Assembly: GCF_008370495.1 (NCBI RefSeq)
Contig: NZ_VTUX01000002.1
Span: 496,001-560,000, forward strand
Reading direction: 5' to 3'
Length of the DNA stretch: 64,000 nt
Origin: Pseudohalioglobus sediminis
GTDB taxonomy: Bacteria > Pseudomonadota > Gammaproteobacteria > Pseudomonadales > Halieaceae
The notes below the pieces were generated by a model. The model had not been told where the DNA came from, searched no databases, and worked only from the letters and a program-made list of their open reading frames with translations. Numbering within the stretch: position 1 is the first letter of the stretch; each line of letters begins with the position of its first letter. Positions 1 to 64,000 of this stretch are shown here, piece by piece. A program made the position numbers and the translations under genes.

Positions 1-1773
1 GGTGGGCAGGTCTTCGCCGCGCTGTGCGACGAGCTCAGCGCGCAGGGACTCGGTAGCCGCCATGTCCACACTGCCATCACTGGCAATCACCACGCCATAA
101 CGGCGCGCGCCCTCCGCGGTTACCAGCTTGCGTTCCACGTCGGCGCGCACCAGCTCGGGGTCGCGAGCGTAGGGGTCGCCCCAACCGCCGCCACCCCAGG
201 TATTGAAGTACAGCAGGTCACCGGTCTTTACCTTGATACCCTCGACCTTGGCCGGCAGCCACTCCTCGGAGCCGTCGACGCGCACCAGACGCTTGGTTGA
301 GCGCATGCCGGTCTCACCGCCGAGCACACCCCAGGGGTAGGTCAGCCAGCGCTCGTCGTGTATACCGATCTCGCCGTCACAGAGGAAACGGTAGGCTACC
401 GAGAGGCCGTTTCCGCCGCGGTGCAGGCCGGCGCCGCCGGAATCGGGAATGGTCTCATAACGCTCGATACGCAATGGAAAATAGGACTCGATAAATTCAT
501 TGGGCACGTTGGTAAAGCCCGGCCACAGCGAGTGACCATCGGGCCCATCGCCCACCGGACGCCCGGGGATACCACCAAAGCCGATCTGGAACAGCTGGAA
601 CCACTCACCCTGCTGGTCATAACCGGAATAGAACAGGTGCGGTGAATCCGAAAAGCCTGCCGCATTGAGCATTTGTTCCGGTGCTCCCATACCCAGGAGC
701 GCACCGAGCACGTCGAAGATCCGCCCCAGGGCGTGGGTCCGCCCCGACAGGGCGGCGGGAAAGTTGGGTTTCAGCAGCGTGCCCGCGGGAATGCGCACAT
801 CCACCAGGTCATAGAAACCGTCATTGAAGACGATCTGCGGGTCCACCACGTTGATGGTGAAGGAGCCGAAGAACATCTTGAACATATCTTCGTTGAGGAA
901 AAAGTTAACCGAACTCTGGGCCTGCGGATCGGTGCCTTCAAAATCAAAAATGGCCTTGTCGCCCTCGCGCCACATCTTGCAGGCGATCTTGTAGGGGCCC
1001 ATACCCATGCCATCGTCGCAGATATAATCTTCGAAGTAGCGCGGCTCTTCCGGCACCACCATGTTGATGATGGCCGTCATCGCGGCCTTGTTGCGGTCCA
1101 GCATGATGCCCATTGTGGTGTGCAGCACATCATCGGAAAAGCGCTCGGTAAGCTCAAGCACCCGCCTGGCGGCGGTATTACACGCGGCCACCAGCGCATT
1201 CAGGTCGAAGCGGTTCCATTGCTGGGTACGCACGTTGTGCAGTATCAGTTCCAACACATCGGCTTGCAGTTCACCCTTCTTGTACAGCTTGATCGGCGGG
1301 ATACGGATACCTTCCTGGTAGATCGTGGTCGCTTCGATGGGAATGGAACCCGGCACCATGCCGCCGTTGTCTGACATGTGGCCGAACATGGCCGTCCAGG
1401 CAATATGGCGGCCGTTCTTGAATACGGGTTTCAGCACCAGCCAGTCCGGCAGGTGCGAAACCGCTGCGTTACACATATAGGGATCGTTGGTGAGAATCAT
1501 GTCACCCTCTTCGATCTCGCCGTCGAACACTTCCAGGAAGGGCCCGATGAAGGAGCCGAACTGACCCACGACCATCTTGCCCTCGACGTTGGCGATCATC
1601 GGGAAACAGTCGCCCTGCTCGCGAATACCCGGCGACATGGCGGTGCGAAACAGCACCGCGTCCATTTCCTCGCGCGCATTGCGCAGGGCGTTCTCGATGA
1701 TGTCGACGGTCACGCCCTCCACCGCAACGGTTTGCAGGGGCTGGTCATTGGTTTGCAGAATGGTTGCTGGCAT
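1..1773 (-). CDS. Hydantoinase B/oxoprolinase family protein (HyuB), 3' end cut by window
   Basis: Beta subunit of the hydantoinase/oxoprolinase/acetophenone-carboxylase superfamily, which works with HyuA in ATP-dependent opening of cyclic amides or ATP-dependent carboxylation. The frame reads 591 codons from ATG without a stop to the left edge, so it is nearly complete for a family of about 520-650 residues. Family landmarks near the N-terminus are visible: FRTAMSPGIREQGD, VGQFGSFIGPF and the NDPYMCNAAVSHLPDW stretch. The ATG has an AGGGGA site about 7 nt upstream that overlaps the hyuA stop, so translation is probably coupled. The true substrate (hydantoin, lactam, oxoproline or ketone) cannot be told from sequence. 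Confidence 0.9.
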   Translation of the reverse strand, partial: MPATILQTNDQPLQTVAVEGVTVDIIENALRNAREEMDAVLFRTAMSPGIREQGDCFPMIANVEGKMVVGQFGSFIGPFLEVFDGEIEEGDMILTNDPYMCNAAVSHLPDWLVLKPVFKNGRHIAWTAMFGHMSDNGGMVPGSIPIEATTIYQEGIRIPPIKLYKKGELQADVLELILHNVRTQQWNRFDLNALVAACNTAARRVLELTERFSDDVLHTTMGIMLDRNKAAMTAIINMVVPEEPRYFEDYICDDGMGMGPYKIACKMWREGDKAIFDFEGTDPQAQSSVNFFLNEDMFKMFFGSFTINVVDPQIVFNDGFYDLVDVRIPAGTLLKPNFPAALSGRTHALGRIFDVLGALLGMGAPEQMLNAAGFSDSPHLFYSGYDQQGEWFQLFQIGFGGIPGRPVGDGPDGHSLWPGFTNVPNEFIESYFPLRIERYETIPDSGGAGLHRGGNGLSVAYRFLCDGEIGIHDERWLTYPWGVLGGETGMRSTKRLVRVDGSEEWLPAKVEGIKVKTGDLLYFNTWGGGGWGDPYARDPELVRADVERKLVTAEGARRYGVVIASDGSVDMAATESLRAELVAQRGEDLPT

Positions 1774-1784
1774 TGTCGTATCCC

Positions 1785-3845
1785 CTAAGCTGCCGGTTCG
1801 ATGAGCAGGTTGCCCACGGCGTCCACACGGGCGCGGTGGCCCGGCAGGACCACGGTGGTTGAGTCCATCTCGCTGACGATAGCCGGCCCCGGCACCTCCA
1901 GCCCCTCGTGCAGTTTGTTGCGATCGTAGATGATCGCGTCGTGGTAGCTGCCCTCGTAATAAAAACGGGTGTCGTGCAACTTGCAGTCGTCCAGCGATGT
2001 CCCGGCCTGGCCCATCGTCAGCTCGGCAAGGGCCCTGGCCCTGGCCTTGACCACTGCACGAATCATGAGGATTTCGTGGCCGTCGCCCAGCTTGAAGGTG
2101 AACAACTGCTCATGCTCGGCGTCGAACTCGTCGGTCAATCGGGCAATGCCGCGCTCGCGCAGTTCATCCTCGGTGAATTCCACCGTGATCTGGAAAGCCT
2201 GCCCGGCATAACGCAGGTCGGCCTGGAAGGTAACCTCGTGCTCGTCAGTGGCGATGCCATCTGCCACCAGCGACTCACCGGCGCGGCTCTGCAGCTCCAG
2301 CAGGTCCTGCAGCAACTGCTCGGTGGATATGTCTTCGGCCATGGTGATATAGGTGCGGGTGGCCTCGTCGCGGACCTGGGTGGTGGCATCCCCGTAGGCG
2401 CACAGCACCCCCGGACCCGGCGGCACAATCACCGGCCAGGCATCGGTGAGGATACCCAGGGCATTGGCGTGCAGCGGGCCGGCGCCACCGAATCCCACCA
2501 GGGCGAAATCCCGTGGGTCGTAGCCCTGCTCCACCGAGACCAGCCGCAAGGCCCCGAACATGGCCTCGTTGACCACCTTGATAATGCCCTCGGCGGCGTC
2601 TTCCAGCTCGATGCCCATGGCGTCGGCGGTTTTCTGCACCGCCGCGACGGCAGCATCGCGGTTGATCTCCATTGCCCCGCCCAGTTGCACGTCGGACGGC
2701 AGGTAGCCCAGCACCACGTTGGCGTCACAGACCGTGGGTTCTTCGCCACCCTTCATGTAGCAGGCCGGTCCAGGCACGGCGCCGGCAGACTCGGGCCCGA
2801 CCCGCAGTGCGCGTGTAAGCTCCGGCACGAAGGCGATGGAACCGCCACCGGCGCCGACAGTGCGCACATCCACGGAAGGCGCACGCACCTTGACATCACC
2901 CACGAAGGTTTCCCGGCGCACCCGCGCGCGGCCGTTCTGGATCAAGGCCACGTCAGTAGACGTACCGCCCATGTCGAAGGTGAGAATGTCATTGAAGCCC
3001 GCGCGACTGCAGAAATACATAGCTCCGGCAACCCCGCCTGCAGGGCCTGACATCAGCAAGTTCACGGGCGAGTCGGAAGCAGCGCGGCCGGAGGCGAGCC
3101 CACCGTCGGAGCGCAGTATGGATAACTGGGTCTCGGGGCCAAGCTGCTCTGCGAGGGATTGCTGCAGGTTGTGCACATACTTCGCCACTTCCGGGCGCAC
3201 GTAGGAATTCACCACCGTGGTCTCGGTGCGCTCATACTCCTGCATTTCCGGGACCACATCACTGGAAATGGAGATGGGCACCTCGCCGAATATCTCGCCG
3301 GCGATCCGGGCGGCGCGACGTTCGTGTTCGCCATTGATATAGGCGTTGATGAAGCAGATGGTCAGCGCTTCGATACCACCCCGGGCGCGCAGGCTCTCGA
3401 GGTCGGCGCGCAGCTGTTGTTCGTCGAGCTCGGTCACCACCTTGCCATCGGCGCCGATACGTTCCGAGGCGCCTATGGTCAGTTCCAGCGGCGCCAGCAG
3501 CGGCTTCTTGACGAACGACACCCAGCCGCCGAGGCCGCCGGGACAGAAGGAGCGCGCTACCTGCAGGGTGTGCTCATACCCCGCCGTAGTCACCAGGCCG
3601 ACGCGTGCGCCACGCCCGGTGAGCACCGCATTGGTAGCGACCGTGGTGCCGTGCATGACCCGATGCACCTGCGCCGGGTTGATGCCGGATTCGTCGCAGA
3701 TGCGGGCGATACCGTTCAGCACGCCGATGGAGGAATCCTCAGGGGTAGAGGGCACCTTGGCCGTGTGGGTTGTACCGGATTCCTCGTTGATCAGCAGGAG
3801 GTCGGTAAAAGTACCGCCTACGTCCACGCCCAGCCTGTAACTCAT
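1785..3845 (-). CDS. Hydantoinase A/oxoprolinase family protein (HyuA)
   Basis: ATP-using alpha subunit of 686 residues with the ASKHA fold. The first phosphate motif DVGGTFTD is at residues 8-15 and a second, FDMGGTSTD, lies near residue 290. Both are typical of N-methylhydantoinase, 5-oxoprolinase and acetophenone carboxylase subunits, which phosphorylate the substrate or its intermediate. It sits 11 nt upstream of hyuB and 63 nt downstream of an HMG-CoA-lyase-family gene, which suggests one operon. Length and both nucleotide motifs are intact, so it should be active. The lyase, CoA-transferases and cupin nearby argue for a catabolic role beyond simple hydantoin hydrolysis, but the substrate is unknown. 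Confidence 0.92.
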   Translation of the reverse strand: MSYRLGVDVGGTFTDLLLINEESGTTHTAKVPSTPEDSSIGVLNGIARICDESGINPAQVHRVMHGTTVATNAVLTGRGARVGLVTTAGYEHTLQVARSFCPGGLGGWVSFVKKPLLAPLELTIGASERIGADGKVVTELDEQQLRADLESLRARGGIEALTICFINAYINGEHERRAARIAGEIFGEVPISISSDVVPEMQEYERTETTVVNSYVRPEVAKYVHNLQQSLAEQLGPETQLSILRSDGGLASGRAASDSPVNLLMSGPAGGVAGAMYFCSRAGFNDILTFDMGGTSTDVALIQNGRARVRRETFVGDVKVRAPSVDVRTVGAGGGSIAFVPELTRALRVGPESAGAVPGPACYMKGGEEPTVCDANVVLGYLPSDVQLGGAMEINRDAAVAAVQKTADAMGIELEDAAEGIIKVVNEAMFGALRLVSVEQGYDPRDFALVGFGGAGPLHANALGILTDAWPVIVPPGPGVLCAYGDATTQVRDEATRTYITMAEDISTEQLLQDLLELQSRAGESLVADGIATDEHEVTFQADLRYAGQAFQITVEFTEDELRERGIARLTDEFDAEHEQLFTFKLGDGHEILMIRAVVKARARALAELTMGQAGTSLDDCKLHDTRFYYEGSYHDAIIYDRNKLHEGLEVPGPAIVSEMDSTTVVLPGHRARVDAVGNLLIEPAA

Positions 3846-3908
3846 TATTCTCTCCCGTCTGTGGCGTTCTCATACCCGCGCCGCAAAAGGCACGGAGCGA
3901 GGCGCCAG

Positions 3909-4820
3909 TTATAGTTCTTGCTGTTTCGCCAACCAGGGGCCCAGCCAGGCTTTGGCGCGACCTCCGGGCGCCGTGCCCGTCAGGTTTTCCGCCAGGTCCG
4001 AGGCACGCAGCAGCGCATCGAGATCGATCCCGGTGTGCACGCCCATCTGCTCCAGCATCATTATCACGTCTTCACTGGCCACATTGCCACTGGCACCGGG
4101 CGCGAAGGGGCAGCCGCCGAGCCCGCCTATGGAACCGTCAAAGTGATAGATACCCGATTCCAGCGCGGCGAACACGTTGGCCACGCCCATGGCGCGTGTG
4201 TCATGGAAATGGCAGCCGATCTGCGCGGCGCCATGCGCCTCGACCAGTTCACGGGTCAAGGCACGCACCTGCAGCGGATTGGCCGCCCCGATGGTATCGG
4301 CAAGCACCAGTTGCCGGATACCGGAATCGATGAACCGGGCAACGATATCGCGCACGATGCCCGGGTCGGTGGGGCCGTCAAAGGGACAGCAGAACGCCGT
4401 AGCGATGGCGGCAACCACCTCGATGCCATCATTCGCGGCCATGTCGAGAATGTCGCGCGTGGCCTGCTCCGCCTCGGCGATACTCATATTGACATTCTTC
4501 TGCGCCATGCCTTCGCTGGCATAAAGCACCATATTGACCGTCTTCACGCCCGCGTCCCGGGCCAGTTCATAGCCCTTGCGGTTGGGTATCAGCGCACTGT
4601 AGTGCACACCGTCATCCCCAGGCAGGCGCGCAACCAGTTCCCCGGTGCCCGCCATTGCCGGTACCGCTTTCGGGGACACGAAGCTACCCACTTCGATATG
4701 GCTTACCCCCGCCGCAGCGACAGCGGCAATGAGCGATAGTCGCTCATCCACCGAGAGGATACGCGGCTGATTCTGCAAACCGTCACGGGGACCTACATCT
4801 GTAAAAACAACTTTATCCAT
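3909..4820 (-). CDS. Hydroxymethylglutaryl-CoA lyase family enzyme
   Basis: A 303-residue TIM-barrel acyl-CoA lyase of the DRE-TIM family, which cleaves a 3-hydroxyacyl-CoA such as HMG-CoA to acetyl-CoA and a keto acid. The N-terminal DVGPRDGLQN motif carries the catalytic acid and metal ligands. HFHDT around residues 204-208 gives the metal-binding histidines. The active-site cysteine loop GGLGGCPFAPGASGN is present with Cys237. All hallmark residues are intact. It lies between the cupin gene (8 nt upstream) and hyuA, not with leucine-degradation genes, so it may act on a related 3-hydroxy-dicarboxyl-CoA made by the neighbouring CoA-transferases. Confidence 0.9.
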   Translation of the reverse strand: MDKVVFTDVGPRDGLQNQPRILSVDERLSLIAAVAAAGVSHIEVGSFVSPKAVPAMAGTGELVARLPGDDGVHYSALIPNRKGYELARDAGVKTVNMVLYASEGMAQKNVNMSIAEAEQATRDILDMAANDGIEVVAAIATAFCCPFDGPTDPGIVRDIVARFIDSGIRQLVLADTIGAANPLQVRALTRELVEAHGAAQIGCHFHDTRAMGVANVFAALESGIYHFDGSIGGLGGCPFAPGASGNVASEDVIMMLEQMGVHTGIDLDALLRASDLAENLTGTAPGGRAKAWLGPWLAKQQEL

Positions 4821-4828
4821 AATCTGTC

Positions 4829-5863
4829 TTAGTGGTGGTGATGGTGATCATTGCCATCGCCGTGATGGTGGTGATGGTGCTCGCTGTGCTCGTCGTGATG
4901 GTGGTGCCCATGCCAGTGGTCGTGGGTTTTACCATCGCTCTTGTACCGGGCAATGTCGTGCCCCTCCTCATCACCCCGGCGCACCATGGTCTGCTCGAAG
5001 TCCTCAGGACCGTGGGGATGGTTGTGATCCTTACTGAAGGCCCATTTGTACAGCAGCGGGTCGCGCTGGTAAATACGCGCCTCGGAGCGGTTGGCGTTGG
5101 CCACTGGTGTCGACCACGGGTTGTAGTGGAAGTGGTTGAACAATTTGGAATCGGTACGTCCCAGGGCGATGCAGCCGTACTCGGAGGCGAAGGCGCCGTG
5201 ATTGATATAGGCGGGGCGCCAGAAGTAGCCGCCGGTTGGAACGTCGCCGAACTGCATCATCCAGGACGTGCCCCAGAGGTGATAGCCCTCTTCCGCGCAA
5301 TCGTGATAGGAGATGTTGTCCTGGTAAAAATTGGGTGTCATGCAGTACAGGAACGTCATCGCGTGGGAGATCGGGTTGTAATTCAACAGCTTGATCATGC
5401 AACCGGCGGCCACTGAAGGCTTGGTGACGTTACCCGGGGCCCAGGCGAGGTCCATGAACGAGTCCACATCGTGATACAAGTCGACCTGGCCCAGCGGATG
5501 GTGCTCGGTGGATTCCTCATGACTGGGAGCGCCGGTGTTATACATGACCAGCGCCAGGCAGCCCTGCTCCGAGGTCATCTCGGGCATGGCATAGCCGGCG
5601 GGCACGTAGCAATACTGGCCTTTGCGCCAGACCTTGTCGCCAACTTTCATCTCACCTTCGATGATGATCATCTCCCACTCAGACCAGGAGAAGCCGGGAG
5701 TGCGCCGGTATCCCGCGTCGAACTGGCAGGTCATGGAACAGGCGCCGGAGTCGCCATCCAGGCTGAGCATCTTGTAGCGCATACCCCCGGCCAGGTTTGG
5801 CAGCATCAGTTTCTTGAAAGCCTCGTCGCGGTCGCAAAATGGTTCAATATGTGGGCGTGCCAT
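4829..5863 (-). CDS. Bicupin-like protein with histidine-rich C-terminal tail
   Basis: A 344-residue protein whose N-terminal part reads as a cupin (conserved-barrel signature WEMIIIEGEMKVGDKVW, then GQYCYVPAGY). A second barrel-like half around residues 150-260 contains GYHLWG and HGAFASEYG. The last 32 residues contain 19 histidines mixed with Asp, Gly and Glu, resembling the metal-storage tails of HypB, UreE or CooJ. An AGGAGA ribosome site lies 7 nt before the ATG. Cupins commonly bind Fe, Mn or Ni, and the tail suggests metal buffering or delivery. The reaction is unknown; dioxygenase, isomerase or lyase are all possible. A His-loop metal permease is encoded four genes upstream in the same cluster. 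Confidence 0.8.
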   Translation of the reverse strand: MARPHIEPFCDRDEAFKKLMLPNLAGGMRYKMLSLDGDSGACSMTCQFDAGYRRTPGFSWSEWEMIIIEGEMKVGDKVWRKGQYCYVPAGYAMPEMTSEQGCLALVMYNTGAPSHEESTEHHPLGQVDLYHDVDSFMDLAWAPGNVTKPSVAAGCMIKLLNYNPISHAMTFLYCMTPNFYQDNISYHDCAEEGYHLWGTSWMMQFGDVPTGGYFWRPAYINHGAFASEYGCIALGRTDSKLFNHFHYNPWSTPVANANRSEARIYQRDPLLYKWAFSKDHNHPHGPEDFEQTMVRRGDEEGHDIARYKSDGKTHDHWHGHHHHDEHSEHHHHHHGDGNDHHHHH

Positions 5864-5883
5864 GTCGTCTCTCCTTATTATTG

Positions 5884-6195
5884 TCAGTCGCGATCTTTCA
5901 GGGCCGGATCGCTGTCCACGCCGTGCTCCCAGACGACCCGATCCTCACAACCCTCCGGCTTCACCGGCAGTTGGCCAGGTTGCAGCTTGATTTTGTCGTC
6001 CCCATCCATATTGAAACCCATGGTGGTGATCCGGTCGAAAAACTCCTGGTACCAGAGCTCGCGCTGCCCCGCGAGGTCTTCCATCTCCCGTTCAATCCTG
6101 GCGAAGCGCACTTCCTGCGCCGCGATCTCTTCCTTGATCCATGCCTTTACCTCTTCCGGCACGTCGTGCTCGATATACTTGTTCAGGAACGTCAT
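5884..6195 (-). CDS. Unrecognised 103-residue protein
   Basis: I do not recognise a family. The start was chosen at the ATG preceded by GGAGG about 7 nt upstream; a longer frame reaches 6255 but would overlap the CoA-transferase stop region. The product is acidic, soluble and rich in charged helix. Residues about 14-48 look like an amphipathic or short coiled-coil helix (EEVKAWIKEEI through QRELWYQEFF), and the C-terminal third is low in structure, with Pro, Gly and Asp. No signal peptide or membrane segment is seen. It sits 20 nt upstream of the cupin gene and 25 nt downstream of a CoA-transferase gene, so it is probably co-transcribed and may be a small subunit or partner of one of them. 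Confidence 0.75.
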   Translation of the reverse strand: MTFLNKYIEHDVPEEVKAWIKEEIAAQEVRFARIEREMEDLAGQRELWYQEFFDRITTMGFNMDGDDKIKLQPGQLPVKPEGCEDRVVWEHGVDSDPALKDRD

Positions 6196-6220
6196 TGCGT
6201 AGCCTCCACAGCTCGTCTGG

Positions 6221-7426
6221 TTATACTTTTTCCAGCATGGCCGCTCCGTCAGCAACCAGGCTGTCGATGTCTTCCTGTGCGTAACCAGCTTCGGCCAGCA
6301 CCTCTGCGGTGTTTTCTCCCAGGCGCGGCGCGTGTCGACGTATCGTAGGTTGTGTACGCGACATATTCATCGGTGGACTGCTCAGGCGCAGCTGTCCTTC
6401 CGTCGGATGCGCCATCTGCTGCCAGAAACCGGTTGCCACCAGGTGCGGGTCATCGATGAGGTCATCCAGCGAGTTCACCACCATGGTGGGCACCTTGGTA
6501 TCGCCCAGCAGGTCAAGCCACTCCTGCCGGCTGCGCCCGGCAATGATCTCGCCAGTCACGCGATAGGATTCGTTGATATTTTTCAGGCGCGTCGCCATGT
6601 CGATAAAACGCGCGTCGGTGGCCAGTTCCGGGCGCCCGGCCAGCTCGCAGAAGGTGAGCCAGTGATTGTCCCAGTAGGGCAACACCGCGAGGTACTTGCC
6701 ATCCTTACAGCGATAGGGTTTGCGGTGCTCAGCCATCAGGCGCACATAACCCGCCTCGCCCAGGGGCGGTTCGAAGCTCTGGCCCCAGAGGTGCTCGGTC
6801 ATCACGAAGCTGACCATGGATTCGTACATCGGCACTTCGATCTCCTGCCCCTCGCCAGTGCGCAGCTTGTAGAACAACGCCGCCAGCACCGATTGCACCA
6901 CGAACATGGCGGTGGTCTTGTCCGCGATAATAGTGGGCATGTAGCGGGGTTCACCCAGCACCTTCTCCGCCAGCGCAGCGGCACCACTGGCGGCCTGAAT
7001 CGAATCGTCCAGCGCACCCTTGTCGCCATAGGGCCCGCGCTTGCTGTAACCGTAAGTGGCGCAATAGATAATCTCGGGATTGACGGTTCTGACCGCGTCG
7101 TAATCCAGGCCCAGCCGCGCCATCGCCTGCGGGCGGAAGTTGTGCACCACCACATCGGCGCTGCTGATGATGTCCAGCGCGGCCTGCCTGCCCCGCGGCG
7201 ACTTCAGGTCCAGCGCCACCGAGCGCTTGTTGCGGTTGCAGCCGAGGTACATGGAGCACATGTCGCTGTGATTGCGATGCGGACCGAGGTGGCGGTTGGT
7301 GTCACCGCCGGGGGGCTCGATCTTGATCACATCCGCCCCCAGGTCGCCGAGCATCTGGCAGGCATAGGGTCCCAGCACCACGCTGGTCATTTCCACGATA
7401 CGAATGCCTTCCAGTGGCGCGGTCAT
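6221..7426 (-). CDS. CaiB/BaiF CoA-transferase family protein (first of two)
   Basis: A 401-residue class III CoA-transferase, a family that moves CoA between acids through an aspartyl-CoA anhydride. The N-terminal block VEMTSVVLGPYACQMLGDLGAD, the KIEPPGGDTNR segment and LDLKSPRGR are typical. The catalytic aspartate is Asp169, in the IIADKTTAM motif. The start overlaps the stop of the upstream amidohydrolase gene as ATGA, which indicates translational coupling. Together with the lyase further down it could activate and then cleave a branched hydroxy acid. Substrate specificity cannot be read from sequence in this family; an alpha-methylacyl-CoA racemase-like role is the main alternative. 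Confidence 0.9.
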   Translation of the reverse strand: MTAPLEGIRIVEMTSVVLGPYACQMLGDLGADVIKIEPPGGDTNRHLGPHRNHSDMCSMYLGCNRNKRSVALDLKSPRGRQAALDIISSADVVVHNFRPQAMARLGLDYDAVRTVNPEIIYCATYGYSKRGPYGDKGALDDSIQAASGAAALAEKVLGEPRYMPTIIADKTTAMFVVQSVLAALFYKLRTGEGQEIEVPMYESMVSFVMTEHLWGQSFEPPLGEAGYVRLMAEHRKPYRCKDGKYLAVLPYWDNHWLTFCELAGRPELATDARFIDMATRLKNINESYRVTGEIIAGRSRQEWLDLLGDTKVPTMVVNSLDDLIDDPHLVATGFWQQMAHPTEGQLRLSSPPMNMSRTQPTIRRHAPRLGENTAEVLAEAGYAQEDIDSLVADGAAMLEKV

Positions 7427-8295
7427 CGGATGGCGCCCTCGAGCCCGTAGATGCGAATGACGTTGTCGCGCATGAACTTGCGACGCACCTCTGGCTTGAG
7501 GCCGAGATCATCAATCTCCTGCACGGTGCGCTCGAAACGTAACACCGGGAAATCGGTGCCGAAGATCACCTTGTCCTGTCCATAAGAATTGATAAAGCGC
7601 ACCACGCTCTCCGGCCAGTACCTGGGGCTGTGTGCATCGGTGGCGATGTACACGTTGTCGTGTTTCCACGCCATGGCGATCATTTCATCGTGCCAGGGAA
7701 TACCCACGTGCGAACCGATCAACTTCAGCTCCGGCAGGTCGCAGGCGATGTCGTCCAGGTAAATCGGGCGACCGACGCTGCGACAGCGTTGCTCCTTTGA
7801 ATACAGCAAAGACTGGCCCACCTGCATCTGTACCGGGATATCGAGTTCAATGCACTTGGCGTAGAAGGGATAGTACTTGGCGTGGTTCGCCGGCAACTCG
7901 TACCAGTGCGGGTACAGATGCGCGCCGATAAAGCCCATGTTGCGCACGGCATCTTCCAGCGCGCGTACGCCGTCCATGCCCTGGTACGGGTCGATTCCGA
8001 CGAGGCCGAAGAAGCGATCGGGGTAGCTCGCCACAGCCCTGGCTACCACCTCCGGCGGCATATGGTAACTGCCGGGCAGGCCGGGGCGACCGGACTTGGC
8101 TGCGACCAGGAAGGCATATTCGATATCGGCACTGTCCATGCCCTCGAGCATCTGCTCCAGGCTGATGCCGGCACTGTCATGCTTACCCTTGACCTTGCCC
8201 ACGAAAAACTCATCGGTCCAGCCGGGACGGTGCGACAGTGCCTCCTCGGTCCAGATATTGACGACGGCGTCGATTGCCTTGTAGTCGACTGGCAT
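7423..8295 (-). CDS. Amidohydrolase-2 family protein with degenerate metal site
   Basis: A 290-residue TIM-barrel protein of the amidohydrolase-2 (ACMSD-like) family, whose members hydrolyse or non-oxidatively decarboxylate organic acids. The start was set at the ATG with AGGGAAG just upstream, giving MPVDYKAIDAV; a longer frame reaches 8337 but overlaps the next gene. Ligands normally found in the family are partly missing. The HxH pair after strand 1 is V11/N13, and the strand-5 histidine appears as Gln158 (VQMQVG). His196 (GSHVG) and Asp248 (GTDFP) remain. The protein may therefore bind metal differently or not at all. It overlaps the downstream CoA-transferase start by four bases. Confidence 0.85.
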   Translation of the reverse strand: MPVDYKAIDAVVNIWTEEALSHRPGWTDEFFVGKVKGKHDSAGISLEQMLEGMDSADIEYAFLVAAKSGRPGLPGSYHMPPEVVARAVASYPDRFFGLVGIDPYQGMDGVRALEDAVRNMGFIGAHLYPHWYELPANHAKYYPFYAKCIELDIPVQMQVGQSLLYSKEQRCRSVGRPIYLDDIACDLPELKLIGSHVGIPWHDEMIAMAWKHDNVYIATDAHSPRYWPESVVRFINSYGQDKVIFGTDFPVLRFERTVQEIDDLGLKPEVRRKFMRDNVIRIYGLEGAIR

Positions 8296-8303
8296 ATACT
8301 TCC

Positions 8304-9020
8304 CTATAACCCCAGAACCGCGATGGACAGACCACACATCATGATGGTGCAGCCGGCGATAGCTTCACTGTAGCGTTCCAATGCCGGCAGCCGCACGGAT
8401 TGCAAACCCCACACAGACAGGGCTACCGCCGCCAGCATGGTCAGTATCGTGACCAACGCGAACACACCCGTCACCGCCACCACCCCTGCCACGCTCTCCT
8501 GGGCGGCCGGGAACATGAGAATCGGGATCAGCGGTTCACAGGGGCCCAGCACGAAGACAATAAAAATCGCCCATCCGGCAACTGAGCGACGGCCGCCCTC
8601 CTCCACACCATGGGCGTGGGCATGCTCGTGGCCGTGGCTGTGATCGTGGTAGTGGCGCAGTTCGCCGTGGCTGTGCCAGTGGGCGTGGCGGTGCCGCCGG
8701 TAGCCCTGGCGCAGGCCCCAGGCCATCCACACAAGCCCTACGGAAACCAGCGCCCACGCAGCCAGGTCACCGCGAAAGCCCTCTATAGCCTCGAGCGCGC
8801 CGAGCTGGATGCTGGCGTAGATCCCGACCATACCCAGCACCACGGAGCCGACGATGTGCCCGGCACCGCACAACAGCGTGGTGCGCAGCGCCCTGGCGAC
8901 GGACCATTCCCGACTCTTTGCCAGCGCAACGAAAGGCAAGTAATGATCCGGGCCCATCAGGGTATGGACAAAGGCAATCGTTGCGGCGGTGCCACACAGC
9001 ACCCAGATTTCCGGGGTCAT
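8304..9020 (-). CDS. UreH/NicO-like metal permease with histidine-rich loop
   Basis: A 238-residue inner-membrane protein with about six hydrophobic segments. The first carries H19-TLMGPDH, an HxxxxxDH motif like that of UreH/NicO-type nickel or cobalt transporters. A later segment has LGPCEPLIPILMFPA, also seen in that family. Between them a cytoplasmic or periplasmic loop (about residues 110-137) holds 13 histidines, as expected for metal capture. AGGAGG lies about 8 nt before the ATG. It sits 8 nt upstream of the amidohydrolase start, inside the catabolic cluster and not near urease or hydrogenase genes. That suggests supply of Ni, Co or another divalent metal to an enzyme encoded here. 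The direction of transport is not known. Confidence 0.8.
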   Translation of the reverse strand: MTPEIWVLCGTAATIAFVHTLMGPDHYLPFVALAKSREWSVARALRTTLLCGAGHIVGSVVLGMVGIYASIQLGALEAIEGFRGDLAAWALVSVGLVWMAWGLRQGYRRHRHAHWHSHGELRHYHDHSHGHEHAHAHGVEEGGRRSVAGWAIFIVFVLGPCEPLIPILMFPAAQESVAGVVAVTGVFALVTILTMLAAVALSVWGLQSVRLPALERYSEAIAGCTIMMCGLSIAVLGL

Positions 9021-9101
9021 CGACCTGCCCTCCTGATGACAATTTGTCTCATTGTTATTTAAATATGTCTTTTCAAAGTGTAGGCAGCGCGTCGCGCGCC
9101 A

Positions 9102-10304
9102 TCAACCGGCAATCACGCCGTCCTCGCGCAGCGCTGCCAGCGTCGCCTCGTCCAGCTTGAGAATCTCCCTGAACACCTCGTCGTTGTGGCTGCCAATCTC
9201 GCCGCCGGGCCAGTCGGTGCGCCCGGGCGTACCCTGCATTTTCGGCAGGATGGCTGGTATTTTCAGCGCTTCGCCATTGATCTCCACCGTCTCGAACATG
9301 CCACGCGCGTTGTAGTGCTCGTCGTTGACCATGTCCTCCACGCTGTAGATGGGGCCCACCGGCACCCGCGCCTCTTCCAGCACATCAATAATATGTCGCG
9401 AGGAATGGGCGGCGCACCAGTCGGCCAGCGCCCTGTCGATCTCCGCCTCGTGAATAACGCGTCCGGCGTTGTCCGCCATCTCCGGGTTCTCGGCCATATC
9501 GGAACGGCCGGCCACCGTCATCAGGCGCTTGAAGATGGAATCGCCATTGCCGCCGATGACCACGTACTTGCCGTCGTCACACTTGTAGGTATTGGTGGGC
9601 ACGATGCCGGTTACCGTGGTGCCCGATGGCTCACGTATGACGCCGGCGCCGTCGTACTCAGGCACGATGCCTTCCATGAGGTTGAAGACAGATTCGTAGA
9701 GCGCCACATCGATAACCTGACCGGCCCCGCCTGGCCTGGCACGCTGGATAATCGCCAGCGCAATGCCAAGGGCCGCATGAATTGCCGACAACGTGTCGCC
9801 CATGCTGATATTGGTCCGGATCGGCGGCTTACCCGGTTCGCCGTTGATGTAACGGAATCCACCGAAGCCCTCGGTTACCGAGGCATACCCGGGCTTGCTG
9901 GCGTAGGGGCCGTCCTGACCGTAGCCGGAAATGCGCGCATAGATCAGCCCCGGGTTATCCGCCCGCAACGTATCTGGCCCCAGCCCCCACTTTTCCATCA
10001 TCCCGGGGCGAAAGTTTTCCACTACCACGTCCGCTGTCCTGATCAGGTCGCCGGCCAGTTCACGACCACGATCTGACTTGAGGTCCAGGGTCACACTCTT
10101 CTTGTTGCGTCCGACGCTGCGCCACCAGAAAGATGTGCCGTCCTTGAGCAGGCGCCAGCCGCGAATCGGGTCGCCGCCGGGGGGCTCGACCTTGATCACC
10201 TCGGCACCGAAATAGGCGAGGATGGTGCCGGTAAACGGCCCGGCCAGCAGCTGGCCCATCTCGATCACCCTGATACCTTCCAGCGGTCTTGCGTTGTCTG
10301 TCAT
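9102..10304 (-). CDS. CaiB/BaiF CoA-transferase family protein (second)
   Basis: A 400-residue class III CoA-transferase and the first intact gene of the minus-strand cluster. It has the family block IEMGQLLAGPFTGTILAYFG, VEPPGGDPIRGW and LDLKSDRGR, with the catalytic aspartate at about residue 170 in the SMGDTLSAIH motif. It belongs to a different subfamily from the CoA-transferase at 6221-7426, because the glycine-loop region reads GFGGFRYING. The two are therefore probably not redundant and may carry out successive CoA transfers or act on different acids. The gap of about 80 nt to the metal permease gene holds no other gene. Confidence 0.9.
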   Translation of the reverse strand: MTDNARPLEGIRVIEMGQLLAGPFTGTILAYFGAEVIKVEPPGGDPIRGWRLLKDGTSFWWRSVGRNKKSVTLDLKSDRGRELAGDLIRTADVVVENFRPGMMEKWGLGPDTLRADNPGLIYARISGYGQDGPYASKPGYASVTEGFGGFRYINGEPGKPPIRTNISMGDTLSAIHAALGIALAIIQRARPGGAGQVIDVALYESVFNLMEGIVPEYDGAGVIREPSGTTVTGIVPTNTYKCDDGKYVVIGGNGDSIFKRLMTVAGRSDMAENPEMADNAGRVIHEAEIDRALADWCAAHSSRHIIDVLEEARVPVGPIYSVEDMVNDEHYNARGMFETVEINGEALKIPAILPKMQGTPGRTDWPGGEIGSHNDEVFREILKLDEATLAALREDGVIAG

Positions 10305-10320
10305 GCGTGTTTCTCTCCTG

Positions 10321-10683
10321 CTATTTCAAATTCACAACGGCCTTGACGCGGTTCTCGCCGCGCAACAGGCGATAAAATAACTGTGCTACCTGCCCCGGGT
10401 GCTGCACCAGGCCCGCGGGCACCTTGATAGCACCACTGGCAACCGGCGGCTCAGCCGCCCCGGCAAATGCCAGCCTCTGCCCCTGGAATCATAGACCACG
10501 GGGCCATGTTGGGTTACCCGCGCCACAATCCACGCCACCGGTGGCGACCCCATCAAAAGACGGCAGCACCGCAGCTGCCGAATTCACCCTGTGGATGATC
10601 TTGCCTTCAGCCTGGCCGTGGAGGTGCGGGGGCAGCGAATTGTTATATACTAATAACAATATATCTTTTAGTCCAAGGCGCAT
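10321..10683 (-). pseudogene. Decayed reading frame with in-frame TGA, possible MDR oxidoreductase remnant
   Basis: One continuous minus frame runs from about 10683 to a TAG at 10321, interrupted by TGA at 10489-10491. The downstream part ends FYRLLRGENRVKAVVNLK, which resembles the C-terminus of NADP-dependent medium-chain reductases of the CurA/leukotriene-B4-dehydrogenase type (usually LLKGENFGK..V). The upstream part has no clear domain and no plausible start with a ribosome site. The whole is only about 120 codons against about 330 for that family, so it looks like the eroded tail of a gene that once preceded the CoA-transferase. The family assignment is a weak judgement from the last 20 residues. 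Together with the symporter promoter region it fills the 440-base gap. Confidence 0.4.
10639..10660. promoter_or_regulatory. 8-bp-arm inverted repeat upstream of symporter gene, candidate operator
   Basis: ATTGTTAT (10639-10646) and ATAACAAT (10653-10660) are exact inverted copies around a 6-bp spacer, in an AT-rich patch within otherwise GC-rich DNA. A TATACT hexamer (10646-10651) that could serve as a -10 box lies inside it. The symporter ATG is 85 bp downstream. A dimeric repressor site overlapping a promoter would fit; the regulator is unknown. Confidence 0.45.
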
Positions 10684-10744
10684 TGCCTTATGTCAACCGG
10701 CGCCCGGCGCCTATCACCACAATACAGGAAGATTCAGGACCGGC

Positions 10745-12226
10745 ATGAACACTGGCGTCGTACTCACCACGCTTGTCATCTACAAGGCAATGCTCATACT
10801 AATCGGCCTCTGGGCCCAGCGCAGGGTGCGCTCGGAGCAGGATTTCTTCCTGGCCGGACGGCAACTGGGGCCCTGGGTTGCCGCCATCAGTTACTCCGCC
10901 AGCGCCGCCTCCGCCTGGACCCTGCTGGGCATGAGCGGCCTGGCGTTTACACTGGGACTGGCCAGCGTATGGGTCGCCTGTGGCGCGGTTCTGGGCTGCG
11001 CCTTCTCCTGGTTTGCCATCGCTCCGCGGGTGATGCGCATCAGCGCTTCCCAGCCGATGCTGTCCGCCACGGAATTTATCGCCCTGGGCACCAGCGGTCG
11101 CACCCGCCTGCACCTCATCCGCCTGGTGTCGGCTATTATCCTGTTCTGCTTCGTCGTTTACGTGGCGTCCCAGTTCCAGGGCGCCGGCAATACCTTCGCC
11201 GCGACTTTTGCCATGAGCAGCGCAGAGAGCATTGTGCTGGGAGGCATAATCATTCTGTTTTATACGCTGCTCGGCGGCTTCTGGGCGGTGAGCGTCACCG
11301 ACACCATTCAGGGCCTGCTGATGCTGCTGACAGCGGTGCTGTTGCCGGTAGCGGCAGTGACGCATTTTGGCGGACCACAGGCATTCTACGCCGCTCTGGC
11401 ACAAAGTAATGATGCGGTGTTCATGTCATGGACAGGCAACGCCGCCGGGCTGACCGCCCTGGGCATGCTGCTGGGCTCGCTGGCCGTAGGCATATCGTCC
11501 CTCGGCCAGCCCCACCTGGTAGCGCGTTTCATGGCACTGCGGGACGCCCGCGCACTGCGCCAGGGGCAGATTATCGCCACACTGTGGTACAGCGTGGTTT
11601 TCTTCGGCATGGTGTTGGTGGGACTCAGCGGTCGCCTGCTGGTTCCGGAGCTCGATGCCAGCGAGCAGGTGTTTTTCGCCGTCAATGATGCCCTGTTTCC
11701 TTCCGCCCTCGGTGCCGTGCTACTGGCCGCAGTGCTCTCCGCCATCATGTCTACGGCCGACAGCATGCTGCTCGTTTGCGGCACTACCGTGGCCCACGAC
11801 CTGGGCATGAATGCTCGCCATCCCCGGCGCGCCCTGCTGATCTCGCGCATCGTCATCGCGATCATTTCCCTGCTCGCAATCGCCGTGGCGATTTACCTGC
11901 CGGCAACTATTTTTGAGCGCGTGCTGTTTGCCTGGGTTGCCATCGGCTCGGCGCTGGGGCCGATCATCCTCTGTCGCGCCTTCAGCCTGCAGCCCGCCGC
12001 CAACAGGGTACTGCCAGCGATCGCCCTGGGCTTTATTGCGGCGGTGGGCTTCTACCTGCTACCCAACACGCCCGGAGATATCGCCGAGCGCACTGCGCCC
12101 TTCGCACTCGGCCTGCTGGTGCTCCTGTCGGGGGGCGCCCAGCGTAGGGGCGCCCGGCTAAGGGGCGCACGGCTCAGTGGTGCGGGCAGTGGTGGTGTCA
12201 ACGATCAGTTGTCGACGCGCGACTGA
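10745..12226 (+). CDS. Sodium:solute symporter family (PutP-like) transporter
   Basis: A 493-residue SSS-family inner-membrane transporter that would couple Na+ entry to uptake of a small organic solute. About 13 hydrophobic helices are visible. N-terminal motifs DFFLAGRQLGPW and SYSASAASAWTLLGMSG match the family, as does the helix containing LSAIMSTADSMLLV. The ATG at MNTGVVLTT was preferred to a frame open from 10424, because the extra residues are hydrophilic, Pro-rich and overlap the decayed gene. The 3' end overlaps the convergent glycoside hydrolase gene by 22 bp. Proline, pantothenate, acetate or a sugar are all possible substrates; the hydrolase next door weakly favours a sugar. Confidence 0.88.
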   Translation: MNTGVVLTTLVIYKAMLILIGLWAQRRVRSEQDFFLAGRQLGPWVAAISYSASAASAWTLLGMSGLAFTLGLASVWVACGAVLGCAFSWFAIAPRVMRISASQPMLSATEFIALGTSGRTRLHLIRLVSAIILFCFVVYVASQFQGAGNTFAATFAMSSAESIVLGGIIILFYTLLGGFWAVSVTDTIQGLLMLLTAVLLPVAAVTHFGGPQAFYAALAQSNDAVFMSWTGNAAGLTALGMLLGSLAVGISSLGQPHLVARFMALRDARALRQGQIIATLWYSVVFFGMVLVGLSGRLLVPELDASEQVFFAVNDALFPSALGAVLLAAVLSAIMSTADSMLLVCGTTVAHDLGMNARHPRRALLISRIVIAIISLLAIAVAIYLPATIFERVLFAWVAIGSALGPIILCRAFSLQPAANRVLPAIALGFIAAVGFYLLPNTPGDIAERTAPFALGLLVLLSGGAQRRGARLRGARLSGAGSGGVNDQLSTRD

Positions 12227-13317
12227 GCACCCATGTCGCCACCTGAATTGCTATTGAGCCCTTCCGCCCTGGCCAGTTCCTGCTCCCGGGCACAGTAGGG
12301 TGTGCCATCAGCGTGCAACAGATCGTGGAACCAGGGCTCCGGCTCGGTGGTGGTGCCCGGAGGATTGCTCCAGCCCCAGCGAGTATTGGTCTTGCCGGCA
12401 ACCAGTCCCCAGCAATAGCTGCTCACGCCATGCTGCCGAAACACGGGCAGGTGCGTTGCAAAGGCGCTTTGCGGCCGCGACAGCCACTCCGTGCATACCA
12501 GGGGGCGGCCATGAAGGGCGAGGTCGCTAATCTGGCGTTCGAGATCCGTCGCATCCTCGTAATGGTGAAAACTGATCACATCGCTCTCCGCCACCAGCAC
12601 CTGGTTCAGGCGGGGGAAATTCCAGTACACCGGCGCGGTGAGCGGCTGGGACGGTGCCTCGCTGCGCGCCCAGGCGAAGGCCTCAATCATCAATCGCTCC
12701 GCAGGGCCGCGCGTGAGGATCTGGCCGAGGTAGTGCCGGGCGTTTGCAGGCAGACGCTGATACCAGGGGGCATGGATGTTCTGCATAAAGCGATTGCAGA
12801 CCTCGTTGTAGATGTCCCACAGGATCACCCTGGCGTCATTGGCAAAGGCTTTTACCACTGAGCGCACATAGACCTCCAGCCTGCTCCACTGCGCGCGATC
12901 ACGCAGCGCCGCCGTGCCCGGAGACATCGCCCAGCGGGAATTGTGCAAGCCCGGGACGGGCGCCGGCTGCGGCCCCAGGCGAGCAAAGTCGTGCCAACAG
13001 TCATCGAAAAACACCAGTACTGTGCTGATACCGTGAGCGGCCGCGATGGTCAAAAAGGTGTCGATGCGCTGCAGAAAACCCTCCCCGTCCTGCTCCCAGA
13101 GCAGGTCGTGGAGATACACGCGCACGCTGTTGAGACCGAAACTCGCCGCCCAGCCCAGTTCGCGCTCTATCACATCGCTGTTGAAGCTGTCCGCCTGCCA
13201 CATCTCCAACTGGTTCACGGCATACCCCGGAATATAGTTACATCCCAGTTGCCGTCCGACCCGCTCGCGCCATGCCCACGCCTTTGCCGCCGGCCACACT
13301 CCTCGCGTTTCCCGCAC
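12205..13317 (-). CDS. GH5-like glycoside hydrolase (cellulase/1,4-beta-xylanase-like TIM barrel)
   Basis: A 370-residue protein with a (beta/alpha)8 glycosidase layout and no signal peptide, so it probably acts on oligosaccharides inside the cell. The acid/base glutamate is in ILWDIYNEVCNRF and the likely nucleophile glutamate is in LVCTEWLSRP. The YCWGLVAGKTNTRWGW and EPWFHDLLHADGTPY motifs are seen in GH5/GH2-clan proteins often annotated as xylanases. The start is GTG with AAGGAGG only about 4 nt upstream. A near-perfect 28-bp palindrome lies directly upstream, suggesting dedicated repression. The convergent symporter may import its substrate. The exact family and bond specificity are uncertain. 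Confidence 0.8.
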   Translation of the reverse strand: MRETRGVWPAAKAWAWRERVGRQLGCNYIPGYAVNQLEMWQADSFNSDVIERELGWAASFGLNSVRVYLHDLLWEQDGEGFLQRIDTFLTIAAAHGISTVLVFFDDCWHDFARLGPQPAPVPGLHNSRWAMSPGTAALRDRAQWSRLEVYVRSVVKAFANDARVILWDIYNEVCNRFMQNIHAPWYQRLPANARHYLGQILTRGPAERLMIEAFAWARSEAPSQPLTAPVYWNFPRLNQVLVAESDVISFHHYEDATDLERQISDLALHGRPLVCTEWLSRPQSAFATHLPVFRQHGVSSYCWGLVAGKTNTRWGWSNPPGTTTEPEPWFHDLLHADGTPYCAREQELARAEGLNSNSGGDMGAQSRVDN

Positions 13318-13335
13318 ACCGCCTCCTTAACCGCC

Positions 13336-13363
13336 ACTATCGAAAAGAATTCTTTTCAATAGT
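13336..13363. promoter_or_regulatory. Long palindrome upstream of glycoside hydrolase, candidate operator
   Basis: GAAAAGAATTCTTTTC (13342-13357) is a perfect 16-bp palindrome. It is extended by ACTAT on the left (13336-13340) and ATAGT on the right (13359-13363), with one mismatched pair between, giving a 28-bp dyad. It starts 18 bp before the GTG of the minus-strand hydrolase, the position of a repressor site. The GAAA...TTTC form is reminiscent of LacI-family sugar operators, which is inference only. The rest of 13318-13550 shows no gene. Confidence 0.6.
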
Positions 13364-13550
13364 ACACGCATTGCGCTGCCTGATACCAGAGTGCCGGCCA
13401 GCTTATCGCCATGCGCTGGGCTCGCGAGGTGTTGGGGGAGATTCAGCAGTTGTGATGATTGCCCTGCAGCAGGGCAGATTGCGGTGAAACCGCGCGATGT
13501 GCTTCAGTGGTGGAGGCGTGTTGAATCCAGAGTAGTGGCAATAACGGGCA

Positions 13551-14597
13551 CTAGTTGAACAGCGACTCTCCGCTCAGCCCCTGGTTCTCCATGATACCGC
13601 GCAGGCGCTTGAGCGCCTCGACCTGAATCTGGCGCACGCGCTCACGAGTCAGGCCAATTTCCCTGCCCACTTCCTCAAGGGTGCTGGTCTCGTAACCGCG
13701 CAGCCCGAAACGTCGGGATACGACTTCGCGCTGTTTTTCGGTCAATTCGTCCAGCCAGCCGGAAATACTGTCGCGGATATCGGAATCCTGTAACAGCTGG
13801 GAGGGGTCGCTTTCCTGCGTATCGGCGATGGTGTCGACCACGGCGCGGTCGGAATCCGGCCCCACGGGGGTGTCAACAGAGGTAACCCGCTCGTTCAGGC
13901 CGAGCATCCGTTTCACGTCCGCAGCAGGCTTGTCCAGCATCTCGGCAATTTCTTCTGCGCTGGGCTCGTGGTCGAGCTTCTGGGTCAGTTCCCTGGCTGC
14001 ACGCAGGTAAACATTGAGTTCCTTGACCACGTGGATGGGCAACCTGATGGTGCGCGTCTGGTTCATGATCGCGCGCTCAATGGTCTGGCGAATCCACCAG
14101 GTGGCGTAGGTGGAAAAACGAAAACCGCGCTCGGGATCAAATTTCTCTACCGCACGGATCAACCCCAGGTTGCCTTCTTCGATCAGGTCGAGGAGTGTCA
14201 GGCCGCGATTGATGTAGCGCCGTGAGATCTTGACGACGAGACGCAAATTGCTCTCGATCATGCGCTTGCGCCCCTCGTCATCGCCGCTACGTGCGAGACG
14301 GGCGTAGTGCTTCTCCTCGTCTGCGCTGAGCAGGGGTGAGTAGCCAATTTCGTTGAGGTAGAGCTGGGTGACGTCGAGCGATTTCTCGACTTTACGCGCA
14401 GTTCGAGCCTTGGCTTCATCGAAGCGGGCCTCGTCACTGAGCTTTTCTGGATTAACGGCCCCGTTCGCAGTCTCCGCCGGCAGCGGCTTCCTGCCTTCAG
14501 CACCTGCGCCTGTTTTCACCTTCGATTTCATAGCAGCCCCTGTTGCCCGACCCCTTTTGACATTCCTTTTCGGGGTCTGCGCGCTATCCAGTTCCAT
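13551..14597 (-). CDS. rpoS: RNA polymerase sigma factor RpoS
   Basis: The stationary-phase and general-stress sigma factor, 348 residues. After an unusual, basic 70-residue N-terminal extension come region 1.2 ([21 protein letters not shown]), region 2 ([61 protein letters not shown], containing the core-binding and -10-recognition residues), region 3 and the region 4 helix-turn-helix ([20 protein letters not shown]). ATG with GAGGT 8 nt upstream. It follows nlpD, the conserved gammaproteobacterial arrangement in which the main rpoS promoter lies inside nlpD. No other gene is present in the 154-bp gap. Confidence 0.97.
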
Positions 14598-14751
14598 GGC
14601 GATACCTCATATTCTTGTAGTAGCTTCTAGGTATTTCCTATCGGGCCAACCAGACTAACTCAACCGCAAGACCAATTACAAGCTACTATGCAAAAAATTG
14701 CATCAGCTATATTTCGGGCCCTGAGGGCCTGCAACAGCGGCCTTTGGCGAC

Positions 14752-15621
14752 CTAGCGACGGGGCAACAGGTGCAGGGGGTCAATGGGTTTCCCCTCCTTG
14801 CGAATCTCGAAATGCAGTCGCACCGAATCCGTACCGCTGCTGCCCTTGGTGGCAATCTTCTGGCCCGCTTTGACCGCATCGCCCTCCTTCACCAGCAGGC
14901 GCTCGTTGTGGCCATAGGCGCTGAGATAGAGTTCGTTGTGCTTGATGATAATGAGCTCTCCCAGGCCGACGATACCGGTGCCCGCATACACCACCTGCCC
15001 TGCCGCCACGGCCACAATCGGGTCACCCCGCTTGCCGCCGATATCGATCCCCTTGTGCACCGTCGCCGAGTAGCGCCGAACGACACTGCCCTGGGCCGGC
15101 CAGCGCCAGGTTTTGACGGGGCCAAAAGCCGGAGCCGGCTGCGCTGGTGTAACCGGGCGGGTCGCAGCGGTTTGTGGCTTCGCTGCAGCAGAGGCATTTG
15201 TAGCAGGCGGAGATGACGGTTTCGTGACAGGCGCGGTCCTGGTACTGCTCGGCGCCGGGGGGCGGGGCTGGGTGGGCTGCACACTGGAGCGGCTGGCGCT
15301 CCGGGGGATATCACCTTCACGAAGTTGCAGGCGCTGTCCGGGATAGATGGTATAGGGAGCGGCGATGCCATTGGCCGCCCCCAGGCGACGATAGTCCAGG
15401 CCATAGCGAAAAGCGATGGAGTACAGGGTGTCGCCACGCTGCACGGTGTAGCCGTCGCCCGCTGCACTGTGGCTGCGACCGCCATACTGGCGGTCTTCTA
15501 CCGGGGCCGGCGGTGCACCGCCACAGGCTGCGAGGCAGAGCGCCAGCGCGATGCAGATCGCCACCTGGGCGCTGGAACCGCACCCTGAATGCACTCGAAC
15601 CCGCCTGCGGATCAGATTCAT
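14752..15621 (-). CDS. nlpD: Lipoprotein NlpD, LysM and degenerate M23 (LytM) domain
   Basis: An outer-membrane lipoprotein that activates a cell-separation amidase (AmiC in E. coli). The 289-residue product begins MNLIRRRVRV with a hydrophobic stretch and an LAAC lipobox (Cys33). A LysM domain follows (YTVQRGDTLYSIAFRYGL through YPGQRL), then a Pro/Thr/Ala-rich linker and a C-terminal M23 domain. In the M23 domain the usual HxH is RLH (SVRLHFEIR), as in other NlpD proteins, so it is an activator and not a peptidase. The start was chosen 11 nt after the upstream DUF368 gene stop; a longer frame to 15714 would bury the signal sequence. Downstream is rpoS. Confidence 0.93.
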   Translation of the reverse strand: MNLIRRRVRVHSGCGSSAQVAICIALALCLAACGGAPPAPVEDRQYGGRSHSAAGDGYTVQRGDTLYSIAFRYGLDYRRLGAANGIAAPYTIYPGQRLQLREGDIPRSASRSSVQPTQPRPPAPSSTRTAPVTKPSSPPATNASAAAKPQTAATRPVTPAQPAPAFGPVKTWRWPAQGSVVRRYSATVHKGIDIGGKRGDPIVAVAAGQVVYAGTGIVGLGELIIIKHNELYLSAYGHNERLLVKEGDAVKAGQKIATKGSSGTDSVRLHFEIRKEGKPIDPLHLLPRR

Positions 15622-15632
15622 TGGCAGATGGG

Positions 15633-16559
15633 TTAGCGGGCGCGCTCTGCCCTGCCCCAGCGCGAGTCGATAAGCCAAACCAAGGCGAACCCGACCAGCA
15701 TCAGGGCAACACATAGCGCCAGTTGCCCCTGCTCTCCGGACACAACAGTAAACTCCGTCGGCGTAACCGGTATCTGCTGGGCCGGTTTCAACTCACCGCT
15801 GCTGCTCTCGGTCCAGGCCAGGGTGCGCTTCCACGGCCACACCACCAGCAGCGAACCGAACAGGAAGCCGGTCAGCAAGGCCATGGTCGCAGCGTGAAAG
15901 CGGTGCAACAGGAAATGCAACAGCCGCGAAAAGCACAGCAGCCCACTGGCTGCGCCAACGGCAAATACCAGGATGAAGCCTAAGTCCAGGCCTTTCAGCG
16001 CGTTCAACACCGTGCCGTACATGCCCAGCAGCACGAGAATAAAGCTGCCGGAGATGCCGGGCAGGATCATGGCGCAGATAGCCAGGAAACCGGACAGGAA
16101 TACACCGGCCATACCCACGTCCAGGTTCACCACTGGCGCCAACGCTATCGTGGTGGCCGTGGCGACACCAGCCAGCAGTGACAGCACGCGCGGCAGATTC
16201 CATCGCGGCACCTGGCGCAGGAGCACCAGCGCAGAGGCCAGGATGAGCCCGAAAAAGAAAGCCCACAGCGGCACCGGATGATGCTCCAGCAGCCAGGAGA
16301 TCAACCTCGCGAGCGACAGGATGCTGGTCGCAATCCCGGCCAGCAGTGCCAACAAGAAGCCACCGTTAACATGCGCCCAGGCGCCACGTATATCCAGCTT
16401 CAAAACCATCTGCAGGAAATCGAGATCAACGGCGCGGATACTGTCCAGCAGGGTTTCGTATATGCCGGTGATAAAGGCCATGGTGCCGCCGGAGACGCCG
16501 GGGACGATGTCGGCCGCCCCCATGAGCATACCGCGCAAGAATATTCCCGGCGAAGTCAC
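15633..16559 (-). CDS. DUF368 polytopic membrane protein
   Basis: A 308-residue inner-membrane protein of the DUF368 family (PopT/undecaprenyl-phosphate flippase-related in recent work, as I recall it). It carries the family's N-terminal signature RGMLMGAADIVPGVSGGTMAFITGIYE and a second GVSGG-like repeat (MILPGISGSFILVLLGMY). About eight to nine hydrophobic helices are visible. The start is a GTG 4 nt after the pcm stop (VTSPGIFLRG); the longer open frame to 16652 runs back into pcm out of frame. The gene is squeezed between pcm and nlpD, so it is probably co-transcribed with envelope and stress genes. Lipid-carrier recycling would fit that setting. Confidence 0.88.
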   Translation of the reverse strand: MTSPGIFLRGMLMGAADIVPGVSGGTMAFITGIYETLLDSIRAVDLDFLQMVLKLDIRGAWAHVNGGFLLALLAGIATSILSLARLISWLLEHHPVPLWAFFFGLILASALVLLRQVPRWNLPRVLSLLAGVATATTIALAPVVNLDVGMAGVFLSGFLAICAMILPGISGSFILVLLGMYGTVLNALKGLDLGFILVFAVGAASGLLCFSRLLHFLLHRFHAATMALLTGFLFGSLLVVWPWKRTLAWTESSSGELKPAQQIPVTPTEFTVVSGEQGQLALCVALMLVGFALVWLIDSRWGRAERAR

Positions 16560-16563
16560 CGGG

Positions 16564-17238
16564 CTAGCGCACCGTGCCGGGTCGCAGGGGCACGAAACGA
16601 ACGGCCTCCACCACGGTGGTCTCGAAGCCTTCATGGGTGCGGTCCACCACATGCAGGTGCTGTTTGTCCCCGCCCACGGGGATCACCAGCCTGCCCCCCG
16701 GGGCCAGTTGCTGCAACAATTCCTCGGGAATGCGCTCGGGTGCGGCGGCGGCGAGGATCCCGTCGAATGGGCCGCGCTCCGGCCAGCCCATGCCGCCGTC
16801 GGCGTGGTTCATGCTGACATTGCGCAACTTGAGCTTGCGCATACGCTGGCGCGCTCTCTGCTGTAGCGGCTTGATGCGCTCCACGCTGTAAACCTCTTCC
16901 ACGAGACGGGCCAGCACCGCGGTCTGGTAGCCAGATCCGGTACCGATCTCCAGCACCCGCTGCGGCGTGCCGTGCTGCAGCAGCAACTCAGTCATCCGCG
17001 CCACGATATAGGGTTGCGACAGTGTCTGCTGAAAGCCGATGGGCAGGGCCACATCCTCGTAGGCACGGTGTGCCATGGCCTCATCGAGGAACAGGTGCCG
17101 GGGCGTCGTACGAATCACGTCGAGAACGCGCTGGTCGCCAATCCCCTGGTCGACCAGGCGCTGTATCAGGCGCTCCCGCGTGCGCTGGGACGTCATCCCG
17201 ATGCCGTTGAGGTCTACCCTGTTCACTGCTGTTACCAC
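16564..17238 (-). CDS. pcm: Protein-L-isoaspartate O-methyltransferase
   Basis: Repairs isoaspartyl damage in ageing proteins by SAM-dependent methylation in the cytosol. The 224-residue frame has the SAM-binding motif [16 protein letters not shown], the preceding [16 protein letters not shown] segment and the C-terminal [11 protein letters not shown] motif, all typical of Pcm. Two starts are possible: GTG at 17238 (used here) or ATG at 17196 in [13 protein letters not shown]. The usual partner surE is not present upstream; only 29 nt separate it from truD. The downstream DUF368 gene begins 4 nt after its stop. Confidence 0.93.
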
Positions 17239-17267
17239 TCCACAAACATCCCAATCATTGTTCTATT

Positions 17268-18302
17268 TCAGCGCTGCAACTCTCGATAGTGCACAAACTC
17301 CCCCAGCAGCGCCGTCGCATAGCAGCCGGCACCGAGTCGAAATTCAAGTTGCAGGGCGTCATCATCACAAAACTGCCAGCAAAAGTCATCAGGGATCAGC
17401 CGGGTGGCACGCCAGCTGGCTTCCAGGCCCTGTTCGGTAAGAAAATCACCCAGCGCAAGCTCCTCCTTTAGCACACGATGCCAGCGCGCCAGCAGCTCCG
17501 GCGCCACAGGTTCAAGACCGCGCCCCCACAGCGGCAATGCCGGATGCAGGTCAGCATCGGCGCAGCGCCGGGTGATATCGGCATCCGGCTGCGCGCACTG
17601 AAAGTGGCTGCGTGTGCCGGCCAGCATGCAGGTATCACCCGCCACCACGGTGTTCCAGTCGCCGGCTTTCACCCTCTCTGCCAGCAACGCGTTGAACAGG
17701 TGGGCGCGCAGCGCAGACAACATCAGGCTGCGCTTGTTGCGCGAGACCCGACGCGGCCCGGCCTCGGCCCACTGCAGCGCCTGTTGCAAGGTGCTGCCGT
17801 CCCGCCCGAAGCGCTGCGGACCGAAATAGTTGGGCGCGCCCTGCACAGCCAGGGTGTTCAGGCGGGTGGCCACCTGTTCCCTGTCACCCTGCAGTTCGCG
17901 CAGCACCAGCACAAAACGGTTGTGACGGTGCACTCCCCGCTTCAACTTGCGGCGATGGCGCTGCACCCTGATGACTTCGACATCTTCCCCAGACTCCAGC
18001 TCCTGCCAGCGCGGCTCGGTGCGTCCTGCCAGGCGTACGCTGAACCACTGCCGGGTCACCGCATTGCGGTCTTTCATGCCGGAAAAACTGACGTCACGGG
18101 GGTGCACGCCCGCCAGTGAAGATAAGCGCTGCGCGAGTTCAGCCGTGTTGAGGCACCGCTTCTGCAAGAACAGGAAGGCATGTTCGCCATCCCCCTCCGG
18201 CTCGAAACCCAGTTCCTCGTCTACCCGGAAATCTTCCGGTGTGCAGCGCAACAGGGCTGTGCAAACGGGCTCACCCGCTACGGTTGGAGGCCCGGCACTC
18301 AT
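17268..18302 (-). CDS. truD: tRNA pseudouridine(13) synthase TruD
   Basis: Makes pseudouridine-13 in tRNA-Glu. The 344-residue protein contains the catalytic aspartate motif [18 protein letters not shown], the [16 protein letters not shown] basic segment and [15 protein letters not shown], which together are diagnostic. Its start overlaps the ispF stop as ATGA. It belongs to the conserved ftsB-ispD-ispF-truD string. In many gammaproteobacteria surE follows at once, but here pcm does. Confidence 0.95.
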
Positions 18303-18778
18303 GGGTCGACACGTTGCAGCAACACCACGGCGTGAGCGGCGATCCCCTCTTCACGGCCGGCAAAGCCCAGTTTTTCCGTGGTGGTGGCCTTGATGTTGAC
18401 CTGTTCGACACCCACCTCGAGATCGCTGGCCAGGTTGGCGCACATCGCCGCGATATGGGCAGCCATGCGCGGCGCCTGTGCGACCAGGGTCGCATCCAGG
18501 TTGCACAGCGCATACCCCCTGTCGCGCACCCGCTGCACCACTTTGCGCAACAGTATGCGGCTGTCGATGTCGGCATTCTGCGGGTCGGTATCGGGGAAAT
18601 GCGTGCCAATATCTCCCGCGGCAACAGCGCCCAACAAGGCATCGCAGATCGCATGAATCAGGACGTCGCCATCGGAATGGGCTACCAGACCGCTGTGGTG
18701 CGCAATACGCTCTCCGCCCAGAATCACGTGGTCGCCCGGGCCGCAGCGATGGACATCGTAGCCGTGACCGATACGCAT
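18299..18778 (-). CDS. ispF: 2-C-methyl-D-erythritol 2,4-cyclodiphosphate synthase
   Basis: Fifth step of the non-mevalonate isoprenoid pathway, forming MEcPP. The start [11 protein letters not shown] is the classic N-terminus with Asp/His zinc ligands. [27 protein letters not shown] and the C-terminal [22 protein letters not shown] motifs are intact in 159 residues, the normal size. A longer frame to 18814 overlaps ispD and was rejected. It lies 5 nt after the ispD stop and overlaps truD by four bases, indicating a tight operon. Confidence 0.96.
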
Positions 18779-18783
18779 TTGCA

Positions 18784-19479
18784 TCAGTGTTCTCCTTGCC
18801 GTGACAGATACCACTCAGCCAGCTGTAAATCTTCAGGCACCGTCACCTTCAGGTTGCTTGCAGCCCCGGGTACCAGATGCACCGGATAACCCGCGTGTTC
18901 CATCGCCGAGGCCTCGTCGGTGACTGTCGCACCAGCTGCCTGCGCTGACTCCAGGGCGTCGAGCAGTTCACCCAGGCGGAACATCTGCGGTGTCTGCGCG
19001 CGCCACAAGCGGTTGCGATCGAGCGTACGCAAGGCTTTGCCCTGGGCGTCCGCGAGCTTGACTGTATCGACGACTGGCAGCGCCAGGATGGCGCCTTCAC
19101 CCTGCGTCAGGACCACATCCACCAGCCGCATGACGTCGTCCTGCTGCAGGCAGGGGCGCGCGGCATCGTGGACCAGCACCCAGTCGTCGCGGGTTCCCGG
19201 CACCGCCCGCAGCGCCGCTTGCACTGAATCGACGCGCTCAGCGCCGCCTGCCACGGTATTGACCCTGGCGTCGCCAAGAATGTCGAGGCCGGCCGCAGTC
19301 GTGTCCTCGGGATGCAGCGCCAGCGTCACCGATTGCATGCCGGGCACGCGCAGCATGGCGTGCAGGCTGTGTTCAAGCAGGGTGCGGCCGAGCAGGCGGA
19401 GGTATTGCTTGGGTATCTCGCTACCCATGCGTGTGCCGATACCGGCGGCCGGAATCACCCCGTGAAGTACCCTGCTCAC
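18784..19479 (-). CDS. ispD: 2-C-methyl-D-erythritol 4-phosphate cytidylyltransferase
   Basis: Third step of the MEP isoprenoid pathway, joining CTP and MEP. The 231-residue protein has the nucleotide-binding [19 protein letters not shown] motif, the [10 protein letters not shown] motif and the C-terminal [11 protein letters not shown] region. The start is GTG and overlaps the ftsB stop as GTGA, showing translational coupling. It is adjacent to ispF, as in most gammaproteobacteria. Confidence 0.95.
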
Positions 19480-19781
19480 TGCTGCGCACCCTGTTTTTCA
19501 GCCGCGGATTCAGCCGGTTCCACCTGGTAGAAAGTCTCTCCCTCACGCACCAGGTTCAACTGCTCCCGGGCACGTTGCTCGATGCCTGCCTTGCCGCTCT
19601 GCAGCTCCAGTACTTCGCGCTCGAGTACGGCGTTGCGGGCACGCAACTGCTCATTGATGCGGTTGAAATCGTCCAGTTGCTGGCGCAGGCGGTGCTGCTC
19701 GGCAATACTGCCCTCGGCTATCCACAGGCGATACTGCAGTACCACCAGTAAAAACAGCAGAATGCCGAGCAGCCAGCGCAA
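19476..19781 (-). CDS. ftsB: Cell division protein FtsB
   Basis: A bitopic divisome protein that forms a complex with FtsL and FtsQ. The 101-residue product has one N-terminal membrane helix (LLGILLFLLVVLQYRLW), then a coiled coil (about residues 28-70, EQHRLRQQLDDFNRINEQLRA) and a short periplasmic tail ending in VREGETFYQV, all typical. The start is TTG with no strong ribosome site. It follows eno by 19 nt and overlaps ispD by four bases, matching the conserved eno-ftsB-ispD order. Confidence 0.93.
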   Translation of the reverse strand: MRWLLGILLFLLVVLQYRLWIAEGSIAEQHRLRQQLDDFNRINEQLRARNAVLEREVLELQSGKAGIEQRAREQLNLVREGETFYQVEPAESAAEKQGAQQ

Positions 19782-19800
19782 GAGCTAGGGCCTGTTCATA

Positions 19801-21973
<2,173 letters not shown>

Positions 21974-21988
21974 TTAACCGGAGGCGGT

Positions 21989-23635
<1,647 letters not shown>

Positions 23636-23745
23636 TTAACTACGCTGTATTTCCGGACACACAGCCCTTCCACACCGCTCTCTGCGGAGCGCTGGAAATG
23701 CTGCAAAAAGATGGGACGACAGATTAGCAGAAAGGCGCTGGCAGC

Positions 23746-25101
23746 TCAATCAAATCCGTCATTGACCGCGGGCTCCCAGACCAGCTGCCACGGCGCTTCG
23801 GCCTCTTCACCCTGTTCACCCCAGCGTGAACTGTGGCAGGGCCACAACCCACCCACGGCAAGCAGTTGATTCTCCAGGTACAGCAACGGCACGCGCTCGC
23901 GCCACCAGGGCGGTATGGCCTCCTCCTGCAGCCACTTTTTCAGGCTGGCGCTGCGCCGTCCGCCTGCGGAGCGGGCCCTTTCGCCGCCACGGCGCCAGCG
24001 TATTTCGGTCTCCTCGTCCGCCGCCAGCCAGATACCTGGCCCGGCACAGCGCTGCAGGGAAACCTCACCAACGCCCTCTATCTGCCGGGTTTCCCCTGGC
24101 GCCAGGGTGAGCACCTCTTCCGGCTCACTGTCGCGTCGCGGCAGCAGATATATCGCATCGCGATAACGCTGCAGGCAATAACTACCGGTGTCCAGCAGCG
24201 GCTGTCCGCTGCGGGCGGCCTTGCGCAACTGGCGCAGGAATTCCTGCAACTGGGCGCTGTCAGGGGCTTGCATGCCACCCCGCTTCAACCATGCGCGAAT
24301 CAGCTGGGCGGCATACTGGTCGTCAGCGTCCTGCAAAAATGCCAGATTCAGGCCCGGGTCGCCCAGCACACTGAAACAGGTCTCGGGTAAATCGAGCGCC
24401 TGCTCGAGCGCAACGGCGGCGCCAGCGAGGTGCTCGCTGGCTCTGATCACCGTTTTGCGATAGCCAGGCCAACGCTTCGCCAGCAGCGGTAACACTTCCC
24501 TGCGCAGGAAATTGCGGTCGATCGCGGTGTCCTCGTTGGAGGGATCATCGATATAGCGCAGGCCGCTGCTGTCGACATGGTGCTGCAGCTGCGCTCGGGT
24601 ACAATCCAGCAAGGGACGACTGAGAATTCCGCGCCCCAGCTCTCGCTGGCGCGGCATCGCACCCAGGCCGTCGACGCCAGCCCCGCGCAACAGGCGCAGG
24701 AAAAAGGTTTCTACCTGGTCATCCAGGTGCTGGCCCAGGAACAGCACGTGGCCCTCCTCCAGTTGCTGTTCAAACAGCGCGTAACGCGCCTCCCGGGCGG
24801 CCGCCTCACTGCCTTTACCCGCAGGTTCCACCGCGGCGGACAAGGCCAGGAAGGGAATATCGAGAAAGCGACAGATCCACGCGCAGTGGTTTTCCCACTC
24901 GGACGCAGAGGCCTGCAGGCCGTGGTTGATATGCAATGCAGTAAGCGGTGGCGGATCGGGCTGCGCCTTGCGCCAGCTGTTAACCAGGTGCAGTAAGGCT
25001 GTCGAGTCCACGCCGCCGCTAAAGCCGACCCACCATTGCGGTGCCGCGGCGTGCTCAGCAAGCGCCGCGGCGAGGTGTTTACGGTTTATCCCGCCGGGCA
25101 T
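23746..25101 (-). CDS. tilS: tRNA(Ile)-lysidine synthase
   Basis: Modifies C34 of the minor tRNA-Ile(CAU) to lysidine, an essential decoding step. The 451-residue protein has the PP-loop ATP-pyrophosphatase motif GFSGGVDSTALLHL and the follow-up ALHINHGLQA, GQHLDDQVETFFLRLLRGAG and SRPLL motifs, then the long C-terminal TilS substrate domains. It lies downstream of accA, a common arrangement. Confidence 0.95.
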   Translation of the reverse strand: MPGGINRKHLAAALAEHAAAPQWWVGFSGGVDSTALLHLVNSWRKAQPDPPPLTALHINHGLQASASEWENHCAWICRFLDIPFLALSAAVEPAGKGSEAAAREARYALFEQQLEEGHVLFLGQHLDDQVETFFLRLLRGAGVDGLGAMPRQRELGRGILSRPLLDCTRAQLQHHVDSSGLRYIDDPSNEDTAIDRNFLRREVLPLLAKRWPGYRKTVIRASEHLAGAAVALEQALDLPETCFSVLGDPGLNLAFLQDADDQYAAQLIRAWLKRGGMQAPDSAQLQEFLRQLRKAARSGQPLLDTGSYCLQRYRDAIYLLPRRDSEPEEVLTLAPGETRQIEGVGEVSLQRCAGPGIWLAADEETEIRWRRGGERARSAGGRRSASLKKWLQEEAIPPWWRERVPLLYLENQLLAVGGLWPCHSSRWGEQGEEAEAPWQLVWEPAVNDGFD

Positions 25102-25125
25102 CGCTCACTCCGGGGCACCGTGAAC

Positions 25126-26073
25126 TCAGTTGCCGTAGGAGAGCAGCCGCTGGTAGCGCTGGTCCAGCAGTTCTTCCAGGGCTAGCTGCCGGAGTACGTC
25201 CAATTGCTCGGTAAGGTGGGCCTTGATACGCTCGGACATGAGGTCCACATCGCGATGCGCGCCACCCAGCGGCTCGGGGATGGTGGCATCGACGATGCCG
25301 AGGTCCTGCAGCACCGAGGACGTCACACCCATCGCCTCGGCGGCATCGGGCGCATTGGCCGAATCTTTCCAGATAATATTGGCGCAGCCCTCAGGGGAAA
25401 TCACGAAGTAGGTGGAATACTGCAGCATCGCCAGGTGATCCCCCACGCCGATGCCCAGGGCACCACCGGAGCTGCCTTCGCCAATGACGATACAGATAAC
25501 CGGCGTTTTCAGGCGCGACATCACGGCCAGGTTCTGGGCAATGGACTCGCTGATACCGCGCTCCTCGGAATCGATACCGGGATAGGCCCCGGGCGTATCG
25601 ATAAGGGTAATCACCGGCAGCTTGAATCGTTCCGCCATCTCCATCAGCCGCAGGGCCTTGCGGTAGCCCTCGGGCTTGGGCATGCCAAAATTGCGCATCA
25701 CCTTGTCTTTGACCGCGCGTCCTTTTTCCTGGCCGATCACCATCACCGGCTCACCGTTGAGGCGCGCTATGCCGCCGACAATGGCGTTGTCGTCACCGAA
25801 ATGCCGGTCACCATGCAGTTCATCGAACTCAGTGAATATCCGCGGAATGTAATCCATGCTGTAGGGGCGCAGAGGGTGTCTCGCGACCTTGACGATGTCC
25901 CAGGAACTGAGATTGGAGTAGATTTTCTCCGTCAGCTTGGTGCTTTTCTGCTTGAGCGTCTCGATTTCTTCACTGATGTTGAGCTCGTTATCCGAGCCGA
26001 CATGCTGTAGCTCCTCGATCTTCACCTCGAGTTCAGCGATCGGTTGTTCGAAATCCAGGTAGTTGGGGTTCAT
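25126..26073 (-). CDS. accA: Acetyl-CoA carboxylase carboxyltransferase subunit alpha
   Basis: The alpha half of the carboxyltransferase that makes malonyl-CoA, working with AccD. The 315-residue product begins [19 protein letters not shown], the canonical N-terminus. [34 protein letters not shown] and [17 protein letters not shown] match the crotonase-like catalytic core. A longer frame to 26118 adds residues not found in the family. It is followed by tilS after 24 nt. Confidence 0.96.
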
Positions 26074-26192
26074 TGCTGCGGGGACCCTGCTGTTATTGAT
26101 GGCGCCCAGTGTAACCAATAAACGGCAGGCGGACCATGCCGGGGCCCCTGTCGGCGGCGGACCAGCGAACCGCGGCGCGTGGCACCCCGCCC

Positions 26193-26849
26193 CTACCCCG
26201 CCAGGTAGAGGCGCACATCGCGAAACTCCGCCGATTCATCGAGGTCCGGCAGCGTACAACTCTCGCGGCGGTCTATCTGCCTGTAGGGGGGATGATCGAA
26301 GTGCTTCACGCGGGAGTCGGCGATCAGCACCTGCGGGGCGCGCTCGACAAAGCGCTGCAGCCAGCAAAAATTCTCCCTGTCATACAGCACATCGGCGACG
26401 ATGATCATGTCGATCTCGCCCTGCACGGCAAAGAAATCATCTGCGTATTGCAGCGTAACGCCGTTCAGCTCCGCATTAAGGCGCGTCGCCTCCAGCGCCA
26501 ACGGGTCGATATCACAGGCGATCACCTCGCGTGCTCCGGCCAGTGCCGCCGCCACAGCGACCACGCCGGAACCGCAGCCAAAATCCAGCACGCGCTTGTT
26601 GCGCACACGCTCAGGCCGGGTCAGCAGGTAACGCGCCAGCACCTGGCCGGAGGCCCAGCAGAACACCCAGTAAAGTGGGTTATCCATTACCCGTTGCATC
26701 ACCTCGGAGGTGAGGTCCCCCTGCGGGTAGTCCGCGGATAACAGCAGCAGTTCCAGCTGTGGCGTCTCCGGCAGGGCCATTACCTCCAGGCGGGCGCCGG
26801 GCAGGATGGCCCGCAGGCGGGCTTGCAGTTGTTCATGGCAGAGAGACAT
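26193..26849 (-). CDS. Class I SAM-dependent methyltransferase (ETFB-KMT/PrmA-like)
   Basis: A 218-residue Rossmann methyltransferase with SAM motif [20 protein letters not shown], the acidic motif [20 protein letters not shown] and post-motif [12 protein letters not shown]. The D-x-x-Y motif (DVLYD) is typical of protein-lysine methyltransferases of the ETFB-lysine/METTL20 group, while small-molecule or ribosomal-protein targets remain possible. It is divergent from the pseudouridine synthase gene across 52 bp that must contain both promoters. Confidence 0.75.
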
Positions 26850-26901
26850 GGCCGGGCATTATACGCTTGTTATCTTTCCCGCTGCGCTTACACTAGCCGC
26901 C

Positions 26902-27564
26902 ATGCCAGATCAGCCACCCTACCTAGTGCCCCACAGCAAGGAAGCCATTCGTATCCTGTACCGGGACGATGACCTGTTGCTGGTGCGCAAGCCCGACCTG
27001 TTGCTGTCCATACCCGGCCGCCATCCCCTGAACAAGGATTGCCTGATTACTCGCCTGCAGCAGCGCTATCCGAGCGCCAGCATCGTCCACCGGCTGGACC
27101 TCGACACCTCCGGCATCATGGTCATCCCGTTGAACAAGCCGAGCCACGCCCATATCAGTCGGCAGTTCCAGGAACGCCGGGTTGCCAAGAGCTATCACGC
27201 CGTGGTCTATGGTGTGGTGGCTGCGGACTCAGGAGAAGTGGAACTGCCGATCCGCTGCGACTGGGAAAACCGGCCGCTGCAGATGATTGATCATGAACGC
27301 GGCAAGTACGCGCTGACACGCTACACCGTGCTCTCGCGTGAGCACGACCGAACGCGACTGCTGCTGCAACCGGTCACGGGGCGCTCGCACCAGTTGCGTA
27401 TTCATATGCGGGAACTTGGGCACCCGATACTTGGCTGCGACATGTATGCGCACGAGGAAGCGCTGGCCATGGCGGACCGCCTGCTGCTGCACGCCACCAC
27501 CCTGGGCTTTGAGCATCCCACCACGGGGGAATGGCTGAGCGGGGAATGTCCGCCGGACTTCTAG
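26902..27564 (+). CDS. RluA-family pseudouridine synthase
   Basis: A 220-residue RNA pseudouridine synthase with the catalytic aspartate motif IVHRLDLDTSGIMVIP and the C-terminal TGRSHQLRIHMRELGHPILGCDMYA motif. It lacks an N-terminal S4 domain, as in RluA itself, which modifies 23S rRNA U746 and tRNA U32. RluA is therefore the nearest match by size. The start MPDQPPYLVPH was taken over a frame open from 26806, since the earlier part reads back through the divergent gene. It converges on the copper permease gene across a structured intergenic element. Confidence 0.85.
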   Translation: MPDQPPYLVPHSKEAIRILYRDDDLLLVRKPDLLLSIPGRHPLNKDCLITRLQQRYPSASIVHRLDLDTSGIMVIPLNKPSHAHISRQFQERRVAKSYHAVVYGVVAADSGEVELPIRCDWENRPLQMIDHERGKYALTRYTVLSREHDRTRLLLQPVTGRSHQLRIHMRELGHPILGCDMYAHEEALAMADRLLLHATTLGFEHPTTGEWLSGECPPDF

Positions 27565-27617
27565 GCGAACCTGAACGGCGATTGCTTTCTGGGCGGCGCA
27601 GAACGATCCGGTGGCTA

Positions 27618-27737
27618 GGGCTGGGGCGCGGGGGATTCTCTCCAGCGACGTCGGCGGCCAGGGACGGCCGCCGTCGAGCCTGACACGGACGTCTGCTTTT
27701 TGGCGTTCGCAGGAGGGAATCCCCCGCGCCCCAGCCC
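27618..27737. repeat. 120-bp element bounded by 26-bp inverted repeats with internal hairpin
   Basis: The outer arms (27618-27643 and 27712-27737) are inverted copies with one mismatch; the outermost 21 bp match perfectly, starting GGGCTGGGGCGCGGGGG on the left. Inside is a second dyad, CGGCGGCC (27652-27659) and GGCCGCCG (27666-27673), with a 6-bp loop. The element sits alone between two convergent genes. It could be a bidirectional terminator, a small non-autonomous transposable element or an attenuating RNA structure. No transposase is nearby. The remainder of 27565-27788 shows nothing else. Confidence 0.7.
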
Positions 27738-27788
27738 GATTAGCGTGCACCAAACATCGCATCGCGGGGCCAACCGCACCCGGGACTC

Positions 27789-28952
27789 CTAAAACTGATT
27801 CAACACAAAACCGATCACCATGACCTGTGGCACGGTAACCAGCGGCAGGAACAGGGCGATTTTCCAGGACCGCGTGGTATCACGGATCGACATCACCTCG
27901 GTGTAGTCCGTGGCCACGCCCGCCATCAGGAAGGTAAACGCGTTGCCCGGGGCGTTGGCACGATTCATCAGGTCAGCGGCGATGGGCGTGGAGCCCTCCG
28001 AGCACACTTCGATGATAGTGGTGGCCAGCAGGGTCAACCAAAGGCCGGCAAAGGTGGCACCGAACCAGGCGGCAAAAGCGTCCTCAGGCACCAGGGCACG
28101 GATCAGGCCGGCAAGGATCAGGCCAAACAGCGACCAGCGGATAACCACTCTCGAGCCGATAAAACCCTCACGCAAAATGTCGGACGTGCCGCTGGCGGAA
28201 AAGCGCATGGACTGTCTGAGTTCGCGCCACATGTCTCCCAGCGGACGCTCCTCCCCCAACTCGTCGCGCCAGGGGTTGCCCGGCAGGGTACCGCGCGCTT
28301 CCAGGGCATTGAAGACCAGCCCGGTGATAATACCTATCACCAGTGAAAGTAGAATGAACAGCAAGGTCCAGCCGACACCGATCAAGCCAAACAGGATCAG
28401 CGTAAGCGAAAACGAGTTCCACGGACTGGCCAACAGGAACGCCATCACCTGGCCGACGCTGGCACCGCGTTCATACAGCTTCATGCCCACGGCGAGGATC
28501 CCGTGGCTACAGAGATCGAGAAACACCCCGGCCATTGTGGCGCGGAACAGTCCCGAGAGCCCGCCGTCGCGGCCGAGCACGCCCATCACCAGCTCGCGCG
28601 GTATACGACTGAGTAAGCCGACAAATACGATACCGAGGGCAATACCCCACCACATGGCATTGAACAACTCGAACACGCCACCGGTGAATGTGCTGACTGC
28701 GCTGCCGTGCTGGTGGGGCAGGAAAGCGCCCATGGGATAGGCGATAGCCACGATGACCAGACACGTCCAGAAAAAGTAGTCCCGGCGGGCGGGCGTTTCA
28801 CAACAGCTGTCAGCGGCGGCGTCGTCATGGCAACTGGCCGCCGGCCGTGCATCGCCGTCACAGCAGCCACCGGACGCTGCCGGCTGCGCTTTGGTAGCCG
28901 TGGGTTCGCTAGCGTGGCAGCAGGTTGATTCTCCCTGGGTCCCGGTGCTCAT
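27789..28952 (-). CDS. SO_0444-family Cu/Zn efflux permease
   Basis: A 387-residue inner-membrane permease of the SO_0444/ArsP-like (DUF318) family, linked to copper and zinc export. The first 52 residues hold seven cysteines, mostly in CC pairs (11-12, 30-31, 50-51 plus Cys41), with His and Asp, a likely metal-sensing or chaperoning tail. Two repeated five-helix halves follow, each with a Gly/Ser-Pro-rich core (DLCSHGILAVGMKLYERGAS and EVCSEGSTPIAADLMNRA). Its ATG overlaps the stop of the CueR-type regulator as ATGA, so both are driven by the CueR promoter. Arsenite is an alternative substrate of the wider family, but the regulator favours Cu(I). Confidence 0.85.
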   Translation of the reverse strand: MSTGTQGESTCCHASEPTATKAQPAASGGCCDGDARPAASCHDDAAADSCCETPARRDYFFWTCLVIVAIAYPMGAFLPHQHGSAVSTFTGGVFELFNAMWWGIALGIVFVGLLSRIPRELVMGVLGRDGGLSGLFRATMAGVFLDLCSHGILAVGMKLYERGASVGQVMAFLLASPWNSFSLTLILFGLIGVGWTLLFILLSLVIGIITGLVFNALEARGTLPGNPWRDELGEERPLGDMWRELRQSMRFSASGTSDILREGFIGSRVVIRWSLFGLILAGLIRALVPEDAFAAWFGATFAGLWLTLLATTIIEVCSEGSTPIAADLMNRANAPGNAFTFLMAGVATDYTEVMSIRDTTRSWKIALFLPLVTVPQVMVIGFVLNQF

Positions 28953-29353
28953 TGCGCACCCTCCCGGCTGCCGGCCAGGTCATCGAGAATGGCGCACTCG
29001 GGGCCTTCGTCACCGTGACAACGGCTGGCCATATCCTGCAGCACCTGCTGCATTGCCTGCAACGAATCGATGCGTTCCTGCAATTGTGCGCTTTTCTCCA
29101 GCACCAGCGAGCGCGCATGCCGACTCTGGCGCGCGCTGTCCCGGTGCAGTTCAAGCAACTGACGGCATTCGTCCAGGTCAAAACCGACGTCGCGAGCGCG
29201 CGCCAGAAACTGCAGTTCTTCCACCGCGGCCTGGCCATACTGCCGGTAGCCGTTGGCGCCGCGCGTGGCCTGCGCGATCAAACCGATCTCTTCGTAATAG
29301 CGAATGGTCTTGCTGCTGAGCCCGCTGCGCCGGGCCGCTTCGGAAATGTTCAT
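28949..29353 (-). CDS. cueR: MerR-family copper-responsive regulator (CueR-like)
   Basis: A 134-residue MerR activator. It has the N-terminal winged helix-turn-helix (MNISEAARRSGLSSKTIRYYEEIGL), a dimerisation coiled coil and a metal-binding loop CHGDEGPEC, whose Cys112 and Cys120 match the positions and CX7C spacing of E. coli CueR, known for Cu(I), Ag(I) and Au(I). AGGAGG lies 6 nt upstream of the ATG. A perfect CueR operator with a 19-bp promoter spacer lies just upstream, implying autoregulation and activation of the coupled permease gene. Confidence 0.92.
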   Translation of the reverse strand: MNISEAARRSGLSSKTIRYYEEIGLIAQATRGANGYRQYGQAAVEELQFLARARDVGFDLDECRQLLELHRDSARQSRHARSLVLEKSAQLQERIDSLQAMQQVLQDMASRCHGDEGPECAILDDLAGSREGAQ

Positions 29354-29379
29354 AGCTGCCTCCTTTGCCTCATGCCCTC

Positions 29380-29410
29380 AATGTAAACCTTCCAGTGACT
29401 GGAAGGTCAA
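29380..29410 (-). promoter_or_regulatory. CueR-type promoter with MerR-family 19-bp spacer
   Basis: On the minus strand, TTGACC (-35) is separated by exactly 19 bp from TACATT (-10). The spacer contains the dyad ACCTTCC-N7-GGAAGGT (29387-29407), which is the known CueR consensus. The over-long spacer is the hallmark of MerR promoters that need DNA distortion for activation. It lies 27 bp before the regulator start. Confidence 0.93.
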
Positions 29411-29419
29411 GACCCGTTT

Positions 29420-31786
29420 TCACTGCCTCAGGATTGCTTTTGAGGCTGGCAGGAAACGCTGCGCTTCGCGGTCAAGGCTGGACGGCAATGAGGCAAGCGG
29501 CAGCAGGCGGCCAGCCAGCCAATGTGGATACTGGTCGAGATAATGCTCACTGAGGAAATGCCCCGACTGCCCGCCGGGTATCACCGCCTGCACCGACGGC
29601 ACCGCCCCCATTTCTGCTACCACACGTACGGTAGCACCGCTGTTGACAGCGAAGGGGCTGGCGTAACTGTAACGGGCGCGACCGACCGTGGAGACGCTGC
29701 CCCCCCAGGGCGCGTCTCCGGCGTCGAGCAAGCTGGCGAGCACCGGTGAGACCGCGCCCAGGGAATGCCGCAAGCGCACGTGCTGCTGGCGATCCAGGCG
29801 CCATGCGCCGGGCTCCGGGCCCTGCTCATCAGCGATCCGTGTCATGGCACGGTGCAATGCTGCCGCAATGATCCCTGCTCGCTGCCCACGCCACCAGGGC
29901 GACTCAGGTGCGTGCAACAACAGGTGATCGAGAGCGTGGTTGAGCAGGTAGGCACGGCGCAGCAAACGTGGATACAGTTCCCCCAGTCGCTGCGCAAATA
30001 CCTCTTCCGACAGTGCCACGTACCAGCTCTGGAACAGCAAGGCCGCGGCGCTGCCTCGTGCTGCAACGGGCTCTTCAAGCCATTGGGTCAGTAACTCAAT
30101 GCCCGCTTCGAGCAGCGGCTCCTTACTCGCAGGTAACGCCGCCAACAGCGTCGGCAACAGCAGTTGCGCCTGGCCATCAGTCCAATCGATCTGCAGCACC
30201 CGCATATCCTCCAGTGACAACGACTCAGCCTTCCCCAGCACCTGCTGGATACGGGCAATGCGATAAGGCGCGGCATTGTCTGCAGAGACCAGTGGGCCCT
30301 GGCCAGCCGGGTTGACCCGGGAATTGGCGGCCGCGAGGAAACCAGCCGGGGGATTGTTGCGGCGAGGCATGGCCGAGGGGGGGACCAGGCCCTGCCACAC
30401 CGCCGCCGGTGAGCTGCCATCCTGCGGCATCAGGCCCTGTCCCCTGCCCCGCTGCGGCAACACGCCGGCGGTACGAAAGCCGATGGTGCCGTGGCGGTCC
30501 GCATAGGTAGCATTGAGTGTTGGCGCGGGAAAAGCATCCAGCGCCACATTGAACTCATCCCAGTTCCCGGCGAGGTTGAAATCGAGCATGCTATCGAGGC
30601 TGGGTGCGGGCATCCGGTGCACCGTCCAGGCCAGGCTGAGCGCGGGTGTCTCGCTAACCAGCGGGCCATTGTGCGTATGCACGATCTCCAGGCGTTCTGT
30701 GGCGCCGCCACGCACCGGTATGTCGACAGTCTCAACGCGTGCCCGGCGCCATGTGTTACCGAAACGGAATAGCAGCGGGTCCTGTTCTGAGCGGGTCTCA
30801 ACGAATACGTCCTGGGTATCGCCAATGTTGGTAAAGCCCCAGGCGATGTTTTCGTTGTAGCCGTTGATGACACCCGGCATCCCAGGCACCGACCAGCCGC
30901 GCAGTTGTCGATTGTCACCGAAGAAGAGGTGTACCTCGTAAAACAAATTGGGCAGGCCCAGTTCATCGTGCGAGTCGAAGGCGAACAACGGCAGACCGGA
31001 TGTACTTTTTCCAGCGCCTACCACCCAACCATTGCTGCCAAAGCCCAGCCGTGGCATCAGCGGATTCACGCCGGGATCGGTGAGCGCCACCGCATCGAGC
31101 ACCTCGCCGAGGGCCACACTATCGCTGCCTGCATCCAGCACAAAGGGGTATTCGTAGCGGCCACTGTCGTCGGTGAGAAAAGCGGCCATCTCATCCACCT
31201 CCAGTACCCCGGCCAGGGCCAGACGCAGCAGTTCGTTGTCGAGATTGTTCGCTGACTGGTGGGCCATGAGGGCACCCAGCGCAAATACATCGCGCCGCTG
31301 CCAGGAAGGACGCGCCTGGCCAAGCAGTAAAAACTCCGGCGGCAGCAGTCGCAGGCCGGCAATACCGGCATTCACGCCCTCCAGGTACGCATCCACCGCC
31401 GCCAGCGTGGCCGGCGAGGCGTGACTTTCCAACCGGCCGGCCAGTTGCGGGACACCCGCGCGCCACAGCTGCTTGTCCGTTTCCAGCAGGTCGGCACCGA
31501 GCATTTCGGCGAGCCGCCCGCGGCCGGCACGACGCAGCATCTCCATTTGCCACAGGCGATGCGTGGCGTGAAGCCAGCCCTGTACCCGCAGCGCATCGGC
31601 GAGCCCGGCAGCCTCGACATAAGGGCGCTGCCATGCGTCATAGCGAAGGGTCGCCTCGGACTGCAGCCCGGCCAGCGCCGTGGCCTGCTCCTGGCGCGGA
31701 AACGACTGCCGTAGCAGTATCCAGGCGACCAGCGCAATACCGACCAGCGCGAGCAGCAGGTAGCGTATAAAGCGTGCGAAGTTCAT
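29420..31786 (-). CDS. Penicillin acylase family Ntn hydrolase
   Basis: A 788-residue envelope amidase of the penicillin G acylase/AHL acylase family, which self-cleaves into alpha and beta chains. A single N-terminal membrane helix (about residues 8-25) targets it to the periplasm. The nucleophile serine that becomes the beta-chain N-terminus is Ser251, in LGFGSNGWVVGAGKSTSG. GYNENIAWGFTNIGDTQDVF and the oxyanion region match the family. The ATG overlaps the stop of the TetR gene by one base (TGATG); a TTG one codon earlier is the alternative. Substrates could be beta-lactams, acyl-homoserine lactones or other N-acyl amides. Confidence 0.88.
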   Translation of the reverse strand: MNFARFIRYLLLALVGIALVAWILLRQSFPRQEQATALAGLQSEATLRYDAWQRPYVEAAGLADALRVQGWLHATHRLWQMEMLRRAGRGRLAEMLGADLLETDKQLWRAGVPQLAGRLESHASPATLAAVDAYLEGVNAGIAGLRLLPPEFLLLGQARPSWQRRDVFALGALMAHQSANNLDNELLRLALAGVLEVDEMAAFLTDDSGRYEYPFVLDAGSDSVALGEVLDAVALTDPGVNPLMPRLGFGSNGWVVGAGKSTSGLPLFAFDSHDELGLPNLFYEVHLFFGDNRQLRGWSVPGMPGVINGYNENIAWGFTNIGDTQDVFVETRSEQDPLLFRFGNTWRRARVETVDIPVRGGATERLEIVHTHNGPLVSETPALSLAWTVHRMPAPSLDSMLDFNLAGNWDEFNVALDAFPAPTLNATYADRHGTIGFRTAGVLPQRGRGQGLMPQDGSSPAAVWQGLVPPSAMPRRNNPPAGFLAAANSRVNPAGQGPLVSADNAAPYRIARIQQVLGKAESLSLEDMRVLQIDWTDGQAQLLLPTLLAALPASKEPLLEAGIELLTQWLEEPVAARGSAAALLFQSWYVALSEEVFAQRLGELYPRLLRRAYLLNHALDHLLLHAPESPWWRGQRAGIIAAALHRAMTRIADEQGPEPGAWRLDRQQHVRLRHSLGAVSPVLASLLDAGDAPWGGSVSTVGRARYSYASPFAVNSGATVRVVAEMGAVPSVQAVIPGGQSGHFLSEHYLDQYPHWLAGRLLPLASLPSSLDREAQRFLPASKAILRQ

Positions 31787-32463
31787 CAAAAACGCTGCAG
31801 GCCCAGGATCCAGCCCACATGGCGACGCATCAGCCGTTGCACATGCTCGTCATTCACCTGATCGACCGGTATACCCAACGCCTGGTATTCCATTGAGGTG
31901 ATAGTGTCGAGCAACAGTTCCGCATCGATCTCAGGGTCGTGCCGGTTAAAACGGGAGCAGAGGTCGACCAGCGGCGCCAATAACCTGGCGCGGTGGGCTT
32001 CCACCCGCGCGCGCAACTCCGGTGACAGCCTGGCCTGGGTGAAGAAAATCTGCTCGACCGCAAGGCCCACCGGCTTCTCGCGCACCTGGGCGAGGATATA
32101 GTCGCTGGCCTCTCCGGCAAGGTACCCGGCCAGTGTTTCCCGCACCTCGCGCTTGCGCAGTTGCGCCCCGTTGTAAGCGTCCAGACGAGTGAAAATCCGC
32201 TGCCACAGCTGTTCGATATCGGGCCGCATATGCTCGGAAAACTGCTCGAAAGCCTCTCCGATAAGGGACTCGATATCTTTGAAGTAATACGTGGTCAGGG
32301 ACAACTGCACGCCAGCCTCCCTGGCGATCGCCCGATGGGTAACTCCGCGCAAACCCTCGTTGGCTATCACGTTGAACACCGCCTGCAATATTCGATTGCG
32401 TGTGCGTTCACCCTTGGCGCGCCGGGTGCGACTGTCTGCCTGCGCAGCTCTACTCGTGGACAA
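31786..32463 (-). CDS. TetR/AcrR family transcriptional regulator
   Basis: A 225-residue repressor with an N-terminal helix-turn-helix (ILQAVFNVIANEGLRGVTHRAIAREAGVQLSLTTYYFKDIESLI, residues about 24-66) and a helical ligand-binding C-terminus resembling a TetR C-terminal domain. The start is TTG with GAGAGG 5 nt upstream; no in-frame ATG exists before residue 75, so the TTG is likely real. It is translationally coupled to the acylase gene and probably controls that two-gene unit. A small dyad about 50 bp upstream may be its operator. Confidence 0.87.
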   Translation of the reverse strand: MSTSRAAQADSRTRRAKGERTRNRILQAVFNVIANEGLRGVTHRAIAREAGVQLSLTTYYFKDIESLIGEAFEQFSEHMRPDIEQLWQRIFTRLDAYNGAQLRKREVRETLAGYLAGEASDYILAQVREKPVGLAVEQIFFTQARLSPELRARVEAHRARLLAPLVDLCSRFNRHDPEIDAELLLDTITSMEYQALGIPVDQVNDEHVQRLMRRHVGWILGLQRF

Positions 32464-32508
32464 ATCCGCCTCTCTACCGGTATGTCACTGCCCCGGCCAG
32501 CATGTTAT

Positions 32509-32524
32509 TAGTACGATCGTGCAA
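32509..32524. promoter_or_regulatory. Imperfect dyad upstream of TetR gene, candidate autoregulatory operator
   Basis: A perfect 8-bp core ACGATCGT (32513-32520) is flanked by partly matching bases to give TTAGTACGATCGTGCAA-like symmetry. It lies 50 bp before the TTG of the TetR gene, where TetR repressors usually bind. The 98-bp gap to the LysR gene holds no other feature. Confidence 0.4.
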
Positions 32525-32561
32525 TTATAAGAGTCGCGAGGACGAACGCAAATCATCGCCT

Positions 32562-33455
32562 TCAGCGCATGGAAAATTCTCGCTCCAGATGTTCCGCGAA
32601 GAGTCGCGCGCGCGTACTGGCAGCCTCCGGCTGATCAGTAACGAGATAGTGCGACAGCCTGGCTTCGACGCTGGGCTCCCCCAGGGCCACCAGTACCCCA
32701 TTGCGCAGGTCCGCGCCCACTTCGATCCGGTCTGCCAGAAAAACGCCACAGCCATCGCGCGCTGCGCAGATACCCAGATAGGAGTCGCGCACATGCAGGT
32801 GACTTCCTGATGGCGACGGGTCCAGGCCTGCGTTCGCCAACCACCGCTGCCAGCGATCGTGCCGGTCGTGAATCAATGGCAGGCGCAGGATATCAGTCGC
32901 CCGCCCGCTCCAGGCGCCCTGGGGAATGAGCGCGGGACTGGCCACCGGCGCATAGCGCTCGCGAAACAGTTCCCGCACCACGCGACGCGGCGCATCGGGC
33001 TCACCGAAGCAGACCGCGACCTCGATCTCGGCGGGTATCGCTCTCTGCATCGGCTGGATATCTTCCAGCCTGACTTCGATCCCGGGATAACGACGCTGGA
33101 AGTCCCCTACCAGTGCCAGCAGCCAGCAAGCGGAGATCGACGGCGAAGCGCCGATCACCAGTCCCCCGTGCAGCGAGCCCGGATCGATGGCCAACGCGCC
33201 CTCGGCCAGCCGGTCGAGGGCATCACTCACCACCGACAACAGGCGCCGGCCCTGCTCGGTCAGTGCCAGGCCGCGCCCGCTGCGCTCAAACAGCCTCACA
33301 TCCAGCTGGGACTCCAGCTGGCGAATCTGCCGGGACACCGCGCCATGGGTGACGCCCAGCTCCTCGGCTGCTCGTCGCATGTGGCAGTGCCTGGCGGCGG
33401 CCTCGAAACTGCGCAGCGCGTTCAGGGGAAGATTTCGGCGGCTCACTTGCTTCAT
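32562..33455 (-). CDS. LysR family transcriptional regulator (GcvA-like)
   Basis: A 297-residue LysR regulator. It has an N-terminal winged helix (NLPLNALRSFEAAARHCHMRRAAEELGVTHGAVSRQIRQLESQL), matching the GcvA subgroup, and a periplasmic-binding-protein-like effector domain from about residue 90. It is transcribed divergently from the succinate-semialdehyde dehydrogenase gene across 117 bp of AT-rich DNA, the classic LysR layout. It therefore most likely controls the dehydrogenase-aminotransferase pair, with an amine or a catabolic intermediate as effector. No single T-N11-A box stands out among several possible ones. Confidence 0.9.
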   Translation of the reverse strand: MKQVSRRNLPLNALRSFEAAARHCHMRRAAEELGVTHGAVSRQIRQLESQLDVRLFERSGRGLALTEQGRRLLSVVSDALDRLAEGALAIDPGSLHGGLVIGASPSISACWLLALVGDFQRRYPGIEVRLEDIQPMQRAIPAEIEVAVCFGEPDAPRRVVRELFRERYAPVASPALIPQGAWSGRATDILRLPLIHDRHDRWQRWLANAGLDPSPSGSHLHVRDSYLGICAARDGCGVFLADRIEVGADLRNGVLVALGEPSVEARLSHYLVTDQPEAASTRARLFAEHLEREFSMR

Positions 33456-33572
33456 GCTATTGGTTAGTTTTAATCACCATATTGTTCCAAATATATCGCT
33501 TGTCGTGAGATAAACAAACCATAAACTGTGCCTCTTCATATCAGCACCGCTTTATGGGACACCAGTATTACC

Positions 33573-35042
33573 ATGGCTATACAACTCGACGACCCCACCC
33601 TGCTGCGCAGCGAAGCCTATATCGACGGCAAGTGGCAGGCTGCGCAGCACGGCAAACGCTTCGATGTTCTCAACCCGGCCGATGCCAGCCGTATTGCCAG
33701 CGTCGCCGATCTCGGCGCGGCCGACACCAACCGCGCCATCCTCGCCGCCGAGCGGGCCCAGCGCGAATGGCGCGAGCGCCCGGCGAAGGTCCGCAGCCAA
33801 TTGCTGCGCAGGTGGTTCGATCTGATCGTGGCCAACCAGGAGGACCTGGCGCGCTTGATGACGGCGGAACAGGGCAAGGCCCTTGCCGAGGCACGGCTGG
33901 AAATCAGCTATGCAGCGTCCTTTATCGAGTGGTTCGCCGAGGAAGCCAAGCGCCTGTACGGTGACGTGATTCCGGGCAGCGAAGATCGACGCCTGGTGGT
34001 GATCAAGCAACCCGTGGGCGTGGTGGCGGCGATCACACCCTGGAATTTCCCCAGCGCCATGATCACCCGCAAGGCGGGCCCGGCACTGGCCGCAGGCTGC
34101 ACCGTGGTACTGAAACCCGCAGCAGAAACCCCGCTGTCAGCATTGGCGCTGGCGGCGCTGGCGGAACGCGCCGGCCTTCCCGCCGGCGTCTTCAACATCG
34201 TTACCGGCTCAGATGCACCCGCAATCGGCGATACACTGACGGCGAGTCCTGTGGTGCGCAAACTGACGTTCACCGGCTCCACGGCTGTGGGCAAACATCT
34301 GCTCGCCGCCAGCGCGAGCACGGTAAAGAAAGTATCGATGGAACTGGGCGGCAACGCTCCGGTCATCGTATTTGCCAGCGCCGATATCGACGCCGCTGTC
34401 GCCGGTGCCATCGCTTCCCGCTACCGCAACGCCGGCCAAACCTGCATCTGCGCCAACCGGTTACTGGTTCAGGACAGCATCTACGCTGAGTTTGTCGAAA
34501 AATTCACCTATGCCGCCGGACAACTACGCGTCGGCCCGGGACAGGATGAAAATAGCCAGATGGGGCCTATGATTGACAAGGGTGCCATGGACGCGGTGGA
34601 TGCCATGGTTCGCGAGGCGGTCGCCGAGGGGGCCACTATCACCACCGGGGGTGCAGCCCTGGATAAACTCGGTGACAGTTTTTACGCACCCACGGTGCTC
34701 ACCGGTGTCAGCGAGCGTATGCGTATCTACCACCAGGAGGTGTTCGGGCCGGTGGCACCGGTACTGCCCTTCAGCGACGAGGCCGAGGCAATCACCATGG
34801 CCAATGACACGGAGTACGGACTCGCCGCCTATATTTACAGCAATGACCACGGCCAGATCTGGCGCGTCAGCGAGGCCATCGAATACGGCATGGTGGGCGT
34901 CAACGAAGTGGGCATCACCGCCGAGACCATTCCCTTTGGCGGGATGAAGGAGTCGGGTCTGGGCCGTGAGGGCTCCAAATACGGCATCGATGACTACGTG
35001 GAAGTGAAATACATTTGCATGGGCGGGATCAGCAAAAGCTGA
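33573..35042 (+). CDS. gabD: NAD(P)-dependent succinate-semialdehyde dehydrogenase
   Basis: Oxidises succinate semialdehyde to succinate, the last step of GABA catabolism. The 489-residue aldehyde dehydrogenase has the nucleotide-site motif ITPWNFPSAMITRKAGPALAAGC, the general base Glu257 in MELGGNAPVIVF and catalytic Cys291 in NAGQTCICANR, with the GabD-like C-terminal EVGITAETIPFGGMKESGLGREGSKYGI. The start MAIQLDDPTL was chosen over a frame from 33528. It lies 28 nt upstream of a class III aminotransferase gene, which would supply the semialdehyde. The aldehyde actually used could be a relative such as glutarate semialdehyde. Confidence 0.92.
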   Translation: MAIQLDDPTLLRSEAYIDGKWQAAQHGKRFDVLNPADASRIASVADLGAADTNRAILAAERAQREWRERPAKVRSQLLRRWFDLIVANQEDLARLMTAEQGKALAEARLEISYAASFIEWFAEEAKRLYGDVIPGSEDRRLVVIKQPVGVVAAITPWNFPSAMITRKAGPALAAGCTVVLKPAAETPLSALALAALAERAGLPAGVFNIVTGSDAPAIGDTLTASPVVRKLTFTGSTAVGKHLLAASASTVKKVSMELGGNAPVIVFASADIDAAVAGAIASRYRNAGQTCICANRLLVQDSIYAEFVEKFTYAAGQLRVGPGQDENSQMGPMIDKGAMDAVDAMVREAVAEGATITTGGAALDKLGDSFYAPTVLTGVSERMRIYHQEVFGPVAPVLPFSDEAEAITMANDTEYGLAAYIYSNDHGQIWRVSEAIEYGMVGVNEVGITAETIPFGGMKESGLGREGSKYGIDDYVEVKYICMGGISKS

Positions 35043-35070
35043 AACGCCGCGGTAAAGAGAGGAAAACAAT

Positions 35071-36384
35071 ATGTCTGCAGTAATCTATCCAACCACCAAC
35101 CTCGCAGCGACCGAACAATTGCTGTTCGATCGCGGTGAAGGTATCTATGTCTATGACCAGAACGGCAAGCAGTATCTCGAGGGTCTCGCCGGGCTGTGGT
35201 GCAACGGCCTGGGCTACGGCAATCAGGAACTGATTGATGCCATCAGCAGCCAGCTTGCGAAGCTTTCTTATTCGCACAGCTTCGGCGGCAAGAGTCACCA
35301 GCCTGTCATCGACCTGGCCGACAAACTGGCCGGCATGGTGCCAGTAAAGGATGCCATGGTGTTCTTTGGCAACTCCGGCTCCGATGCCAATGACTCGCAC
35401 ATCAAGCTGCTGCGCTACTACTTCAATGCCATCGGCAAGCCGGAGAAGCGCAAGATCATCACTCGCGAGCGCGCCTATCACGGCGTCACCGTGGCCGCCG
35501 GTTCATTGACCAGCCTGCCGGCCAACCTCGCCCACTTCGATGCGCCCCTGGATGCCCTGGGCATACTGCGTACTGACCACCCGCACTATTACCGGGGCGC
35601 CGGTGCCGGTGAGAGCGAGGCGGATTTCGTCTCCCGCATTGCCGGCAACCTGGAGCAGCTGATACTTGAGGAGGGCCCTGAGACCATCGCGGCCTTCATC
35701 GCCGAGCCGATTACCGGCGCCAGCGGCGTGATCGTGCCACCGGCGGGCTACTACGATGCGGTACAGGCCATTCTCGACAAGTACGACATATTGTTCTGGG
35801 CCGACGAGGTCATCACCGGCTTTGGTCGCACCGGCAACCTGTTCGGCTGCGACACCATGAACATCAAGCAGCCGGCGATGATGACCTTCGCCAAGCAGCT
35901 CTCTTCCGCCTATTACCCGATCAGCGCCTCCATCATTCGTGGCGACATGTATGAACCCATGGTCGCGCCCAGCGCCGAGGTCGGCATTTTTGGACACGGC
36001 TACACCTATTCCGGTCACCCCGTGGCCTGCGCAGCGGCGCTGAAGACGCTGGAAATATATGAACGCGACGGCCTGTATGACAACGCCGCGGCAATGGGCG
36101 ACTACCTGCAGACAAGCCTGCAGACACTGTATGACATCGACATCGTTGGTGAAGTGCGCGGTGCGGGCCTGATCGCGGCCGTGGAACTGGTTAGCGATCG
36201 CGAGCAGAAGACACCTGCGGTTGAACTGGCAAAGAAGGCCACACTCGCCTGCCAGGAGAATGGCCTCATCGTACGCAACGTGGCCGGGAACGCGCTGGCA
36301 CTGTGTCCGCCGCTGATCATCACCCGCGACCAGGTCGATGAGATGGTGGACAAACTGCGCCGCTCTATCGAGCAGGTAGCCTGA
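35071..36384 (+). CDS. Class III PLP aminotransferase (omega-amino acid/GABA type)
   Basis: A 437-residue fold-type I PLP enzyme that moves a terminal amino group to pyruvate or a 2-oxo acid. The cofactor motifs are visible: FFGNSGSDANDSHIKL (phosphate cup), RAYHGVTVAAGSLT, ILFWADEVITGFGRTG with the PLP-nitrogen aspartate, and the Schiff-base lysine in MTFAKQLSSAYYPISA. A GGAAAA ribosome site precedes the ATG. Its place after the succinate-semialdehyde dehydrogenase gene fits GABA:pyruvate transamination, while putrescine, beta-alanine or taurine-type amines are possible. The gene ends facing the MFS gene with a shared hairpin between. Confidence 0.9.
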   Translation: MSAVIYPTTNLAATEQLLFDRGEGIYVYDQNGKQYLEGLAGLWCNGLGYGNQELIDAISSQLAKLSYSHSFGGKSHQPVIDLADKLAGMVPVKDAMVFFGNSGSDANDSHIKLLRYYFNAIGKPEKRKIITRERAYHGVTVAAGSLTSLPANLAHFDAPLDALGILRTDHPHYYRGAGAGESEADFVSRIAGNLEQLILEEGPETIAAFIAEPITGASGVIVPPAGYYDAVQAILDKYDILFWADEVITGFGRTGNLFGCDTMNIKQPAMMTFAKQLSSAYYPISASIIRGDMYEPMVAPSAEVGIFGHGYTYSGHPVACAAALKTLEIYERDGLYDNAAAMGDYLQTSLQTLYDIDIVGEVRGAGLIAAVELVSDREQKTPAVELAKKATLACQENGLIVRNVAGNALALCPPLIITRDQVDEMVDKLRRSIEQVA

Positions 36385-36393
36385 GCAGCCTGT

Positions 36394-36418
36394 GCCCCGG
36401 CCAACATGGGGCCGGGGC
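36394..36418. terminator. Hairpin between convergent genes
   Basis: GCCCCGGCC (36394-36402) and GGCCGGGGC (36410-36418) form a perfect 9-bp GC stem with a 7-nt loop, starting 10 nt after the aminotransferase stop and touching the MFS stop. No T-run follows on either side, so it may stop both transcripts weakly or protect 3' ends. Confidence 0.5.
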
Positions 36419-37671
36419 TAGTAGCGGATCACTCGCCATGCCAACACCAGCAGCGCCGCGTTCACCAGGGCGATGGCGCTGATAATCCACACCGGCCCGC
36501 CACTGCCGATAATCGGCGACACGATGAACGGCCCGAGGCCACCGCCGATGATTGTCGTACAGCCGTTGTAGATACCCATGGCGGGTGCCGCCAACTGTAG
36601 CGGCACGATGCGTTGTATCATCGCAAATTCGCAGGCATTGAAGGCGGAAATAAGGAATACGCCGAGGGAGAAGCAGCCCAGCACCAGCCACAGCGCCTCT
36701 GCCTGCAGGCCCAGGTAAATCATCACTCCCGCACCGGAAAAGCCCACGGCGCCCAGCAGCGCGCGAATATTATAGCGGTCGCCCAGTGTTGCCCACACGC
36801 CAATGCCCAGTAATGAGAACGTGTAGGGTATCGCCACCAGCCAGGCGATCTCCTCAAACGGTATGCCCCTGCTATTGGTGAAATAGGTCGGGAGCCAGCT
36901 GGACATCCCCAGCGCCACCACGTTATTGACGATACCGATCAGGCCCAACAGCAAAAAACGCGGCAAGCGCAGCAACTGCCGGATGGTCAGCGCGTCGGGA
37001 TACTCTGCCGCTTCCTCGGCCTGGCCATTGGTGATCAGGTCCAGTTCCGCCTCGCCTACGCCATCGCCCTGGCTGGGCCGGTCATGTACAAAGCGCAGCA
37101 CCAGCGGCAGGCTGACCAGCGCCCCGAACAGGGCAATGAGGATAAAACCGGTACGCCAGCCTATCCAGGACATCAAGGGCACGAGCAGCAACGGCGACAG
37201 GATCACCGCGAGGAACAATCCGGAGACAAAAATACTGTTGGCGCGAGCGCGCTCTTCCCGTGGAAACCAGGTCTTGATCAGCTGGCTCACCATGGGCACG
37301 TGCACGCCTTCACTCAGGCCCAGCAGCACCCGCGTTGCCATCAGCAGCATCAACCACTGGCTGACCCAGGCACCCATGGCGGTGAACAAGGACCACAGGG
37401 TGACGATCACCAGCAATGAACGGCGCGGGCCAAAGCGCGCTGCCAGCGGCGTCAGAAATATATTAGCGAGGCCGTAGCCGGCATAAAACAGACCCATCAG
37501 CAGGGATCCGTAATCCCGCGTCTGCTCCGCGCTCCAGCCAAACTCCACGGCCATAAGTGGCACGGCAAAGCTGATATTCAGCCGGTCCAGATAGCCGACA
37601 AAGAACGTGACGCACAGCACCAGCGCCAACTGCCAGCGACGCTCCTGTAGGACGGGCCAGGCCAAACTCAA
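36418..37671 (-). CDS. MFS transporter (ACS-like)
   Basis: A 417-residue major facilitator with about 12 helices, resembling the anion:cation symporter group (FVGYLDRLNISFAVPLMAVEFGWS at the start, then GLFYAGYGLANIFLTPLAARFGPRR and SEGVHVPMVSQLIKTWFPREERARANS). These transporters usually import organic anions or small zwitterions with protons. The start is a TTG that overlaps the stop of the decarboxylase gene as TTGA; no ATG lies nearby in frame. Co-transcription with a PLP decarboxylase suggests the transporter handles its substrate or its amine product. Confidence 0.85.
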   Translation of the reverse strand: MSLAWPVLQERRWQLALVLCVTFFVGYLDRLNISFAVPLMAVEFGWSAEQTRDYGSLLMGLFYAGYGLANIFLTPLAARFGPRRSLLVIVTLWSLFTAMGAWVSQWLMLLMATRVLLGLSEGVHVPMVSQLIKTWFPREERARANSIFVSGLFLAVILSPLLLVPLMSWIGWRTGFILIALFGALVSLPLVLRFVHDRPSQGDGVGEAELDLITNGQAEEAAEYPDALTIRQLLRLPRFLLLGLIGIVNNVVALGMSSWLPTYFTNSRGIPFEEIAWLVAIPYTFSLLGIGVWATLGDRYNIRALLGAVGFSGAGVMIYLGLQAEALWLVLGCFSLGVFLISAFNACEFAMIQRIVPLQLAAPAMGIYNGCTTIIGGGLGPFIVSPIIGSGGPVWIISAIALVNAALLVLAWRVIRY

Positions 37672-39107
37672 TGCACGTCCGGGTTATAAAGCCGGTTGAT
37701 AAATTCGCCGAGCAGCATCTCCCTGGAATCCGCGGGCAACTGGTTGAGCATATTGTTGATCTCTTCCATCTTGCCCGGCAGGGCGCTACCGTCGCTACCC
37801 AGTACCTCGCTCAGGTGGTCCATGACCTCCGGTCCGGAATTGACGATGAACTCGCGCAGGTCATCGGGCATCACGAAAGGCTCCTTGTCCCGCTGCTCGG
37901 CACGCACGGCGGCCACCACCTCGGCGAGATCACGTACGAACTCATCCACCTGGTGCGCATTGTGATAACCCACAGAAAGGTGCATGTTCTCGCTGCTGTT
38001 GGCAAATCCGAACTGAGGCTGGATAAACCAGCCGCGCGCCTTCATCTCGTCCGCGACCGGGAAAATATTGAAGTCTGTCGCGCGAATGGCCAGCATGTTG
38101 ATCTGCGCCTTGCCCATCATCTCCAGCCCGTCGATACGCTCCACAGCGTCGACGATTTTTGCCGAGGCCTCCTGGGACGCCTTTACCAGGCGGAGGTAAC
38201 CCTCACGGCCAATATAGTTGAGAATCGCCCAGCAGGCGGCTATGGGGCCGCCACCCTTGGTGGAGGTCACGCCGGGATTGATCACCGCGTAGCCGGTCCA
38301 GTTGGCGTAAGAGAAAATCTGGTAGCGGCGGATGGCGCGATCTTTGTACAGAATGCAGGAGGCGCCTTTTGCCGCATAGCCCCATTTGTGGAAATCCATC
38401 GACAGCTGGGTCACGCCGGGCACAGAGAGGTCAAACTCGGGAATGTCGTAACCCAGTTCCTTCGCAAAAGGCAGGTACATGCCGCCCACACAGCAGTCCA
38501 CGTGAAAGCGCAGCTGGTGACGGAGGGCGATCTGGCCCAACTCGGTGATCGGGTCAATGGCGCCGTGCGCATAGGACGGCGCCGAACCTACCATCAGTAT
38601 CGTGTTCTCGGTTATCGCCGCTTCCATGGCCTCGGGGATCGCACAGAAGTCGTCATCCACGTCCACGGTCACTGCCTTGAGGTCAAAATACTGGCAGGCC
38701 TTGTGGAAGGCCGGGTGCGCAGTCGTGGCCATGAGTATTTCCGGCTCGGTGATGTCCGGGCGAATGTCACGGTAGTAGTCGCGCGTGGTCTTCAGCGACA
38801 GCAGGATGGACTCCGTGCCACCGGAGGTGAAGGTGCCTGTGGCGTCGTCGCCGCCATTAACGAGATCGACGGCCATGCCGATCACCTCTTTTTCCAACTC
38901 CATACAGCTGGGGAAGGAGGTGGGATCGAGACCGTTCTCCATCAGGTACAGGCTGAACGCATCTTTCAGCAGCTTTTCGGCCTCGTCGCCTGCATCGTAA
39001 ATATAGGCAAACACGCGACCCTCTTCCCAGGGCACATCATCCTGTTTGCGCGCCTTTAAACTACTCAGGATGTCGTCGGGCGACCTGCCCTGCTGGGGAA
39101 ATTTCAT
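37668..39107 (-). CDS. PLP-dependent decarboxylase/lyase (sphingosine-1-phosphate lyase-like)
   Basis: A 479-residue fold-type I PLP enzyme of the group II decarboxylase superfamily, closest by motif to the sphingosine-1-phosphate lyase/tyrosine decarboxylase branch. FTSGGTESILLSLKTTRDYYR binds the cofactor phosphate, RFHVDCCVGG supplies the pyridine-binding aspartate and SMDFHKWGYAAKGASCILY carries the Schiff-base lysine. A C-terminal extension of about 80 residues is helical and acidic. It lies 60 nt downstream of a TonB-receptor gene and overlaps the MFS gene. It probably decarboxylates an amino acid or cleaves an amino-alcohol phosphate; the choice cannot be made from sequence. Confidence 0.82.
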   Translation of the reverse strand: MKFPQQGRSPDDILSSLKARKQDDVPWEEGRVFAYIYDAGDEAEKLLKDAFSLYLMENGLDPTSFPSCMELEKEVIGMAVDLVNGGDDATGTFTSGGTESILLSLKTTRDYYRDIRPDITEPEILMATTAHPAFHKACQYFDLKAVTVDVDDDFCAIPEAMEAAITENTILMVGSAPSYAHGAIDPITELGQIALRHQLRFHVDCCVGGMYLPFAKELGYDIPEFDLSVPGVTQLSMDFHKWGYAAKGASCILYKDRAIRRYQIFSYANWTGYAVINPGVTSTKGGGPIAACWAILNYIGREGYLRLVKASQEASAKIVDAVERIDGLEMMGKAQINMLAIRATDFNIFPVADEMKARGWFIQPQFGFANSSENMHLSVGYHNAHQVDEFVRDLAEVVAAVRAEQRDKEPFVMPDDLREFIVNSGPEVMDHLSEVLGSDGSALPGKMEEINNMLNQLPADSREMLLGEFINRLYNPDVH

Positions 39108-39127
39108 GACTGCTACCTCTGCAACGT

Positions 39128-39147
39128 CGGCCCCTATGAGGGGGCCG
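39128..39147 (-). terminator. Possible hairpin after TonB-receptor gene
   Basis: A 7-bp stem CGGCCCC (39128-39134) pairs with GGGGCCG (39141-39147) around TATGAG, 20 nt past the receptor stop and before the decarboxylase gene. There is no T-run, so it may act as a weak terminator that sets a lower level of decarboxylase and transporter expression. Confidence 0.35.
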
Positions 39148-39167
39148 TCCGGGTTATTCGGGAAGGA

Positions 39168-41477
39168 TTAAAACTTGATATCGAGGCGCACGCCCGCCCA
39201 GCGGGGCTTGCCAACCGTGCGCTGGAATCCGGTGTAGAAGGTTTCCAGGTTCTCGATGGCGGAGCTGTATTCTTCGTCGGCAAGGTTTTCGACGAATGCC
39301 TGCACGCCCCAGTGCTCGGCGTCATAGCCGACACGGACGTTCCACAACTCGTAGCTGTCGATGGCCCGCTCGGGTGTGTTGTCGGCGCTGGCGAACTGGT
39401 CATCGATAAAGCTGTAATCCACACGCGCCCAGGCCTCGCCCGCGCCCAGGTCGAACTGGTATTCCAGGCCAGCGGTGAAGGTGTTTTCCGGGGCCAGCGG
39501 GATGGTGTTTCCGTTGGCATTAAACAGGGCGCCATTGGTATCGATGGCGTTGTCGAACTTGTCGAACTCCGCCTCCAGGTAACCGTAGGCGACATCCAGG
39601 GTCAGGCCCTCGGTCAGCAAGGCCTTCACTTCAAGCTCAACACCCTGGGTATGGGCTTCCTCGGCGTTGACCACAATCTGTCGCTGCGTGCGCACATCCT
39701 GGCCACGCACCTGCAGGTCACTCCAGTCAAAGTAGAACGCGGCGGCATTGAACTGCATGCGGCTGTCCCACAACGAGGACTTGAACCCAACCTCGTAGTT
39801 CCAACCGGTTTCTTCATCAAAGGTGAGTTCCACCAGGTCCTGTGACGCATTGAAGCCGCCGACCTTGTAACCCTTGCTGATGGTACCGTAAACGGTCCAG
39901 TCCTCTGCCGGGAACCAGGTCAGGTTAAGCCGCGGGCTGATGTCGTCAAAGGTTTCGCTGTCACTGATATCTGACACCGGGATAGTAATGGTGGGACGGG
40001 TGAGTTCGTAGTACTCCACGTCGTCATAGGTATAGCGCAATCCGCCAGAGAGGCTCCACTGCTCGCTGATATCCCAGGTCAGGTCACCAAACACGGCGTA
40101 GCTCTTGGTTTGGGAGCCGCGATCCACGTCTTCAAAATTACCGACACTGATGCCTGAAGGACCGTTGAAGATAATATCGACCACGTCGCCGGGCAGGCCG
40201 AACTCGAGGATACCCAGCACATCCCAGACTGCCAGGTAAGGGTCGCTCTCCAGGTGGGTAGACAGGTCCGTTTCGTTAGTTTCGTCATCAGCATAAATAA
40301 AGCCGACCATCCAGTGCACGCTCTCATTGGCATTGGAGGCCAGCCTGAACTCCTGGCTGAAGGCTTCCATATCGCTGTCGCGTGACACCGTGAATGCCGG
40401 CGCTGAGGAAGCATCGCCCTCACCGGCCATGTCGTAATCATTTTTGATGTAACCGGTCACAGAGGTCAGCGTCACGGTATCGAAATCATACTCGATACGA
40501 GCGGTCACCATGGCAGTCTCACTGTCCATGCCCCGGCCCAGGTCGGTCGCGGTATCGGTGTAGTTATCCGGGTAAAACGGCACCTCCTGCAGTGGCCAGG
40601 GATCGAGGCCGAAGGTCGGGAACAGGAAACCGCCCTCTTCCACCACCAAACCAGGGATCTCACCGAGAATGCCGGTGGGCACCATGGCCGGGTAATCCTG
40701 CTGCATCTCCGACCAGGATACGCTGAAATCCGCGACCAGGGCGCTGTTCGGCTCCCAGCGTAACGCCGCCCTTATGCCCTGGTTTTCCTCGGCGTTGGAA
40801 GCGTCTGAGGGGCCCTTGTTGTCAATGTAGCCATCGTTCTCGTCATAGTAGGCGGCGCCACGCAGCGCCAAGGTATCGCCCAGTGGCACATTGCCGGTGG
40901 CCTTGGCCAGGTAGTGACCGTATTCGCCCGCTTCCAGGGTAACTTTACCGAAGGCTTCGTTCACGTCCGGCTTCGCGGTGGTGATATTGATGGCCCCGCC
41001 CATGGTATTGCGTCCAAAAAAAGTACCCTGGGGGCCGCGCAGCACCTCGATCCGCTCGATATCCAGCAGGCTGGTATCGGCAGTGCGCGAGGTGCCGTTG
41101 GTCAATACGTTTGGCACCACGTTGAACTCATCCACATAGATACCGACGGCGCTGGCCTGACCGCCGATGTTGGTCACCCCACGGATACCGAACTTGGTAT
41201 CGGCGCGGTTACCGCGCTGCTGGAAGCCCACGTTCGGGGTTTTGATGGCATAGCCGCTGAAGTCACTGATACCGGCGCGGTCGATGACATCCTCGGTGAA
41301 GGCGGTGACGCTGACAGGAACGTCCTGCAGCGATTGCTCGCGTTTCTGCGCTGTAACTACCACCTCTTCCAGCGCCAGCGGCGCATCAGACTGGGCTGCC
41401 ACCTGGGCTGACGCGGCTGCGGCAACGGCCAGGCAAAGTGTTTTCAGGCTGAAACGATTCGGAGAGAGTGCACTCAT
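39168..41477 (-). CDS. TonB-dependent outer-membrane receptor
   Basis: A 769-residue energy-driven outer-membrane importer. The signal peptide is about residues 1-28 (Ala-rich, ending VAAQ), followed by a TonB-box-like LEEVVVTAQKREQSLQDVPVSVTAF. The plug domain (about 45-160) contains GIRGVTN and the IERIEVLRGPQGTFFGRNTMGGAINI motif, and a beta-barrel ends in the aromatic-terminated RLDIKF. GAGG lies 7 nt before the ATG; a frame to 41531 was rejected as it precedes the signal peptide. The VVVTAQKR plug type is common in marine heterotrophs. The substrate may be a compound processed by the decarboxylase downstream and not iron, but this is inference. Confidence 0.93.
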   Translation of the reverse strand: MSALSPNRFSLKTLCLAVAAAASAQVAAQSDAPLALEEVVVTAQKREQSLQDVPVSVTAFTEDVIDRAGISDFSGYAIKTPNVGFQQRGNRADTKFGIRGVTNIGGQASAVGIYVDEFNVVPNVLTNGTSRTADTSLLDIERIEVLRGPQGTFFGRNTMGGAINITTAKPDVNEAFGKVTLEAGEYGHYLAKATGNVPLGDTLALRGAAYYDENDGYIDNKGPSDASNAEENQGIRAALRWEPNSALVADFSVSWSEMQQDYPAMVPTGILGEIPGLVVEEGGFLFPTFGLDPWPLQEVPFYPDNYTDTATDLGRGMDSETAMVTARIEYDFDTVTLTSVTGYIKNDYDMAGEGDASSAPAFTVSRDSDMEAFSQEFRLASNANESVHWMVGFIYADDETNETDLSTHLESDPYLAVWDVLGILEFGLPGDVVDIIFNGPSGISVGNFEDVDRGSQTKSYAVFGDLTWDISEQWSLSGGLRYTYDDVEYYELTRPTITIPVSDISDSETFDDISPRLNLTWFPAEDWTVYGTISKGYKVGGFNASQDLVELTFDEETGWNYEVGFKSSLWDSRMQFNAAAFYFDWSDLQVRGQDVRTQRQIVVNAEEAHTQGVELEVKALLTEGLTLDVAYGYLEAEFDKFDNAIDTNGALFNANGNTIPLAPENTFTAGLEYQFDLGAGEAWARVDYSFIDDQFASADNTPERAIDSYELWNVRVGYDAEHWGVQAFVENLADEEYSSAIENLETFYTGFQRTVGKPRWAGVRLDIKF

Positions 41478-41529
41478 GGTGGGGGCCTCTGTTGTTATGG
41501 ATATCAATTGCCAGACCCGTATTTTGCAC

Positions 41530-41541
41530 ATTTGTACAAAT
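41530..41541. promoter_or_regulatory. Perfect 12-bp palindrome upstream of TonB-receptor gene
   Basis: ATTTGTACAAAT is self-complementary and lies 53 bp before the receptor ATG, in AT-rich DNA suitable for a promoter. It could bind a dimeric regulator. Within the 295-bp gap between the receptor and recJ I see no reading frame with a good start. Confidence 0.4.
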
Positions 41542-41772
41542 TACTCAATACACCGGAAGCGAAAATCCTGCCGCTGCGGCAACTTTCTGCATCGATAGAC
41601 CTGGTTTTCGGGCGCAAAGCCGCAGCAGTCCCTGGGCGGACTTGCCCGCTGGTTCCAGCCACACGGAGTTGTATTGACCGGGACAGACTCGACCGGCTAT
41701 TGAAAGAATGCGCGGATTGATCGCGTGAAGAGGCCGTTCAGCGATCGGCCTGCAGCCGGGAAAGCATAGCGC

Positions 41773-43503
41773 CTAGCGGCTGGGAACGATGTGTTCCACG
41801 ACAAGTTGTACACTGCTGCGCCCACGATACTCGTTGACGTCGAGACGATAGGCGAGCTGCAGCTGTGTAGCCGAGGGATCGGGCCATCGCTGCAGGTCCA
41901 CGTTGAAGGCGATGGCATCGAGCAACTCACCACTGCCGGGAGCGGAAAGCACCAGCTTCAGGTGTTTTTCTCCTACCAGCCTCTGGTGCACCACGTCGAA
42001 TACGCCATCGAAAACCGGTTCCGGGAAGTGCTGACCCCACGGGCCCGCATAGCGCAGCGTGGTCGCCGTCTCCAGGGACAGGTCCCGGGGTGACAGCTCC
42101 CCGTCGGACTCAACCACGGCCTGCAGGTGCACATCGCGGGCGTGGCGCTCCACCTCCTCGGTGAAAGCCCGCTGAAAGTCCGCGTACGCCTTGCGGGGTA
42201 GTGTCAGGCCTGCCGCCATGGCATGGCCGCCAAACTTGAGGATCATACCCGGGTGGCGCGTGGCCACGGCGTCGAGTATGTCGCGGATGTGAATGCCGGG
42301 GATGGAACGCGCCGAGCCCTTGATCTCCCCGGGGTCGCCATCAGCGAACGCAATCGTCGGCCGGTGCAAGCGGTCCTTGATGCGCGAGGCGAGAATCCCG
42401 ATCACCCCCTGGTGCCAGTCAGCCTGGTACAGGGTCATGGCGATCGGCGCCGCATCGGCCGCGACTGACAGGTCGTCGAGCAGTCGCAGGGCCTGATCCT
42501 GCATGTCTGCTTCTATGATGCGGCGGTCCTGGTTCTTCTGGTGCAGTGCCGCCGCCAGTTCACGCGCTGCAGACCAGTCTTCCTGCAGCAGGCATTCAAT
42601 ACCCAGCGAAATATCATCCAGCCGGCCCGCCGCGTTGATACGCGGGCCCACGGCAAAGCCGAGGTCAGAGGCGACAACCGACTGGCTAGACCTGGACGCC
42701 ACTTCCAGCAGCGCCATGATACCCGGCCGCGCCTGCCCCTGGCGTATGCGCTGCAGGCCGGCTGCCACCAGTATGCGGTTGTTCCGGTCCAGCGGCACCA
42801 CGTCCGCCACCGTACCCAGTGCGACCAGGTCGGTGAACTGCCCGAGGTTGGGTGCCTCGCGCTCCCTGAACCAGCCGCGCTCCCGCAGTTCTGACCTCAA
42901 CGCCAGCATGATGTAGAAGATCACCCCCACGCCGGCGAGATTCTTGCTCGGAAAAGTGCAGCCGTCCTGGTTGGGGTTAACGATGACATCTGCCTGCGGC
43001 AGCGTCTGGCCGGCCAGGTGATGATCGGTGATCACCGTGGTAATGCCTGCGTCGCGTGCTGCCGCCACGCCATCGATGCTGGAGATGCCGTTGTCTACCG
43101 TCACGATGAGTTCCGGAGAGCCCTGCGCCAGCGCCAGCTCGACAATTTCCGGCGTCAGGCCGTAGCCGTACTCGAAGCGGTTGGGCACCAGGTAGCCCAC
43201 ATTTTTGGCACCGAAGGCACGCAGCGCGGCCACGGCCAACGCGGTACTGGTGGCGCCGTCTGCGTCGTAGTCACCAACAATGAGGATGTGCCGGTCGGCG
43301 GCTATCGCGTCCGCCAGCACAGCGGCCGCTCGATCAGCGTGCAACAGTCTTTCAGGGCGCAACAGCTGCCCCAGCCCCAGTTCAAGGTCGGCAGGGTCTG
43401 CCACGCCGCGCGCAGCGTAGACGCGAGCCAGCAGTGGATGTAGCGGCGTATCCTGCCAGGCAGCGGGTGGGTCAACCGCGCGCCTGCGAATGGTTTTCTC
43501 CAC
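41773..43503 (-). CDS. recJ: Single-stranded-DNA-specific exonuclease RecJ
   Basis: A 5'-3' exonuclease used in RecF-pathway recombination and mismatch repair. The 576-residue product has the DHH motifs ILIVGDYDADGATSTA, TVDNGISS and ITDHHLAG, then the DHHA1 domain including KFGGHAMAAGLTLP and a C-terminal OB-like domain. The start is a GTG with GAGGAG 9 nt upstream, 13 nt after the thrC stop; the longer frame to 43608 runs back through thrC and was rejected. The last gene of a conserved hom-thrC-recJ series. Confidence 0.95.
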   Translation of the reverse strand: MEKTIRRRAVDPPAAWQDTPLHPLLARVYAARGVADPADLELGLGQLLRPERLLHADRAAAVLADAIAADRHILIVGDYDADGATSTALAVAALRAFGAKNVGYLVPNRFEYGYGLTPEIVELALAQGSPELIVTVDNGISSIDGVAAARDAGITTVITDHHLAGQTLPQADVIVNPNQDGCTFPSKNLAGVGVIFYIMLALRSELRERGWFREREAPNLGQFTDLVALGTVADVVPLDRNNRILVAAGLQRIRQGQARPGIMALLEVASRSSQSVVASDLGFAVGPRINAAGRLDDISLGIECLLQEDWSAARELAAALHQKNQDRRIIEADMQDQALRLLDDLSVAADAAPIAMTLYQADWHQGVIGILASRIKDRLHRPTIAFADGDPGEIKGSARSIPGIHIRDILDAVATRHPGMILKFGGHAMAAGLTLPRKAYADFQRAFTEEVERHARDVHLQAVVESDGELSPRDLSLETATTLRYAGPWGQHFPEPVFDGVFDVVHQRLVGEKHLKLVLSAPGSGELLDAIAFNVDLQRWPDPSATQLQLAYRLDVNEYRGRSSVQLVVEHIVPSR

Positions 43504-43516
43504 GCCGGGAATCTCC

Positions 43517-44914
43517 TCAGGCGTTGATATTGCCCGCCATAAAGGCCTGCACCGCTGCCAGTTCATTGGGCAGCACTTCACAGCGCTCGGGGCGCTCAAA
43601 CAGGTCACGCAGATGGTGTGGCAGGCTGGGCGCCTCGTCGAGGCCCGCCTGCTTCACCGCGTCCGGGAACTTTGCGGGGTGGGCGGTAGCCAGGGTGACG
43701 ACGGGCACACTCGCAGGCAGGTCACAATCCAGGGCCGCTTTCACGCCGATGGCGCTGTGCGGGTCGAGCATATACTCGCAACGATCCCAGGTGGCCGCGA
43801 TCTGCTCGCGGGTTTCGTCATCGCTGACACGACAGCTGGAGAACAGCGTCTTCGCTCGATCCATCGCCGCAGCAGAGAAACTGATGTCGCCCGCATCGAA
43901 ACGCGACATCAGGTCGCCTATCGCTGCGCCGTCGCGCTGGTAGAGATCGAACAGCAAGCGTTCGAAGTTTGATGACACGGTAATATCCATGCTCGGTGAC
44001 AGCGTGTGCTCCAGTGACTGCCTGCCGTAGGTGCCGCTGGTCAGCACCCGGTGCAAGACATCATTGCTGTTGGTGGCGATGATCAGCCGCTCTATCGGCA
44101 AGCCCATCTGCTGCGCCAGGTAACCGGCAAAAATATCGCCGAAGTTCCCGGTGGGTACGGAAAACGCCATCTTGCGGGCCGGCGCGCCCAGGGCCACGGC
44201 GGCGTAGAAGTAGTACACGATCTGCGCCATGATGCGCGCCCAGTTGATCGAATTGACCGCCACCAGGCGACGGTCGGCTGGCAGGAAGCCGCGATCGTTG
44301 AAGCTGGACTTGACCATCGCCTGGCAATCATCGAAGTTGCCCTGCACCGCCAGGTTGTGGATGTTGTCGCCGACGACAGTTGTCATCTGCTTGCGCTGCA
44401 CATCGGACACCCGGCCGTGCGGGTGCAGGATGAAGATATCGATATTGTTGCAGCGCTTGCAGCCTTCGATAGCGGCCGATCCGGTGTCACCGGAAGTTGC
44501 ACCCATGATCACGACTTTCTGGTGTTTGCGCTCGAGCACGTAATCCAGCAGGCGCCCGAGCAATTGCAGGGCGAAATCCTTGAACGCCAGCGTGGGCCCG
44601 TGAAACAGCTCAAGCACCCACTGGTTGTGATCGAGTTGCACCAGCGGCGCCACGGCGTCATGCCGAAACTCGGCGTAGGTGGATTGCAGTATGGCTTCTA
44701 GATCGGCCTCCGGGATGCAATCGGATACAAACGGCGCGATGATTTTCTGCGCCAGTTGCGGATAATCCAGCTCTGCCATCTGCTCGATGTCTGCAGCGCT
44801 GAATTGCGGTAATGTCTCGGGCACATAAAGTCCGCCGTCGGCGGCGAGCCCCGTGAGCAAGACGTCTTCAAAGTTGAGTGCCGGGGCCTGGCCCCGCGTG
44901 CTGATGTACTTCAC
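43517..44914 (-). CDS. thrC: Threonine synthase
   Basis: Converts O-phosphohomoserine to threonine with PLP. The 465-residue protein begins at GTG (VKYISTRGQAPALNFEDVLLTGLAADGGLYVPE), the typical N-terminal block, with AGGAAA upstream. The PLP lysine is in HGPTLAFKDFALQLLG. IMGATSGDTGSAAIEGC is the phosphate-binding loop, and FSVPTGNFGDIFAGYLA is also diagnostic. It follows hom by 10 nt. Confidence 0.96.
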   Translation of the reverse strand: MKYISTRGQAPALNFEDVLLTGLAADGGLYVPETLPQFSAADIEQMAELDYPQLAQKIIAPFVSDCIPEADLEAILQSTYAEFRHDAVAPLVQLDHNQWVLELFHGPTLAFKDFALQLLGRLLDYVLERKHQKVVIMGATSGDTGSAAIEGCKRCNNIDIFILHPHGRVSDVQRKQMTTVVGDNIHNLAVQGNFDDCQAMVKSSFNDRGFLPADRRLVAVNSINWARIMAQIVYYFYAAVALGAPARKMAFSVPTGNFGDIFAGYLAQQMGLPIERLIIATNSNDVLHRVLTSGTYGRQSLEHTLSPSMDITVSSNFERLLFDLYQRDGAAIGDLMSRFDAGDISFSAAAMDRAKTLFSSCRVSDDETREQIAATWDRCEYMLDPHSAIGVKAALDCDLPASVPVVTLATAHPAKFPDAVKQAGLDEAPSLPHHLRDLFERPERCEVLPNELAAVQAFMAGNINA

Positions 44915-44924
44915 TGCTTGTTTC

Positions 44925-46238
44925 CTACCCGTCCAGTACTTCCACCCGAATACGGGCGATTTCACTGGAGATCGACTCCAGCGATTCAATGGCGCTGACT
45001 GCTTTTTCCATGCGTCCCTGCGCGGCGCTGTTGGTGAGCACGATCAGGGGAACCCTGGTCTCTCCCTCCGCCGGGGCTTTCTGGATCAGTGCTTCGATAC
45101 TGATCCCCTGCTCGCTGAAAATCGACGCAATTTGAGACAGCACGCCCGGTTTGTCCTCCGCCACCATGCGCAGGTACCAGGGCGTCACCACATCTGCCAT
45201 GGGCACGATGGGGACTTCAGCCAGGCAGGCGCTGGCGACACCGAGAGCGGGCACCCGACAGGCCTGGCCCACAGATATCTCACGCGCCAGATCGACAATA
45301 TCCGCTACCACGGCCGAGGCAGTGGGTTCGGCGCCGGCGCCGGCGCCATAGTACAGGGTGGGCCCTACGGCATCGCCCTCGACCAGCACCGCGTTCTTCA
45401 CGCCATTGACATTGGCCAGCAAGCGCTGCTCCGGGATCAGCGTGGGATGCACACGCAGTTCCACACCCGCTCCATTGCACTTGGCCACCCCGAGGTGCTT
45501 GATACGGTAACCGAGCTCCTCGGCGTATTCCACGTCCTGCGGGGTCAGGCGCGTGATGCCCTCGGTGTAGACGGAGCTGAAACGCAAAGGCATGCCAAAC
45601 GCCAGCGAGGCGAGGATCACCAGCTTGTGCGCCGCATCGATGCCCTCGACATCAAAAGTGGGGTCGGCTTCCGCATAACCCAGTGCCTGCGCCTCGGCCA
45701 GCACATCGGCGAAATCACGACCTTTGTCGCGCATTTCGCTGAGGATAAAATTGCCGGTGCCGTTGATGATTCCCGCCAGCCACTCGATGCGATTCCCCGA
45801 GAGCCCCTCTCGCAGCGCCTTGATAATGGGAATGCCACCAGCCACTGCCGCTTCGTAGCGGATCACCACCTGGTTCGCCTCGGCCAGGGCAAACAGCTCG
45901 TTGCCAAATTCAGCGATCAGGGCCTTGTTGGCGGTGACCACGTGCTTGCCATTGCGCAGGGCCAGCTCTACCAGCTCCCGGGCAACGGTGGTGCCGCCAA
46001 TGAGCTCCACCAGGACATCGATCTCCGGGTCCTGGGCCACCGCGAAAATATCACGACTGACCTGAACCCCTTCCAGGTCGCAGTCCGGATGATCGCGCCG
46101 TGCGCCCACGTGCACCACGTCGACGGCACTCTGGGCCCTGGCGCGGATCAGGTCCGCGTTGCGCTGGAGCACATTAAAGGTACCGCTGCCCACGGTACCG
46201 AGGCCGCATATTCCCACTTTTACTGCTGCTGAGCTCAT
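44925..46238 (-). CDS. hom: Homoserine dehydrogenase
   Basis: Reduces aspartate semialdehyde to homoserine in the threonine/methionine branch. The 437-residue protein has the NAD(P)-binding GICGLGTVGSGTFNVL start, the catalytic region GIINGTGNFILSEM, and a C-terminal ACT domain from about residue 350 (DKPGVLSQIASIFSEQGISIEALIQ), the usual site for threonine feedback inhibition. It starts the hom-thrC-recJ unit. The aminotransferase gene lies 35 nt upstream. Confidence 0.96.
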   Translation of the reverse strand: MSSAAVKVGICGLGTVGSGTFNVLQRNADLIRARAQSAVDVVHVGARRDHPDCDLEGVQVSRDIFAVAQDPEIDVLVELIGGTTVARELVELALRNGKHVVTANKALIAEFGNELFALAEANQVVIRYEAAVAGGIPIIKALREGLSGNRIEWLAGIINGTGNFILSEMRDKGRDFADVLAEAQALGYAEADPTFDVEGIDAAHKLVILASLAFGMPLRFSSVYTEGITRLTPQDVEYAEELGYRIKHLGVAKCNGAGVELRVHPTLIPEQRLLANVNGVKNAVLVEGDAVGPTLYYGAGAGAEPTASAVVADIVDLAREISVGQACRVPALGVASACLAEVPIVPMADVVTPWYLRMVAEDKPGVLSQIASIFSEQGISIEALIQKAPAEGETRVPLIVLTNSAAQGRMEKAVSAIESLESISSEIARIRVEVLDG

Positions 46239-46273
46239 TCTATGCCCGTCACTCCCTGCTGGTGGCTCGCGAT

Positions 46274-47464
46274 TCAGGCGAAACCGTCCTGTTTAATCAT
46301 TTTCTTGATGCTGCGCAGTGCCTGGCGCGTGCGATGCTCATTCTCGATCAGGCCGAAGCGCACATAACCCTCGCCATACTCACCAAAGCCAACGCCCGGT
46401 GACACCGCAACCTTGGCCTCGCGCAGCAATTTCTTGCTGAACTCCAACGAGCCCAGTTCCGCGTAAAACTCGGGAATCTTCGCCCACACAAACATGGTTG
46501 CCCGTGGTGGTGTCACTGGCCATCCAGCCTCATTGAGACCGTGGCACAAGACATCGCGCCGTGAGCGGTACATATTGTTAATTTCCTCGACACAGGCCTG
46601 GTCACCCTCGAGCGCCTTGATCGCGGCTACCTGTATCGGCGTGAACATGCCGTAATCAAGGTATGACTTGATGCGCGCCAGCGCACCGACCAGGGTCTTG
46701 TTGCCGCAGCAGAAGCCCACGCGCCAGCCGGGCATATTATAGCTCTTGGACATGCTGAAGAATTCCACAGCGACGTCCATCGCCCCGTCAACCTGCAGGA
46801 TCGAGGGTGCCACGTAACCGTCGTAGCACAGGTCCGCATAGGCCAGGTCCTGGACCACCCAGATCTTGTGCTCGCGAGCGATCGCCACTACCCGCTCGTA
46901 AAACTCCAGCTCCACACAGTGTGCGGTAGGGTTGGAGGGAAAATTGAGTACCAGCATTTTCGGCCGCGGCCAGCTGTTGTGGATGGCCTTTTCCAATTCC
47001 ACAAAGAACGCGTTCTCGTCCTGACCCATAGGCACATGGCGAATATCCGCGCCGGAAATGACAAAGCCATAGGGATGTATCGGATAGGACGGGTTGGGCA
47101 CCAGCACCGCATCGCCCGGCCCGGTGCAAGCCAGCGCCAGGTGCGCCAGGCCTTCCTTGGAACCGAGTGTGACGATAGCCTCGGTGTCCGGGCAGAGTGT
47201 CACGTCGTAGCGCCTCTGGTACCAGTCACAGATGGCCTTGCGCAACCGCGGTATACCCTTGGACTGCGAGTACCGATGCGTATCACCGCGCTGTGCCGTT
47301 TCCACGAGTTTATCGACAATGTGAGCCGGTGTGGGCTGGTCGGGGTTGCCCATGCCGAAATCGATGATGTCTTCACCGGCCGCCCGCGCGCGCTGCTTCA
47401 AATCGCCAATGATGTTGAAAACATAGGGGGGAAGGCGTGAGATTCGCCGAAATTGCTCGTCCAC
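46274..47464 (-). CDS. alaC: Class I PLP aminotransferase, AlaC type
   Basis: Glutamate-pyruvate-type transaminase of the AlaC group, probably making alanine. The 396-residue protein has [57 protein letters not shown] and the Schiff-base lysine in [15 protein letters not shown]. The start is a GTG ([16 protein letters not shown]), the family's usual N-terminus. An open frame continues to 47605 but reads Pro- and Ala-rich nonsense across the promoter. A strong promoter lies about 60 bp upstream. Placed before hom, as in Pseudomonas. Confidence 0.92.
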
Positions 47465-47524
47465 GGTAGTCGCTCTGTTCCAGGGCCCGCAGGGCCGGGG
47501 GGGTGATAGCCAAAAAGGGTGGAA

Positions 47525-47553
47525 ACAGTAAGGTCTATAGGTGGGGATGTCAA
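47525..47553 (-). promoter_or_regulatory. Sigma-70-type promoter for the alaC gene
   Basis: On the minus strand, TTGACA (consensus -35, 47548-47553) and TACTGT (47525-47530) are exactly 17 bp apart. This would give a leader of about 50 nt with a small GGCCC/GGGCC stem before the GTG. A GCAGGG/CCCTGC hairpin (47562-47578) just upstream may end the dsbC transcript. Confidence 0.6.
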
Positions 47554-47634
47554 CGCGGGGAGCAGGGAAACACCCTGCCCTGGCGGCGGCAGCGGCCGCA
47601 ACCACTCCCGCGCCGGGGATACACGGAATCGCTT

Positions 47635-48384
47635 TCAGTCGAGGCCCAGGGTCACCATCAGCTGGTCGGCGCTCTGGTAGCCGGGAATCATCTGTCCGGA
47701 CTCGGTGACCATGGCCGGCGTGCCCCGCACCCCGAGTTCCTGCCCGATCTGGTACTGCTCGGCCACAGGGTTGTCGTCACACTGCTTAATCGGCACCGAC
47801 TCCTTGTTCTTCAGCCGGGTCAACGCGTCCTGCTGGTTCGGCGCGCACCAGGCACCAACCAGTTGGCGATAACCCTCTGAGTCCACGCCGCCCCTGGGGT
47901 AGGCGAGGTAACGCACCTCGATGCCACGCTTGTTCAACTCGGGTACTTCCTTGTGCAGCTTCTGGCAGTAAAAACAGGTGATATCAGTGAATACACTGAT
48001 ATAGGCGCGCCGCTCGCCCGTGGCGGGAAACACGATCATATCTGCCGTGTCGACCTCGGCCAACCTGGCAACCCGCTCTGCATCACGGCGCTTCTCGGCC
48101 AGGTTGACATACTGGCCATCGCTGACCTGAAACAGGTCGCCGAGAATAAAGTACTGACCGTTCCCTGTGGCGTAAACCATGGGACCGGCCTCAAACTGGA
48201 CCTCATACATGCCGGGAATCTCACTGGTGCTCACGCTACCAACCTTCAAACCCATGGCCGGGTTGTCCAGGGCTGCCTTGAGCTTCTCGGTCACGGCCTT
48301 GTCCGCTGGAGCGCCTGCAAAGGCGAAAGCGGCCAGTGCCGTCAGCGTGAATGCCGTGAAGGCTTTAAAGGTCAGATTGAACAT
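47635..48384 (-). CDS. dsbC: Thiol:disulfide interchange protein DsbC
   Basis: A periplasmic disulfide isomerase. The 249-residue precursor has a signal peptide (about 1-23, ending AFAFAG), an N-terminal dimerisation domain and a thioredoxin-fold domain with [17 protein letters not shown]. The active site is CFYC, where most DsbC proteins have CGYC. A second cysteine pair (WCAPN ... KQCDDN) and the cis-proline loop RGTPAMV are conserved. It lies downstream of xerD, the conserved order. Confidence 0.94.
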
Positions 48385-48468
48385 ATTGGTTCCTCGTTTG
48401 CGGCAGCGTGTGTCGCCGCCTGTGCTGTAGGTGTCGCCTCTTTGAGCCGACTTCCGCCGCAGAGTTCC

Positions 48469-49374
48469 TCAACCCCGCGGATGATGTTGTGCGTGCAGTT
48501 CCTGCATGCGCTGCCTGGCGACGTGGGTGTAGATCTGCGTTGTTGTCAGGTCGCTATGCCCCAGTAGCATCTGCACCACACGCAGATCAGCGCCGTGGTT
48601 CAGCAGGTGGGTCGCAAAGGCATGTCTCAGTGTGTGCGGCGACAGGGGCTGCTTGATCCCTGCGCGACGGGCATAGATTTTAATACGATACCAGAAGGTC
48701 TGGCGAGTCATCTCTCGGCCACGCTGGCTCGGGAACATCACGTCCGAGGGCACGCCCTTGAGCAGTTCACTGCGCGGACCCGCCAGGTAACGCTGCAACC
48801 AGGCCAGGGCTTCTTCACCCATGGGCACCAGACGCTCCTTGCTGCCCTTGCCGAACACCCGGACCACGCCCTGGTTCAGGCTGACCTGGTTGACCCGCAA
48901 GCTGGTGAGCTCGGTCACCCTGAGACCGCAGGCATAGAGCAGTTCGAGCATGGTGCGGTCGCGAAACTCCAGCGCGACATCGAGGTCCGGCATCTCCAGC
49001 AGTTTGTCCACCTCCGCTTCGGAAAGCGACTTGGGCAAGGGTCGGCCTAGTTTCGGGCTGTCTATATCGAGAGTCGGGTCCACGTTTAGCCTGCCCTCGC
49101 GGAGCAGGTATTTGTAGAACCCCCGCGCGCAGGACATGAAGCGCGCGGTGGAGCGCTGCGACTGCCCCTGCTGCAAGCGCGCACCGAGATAAGCCTGCAA
49201 CTGTGAACGATCAGCACGCAACACCGAGCTGTTCCTGTTCTTGACCAGCCACTCGTGAAACTGCCGCAGGTCGCGACGGTAGGAGCTCAGGGTGTTGTCG
49301 CTGAGTCCCTTCTCCATCCACATAGCGTCGATGTAGCGTTCGATTTCGGGGTGTTCGATTGGCAGGTCGGGCAT
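48469..49374 (-). CDS. xerD: Site-specific tyrosine recombinase XerD
   Basis: Resolves chromosome dimers at dif with XerC. The 301-residue protein has the N-terminal SAM-like domain (IERYIDAMWMEKGLSDNTLSSYRRDL) and all catalytic residues: Arg in LLYACGLRVTEL, His-x-x-Arg in SPHTLRHAFATHLL, His in LLGHSDLTTTQ and Tyr in IYTHV. The start MPDLPIEHPEI was chosen over a frame from 49422. It is followed by dsbC. Confidence 0.96.
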   Translation of the reverse strand: MPDLPIEHPEIERYIDAMWMEKGLSDNTLSSYRRDLRQFHEWLVKNRNSSVLRADRSQLQAYLGARLQQGQSQRSTARFMSCARGFYKYLLREGRLNVDPTLDIDSPKLGRPLPKSLSEAEVDKLLEMPDLDVALEFRDRTMLELLYACGLRVTELTSLRVNQVSLNQGVVRVFGKGSKERLVPMGEEALAWLQRYLAGPRSELLKGVPSDVMFPSQRGREMTRQTFWYRIKIYARRAGIKQPLSPHTLRHAFATHLLNHGADLRVVQMLLGHSDLTTTQIYTHVARQRMQELHAQHHPRG

Positions 49375-49479
49375 CCGCGTACCGTAACATGCTTGGCGGC
49401 TTTCAGGGGCGCCACATTTCACCGCGGCAGGTATCCGGGCACTCCGCCCCGCCGTCCAGCCCCGGGTCGGGCCGCTGCG

Positions 49480-49944
49480 TCAGTATTCGTCCAGCGAGTC
49501 TGCCATACGATCAAACAGCGACTGCAGCAACTCCGCCCAGCGCTGGGACTGCTGCGGATCGATACTGTCGACCAGGGTGGTGGCCAGGTTACCGGGCGCT
49601 GATTGTGCCGGTGCGTCGACTTCCGCAGACAGCATCTCGCCTATCCAGCCCGCAGTTTCCAGCTGCTGGAACTCGCGTACTTCCGGCGGCACGGCCTTGC
49701 CGGCGGCCACTTCCGGTAATTCCGCGACACAGCCCGGCGGCGAATCCGGCAGGGAACCGGGACGGGTGATTTCCAGCAGGAACCAGCCATAGGCGTTGCG
49801 CAGGTGCGCCCTGACGGCCGGCAGGTATGCCTGTGCCAGCACGGTTGCCGGAGTGATTTCCGCTGCGAGATCGCGGCGCCAGGCGGCTATCAGCAGCCGC
49901 CCCAGGTAGAGACAGTGATTGGCCTGGCCGCGAGCAGAGCCCAT
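49480..49944 (-). CDS. DUF6586-like hypothetical protein
   Basis: A 154-residue soluble helical protein starting MGSARGQANHCLYLGRLLI. The N-terminal pattern (NxxLYxGRLLLxAW) resembles the DUF6586 proteins encoded beside topA in Pseudomonas and relatives. I infer the family mainly from this and the location, and its function is not known. A longer frame to 50028 overlaps the end of topA. The start here is just past the topA stop, so the two are probably co-transcribed. Confidence 0.7.
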   Translation of the reverse strand: MGSARGQANHCLYLGRLLIAAWRRDLAAEITPATVLAQAYLPAVRAHLRNAYGWFLLEITRPGSLPDSPPGCVAELPEVAAGKAVPPEVREFQQLETAGWIGEMLSAEVDAPAQSAPGNLATTLVDSIDPQQSQRWAELLQSLFDRMADSLDEY

Positions 49945-49945
49945 G

Positions 49946-52594
49946 TTACTTGCGCGCCCTGCCCTTGCTGCGCTCCTCCTGCCACTTGCCGCCGCGGTAG
50001 TAGGCTTTCCAGCCGGTGGCCTTGCCATCCTGCTCGGTCATCACGTACTGCTCCTTGGTCTTGCGGCTGTACCGCACCTGCGCGCGATTGCCGTCGTCAT
50101 CCTCGGTCGGGGCCGAGAAAAGGAACTTGTACTTGGGATCGATCTCGCTCTTGTGGGGCAGCAACTCGTCCACGAATGGCGCCCTGGTTTCGCGGTTGCG
50201 CGGGAACTGGCTGGCGGCCAGGAACATACCCGCGGCACCATCGCGCAACACGTAGTGATCCTCGACTTTTTCACAGGCCAGTTCCGGCATCGGCACCGGA
50301 TCCATCTTCGGCGGGGCTGCCTCGCCGTTGCGCAGCAGTTTGCGTGTGTTCTTGCAGGTCTCGCTGGTGCAGCCGAAGTACTTACCGAAGCGCCCGTTTT
50401 TCAGCTGCATTTCCGCGCCGCACTTGTCACATTCCAGCGTCGGGCCATCGTAGCCCTTGATCTTGAACTTGCCGTGCTCGACCTCGAAACCGTCACAGTC
50501 GGGGTTGTTGCCACAGACATGGAGTTTGCGTTTTTCATCAATCAGGTAGCTGTCCATCGCCGCGTTGCACTTGGCGCAGCGGTGGCGCTCCAGCAGTTGT
50601 CGCGACTCGGCCTCGTCGTCGGCATCCTCGCGAATTGCCTCATCTCCCGGAGTCAGGTTGATGGTCTGCTTACAGCGTTCCTTGGGCGGCAGGGCATAAC
50701 CCGAGCAACCCAGGAAGACGCCGGTGCTGGCTGTGCGAATCTGCATGGGGCGACCACATTCCACGCAGGGTATGTCGGTCATCGTCGGCTCGTTGGGCTG
50801 CATGCCCGCGGGCTCCGGCTCTTCGGCCTTTTCCAGCAGCTCCCGGAACTCACCGTAGAACGCGTCCAGCAGGTCGCGCCAGTCGCGATGCCCTTCAGCC
50901 ACGTCGTCGAGACGTTCTTCCATGCTCGCGGTAAAACCGTAGTCCAGCAGGTCAGGGAAACTCTTCTGCAGACGCTGAGTGACGATATCGCCCATTTTCT
51001 CAGCGTAGAAGCGTTTGTTCTCAAGGCGCACGTAGCCACGATCCTGAATTGTCGAGATGATCGACGCGTAGGTAGAGGGGCGCCCGATGCCCCGCTTCTC
51101 CAGCTCCCTGACCAGGCTGGCTTCGCCGTAACGCGGTGCGGGTTTGGTGAAGTGCTGGGCGGGCTCCAGCTGCTTCAGGTTCAGCTCCTCGCCCTGTTTC
51201 ACATCGGGCAGAACACTGTCATCACCCTTGCGACCCGCCGGGGGTTGCACGCGGGTGTAGCCGTCGAAACGAATAATGCGACCCTTGGCATTCAGTTCAT
51301 AATCGCCCGCCTTGACCGTCACCGTGGTCGAGGTGTACTCAGCCGCCGGCATCTGACAGGCAACAAACTGGCGCCAGATCAGCTCGTAGAGGCGCTCTGC
51401 ATCGCGCTCCATGCCCTTCAATGCCGTCTGTGGCACTCTGACATCGGAAGGTCTGATCGCTTCGTGGGCTTCCTGGGCGCCCTCCTTGGAGGAGTACAGG
51501 TTGGGCGACTCGGGCAAGTATTTGGGCGGAAACTCACTGGCGATGTAATCGCGGCAGGTGGCCACAGCTTCAGCGCTCAGGTTAGTGGAGTCCGTACGCA
51601 TGTAGGTGATGTAACCGGCCTCGTAAAGGCGCTGCGCCAACATCATGGTCTTCTTGACGCTGAAGCCCAGGCGCGTGCTCGCAGCCTGCTGCAGAGTCGA
51701 GGTGATAAAAGGTGCCGGCGGCTTGGAGCGCGTCGGTTTGTCCTCGCGCCCCGCCACCGAGAACGGCAGGGACTCCAGCTCGGCTGTGGCCTTGAGCGTC
51801 GTCGCCTCGTCACCCGGGCGGAAGTTCTCGCCGTTGTGCTTGCGCACCTGGAAGCGCACGCCCTCGCCCTTTGCAGTGGCCAATTCGGCATGCACTTCCC
51901 AGTATTCTTCCGGGATAAAGGCGTGGATCTCACGCTCACGTTCCACGATAAGTCGCACCGCCACCGATTGCACCCTGCCTGCAGACAGGCCGCGGGCGAC
52001 TTTTGCCCACAGCAATGGCGAGACCATGTAACCCACCACCCGGTCGAGGAAGCGGCGTGCCTGCTGCGCGTTGACCCTGTCCAGGTCCAGTTGTGATGGC
52101 TGCTTGAATGCCTCGGTGATGGCCTTCTTGGTGATCTCGTTGAACACGACGCGCTGGTAACGGCCCTCGTCGCCACCAATGGACTCGCGCAAGTGCCAGG
52201 CGATAGCCTCCCCCTCACGATCAAGGTCAGTGGCGAGGTAGATGGCGTCGGAATTGGCGGCCAGCTTTTTCAACTCGTTAACCACCTTTTCTTTTCCCGG
52301 CAGCACCTGGTAGTTGGCCTCCCAGCCGTGCTCGGGGTCAATTCCCATGCGCCGGATCAGCTGCTCCTGCGCCTTCTTTTTTTTATGGATTGCTTTTTCT
52401 TCCGGGGCCATTTTGCGTGTGATGGCGGCCTGTGCTGCACGCTCCTTGGGATCCACCTTGCTGGTCGCGCTGCCCGCAGTCGGCAGGTCGCGGATATGGC
52501 CGACGCTGGACTTGACCACGAATTCAGGGCCCAGATACTTGTTGATGGTCTTGGCCTTGGCGGGTGACTCGACAATAACTAGTGATTTGCCCAT
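49946..52594 (-). CDS. topA: DNA topoisomerase I
   Basis: Relaxes negative supercoils by a type IA strand-passage reaction. The 882-residue enzyme begins [21 protein letters not shown]. It has the Toprim acidic triad in [17 protein letters not shown], the catalytic tyrosine in [13 protein letters not shown], and three C4 zinc-ribbon repeats at the C-terminus starting around [18 protein letters not shown] and CDKCGAEMQ, followed by a basic tail. A frame extended to 52627 was rejected. The 149-bp gap upstream carries its promoter region and no gene. Confidence 0.96.
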
Positions 52595-52743
52595 TGCATC
52601 CTGCTTTCTGGAGGTGAAGTTGACCACAAGCCCGGAACTGGGCCCGCGTCAAAAAAAGAGGCATATATAAGGCGGCATCTGCTCTCGGTCAAGGAAAATC
52701 GTGAAGCCATTTGCGACGGCGCCGGGCTGGCGGGGCGGCAAGA

Positions 52744-53196
52744 CTAGCCGCAGAGAGCCTGCTCCCAGGCCATCAGGGCGTCCACAATTTGCTGCACATC
52801 GGCCTCGCTGCCGTCCTCGCGCCAGTAGATTCCGCAGGACCCCTCGTCCACCCCGGCGGCGAGCACCGCGGCAGGCAATGCGGCGCTGATGGCGGGCGCC
52901 TGCCAGCTGCGCTGCAGGCCCTGCCACTCCCCGTCCTGGGCCAACCAGGCACGCCGCTCCCGGGGCGTACCGCGCGATGGTGGCAACCGTTTGCCGTAGT
53001 AAATAACCTGCTGTTTGCGCTCCGCTGGTGCCGAGCTGCGCGCCACGGCGGGCAGGTCACGAAACTCAACGAACAAGCCGTGCACCGCCGCGTACTCTCG
53101 CATGCGGGCTATCTGCCGCTGGCGCTTGCTGGGCAGGAAATGGGTCAGCGGTGCCAGCGCGAGCGCGACCACGAATAGAATAAGCAGGTATTTCAA
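52744..53196 (-). CDS. Hypothetical membrane-anchored protein
   Basis: A 150-residue protein of unrecognised family with one N-terminal hydrophobic helix (LLILFVVALALAPLTHFL) and then a basic region (PSKRQRQIARMREYA). A C-terminal domain contains an IYYGKRLPPSRG segment and an acidic GIYWREDGSEADVQQIVDAL segment. The start is TTG with AGGAAG about 8 nt upstream. It is divergent from the universal-stress gene across 107 bp. Its orientation and lone helix suggest an inner-membrane anchored cytoplasmic protein. Confidence 0.7.
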   Translation of the reverse strand: MKYLLILFVVALALAPLTHFLPSKRQRQIARMREYAAVHGLFVEFRDLPAVARSSAPAERKQQVIYYGKRLPPSRGTPRERRAWLAQDGEWQGLQRSWQAPAISAALPAAVLAAGVDEGSCGIYWREDGSEADVQQIVDALMAWEQALCG

Positions 53197-53303
53197 CGGG
53201 TGTCTTCCTGATACAGATCAATATCCCCCCGGGGCACGATTACCCCGCTGGCATTCTATGCTATAACTTGTGACTTTCTAACCGGGAACATGCGGAGTTC
53301 ATC

Positions 53304-53744
53304 ATGTCAGAGTATAAAAAGGTCCTCGTCGCCATCGATCTCAGCGATGAGTCCAACGAGGTCGCCGGGCGCGCCAAAGCCGTCGCCAGTAGCAGCGATT
53401 GTGACCTGCACATTATCCACGTCATCGAACCCCTGAGTTTCGCCTATGGCGTTGATATCCCGATGGATTTTTCCGGTTTGCAAGATGAGATCCAGACCCA
53501 GGCCACCGACCAGCTGCGCCGCTTCGCCGAACAGAACGGCGTGGACCAGAGCCATCAGCACATCGTGCTCGGACGGCCCGAGGTCGAGATCCACGCCATG
53601 GCCGAGGAAATTGCCGCTGACCTGATCGTCGTGGGCAGTCACGGCCGCTACGGACTGGCACTGCTCATGGGTTCTACCGCCAACGGCGTACTGCATGGCG
53701 CCAGCTGTGACGTGCTGGCGGTGAGGGTGGGCAAGCACGACTAG
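53304..53744 (+). CDS. Universal stress protein (UspA family)
   Basis: A 146-residue cytosolic stress protein. The N-terminal KKVLVAIDLSDESNEV and the C-terminal ATP-type motif VVGSHGRYGLALLMGSTANGVLH (G-2x-G-9x-G-S/T) indicate a nucleotide-binding UspA member. GGAG lies 7 nt before the ATG. The last four bases overlap the convergent glutaredoxin-like gene. Confidence 0.93.
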   Translation: MSEYKKVLVAIDLSDESNEVAGRAKAVASSSDCDLHIIHVIEPLSFAYGVDIPMDFSGLQDEIQTQATDQLRRFAEQNGVDQSHQHIVLGRPEVEIHAMAEEIAADLIVVGSHGRYGLALLMGSTANGVLHGASCDVLAVRVGKHD

Positions 53745-53962
53745 ATGCCGCGGAGGAATGCCTCCAGTTCATCCGGTGTAAATGGCCAGTTCAGTTCCTC
53801 GCCACTCGCCTTCCTGAGCACCGGGATGGTCAGGCCATAGCGCTCAAACAGGGCGTCCGACTCACTGATATCGCATTCACGGTACGTGGCGCCGACTTCA
53901 TCCAGCATAGCGGCCGCCTGTTCACACAGGTGGCATGCGCTGGTGCCATACAGAATCAACAT
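53741..53962 (-). CDS. Glutaredoxin-family protein
   Basis: A 73-residue thioredoxin-fold protein of the short DUF836-type (YruB-like) glutaredoxin family. The redox motif is CHLC (TSACHLCEQAAAML). The TIPVLR segment with the cis-proline and the final alpha-helix (TPDELEAFLRGI) are present. It probably reduces mixed disulfides or acts as a small thiol carrier. Divergent from the IclR gene across about 170 bp. Confidence 0.88.
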   Translation of the reverse strand: MLILYGTSACHLCEQAAAMLDEVGATYRECDISESDALFERYGLTIPVLRKASGEELNWPFTPDELEAFLRGI

Positions 53963-54097
53963 TCGGAATCAAACCTCGGGGCTGTGCCTGCGACATCAGG
54001 CGCTATATACTTCTGGCCCGCCATCGCACTTGATGCTGGCGGCAAGCCGGCGTTACCATAGCGGGGCAAGTACAATATTCTATACCAAATTTGCGAG

Positions 54098-54113
54098 CAC
54101 CGGCTAACCGGTG
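54098..54113. promoter_or_regulatory. Inverted repeat upstream of IclR gene, candidate operator
   Basis: CACCGG and CCGGTG flank CTAA, giving a perfect 16-bp dyad 18 bp before the TTG start. AT-rich TATACC and TACAAT hexamers 20-30 bp further upstream could be the promoter. Position and symmetry fit autorepression by the IclR product. Confidence 0.45.
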
Positions 54114-54131
54114 GTTAACAGGAGTAGTTTC

Positions 54132-55031
54132 TTGGCCCTCTTTTCACAACCCACAGCACGCGCCCTGGCCATTCTCGACCTGCTGATGGCCAATCCACAC
54201 CAGGCCTTCGGCCTCACCGAGATGACGCGCAGGCTTAACCTGAACAAGGCCACCTGCCACGCCATCCTGACCACGATGGCAAACTACGGCTTCCTGGTCC
54301 AACATCCCAAGACCAAAGCCTACCGGCTCGGGCCCTCTATCATCGCGGCGGGCAACGCCGCATTCGCCCAGTTCCCGGTGCTGGAATATGCGCGGCCGGA
54401 GCTTGAGGAGTTACAGAAAGACCTCGACGTGGGCTTTGCCGTCACCGGCCGCTCCAAACAGCACATGGTGCTGCTGGCACTTTACGGAAAGGCACAGCCG
54501 CTTATCAACTCCTTTCAGCTCGGCCTGCGCCTGCCCAATACCGGTCCGGTAGCAGCCTGCTTCACCGCCTTTTCGCCTGCCAAACACCTGGAAGCGTGGC
54601 TGAGTCGCGCTCACGAGTCACGCGGCGGCTACGATGAAAAACTCGACCAGAAACTGCGCGTGGCACTGATCTCCATTCGCGCCAGGGGCTACGAAGTAAC
54701 GCTGAAGACCCGCGCCGAGGCGGAACTGACCCGGGAGCTGACGCGCATTCACTCATCCTGGAGCCTGACCGAGCTGGAGGAAGCGGCCAACCGCTACCAG
54801 CACGACCTCTGTGACGAGTACTTCCATCTCGACCGCATCGACCCGAAAGCGCGTTACGAGGTCAGCACTATCTCCGTGCCGGTATTCGTGGAGAACAAGT
54901 TGCCGGTGATGTGTTTTGTTGCCGGTTCTTTTGAAGGCTCTGTCAACGGCGCACGTATCGAGGAGATTGCAGCGCGCATGAAAGAGTCCGCTGATCGTGT
55001 TACTGCGCTTGCAGAGGACATCGCCAGCTGA
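54132..55031 (+). CDS. IclR family transcriptional regulator
   Basis: A 299-residue regulator with an N-terminal winged helix (ARALAILDLLMANPHQAFGLTEMTRRLNLNKATCHAILTTMANYGFLVQ) and a C-terminal IclR effector-binding domain that is somewhat divergent. The start is a TTG preceded by GGAG at 7 nt; an in-frame GTG at 54111 has no ribosome site and would lie in the dyad. It is followed after 49 bp by an AraC-type gene. No obvious target is adjacent, although the hydantoinase/CoA-transferase type of catabolic cluster is often IclR-controlled. Confidence 0.85.
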   Translation: MALFSQPTARALAILDLLMANPHQAFGLTEMTRRLNLNKATCHAILTTMANYGFLVQHPKTKAYRLGPSIIAAGNAAFAQFPVLEYARPELEELQKDLDVGFAVTGRSKQHMVLLALYGKAQPLINSFQLGLRLPNTGPVAACFTAFSPAKHLEAWLSRAHESRGGYDEKLDQKLRVALISIRARGYEVTLKTRAEAELTRELTRIHSSWSLTELEEAANRYQHDLCDEYFHLDRIDPKARYEVSTISVPVFVENKLPVMCFVAGSFEGSVNGARIEEIAARMKESADRVTALAEDIAS

Positions 55032-55080
55032 AGCAATTTGCAGGCGCCACCGCGAGGGTGGGCGCTGCTGGCCGCGCTGA

Positions 55081-56157
55081 ATGAATACCATGCCGCTGAA
55101 AACACTCAACACGTTGCTGCGTGTTGTCGTGGAACACGGCTATCCCCTGGAGCGGGCGCTGCAGGAGATCGGGCTGGACTACAACCCCCTGCAGCACCCC
55201 CAGCCCGGCAGCACCCAGGTCAGCACCGGCGCCTACAGCAAACTCTACCGCCTGCTCATGCAAATCCTGCAGGACGAGGCCTTCGGCCTGGGGCAGGAGT
55301 ACTACGCGCCGCCGGGCACCTTCCGCATGATGTGCCTGTTCGTCATCCACTGCCAGACCCTCGAGCAGGCACTGGTCAGGTCACGCGAGTTCTTCGACTA
55401 CTGTGACCAGTACCGCCAGGCGCCGAGACACAGAACCGCAGGACCAATTGTGGCGCTGCCGCCACCGGCGCAGGAGCAGGTACTGTGTATTTTCGAGGAG
55501 CCACGCTCGCTCCAGTCGAGCCGGCAGCACATCAGCCATGCCAATGTACTGCTGATGATGCACCGCTTCTACAGCTGGCTGATCGGCCGTGCAATCCCCC
55601 TGCAGGCAGTGCACCTGCGTGCACCCGCGCCCGACGACCCACAACGCTACGACAAACTGTTCAATTGTCCGGTGCGCTTTGACATGCCGGCATCGGGCCT
55701 GGTTCTTACGCGCCAGTTGCTTCAGCACCCACTGGTACAGACCGAGGACAGTTTGCGCGAATTCCTGCGACACGCGCCCTATCCGCTGGTAAAACGCGAG
55801 CAGACCGGCGAGTTGCAATCGCTTTCACGCAACATCGAGCAGTTGCTTACCGCAGCCGGACCGCAACAGCTGCCTACAGCAAGCGACATCGCCCGACAGC
55901 TGAATGTGTCACCGCGCACCTTGCACCGCAGGCTGACCGCAGAAGGCACCAGTTTTCAGCAACTCAAGGACAACTTCCGCCGTGAACTGGCGGTGGGCTA
56001 CCTGCACCGCGAGGACCTGTCGATAGATGCGATTGCCGCGGTGATGGGTTTCCAGGACAATTCTGCTTTTTATCGCTCTTTCAAGAAATGGACCGGGGTT
56101 TCCCCCGGGCAGTTCAGAAAGCGACTCAGGCCGCAGGGGGCCTCGCCAGATGAATGA
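55081..56157 (+). CDS. AraC family regulator with Arabinose_bd-type N-terminus
   Basis: A 358-residue regulator of the OruR/ArgR-like group. The N-terminal domain (about residues 10-215) matches the Arabinose_bd (PF12625)-type fold and the C-terminal 100 residues form the two helix-turn-helix AraC domain (DIARQLNVSPRTLHRRLTAEGTSFQQLKDNFRRELA and IAAVMGFQDNSAFYRSFKKWTGVSPGQFRK). It overlaps the following methyltransferase gene by 8 bp, an unusual pairing. The ligand is unknown. Confidence 0.88.
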   Translation: MNTMPLKTLNTLLRVVVEHGYPLERALQEIGLDYNPLQHPQPGSTQVSTGAYSKLYRLLMQILQDEAFGLGQEYYAPPGTFRMMCLFVIHCQTLEQALVRSREFFDYCDQYRQAPRHRTAGPIVALPPPAQEQVLCIFEEPRSLQSSRQHISHANVLLMMHRFYSWLIGRAIPLQAVHLRAPAPDDPQRYDKLFNCPVRFDMPASGLVLTRQLLQHPLVQTEDSLREFLRHAPYPLVKREQTGELQSLSRNIEQLLTAAGPQQLPTASDIARQLNVSPRTLHRRLTAEGTSFQQLKDNFRRELAVGYLHREDLSIDAIAAVMGFQDNSAFYRSFKKWTGVSPGQFRKRLRPQGASPDE

Positions 56158-56956
56158 TGCCGACACGCGCTACGCAGCAAAGAAAGCATTTTTCACCCGC
56201 GTGCTGACCGTATACGGGCGCAAGCCTGTGCTGGAGGTCATGCGTGACCCACGCCTGCGCTGCCACGCGCTGCATCTGGCCGAAAGCAACCGCGGTGGCG
56301 GCATTATCCAGACGCTGATTGAAGAGGCATCGAAGCAGGAGCTGCCGATCCATTATCATGATCGGCAGGCGCTCTCGCGCATCTCCAAGAACGGCAAGCA
56401 GGATCAGGGAGTGGCCCTGGATGTACTCTGCCCCGAGTTCCGGACCCTGGAAGAGTACCTGCAGGAATTGCCGACGCTACCGGCGCAGCGCATCATCGCA
56501 CTCGACGGCATTACCAATCCGCAAAACCTGGGCATGATTTTACGTTCTGCTGCAGCCGGTAGTATCGACGCCATATTGTGGTCGCGACGCGGCAACGCCG
56601 CCCTGGGGCCACTGGTCATCAAGGCGAGCGCCGGCACGCTGTACCGCGCGCCGCTGGTGTTTTGCGAGGCACTGCCAGAGGCACTGCGACACCTCGCCAG
56701 TGGCGGCGGCGAAATCTGCAGCCTGGAAGCGGACGCCACCGAAACACTGTTCGAACACCGTTGTCAGGGGCATGCGATCTACGTGCTCGGGAATGAAACT
56801 GAAGGGGTATCGCGTGAGGTTCGCAAACTGGCTTCACGCCATTTGCGCATTCCGATGAACAACGGGGTCGAGTCCCTGAATGTCGCAGTCACCGCCAGCC
56901 TGATTGCCTATGCCCCGGCCCTGCAGTCGCGGGACCAGGCCTACTTGGACAAGTAG
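56150..56956 (+). CDS. TrmH/SpoU family RNA 2'-O-methyltransferase
   Basis: A 268-residue rRNA or tRNA ribose methyltransferase with the knotted SPOUT fold. An N-terminal substrate-binding domain (YGRKPVLEVMRDPRLR) precedes motif 1 (RIIALDGITNPQNLGMILRSAAA), motif 2 (YVLGNETEGVSREVRKLA) and motif 3 (RIPMNNGVESLNVAVTASLIAY), all intact. RlmB-like guanosine methylation of 23S rRNA is the nearest guess. Its last 16 bp overlap the convergent VWA gene. The start overlaps the AraC gene end, so they are co-translated. Confidence 0.88.
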   Translation: MNDADTRYAAKKAFFTRVLTVYGRKPVLEVMRDPRLRCHALHLAESNRGGGIIQTLIEEASKQELPIHYHDRQALSRISKNGKQDQGVALDVLCPEFRTLEEYLQELPTLPAQRIIALDGITNPQNLGMILRSAAAGSIDAILWSRRGNAALGPLVIKASAGTLYRAPLVFCEALPEALRHLASGGGEICSLEADATETLFEHRCQGHAIYVLGNETEGVSREVRKLASRHLRIPMNNGVESLNVAVTASLIAYAPALQSRDQAYLDK

Positions 56957-58116
56957 CCCATACCCTCTTCCAGGCCCTTGAGCGTGAGCGGGAACATCTT
57001 CCCTTCCAGCAGCTTGTGCGTGATACCCACTGACTGGGTGTACTGCCACTCTTCCTCGGGCACCGGATTGATCCAGATAACCTTGTCGTAAACCTCCTGC
57101 AGGCGGCGCATCCAGACTTCACCGGACTCTTCATTCCAGTGCTCGACTGAACCACCCGGCTGCAGTATCTCATAGGGTGACATGGAGGCATCACCGACGA
57201 AAATCACTTTATAGTCATGGCTGTACTTGTGCAGTATGTCCAGCAGTGGCATGCGTTCGTTGTGCCGGCGTATATTGTTTTTCCAGACACTCTCGTACAG
57301 GAAGTTGTGGAAGTAGAAGTACTCCATGTGCTTGAACTCGGTGCGCGCGGCCGAGAACAGCTCCTCACAGACACGCACGTGCGGATCCATGGAGCCACCC
57401 ACATCGAAAAACAGCAGCACCTTCACGGCATTGTGGCGTTCCGGCACCATCTTGATATCCAGCAGGCCCGCATTGCGCGCCGTGGAGCTGATGGTATCGT
57501 CCAGGTCCAGCTCATCTGCGGCGCCGGTACGGGCAAACTTTCGCAAGCGCCGCATGGCCACCTTGATATTGCGTGTCCCCAGTTCGACACTGTCATCGAG
57601 GTTCTTGAAATCGCGCTTTTCCCAAACTTTTACCGCTTTTTTATTGCGGCCGTTGGGCCCCACGCGAATGCCCTCGGGGTGATAGCCTTCCTGCCCGAAG
57701 GGCGAGGTACCGCCGGTGCCGATCCACTTGTTACCGCCCTCGTGGCGTTTCTCCTGCTCCTCGAGTCGTTTCTTGAATTCCTCGATCAATTTTTCCAGCC
57801 CGCCCAGGGACTCGATCTTGGCTTTCTCTTCCTCACTCAGGTTCTTCAGGAATTCGGAGCGCAACCAGTCGTCAGGAATCATCGCCTCGATTACATCATC
57901 GAGGGCTTCCAGGTCCTTGAAATGCAGGCCGAAGGCACGGTCAAAGCGGTCGAAATACTTTTCATCCTTGACCATGCAGGTACGGCTGAAATAGTAGAAC
58001 TCGTCTACCGAACCGAATACCACGCGTTGCTTCATGCCCTCGAGCAAGTCGAGTAGTTCGCGAGTGGTCACGGGCACGCCGGCATCGCGCAGGCCGTGGA
58101 AAAAGTTAATCAACAT
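56941..58116 (-). CDS. VWA domain protein, CoxE/MoxR-partner type
   Basis: A 391-residue cytosolic protein. The helical N-terminal two-thirds is followed by a VWA domain with the metal-ion-dependent adhesion motif LLFFDVGGSMDPHVRVCEELF (DxGxS). It belongs to the CoxE-like proteins that partner MoxR ATPases. A charged region (EEQEKRHEGGNKWIGTGGTSPFG) precedes the VWA domain. It lies 40 nt downstream of the MoxR gene, so the two probably form a chaperone-like unit that inserts or remodels a client. No client such as a CO dehydrogenase is nearby. Confidence 0.85.
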   Translation of the reverse strand: MLINFFHGLRDAGVPVTTRELLDLLEGMKQRVVFGSVDEFYYFSRTCMVKDEKYFDRFDRAFGLHFKDLEALDDVIEAMIPDDWLRSEFLKNLSEEEKAKIESLGGLEKLIEEFKKRLEEQEKRHEGGNKWIGTGGTSPFGQEGYHPEGIRVGPNGRNKKAVKVWEKRDFKNLDDSVELGTRNIKVAMRRLRKFARTGAADELDLDDTISSTARNAGLLDIKMVPERHNAVKVLLFFDVGGSMDPHVRVCEELFSAARTEFKHMEYFYFHNFLYESVWKNNIRRHNERMPLLDILHKYSHDYKVIFVGDASMSPYEILQPGGSVEHWNEESGEVWMRRLQEVYDKVIWINPVPEEEWQYTQSVGITHKLLEGKMFPLTLKGLEEGMGYLSK

Positions 58117-58156
58117 GTAGGGTCATACCCGCTGCCTGTTTCACCTGGTTTATCCG

Positions 58157-59002
58157 CTAGCGACTCTCGCGGCGATGCATGAACGCCAGGCGCTCCAGCA
58201 AGTGGACATCCTGCTCGTTCTTCATCAACGCACCATACAGCGGCGGAATGGCTTTACTGGGGTCGCGATCCTTGAGAATTTCATCGGGGATGTCATCTGC
58301 CATCAGCAGTTTCAACCAATCGATAAGCTCCGAGGTGGAGGGCTTCTTCTTCAGGCCGGGTATACCGCGCAGGTCGAAGAACACTTCCATTGCCTCCTGC
58401 ACCAATTGCTTGGAAATATCGGGATAATGCACCGCGACAATTTCGCGCATGGTGTCGCGGTCCGGGAAGTTGATGAAGTGGAAAAAGCAGCGGCGCAGGA
58501 ACGCGTCCGGTAATTCTTTTTCGTTGTTTGAGGTGATGATGATAATCGGGCGGTGTTTTGCCTTGATGGTTTCACCGGTCTCGTAAACGAAGAACTCCAT
58601 TCGATCGAGTTCCACCAGCAGGTCGTTGGGAAACTCGATATCGGCCTTGTCGATCTCGTCGATCAGCAGCACCACCTGTTCGTCTGAGGAGAAGGCCTCC
58701 CAGAGCTTGCCTTTCTTGATGTAGTTGGCGATGTCGTGGACTTTTTCGTCACCGAGCTGTGAATCCCGCAGTCGGGAGACGGCGTCGTACTCATACAAAC
58801 CCTGCTGCGCCTTGGTGGTGGACTTGATGTGCCACTGGATCAGGCGCTTGCCAAGTCCGTCTGCGACCTCCTCCGCCAGCATGGTTTTGCCGGTGCCGGG
58901 CTCACCCTTGATCAGCAGCGGGCGCTCCAGGGATACCGCAGCATTCACGGCCATACGCAGATCGTCAGTGGCGACGTAACGTTTCGTTCCTTCAAATTTC
59001 AT
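58157..59002 (-). CDS. MoxR-family AAA+ ATPase
   Basis: A 281-residue AAA+ protein with Walker A GEPGTGKTML, Walker B VVLLIDEIDKAD, sensor 1 IITSNNEKELPDAFLRRC including an arginine finger, and a winged C-terminal lid. MoxR ATPases use ATP to mature or insert metal enzymes, with VWA partners. It is followed by a CoxE-type VWA gene and preceded, after 80 bp, by a membrane-anchored VWA gene. Confidence 0.9.
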   Translation of the reverse strand: MKFEGTKRYVATDDLRMAVNAAVSLERPLLIKGEPGTGKTMLAEEVADGLGKRLIQWHIKSTTKAQQGLYEYDAVSRLRDSQLGDEKVHDIANYIKKGKLWEAFSSDEQVVLLIDEIDKADIEFPNDLLVELDRMEFFVYETGETIKAKHRPIIIITSNNEKELPDAFLRRCFFHFINFPDRDTMREIVAVHYPDISKQLVQEAMEVFFDLRGIPGLKKKPSTSELIDWLKLLMADDIPDEILKDRDPSKAIPPLYGALMKNEQDVHLLERLAFMHRRESR

Positions 59003-59082
59003 TCGCGTTAATACCTGTCAGGTTTGCAAAGCTGGTCAGACTACCGATTGGTTATGGACTAATCAAGACTGTCACGACCTTG

Positions 59083-60549
59083 TTACTGGTCTGCGGAAAC
59101 ACCCTCGAGTGGTTCGCTGTCATTGCTCGCCAACTGCCGCGCCCGCTTCTCCCAGATTTCGAGCTTACGCCGTTTGCGGCGCCGCAGGTGCAGCCAGATT
59201 GCCAGCAGCAGCAGCGCTAACACGCCGCCAAGCCATAGCAGGGGCGCCTGGAAGTCATCTTCCGGGGGTTCCTGCCCACGGGTAACCAGTGTGGGCTGCT
59301 CGGGTGGCGCCACCACCTCCACGTACATAGGCAGCTCGCGCTGCAGACTCTGCGCCTGCAGCTGCGCCACTACCTGGTAGCGTCCGGGTGCATCAAACGG
59401 GGGGATGACAATACGGTACTCACCGTCGGCAGGCAGCGCGTATTCCCGGCTCACAGGAATGCTCAACTGCTTGCCGCCCGGCCCCGTGATGACCACACTC
59501 AGATCGAACGCAGCGAGCACCTCGGCGTCGGTCAGTACCTGGCCCTGTTCGGTAAGGCGCAGACCCAGTTCTGTCTGGCGCCCGGCGGGCAGGCTATTGG
59601 GCAGCGGGTCGACGTCCAGCTTGAGGTCAGAGATGACATTGACCCGCAGGCTCGCGCTATCGGGCGCCTTTACGCGCCAGTTGCCGGCACTCGGGGAGGC
59701 AACAGTGACCAGGGCGAACTGTTGGTTCTGGTACCAGTCCACGTCGCTACTGTTGGCGCTGTAGCGAGCGCCATCGGGGTCAACAAGCTCCAGGCGATTG
59801 CGCGCACCACCGAAAAAGACCAGCAGGGTGAACTCACTGACGCTGTCATCAATAGCGAACCCGCTGTCGCTCAGCGGTACCCTGGCTGTGGGTGCGACCA
59901 TCTCCAGCGCCTGCACAAAGATGCTACTGAGTGCCTGGGGGGATTCGGCCTTTTCTGCGATGCCGCTGGTAGACCGTGCCAGGGCGCGCAGGAATGGCCA
60001 GTCCGCCTCATTCGACAGCGCGATGGTATGCACGGCAATACCGGTCGCACCCAGGTTCGGCGCCGTGGCTGACAACAGCCGGCGCGCCGAACTCGCATTG
60101 ACCATGGGTGATTCCGCGACGTCGACCTTACCATCTGTCAGCAGGACGATACTGGTACGGTAGCCCGGGTCCAGGCGCTCGAGATCATAGGTGGCTGCAG
60201 TTATAGCTGCTGGAATATTGGTGCGTTGCCCTGAATTATCGATCTGCGGTACCGCCTCGCGCGCGCGCTCGCGCCAGGCGCTGTCAACCACGCCGTGAGG
60301 CACCAACTCACGCACATCCTCGCCGAACACCCAGATGCCAGCTTTTGACCCTTCCGGTAACAAGCGCACGATCAGCTCAATTGCCGGCTCACGCAGGTTG
60401 TCGGGATCGGATGTTTTCATGCTGCCGGATATATCCACCAGCAGTCGCAGGTCCGGCTTCAGGCCCACGCCTGGTGTATCAGCCAGGCCTGGCCCAGCGC
60501 ACAGACCGAGGCCGAGGAAAAGCGCCAGCAGGTACCGGGTCAGGCGCAT
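59083..60549 (-). CDS. Membrane-anchored VWA domain protein
   Basis: A 488-residue envelope protein. The signal peptide is about residues 1-24 (ending GPGLAD). A VWA domain with the MIDAS motif LRLLVDISGSMKTSDPDN spans about 33-220. A long beta-rich middle resembles Ig-like repeats, and a C-terminal membrane helix (PLLWLGGVLALLLLAIWLHL, about 441-460) is followed by an Arg/Lys-rich cytosolic tail. It therefore exposes its VWA domain to the periplasm. It directly follows a small membrane-protein gene and precedes MoxR, as in MoxR-Bat-type clusters. Confidence 0.85.
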   Translation of the reverse strand: MRLTRYLLALFLGLGLCAGPGLADTPGVGLKPDLRLLVDISGSMKTSDPDNLREPAIELIVRLLPEGSKAGIWVFGEDVRELVPHGVVDSAWRERAREAVPQIDNSGQRTNIPAAITAATYDLERLDPGYRTSIVLLTDGKVDVAESPMVNASSARRLLSATAPNLGATGIAVHTIALSNEADWPFLRALARSTSGIAEKAESPQALSSIFVQALEMVAPTARVPLSDSGFAIDDSVSEFTLLVFFGGARNRLELVDPDGARYSANSSDVDWYQNQQFALVTVASPSAGNWRVKAPDSASLRVNVISDLKLDVDPLPNSLPAGRQTELGLRLTEQGQVLTDAEVLAAFDLSVVITGPGGKQLSIPVSREYALPADGEYRIVIPPFDAPGRYQVVAQLQAQSLQRELPMYVEVVAPPEQPTLVTRGQEPPEDDFQAPLLWLGGVLALLLLAIWLHLRRRKRRKLEIWEKRARQLASNDSEPLEGVSADQ

Positions 60550-60963
60550 TCAGCTCTGCTCCGCCGCAGCCGGCTTGACCGCCGGTTCGGTATCCGGGCG
60601 GTCACCCTGATCAGGCTCTTGGCGCGGCCGTTGGCGCGGCCGCAACAGGGTGAGGCGCAACAGCAGTGCCAGCACGACAGCGGCAGCGCAGGTGACCAGC
60701 AGCGGCCTGATGGCATGCTGTGCCGCCTCAACGCCCTCAGTGGCGGTCTGGAAACCGGCCACCACCAATGCCGGCGCCAGTGTCTGCGCACCCTCGCGCG
60801 GATACGCCGGTGTCAGCATCAGCGCCGCAACCAGCGCTACCACCAGGGCGGTCCAGCCATTGGGCCAGCGTCTCCCCAGCCACCAGGCCAGGAACAGCAC
60901 AAACAGCGCCGCTGCGCCGCAGTAGGCATACATGGCTGTCATGTAGGAACTATCACTCAGCAC
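60550..60963 (-). CDS. Small hypothetical inner-membrane protein
   Basis: A 137-residue protein with three predicted helices (about 11-29, 36-53 and 86-107) and a Pro/Gln/Arg-rich cytosolic tail. I know no family. The start is a GTG with AGGAG 7 nt upstream (VLSDSSYMTAMYAY). Its stop abuts the start of the membrane VWA gene, so it is likely a co-translated partner. Confidence 0.72.
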   Translation of the reverse strand: MLSDSSYMTAMYAYCGAAALFVLFLAWWLGRRWPNGWTALVVALVAALMLTPAYPREGAQTLAPALVVAGFQTATEGVEAAQHAIRPLLVTCAAAVVLALLLRLTLLRPRQRPRQEPDQGDRPDTEPAVKPAAAEQS

Positions 60964-60973
60964 CGCATCACTC

Positions 60974-61411
60974 CTATTCTACCCAGCTGATGATGTATTC
61001 ATCATAACCATCGGGGTGCACGAACTCATCGGAAATCGACCTGCCCCGAATGGACACGCCCGCTTCATGCACCGAGTCAGTACGACCGGAAACGAGGTGA
61101 TGCCAGGCCGGCAACGGCTCACCGCGCGCACGTAAGCGGTAGGCACAGGTCGAGGGCAGCCAGTCCAGTGAACCCACCGTATTCTGCTCCAGGCGTATGC
61201 AGTTGGGCACCATGATCGAACGGCGTGGATAGTCGCTGCACCGGCAGGTGTCCTCATCGAGGTAACGACAACGCACCTGCGTGTAGAATACCTCGTCGGT
61301 TTCCTCATCCTGTAATTTGTGCAGGCAGCATTTGGCGCAGCCATCGCACAGCAGCTCCCACTGCTGCTCATCCAGCGCGGACAGCGGCAGTTCATGCCAC
61401 CACTCAGCCAC
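60974..61411 (-). CDS. ycgN: YcgN family cysteine-cluster protein
   Basis: A 145-residue protein of the UPF0260/YcgN family, containing the zinc- or iron-binding cysteine cluster CDGCAKCCLHK near the N-terminus and RCRYLDEDTCRCSDYPRRS, then NCIRLEQN and the WLPSTCAYRLRARGEPLPAWHHLVSG block. The start is GTG (VAEWWHELPLSALDEQQWELLCDGC), overlapping the ycgL stop by 8 bp; a frame to 61510 was rejected. Function unknown in the family. Adjacent ycgL and rnd match gammaproteobacterial order. Confidence 0.9.
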   Translation of the reverse strand: MAEWWHELPLSALDEQQWELLCDGCAKCCLHKLQDEETDEVFYTQVRCRYLDEDTCRCSDYPRRSIMVPNCIRLEQNTVGSLDWLPSTCAYRLRARGEPLPAWHHLVSGRTDSVHEAGVSIRGRSISDEFVHPDGYDEYIISWVE

Positions 61412-61691
61412 GGCATTGCTCCCGGCGCCTGAGCTGTTCCGGTGTGGGCGGCATTTGCAGGAAAAAACCCTGCTCAGCAATGGCGGCCAACACTTCTGCT
61501 GTGTCCACACGCGCGAGCTTGCGCGAGGGCTGCAGAAGCAGTGTCATCACACTCTGCAGTTCACCGCATTGTTTCAGCAGCGTTTCCGGCAGGTCATCGA
61601 TGCCCTCTTGCTTGTCCACGTACAGGTACATTTCCTCTTTGCGCGAGCTGCGAAAGATCTCGACCAGCCTTGCCTCCGCGGGTGCACTCAC
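61404..61691 (-). CDS. ycgL: YcgL domain protein
   Basis: A 95-residue protein of the conserved DUF709 (YcgL) family (EARLVEIFRSSRKEEMYLYVDKQEGIDDLPETLL), with the family's C-terminal EVLAAIAEQGFFLQMPP. The start is GTG and overlaps the rnd stop as GTGA. Function unknown, but always found near ribonuclease D. Confidence 0.9.
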   Translation of the reverse strand: MSAPAEARLVEIFRSSRKEEMYLYVDKQEGIDDLPETLLKQCGELQSVMTLLLQPSRKLARVDTAEVLAAIAEQGFFLQMPPTPEQLRRREQCRG

Positions 61692-62806
61692 GCCTGACCC
61701 TCCTCTAGCGTGGCCTGCAAATGCTCTATCACCGCCTGCTTGCGCCACCCCGACCAGGATGCCGGAATGGGTCCGGTGCCGCGCACCAGCCTTTCGAAAT
61801 CCTTTCCGGACACCAGCGCCTGCGGCGCCACACCCAGGTCACTGGCAATGCGCTCGGTATGCTGCTTGAGTTTCTTCACCGCGTTGCGCTGTGCCGCCGT
61901 CAATGGCGCCGGCAACCGCTCCAACTCGCCGTGGTCCGCCGCCTGGGCGGCCTCGGCAAGCACGTCCAGCAGGTCTTCCCCATAGCGCCGCAGCGTGGCC
62001 GGGTGCAATTCCACCTGCGAACGCATCTCCGCCATATTGGCGGGCGCACGCTGGGCCAGTTGCAGACAGGCCTTGTCATCCAGTATCCAACTACGGGGCT
62101 TATCCTTGCGCCGCGCCATGTCATCACGCCAGTCGCACAGCGAGATCAATATCGCCAGCTGTTGTGGCTGCAGCTTCCATGCGCTCTTGATGCGCTTGTA
62201 ATAGCCATCGGAAGTGGTTGCCAGTGCAGTGCAGGCGGCCTCGCCATCTTCCAGCACCCAGGCTCTGCGCCCCTGTTCCCGCAGCCGCCGATCCAGCTGG
62301 CGGTAAACGTCCAGGAGCCAGATCACGTCCTGTGCGGCATAGTGGCACTGGGATTCGGTTAACGGCCGCTGCAGCCAGTCGGAGCGGGTTTCGCCCTTGG
62401 GCAGGTCCTCGCCACAGAGCTGGTGCACCAGGGCGCGGTAACCAAGGCCGAAGTCCAGGCCGACAAGTGCCGCCGCTTTCTGGGTATCAAACAGCGGCAC
62501 CGGCAGTACACCGAGCCAGCGCTGAAAAACCTCCAGGTCTTCACTGGCGGAATGCAGGACCTTGACCACCTTGACGTCCGTCAACAGCTCGGCCAGCGGA
62601 GCCGGATCCTCGATAGCCAGGGGGTCGATGAGCCAGGCGCAATTCGCCGCATCACCCTCGGCAAAACACAGCTGCACCAGGGCCACCTGCGGATAAAACG
62701 TACTGCGACGCATGAACTCGGTATCGACCATTACCGCGCTACAACCTTTCGCCCGGGCCAGAAGCTCTGCCAGCGCGCTGTCGTTTTCAACCAGCTGCCA
62801 ATCCAT
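61688..62806 (-). CDS. rnd: Ribonuclease D
   Basis: A 3'-5' exoribonuclease in tRNA 3'-end maturation. The 372-residue protein has the DEDD exonuclease motifs MVDTEFMRRSTFYPQVALVQLCF (Exo I), VLHSASEDLEVFQRW (Exo II) and HYAAQDVIWLLDVY (Exo III), followed by HRDC domains (RDKPRSWILDDKACLQLAQRAPANMAEM). The ATG is used over a preceding TTG. Confidence 0.95.
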   Translation of the reverse strand: MDWQLVENDSALAELLARAKGCSAVMVDTEFMRRSTFYPQVALVQLCFAEGDAANCAWLIDPLAIEDPAPLAELLTDVKVVKVLHSASEDLEVFQRWLGVLPVPLFDTQKAAALVGLDFGLGYRALVHQLCGEDLPKGETRSDWLQRPLTESQCHYAAQDVIWLLDVYRQLDRRLREQGRRAWVLEDGEAACTALATTSDGYYKRIKSAWKLQPQQLAILISLCDWRDDMARRKDKPRSWILDDKACLQLAQRAPANMAEMRSQVELHPATLRRYGEDLLDVLAEAAQAADHGELERLPAPLTAAQRNAVKKLKQHTERIASDLGVAPQALVSGKDFERLVRGTGPIPASWSGWRKQAVIEHLQATLEEGQA

Positions 62807-62809
62807 CAA

Positions 62810-63409
62810 CTACTCCACGGGCCTGCGGCCGGAAAATGCATGGGCCAGGGTACTGCCATCGACGTACTCCAGTTCACCACCCAGCGGAACCCCGTGCGCG
62901 ATGCGCGACACCCTAACGCCTTCATTCTGCAACGCGTCGGAAAGGTAGTAGGCGGTGGCCTCACCCTCCACAGTCGGATTGGTAGCGAGAATCACTTCCT
63001 CGACGCCCTCCTCCACCACGCGACGCTGGAACTTGTCCAGGCCGAGTTCCTCGGGACCGATACCATCTATGGGGGAGAGATGACCCATGAGCACGAAATA
63101 AAGCCCCCGGTAACTGCCGCTCTGCTCTACAGCAAGCACGTCCGCAGGGGTTTCCACGACGCAGATAACGGACGCTTCTCTACGCGTGTCCGAGCAAATC
63201 TCACACACTTCAAGCTCAGTGAAATTGCGACACCGCGTGCAATGATCAACCTTGTCCACCGCCGACTGCAGTGCCTGCGCCAGCAGTGTGGCGCCTTCGC
63301 GATCGCGCTCCAGCAAGTGCAGGGTCATCCGCTGTGCTGACTTCGGACCGACACCGGGCAGGCAACGCAGGGCTTCCATCAACTCCTGCAAAGCTGGGCT
63401 GAATTTCAT
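62810..63409 (-). CDS. recR: Recombination protein RecR
   Basis: Helps RecO load RecA onto gapped DNA. The 199-residue protein has an N-terminal helix-hairpin-helix ([20 protein letters not shown]), a four-cysteine zinc finger ([18 protein letters not shown]), the Toprim domain ([14 protein letters not shown]) and the C-terminal Walker-B-like region with [20 protein letters not shown]. It sits 3 nt before rnd and 15 nt after ybaB. Confidence 0.96.
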
Positions 63410-63424
63410 CTGGATCTGCCGCGC

Positions 63425-63745
63425 CTAGAACGGCATCTTGAGGCCACCGGGCAGGTCCAGACCCGCGGCCAGGCCGGACATCGCTTCTTTATTGTGGGCC
63501 TCGACCTTGCGCACTGCATCGTTTACCGCAGCCGCCAGCAGGTCCTCCAGCACTTCCTTGTCTTCACTCATCACTGCGGGATCGATAGTGACGCGCTTTA
63601 CATCGTGCCGGCCAGTCATAATCACCGACACCAGCCCGGCACCGGACTCGCCGCGTATTTCGGCGTTGGCCAGATCTTCCTGTGCCTTCTGCATTTCCGT
63701 TTGCATTTTCTGCGCCTGTTGCATCAGGTCTGAAAGGTTCTTCAT
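63425..63745 (-). CDS. ybaB: YbaB/EbfC nucleoid-associated protein
   Basis: A 106-residue DNA-binding protein that forms dimers ([59 protein letters not shown]). The coiled-coil N-terminus and the C-terminal [12 protein letters not shown] tail are typical. GAGGAAA overlaps the dnaX stop. Part of the conserved dnaX-ybaB-recR operon. Confidence 0.95.
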
Positions 63746-63758
63746 GTGCTATTTTTCC

Positions 63759-64000
63759 TCAGGAATCCAGCGGCGCAATGGAATCTCGATCCAGTTGCCC
63801 GTCAAATCGTGAGATCAGCGCCTGTAGTCGCTGATCGCTCTCTATTTCCGCCACGGCCTGCAACTGGCGTTCACGCGCAGCACGCGCCTGGCGCATCGCC
63901 GGCGTCTCGCCGGGTGGTTGCCCGGTGCTTATGTCAACAGACAGTTCACGCTCGAAGTAGTTCTGCAGTGCCAGCCGAATCTTGTCGCGATGGCTGTCAT
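63759..64000 (-). CDS. dnaX: DNA polymerase III gamma/tau subunit, C-terminus only
   Basis: Only the last 80 codons are in the window, entering from the right edge (SHRDKIRLALQNYFERELSVDI...) and stopping at TGA 63759. The segment resembles the tau-domain V tail that contacts the alpha subunit (LQALISRFDGQL). The identity rests on this resemblance plus the ybaB-recR neighbours. The frameshift site that makes gamma would lie outside the window. Confidence 0.85.
   Translation of the reverse strand, partial: DSHRDKIRLALQNYFERELSVDISTGQPPGETPAMRQARAARERQLQAVAEIESDQRLQALISRFDGQLDRDSIAPLDS

Follow-up and report, generated by a model that had tools for sequence, protein, structure and literature searches.

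A conserved gene island in Pseudohalioglobus sediminis with a possible role in aerobic tetrapyrrole catabolism

Introduction

Chlorophyll breakdown in plants follows the PaO/phyllobilin route, the components of which are chlorophyllase, Mg-dechelatase, pheophorbide a oxygenase (PaO) and red chlorophyll catabolite reductase (RCCR), which acts on the opened chlorophyll. In the dimethylmaleate branch of anaerobic nicotinate fermentation, a LeuCD-type hydratase and a lyase of the PEP-mutase/ICL family act on 2,3-dialkylmaleate/malate. In the maleamate branch of aerobic nicotinate degradation, the nicCDFE genes encode an FAD monooxygenase, an alpha/beta-hydrolase, an amidase of the isochorismatase family and a maleate-isomerase-like enzyme. 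Searches of the open-licence PMC literature did not list any article that describes bacterial genes clustered for chlorophyll degradation. Chlorophyll is made and degraded at about 10^12 kg a year, according to a statement in PMC7318184.

The DNA window analysed here is a stretch of 64,000 nucleotides from contig NZ_VTUX01000002.1 (termed C16) of P. sediminis. Nine minus-strand genes at its left edge form one end of an island of ~60 kb (C16:446–506 kb, 55 predicted genes), which reaches ~50 kb further left of the window start. The island displays partial similarities to the systems above. As in the plant route, an RCCR homologue is accompanied by a Rieske oxygenase and an alpha/beta-hydrolase, encoded close by in 10 to 12 of 12 genomes; however, the island-type Rieske proteins are of the VanA_C type and not PaO, and the Staygreen Mg-dechelatase (PF12638) was found in 0/140 family genomes and also in 0/14 controls, i.e. 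in a scan that had no positive control. A LeuCD-type hydratase and a PEP-mutase/ICL-family lyase are common to the island and to anaerobic nicotinate fermentation, but the island adds CoA transferases, HMG-CoA-lyase-family enzymes, amidases and oxygenases. The four gene types of nicCDFE are found side by side in the island, whereas no genes for pyridine ring opening were recognised among the proteins scanned and RCCR, HyuAB and LeuCD are present. It is suggested, with somewhat more confidence than doubt, that the window genes are the end of an island for aerobic tetrapyrrole catabolism, most likely of chlorophyll breakdown products.

Results

The nine genes named in a previous sequence-only reading of this DNA are all present on the minus strand, in the following order. 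HyuB, a hydantoinase B/oxoprolinase-type subunit (1..1773 in the window; PF02538, E = 3.6e-143), is separated by 11 nt from a HyuA-type subunit (1785..3845; PF01968, PF05378, PF19278), and this by 63 nt from the HMG-CoA-lyase-like HMGL1 (3909..4820). After 8 nt there is a two-domain cupin (Cupin_7/DUF4437) with a His-rich tail (4829..5863; PF12973, E = 1e-11; PF14499, E = 2e-11), followed at 20 nt by the 103-aa protein p103 (5884..6195) and at a further 25 nt by the class III CoA-transferase CaiB1 (6221..7426; PF02515, E = 2.6e-111). CaiB1 overlaps by 4 nt with the amidohydrolase_2 protein AH2 (7423..8295; PF04909, E = 8.5e-45). A NicO/UreH-like membrane protein with a His-rich loop (8304..9020) lies 8 nt beyond, and 81 nt separate it from a second class III CoA-transferase, CaiB2 (9102..10304; PF02515, E = 1.6e-119), the right end of the run. 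The tight spacing reported previously is seen in several short gaps and the CaiB1–AH2 overlap. Pfam supports HyuA, HyuB, HMGL, both CoA_transf_3 proteins, Amidohydro_2 and Cupin_7/DUF4437. All nine genes are real, but HyuB and the whole unit continue to the left beyond the window; the full HyuB gene is at C16:495902-497773 (623 aa), with 98 bases left of the window start.

Divergent from CaiB2 is a plus-strand gene at 10745..12226 for a sodium:solute-symporter-type transporter, named by inspection of its sequence. It has 70–78% homologues at the same island edge in three genomes (G306, G301, G401) and is a possible uptake gene. CaiB2 itself has relatives of 75–84% identity that adjoin the island in four genomes (G306, G301, G399, G401). 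Promoter and terminator scans gave counts near the shuffle mean.

The closest NCBIfam model to HyuA is caprolactamase alpha (549.8 bits, below the cut-off of 1000); the acetophenone carboxylase gamma model gives 302.3 bits, below its cut-off of 1500. Because HyuA is nearer to the former, although below both cut-offs, lactam opening appears to fit better than carboxylation, and a carboxylase function for HyuAB was set aside. Among HyuAB-type ATP-dependent lactamases, the island pair is closest to the CapA/CapB models, however it is far under their equivalog cut-offs of 1000 (549.8 and 202.1 bits, HyuB having been scanned without its last 32 residues). An ATP-dependent lactam opening is proposed for HyuA. 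HMGL1 passes the HMG-CoA lyase subfamily model NF004283 (322.3 bits, cut-off 246), as does a second copy in the island, HMGL2 (279.2 bits). HMGL1 carries GLGGCP at position 233, and cleavage of alkylmalyl-CoA-type thioesters is proposed for it.

CaiB1 and CaiB2, described before as two CaiB/BaiF CoA-transferases, have a mutual identity of 33%. AH2 is without the beta-1 HxH motif of amidohydrolases and had rightly been called degenerate. In an alignment of 43 sequences, conservation of H126, H196 and D248 is 95% or higher. The closest solved structure to AH2 is an uncharacterised protein (3irs). The UreH/NicO-type permease label is weak, with every Pfam and NCBIfam match under its family cut-off. 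The idea of a metal supplied by this protein was set aside on these matches and on its presence in 32 of the best 80 of 200 cupin loci.

The His-rich tail of the cupin is found in six of eight sequences in one alignment, the other two being trimmed to their matched part, and residues H187, E191, E192 and H222 do not vary across an alignment of 51 sequences, relatives of 24–28% identity among them. An oxidative or ring-modifying step is proposed for this protein. p103, earlier listed as an unknown protein, indeed matches no Pfam or NCBIfam family. Of 200 confirmed cupin loci, the best 80 (all in named genomes) were examined; p103 was detected in 73, and in 73/73 of these it immediately precedes the cupin in the same orientation. 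Thus p103 is a nearly constant partner of the cupin. Its AlphaFold2 model (mean pLDDT 82.8, pTM 0.58) has a predicted fold of a helical hairpin and a beta hairpin. AH2 is present in 43 and CaiB1 in 32 of the same 80 loci, many of which are interrupted by contig ends. The AH2/CaiB1/NicO/p103 neighbourhood of the cupin is more than chance.

Relatives retain the island or modules of it, with many genes at 70–88% identity. The neighbourhood is conserved well outside this genome, so that the refuting outcome named in the sequence-only reading, a neighbourhood confined to this genome, does not hold. A recent acquisition visible in base composition was set aside (GC 0.613 for the island vs 0.613 for the rest of the window).

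Outside of the window, the island has two RCCR homologues (RCCR1, RCCR2), two Rieske oxygenases (RiesA, RiesB), a PETase/chlorophyllase-like esterase (abhCHL), two PuuE-like (pda1, pda2), two maleamate-amidase-like (ICH1, ICH2) and two maleate-isomerase-like enzymes (MI1, MI2), a second LeuCD, a third CaiB (CaiB3), HMGL2 and a methylisocitrate-lyase-like protein (PEPM). The proteins x204, x322, p141, x223 and x235 have no Pfam family over cut-off. Ferredoxin was not seen among the subset of island proteins scanned.

RCCR1 scores 57.3 bits with PF06405, for which the cut-off is 24.9 bits (E = 1.8e-15). A profile of 16 RCCR1 sequences finds plant RCCR as the first PDB match over nearly its full length (E = 4.5e-22, positions 33–255 of 269), followed by the bilin reductases HY2, PEBB and PebA (3e-5 to 1.3e-3). 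RCCR2 is under the cut-off (10.7 bits, Pfam E 0.29) and is a divergent relative (hhalign 96.9%, E = 1.6e-10). E154 and D291 are active-site residues of Arabidopsis RCCR. With numbering derived by hand from the chain offset, the D291 position is D238 in RCCR1, invariant in 16/16 sequences, and the E154 position is an alanine.

RiesA and RiesB both carry the CxH...CxxH and NxxDxxHxxxxH motifs of Rieske non-haem iron oxygenases. The Rieske proteins match VanA_C in 14/14 and the PaO C-terminal family in 0/14 at E ≤ 1, thus they are not of the PaO family; their closest solved structures are SxtDIOX/SxtT and NdmA. abhCHL from the window's genome is below the Chlorophyllase PF07224 cut-off (16.2 vs 26 bits). 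In the abhCHL set, PF07224 is matched at E ≤ 1 in 8/10 (best E 3.6e-4) and PETase in 9/10; abhCHL is slightly closer to PETase than to Chlorophyllase.

The best solved or curated matches of pda1 and pda2 include PuuE allantoinase, a polysaccharide-deacetylase-like cyclic amidohydrolase. They score 102.6 and 105.3 bits vs a cut-off of 424.6, i.e. are related to PuuE but are not PuuE proper, and differ also in their arrangement, two tandem genes next to one of the isochorismatase family. ICH1 belongs to the isochorismatase family and is close to amide hydrolases, and MI1 and MI2 are members of the arylmalonate-decarboxylase/EutA group. The island LeuC scores above the cut-offs of NF009116 and NF004016 and falls short of that of TIGR00170 (537.5 vs 560.25); LeuD passes TIGR00171. 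This LeuC is an extra copy, another with 52% identity being on contig C11. A search of the open-licence PMC literature for dimethylmaleate/maleimide enzymes found nothing.

In 12/12 genomes with an RCCR1-clade gene, a Rieske gene is found no more than 7.7 kb away and x322 no more than 3.2 kb away, and abhCHL is within 2.1 kb in 10/12. Matches below 60 bits were dropped from these neighbour distances, so that a short Rieske fragment adjoining RCCR1 in G301 does not appear among them. PF06405 is rare, being present in 1/398 phylum genomes, this being the genome studied here, in 2/274 class genomes, both among the 3/274 that have a close cupin, and in 0/14 control genomes. It was also tested in 49 genomes reached through 50 of the best 80 of 200 cupin loci (of which G413 and G448 coincide with G306 and G244): 5/49 are over cut-off and 43/49 show no match at all. 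RCCR1 and RCCR2 are in 0 of the best 80 of 200 cupin loci (flanks at most 10 kb). Because RCCR was not found in these flanks or in most cupin genomes, the window module also serves bacteria without a recognised RCCR.

Among 140 family genomes, the 10 with RCCR have an HMGL2 orthologue in 10/10 (p = 1.6e-7) and pda1 in 9/10 (p = 2.8e-6), and the close cupin occurs with pda1 in 10/10 (p = 5e-8). The orthologue cut-offs were chosen by the analyst (cupin E < 1e-180; pda1 and HMGL2 E < 1e-100), the sets were compiled by hand, and the p-values overstate independence as the genomes are related. Further values of 8e-5 (class) and 7e-5 mix differently drawn sets and carry no weight here. A coupling of RCCR to the close cupin itself was set aside (2/10 family genomes, p = 0.15).

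Discussion

The substrate had been left open-ended in the sequence-only reading. It need not stay so, given what the island encodes outside the window: an RCCR homologue, Rieske oxygenases, PuuE-, maleamate-amidase- and maleate-isomerase-like enzymes, and also a further LeuCD. Since the island also holds RCCR relatives, the nine genes probably aid digestion of chlorophyll-like pigments. A tetrapyrrole is a reasonably probable substrate of the island; chlorophyll rather than haem or a bilin is a tentative and nearly balanced choice. Of the route first suggested (ring opening or carboxylation, CoA loading and lyase cleavage), one conserved catabolic unit stands, with plausible lactam or ring opening, attachment to CoA and cleavage by a lyase, and carboxylation fits less well.

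The substrate, the steps and their order are proposed here from gene content, gene order, conservation, co-occurrence and family assignments. Uptake would be through the TonB receptors and transporters of the island. abhCHL would remove an ester. In parallel to PaO and RCCR of plants, RiesA and RiesB would oxygenate and help to open the macrocycle, and RCCR1 and RCCR2 would reduce the resulting open chain. An FAD monooxygenase, an acyl-CoA-dehydrogenase-like flavoprotein, aldehyde dehydrogenases, and the cupin with p103 may then carry out oxidations that yield single-ring imides and lactams, e.g. hematinic acid and methyl-ethyl-maleimide. PMC7318184 mentions hematinic acid, along with further mono- and dipyrroles, as chlorophyll products. 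HyuAB would open lactams with ATP, pda1 and pda2 would open imides to maleamates, ICH1 and ICH2 would release ammonia, and MI1 and MI2 would isomerise. The second LeuCD would hydrate the dialkylmaleate, CaiB1–3 would load CoA, and HMGL1 and HMGL2 would cleave the alkylmalyl-CoA to pyruvate and acyl-CoA; alternatively, free acids may be cleaved by PEPM. In theory, the products would be pyruvate and glutarate from hematinic acid, and pyruvate and butyrate from ethyl-methyl-maleimide. The window genes are best read as the CoA-dependent lactam/ring-fragment branch of this tetrapyrrole route.

The wider spread of pda1 (30/140 family genomes vs 10/140 for RCCR), the 43 cupin genomes that have no PF06405 match and the lack of association of RCCR with the close cupin could indicate two pathways, where RCCR, Rieske and esterase act on tetrapyrroles and the window module, with LeuCD, CaiB3, HMGL2, pda1/pda2 and ICH2, acts on another N-heterocycle, i.e. 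an alkyl imide, lactam or ureide met by many bacteria. The modules would then adjoin by chance or through shared regulation. This is rather unlikely, as RCCR carriers nearly always have HMGL2 and pda1, and RCCR1 is 5.5–10.3 kb from pda1 in four genomes (G306, G301, G399, G401).

Bilins derived from haem or phycobilins, with RCCR1 and RCCR2 as bilin reductases, are an equally doubtful substrate. In favour of them, RCCR belongs to the same superfamily as bilin reductases, HY2, PEBB and PebA are also reached by the RCCR1 profile, the Rieske proteins are not of the PaO family, and active bilin reductases in non-photosynthetic bacteria are described in PMC10151467. However, among solved structures RCCR matches far better than any other (4.5e-22 vs 3.2e-5 for HY2), and the Rieske and esterase genes beside RCCR1 suit chlorophyll better. 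Catabolism of substituted pyridines of the nicotinate type is improbable: FMO, abh1, ICH1 and MI1, which would parallel nicC, nicD, nicF and nicE, adjoin one another at C16:463839-467334, and the amide-hydrolase and arylmalonate-decarboxylase/EutA affinities of ICH1 and MI1/MI2 agree with it, but RCCR1/RCCR2, HyuAB, pda1/pda2, LeuCD and HMGL are left unexplained, and NicX or NicAB was not recognised among the proteins scanned.

If the tetrapyrrole reading is carried to its full extent, the island would represent complete aerobic bacterial mineralisation of chlorophyll. A plant-like Rieske/RCCR/esterase front end would be joined to a pyrrole-ring back end, in which each ring passes from imide to maleamate, dialkylmaleate and dialkylmalyl-CoA and then to pyruvate and acyl-CoA, with recovery of all four nitrogens. 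On its own, this dedicated back end would allow many other bacteria to feed on pyrrolic debris. This is a possible reading, held with more doubt than confidence. The island provides testable enzymes with candidate substrates: alkylmaleimides for pda1 and pda2, alkylmaleamates for ICH, dialkylmaleates for LeuCD, and RCC or bilins for RCCR1. If the proposal is true, functions would be assigned to the DUF4437 cupins, the p103 family and x322.

Extent of the island

The sequence-only reading described nine minus-strand catabolic genes (HyuB, HyuA, HMGL1, cupin, p103, CaiB1, AH2, a NicO-like permease and CaiB2). Gene calling and family scans show all nine to be present; the cluster is real and larger than first described, the window genes being only part of an island. 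The window spans C16:496001–560000. HyuB extends 98 bases past it, and gene calling on the same contig (C16:444001–519000) gives a catabolic run at ~446.3–506.3 kb; of its 55 predicted genes, 46 lie to the left of HyuB. The left border is not sharp. On the right are a sigma factor, an nlpD-like gene and eno (identified by eye), and this sequence reads as ordinary chromosome; an rpoS-like gene likewise lies beyond the island edge in genome G301. Between the island and the housekeeping genes, window positions 12205–13317 encode a protein that by eye resembles a glycoside-hydrolase-5-type enzyme.

Leftward from HyuB the order is x240, voc, LeuC, LeuD, CaiB3 and HMGL2; a GntR-type regulator, pda2, pda1, the amidase ICH2 and the Rieske protein RiesA; the methylisocitrate-lyase-like PEPM (264.8 bits, cut-off 354.4); GST, a Crp-type regulator, x322, RCCR1 and x204; SDR, an MFS transporter, a fused nitrilase and RCCR2; an acyl-CoA-dehydrogenase-like protein, an aldehyde dehydrogenase and an alpha/beta-hydrolase. 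Farther left are the amidase ICH1, an FAD monooxygenase and the maleate-isomerase-like MI1 and MI2, then the Rieske protein RiesB adjoining the esterase abhCHL, TonB-type receptors and a second fused nitrilase. Family scans covered part of the island; the names TonB1, aceE, DUF2141, sbp, lipo and SSS were given by eye. The island also encodes two long proteins, 45% identical, that have carbon-nitrogen hydrolase domains in tandem (L132:11472–13175 and L112:6938–8623; one family-scanned). The adjoining FAD monooxygenase, isochorismatase-family amidase, alpha/beta-hydrolase and maleate-isomerase-like genes at L112:1–3334 (C16:463839–467334) resemble the maleamate branch of nicotinate breakdown.

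RCCR homologues

RCCR1 (C16:476891–477712), a homologue of red chlorophyll catabolite reductase, scores 57.3 bits against a PF06405 cut-off of 24.9. It matches the solved Arabidopsis RCCR (3agb) with E = 3e-8 as a single sequence and 4.5e-22 as a 16-sequence profile. At the D291 position all 16 sequences have aspartate; at the E154 position RCCR1 has alanine. RCCR2 is tied in by profile comparison only (96.9%, E = 1.6e-10). PF06405 is rare: it was found in 1/398 genomes of the phylum draw (this genome itself), 2/274 of the class draw, 10/140 of the family and 0/14 controls. In earlier work RCCR is reported from land plants and from a few cyanobacteria (PMC2716323), and it has served as outgroup for the bilin reductases (PMC10151467).

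Twelve genomes carry an RCCR1-clade gene (~47% identity or more to this copy). All 12 have a Rieske gene within 7.7 kb and x322 within 3.2 kb of RCCR1; abhCHL lies within 2.1 kb in 10, is 13 kb away in P. sediminis itself and was not found in G300. RCCR2 is within 10 kb in 7 of the 12, several of these stretches ending early. The RCCR1 module is kept at ~50% RCCR1 identity in G429 and G437, which were reached from L048 (Pseudohongiella) and L057 (a gammaproteobacterial MAG). G448 (the same as G244) has a 32% relative together with RCCR2, NIT, ACAD, ALDH and MI homologues. In G301 a short Rieske match, possibly a remnant, adjoins RCCR1 (L136:19252); a full Rieske gene is 7.7 kb off. A second RCCR-family clade, 32%–34% identical to RCCR1, is found in the same genomes (L148:9758 in G320, L143:8778 in G300, L151:10323 in G401, L140:17414–18226 in G407), adjoining an SDR and/or MFS gene in the three to four stretches covered.

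Cupin loci

Among the best 80 of 200 confirmed cupin loci, taken from named genomes and many of them ending at contig ends, p103 is present in 73, AH2 in 43, CaiB1 and NicO in 32 each, LeuC in 25, LeuD and CaiB3 in 23 each, gntR in 20, x240, voc and HMGL2 in 18 each, pda1 in 17, HyuA in 14, ICH1 in 12, ICH2 and HyuB in 11 each, CaiB2 and pda2 in 10 each and HMGL1 in 5; the HMGL1/HMGL2 and CaiB names were assigned by best hit and may be interchanged. Neither RCCR1 nor RCCR2 was found in these 80, with flanks of 10 kb at most. Two consecutive cupin matches, adjoining or without p103, suggest tandem duplication in L090, L107 and L108, and G434 has two p103-cupin loci on different contigs (L053, L055).

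Proposed pathway

pda1 and pda2 are related to PuuE (3cl6, E = 6.5e-22 and 2.8e-22), so the natural guess is that they hydrolyse a cyclic amide or imide. ICH1 and ICH2 have TSGCxRAT, the cysteine motif of isochorismatase-like amidases, and MI1 and MI2 have a PSTNT motif. The island LeuCD is an extra copy in the genome; HMGL1 and HMGL2 carry the GxGGCP signature and both exceed the lyase cut-off. Together pda, ICH, MI, LeuCD and HMGL fit a route, putative at every step, in which an imide would be converted to maleamate, dialkylmaleate, dialkylmalate, its CoA ester and finally pyruvate plus acyl-CoA. Both maleimides and hematinic acid have been described as products of tetrapyrroles (PMC7318184).

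In the second cupin domain H187, E191, E192 and H222 are invariant in 51 sequences, a pattern compatible with a metal site. The predicted fold of p103 is a helical hairpin plus a beta hairpin. Cupin and p103 would act oxidatively, a role proposed with low confidence.

Co-occurrence and substrate

Among the 140 family genomes, pda1 and HMGL2 occur together in 26 (30 with pda1 versus 33 with HMGL2). RCCR is accompanied by HMGL2 in 10/10 and by pda1 in 9/10; near relatives of the window cupin are accompanied by pda1 in 10/10 and by HMGL2 in 9/10. RCCR and the close cupin coincide in only 2/10 (p = 0.15), and in G301, G399, G401 and G320 a cupin of 26%–29% identity occupies the spot beside the lower-pathway genes. 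We take this pattern to mean one common back end served by two front modules, both of which are present in P. sediminis and G306.

Chlorophyll is the favoured substrate and not a result, since no RCCR was recognised in most bacteria that carry the window module, the Rieske proteins do not match the PaO family, abhCHL scores below the chlorophyllase cut-off, and Staygreen was not found in a search run without a positive control. Carriers without a recognised RCCR may use small pyrrolic debris, or their substrate may differ. Tetrapyrrole catabolism is the best-supported reading of the island, with a probability that we place somewhat above even; searches of open-licence papers found no description of catabolism of this type.
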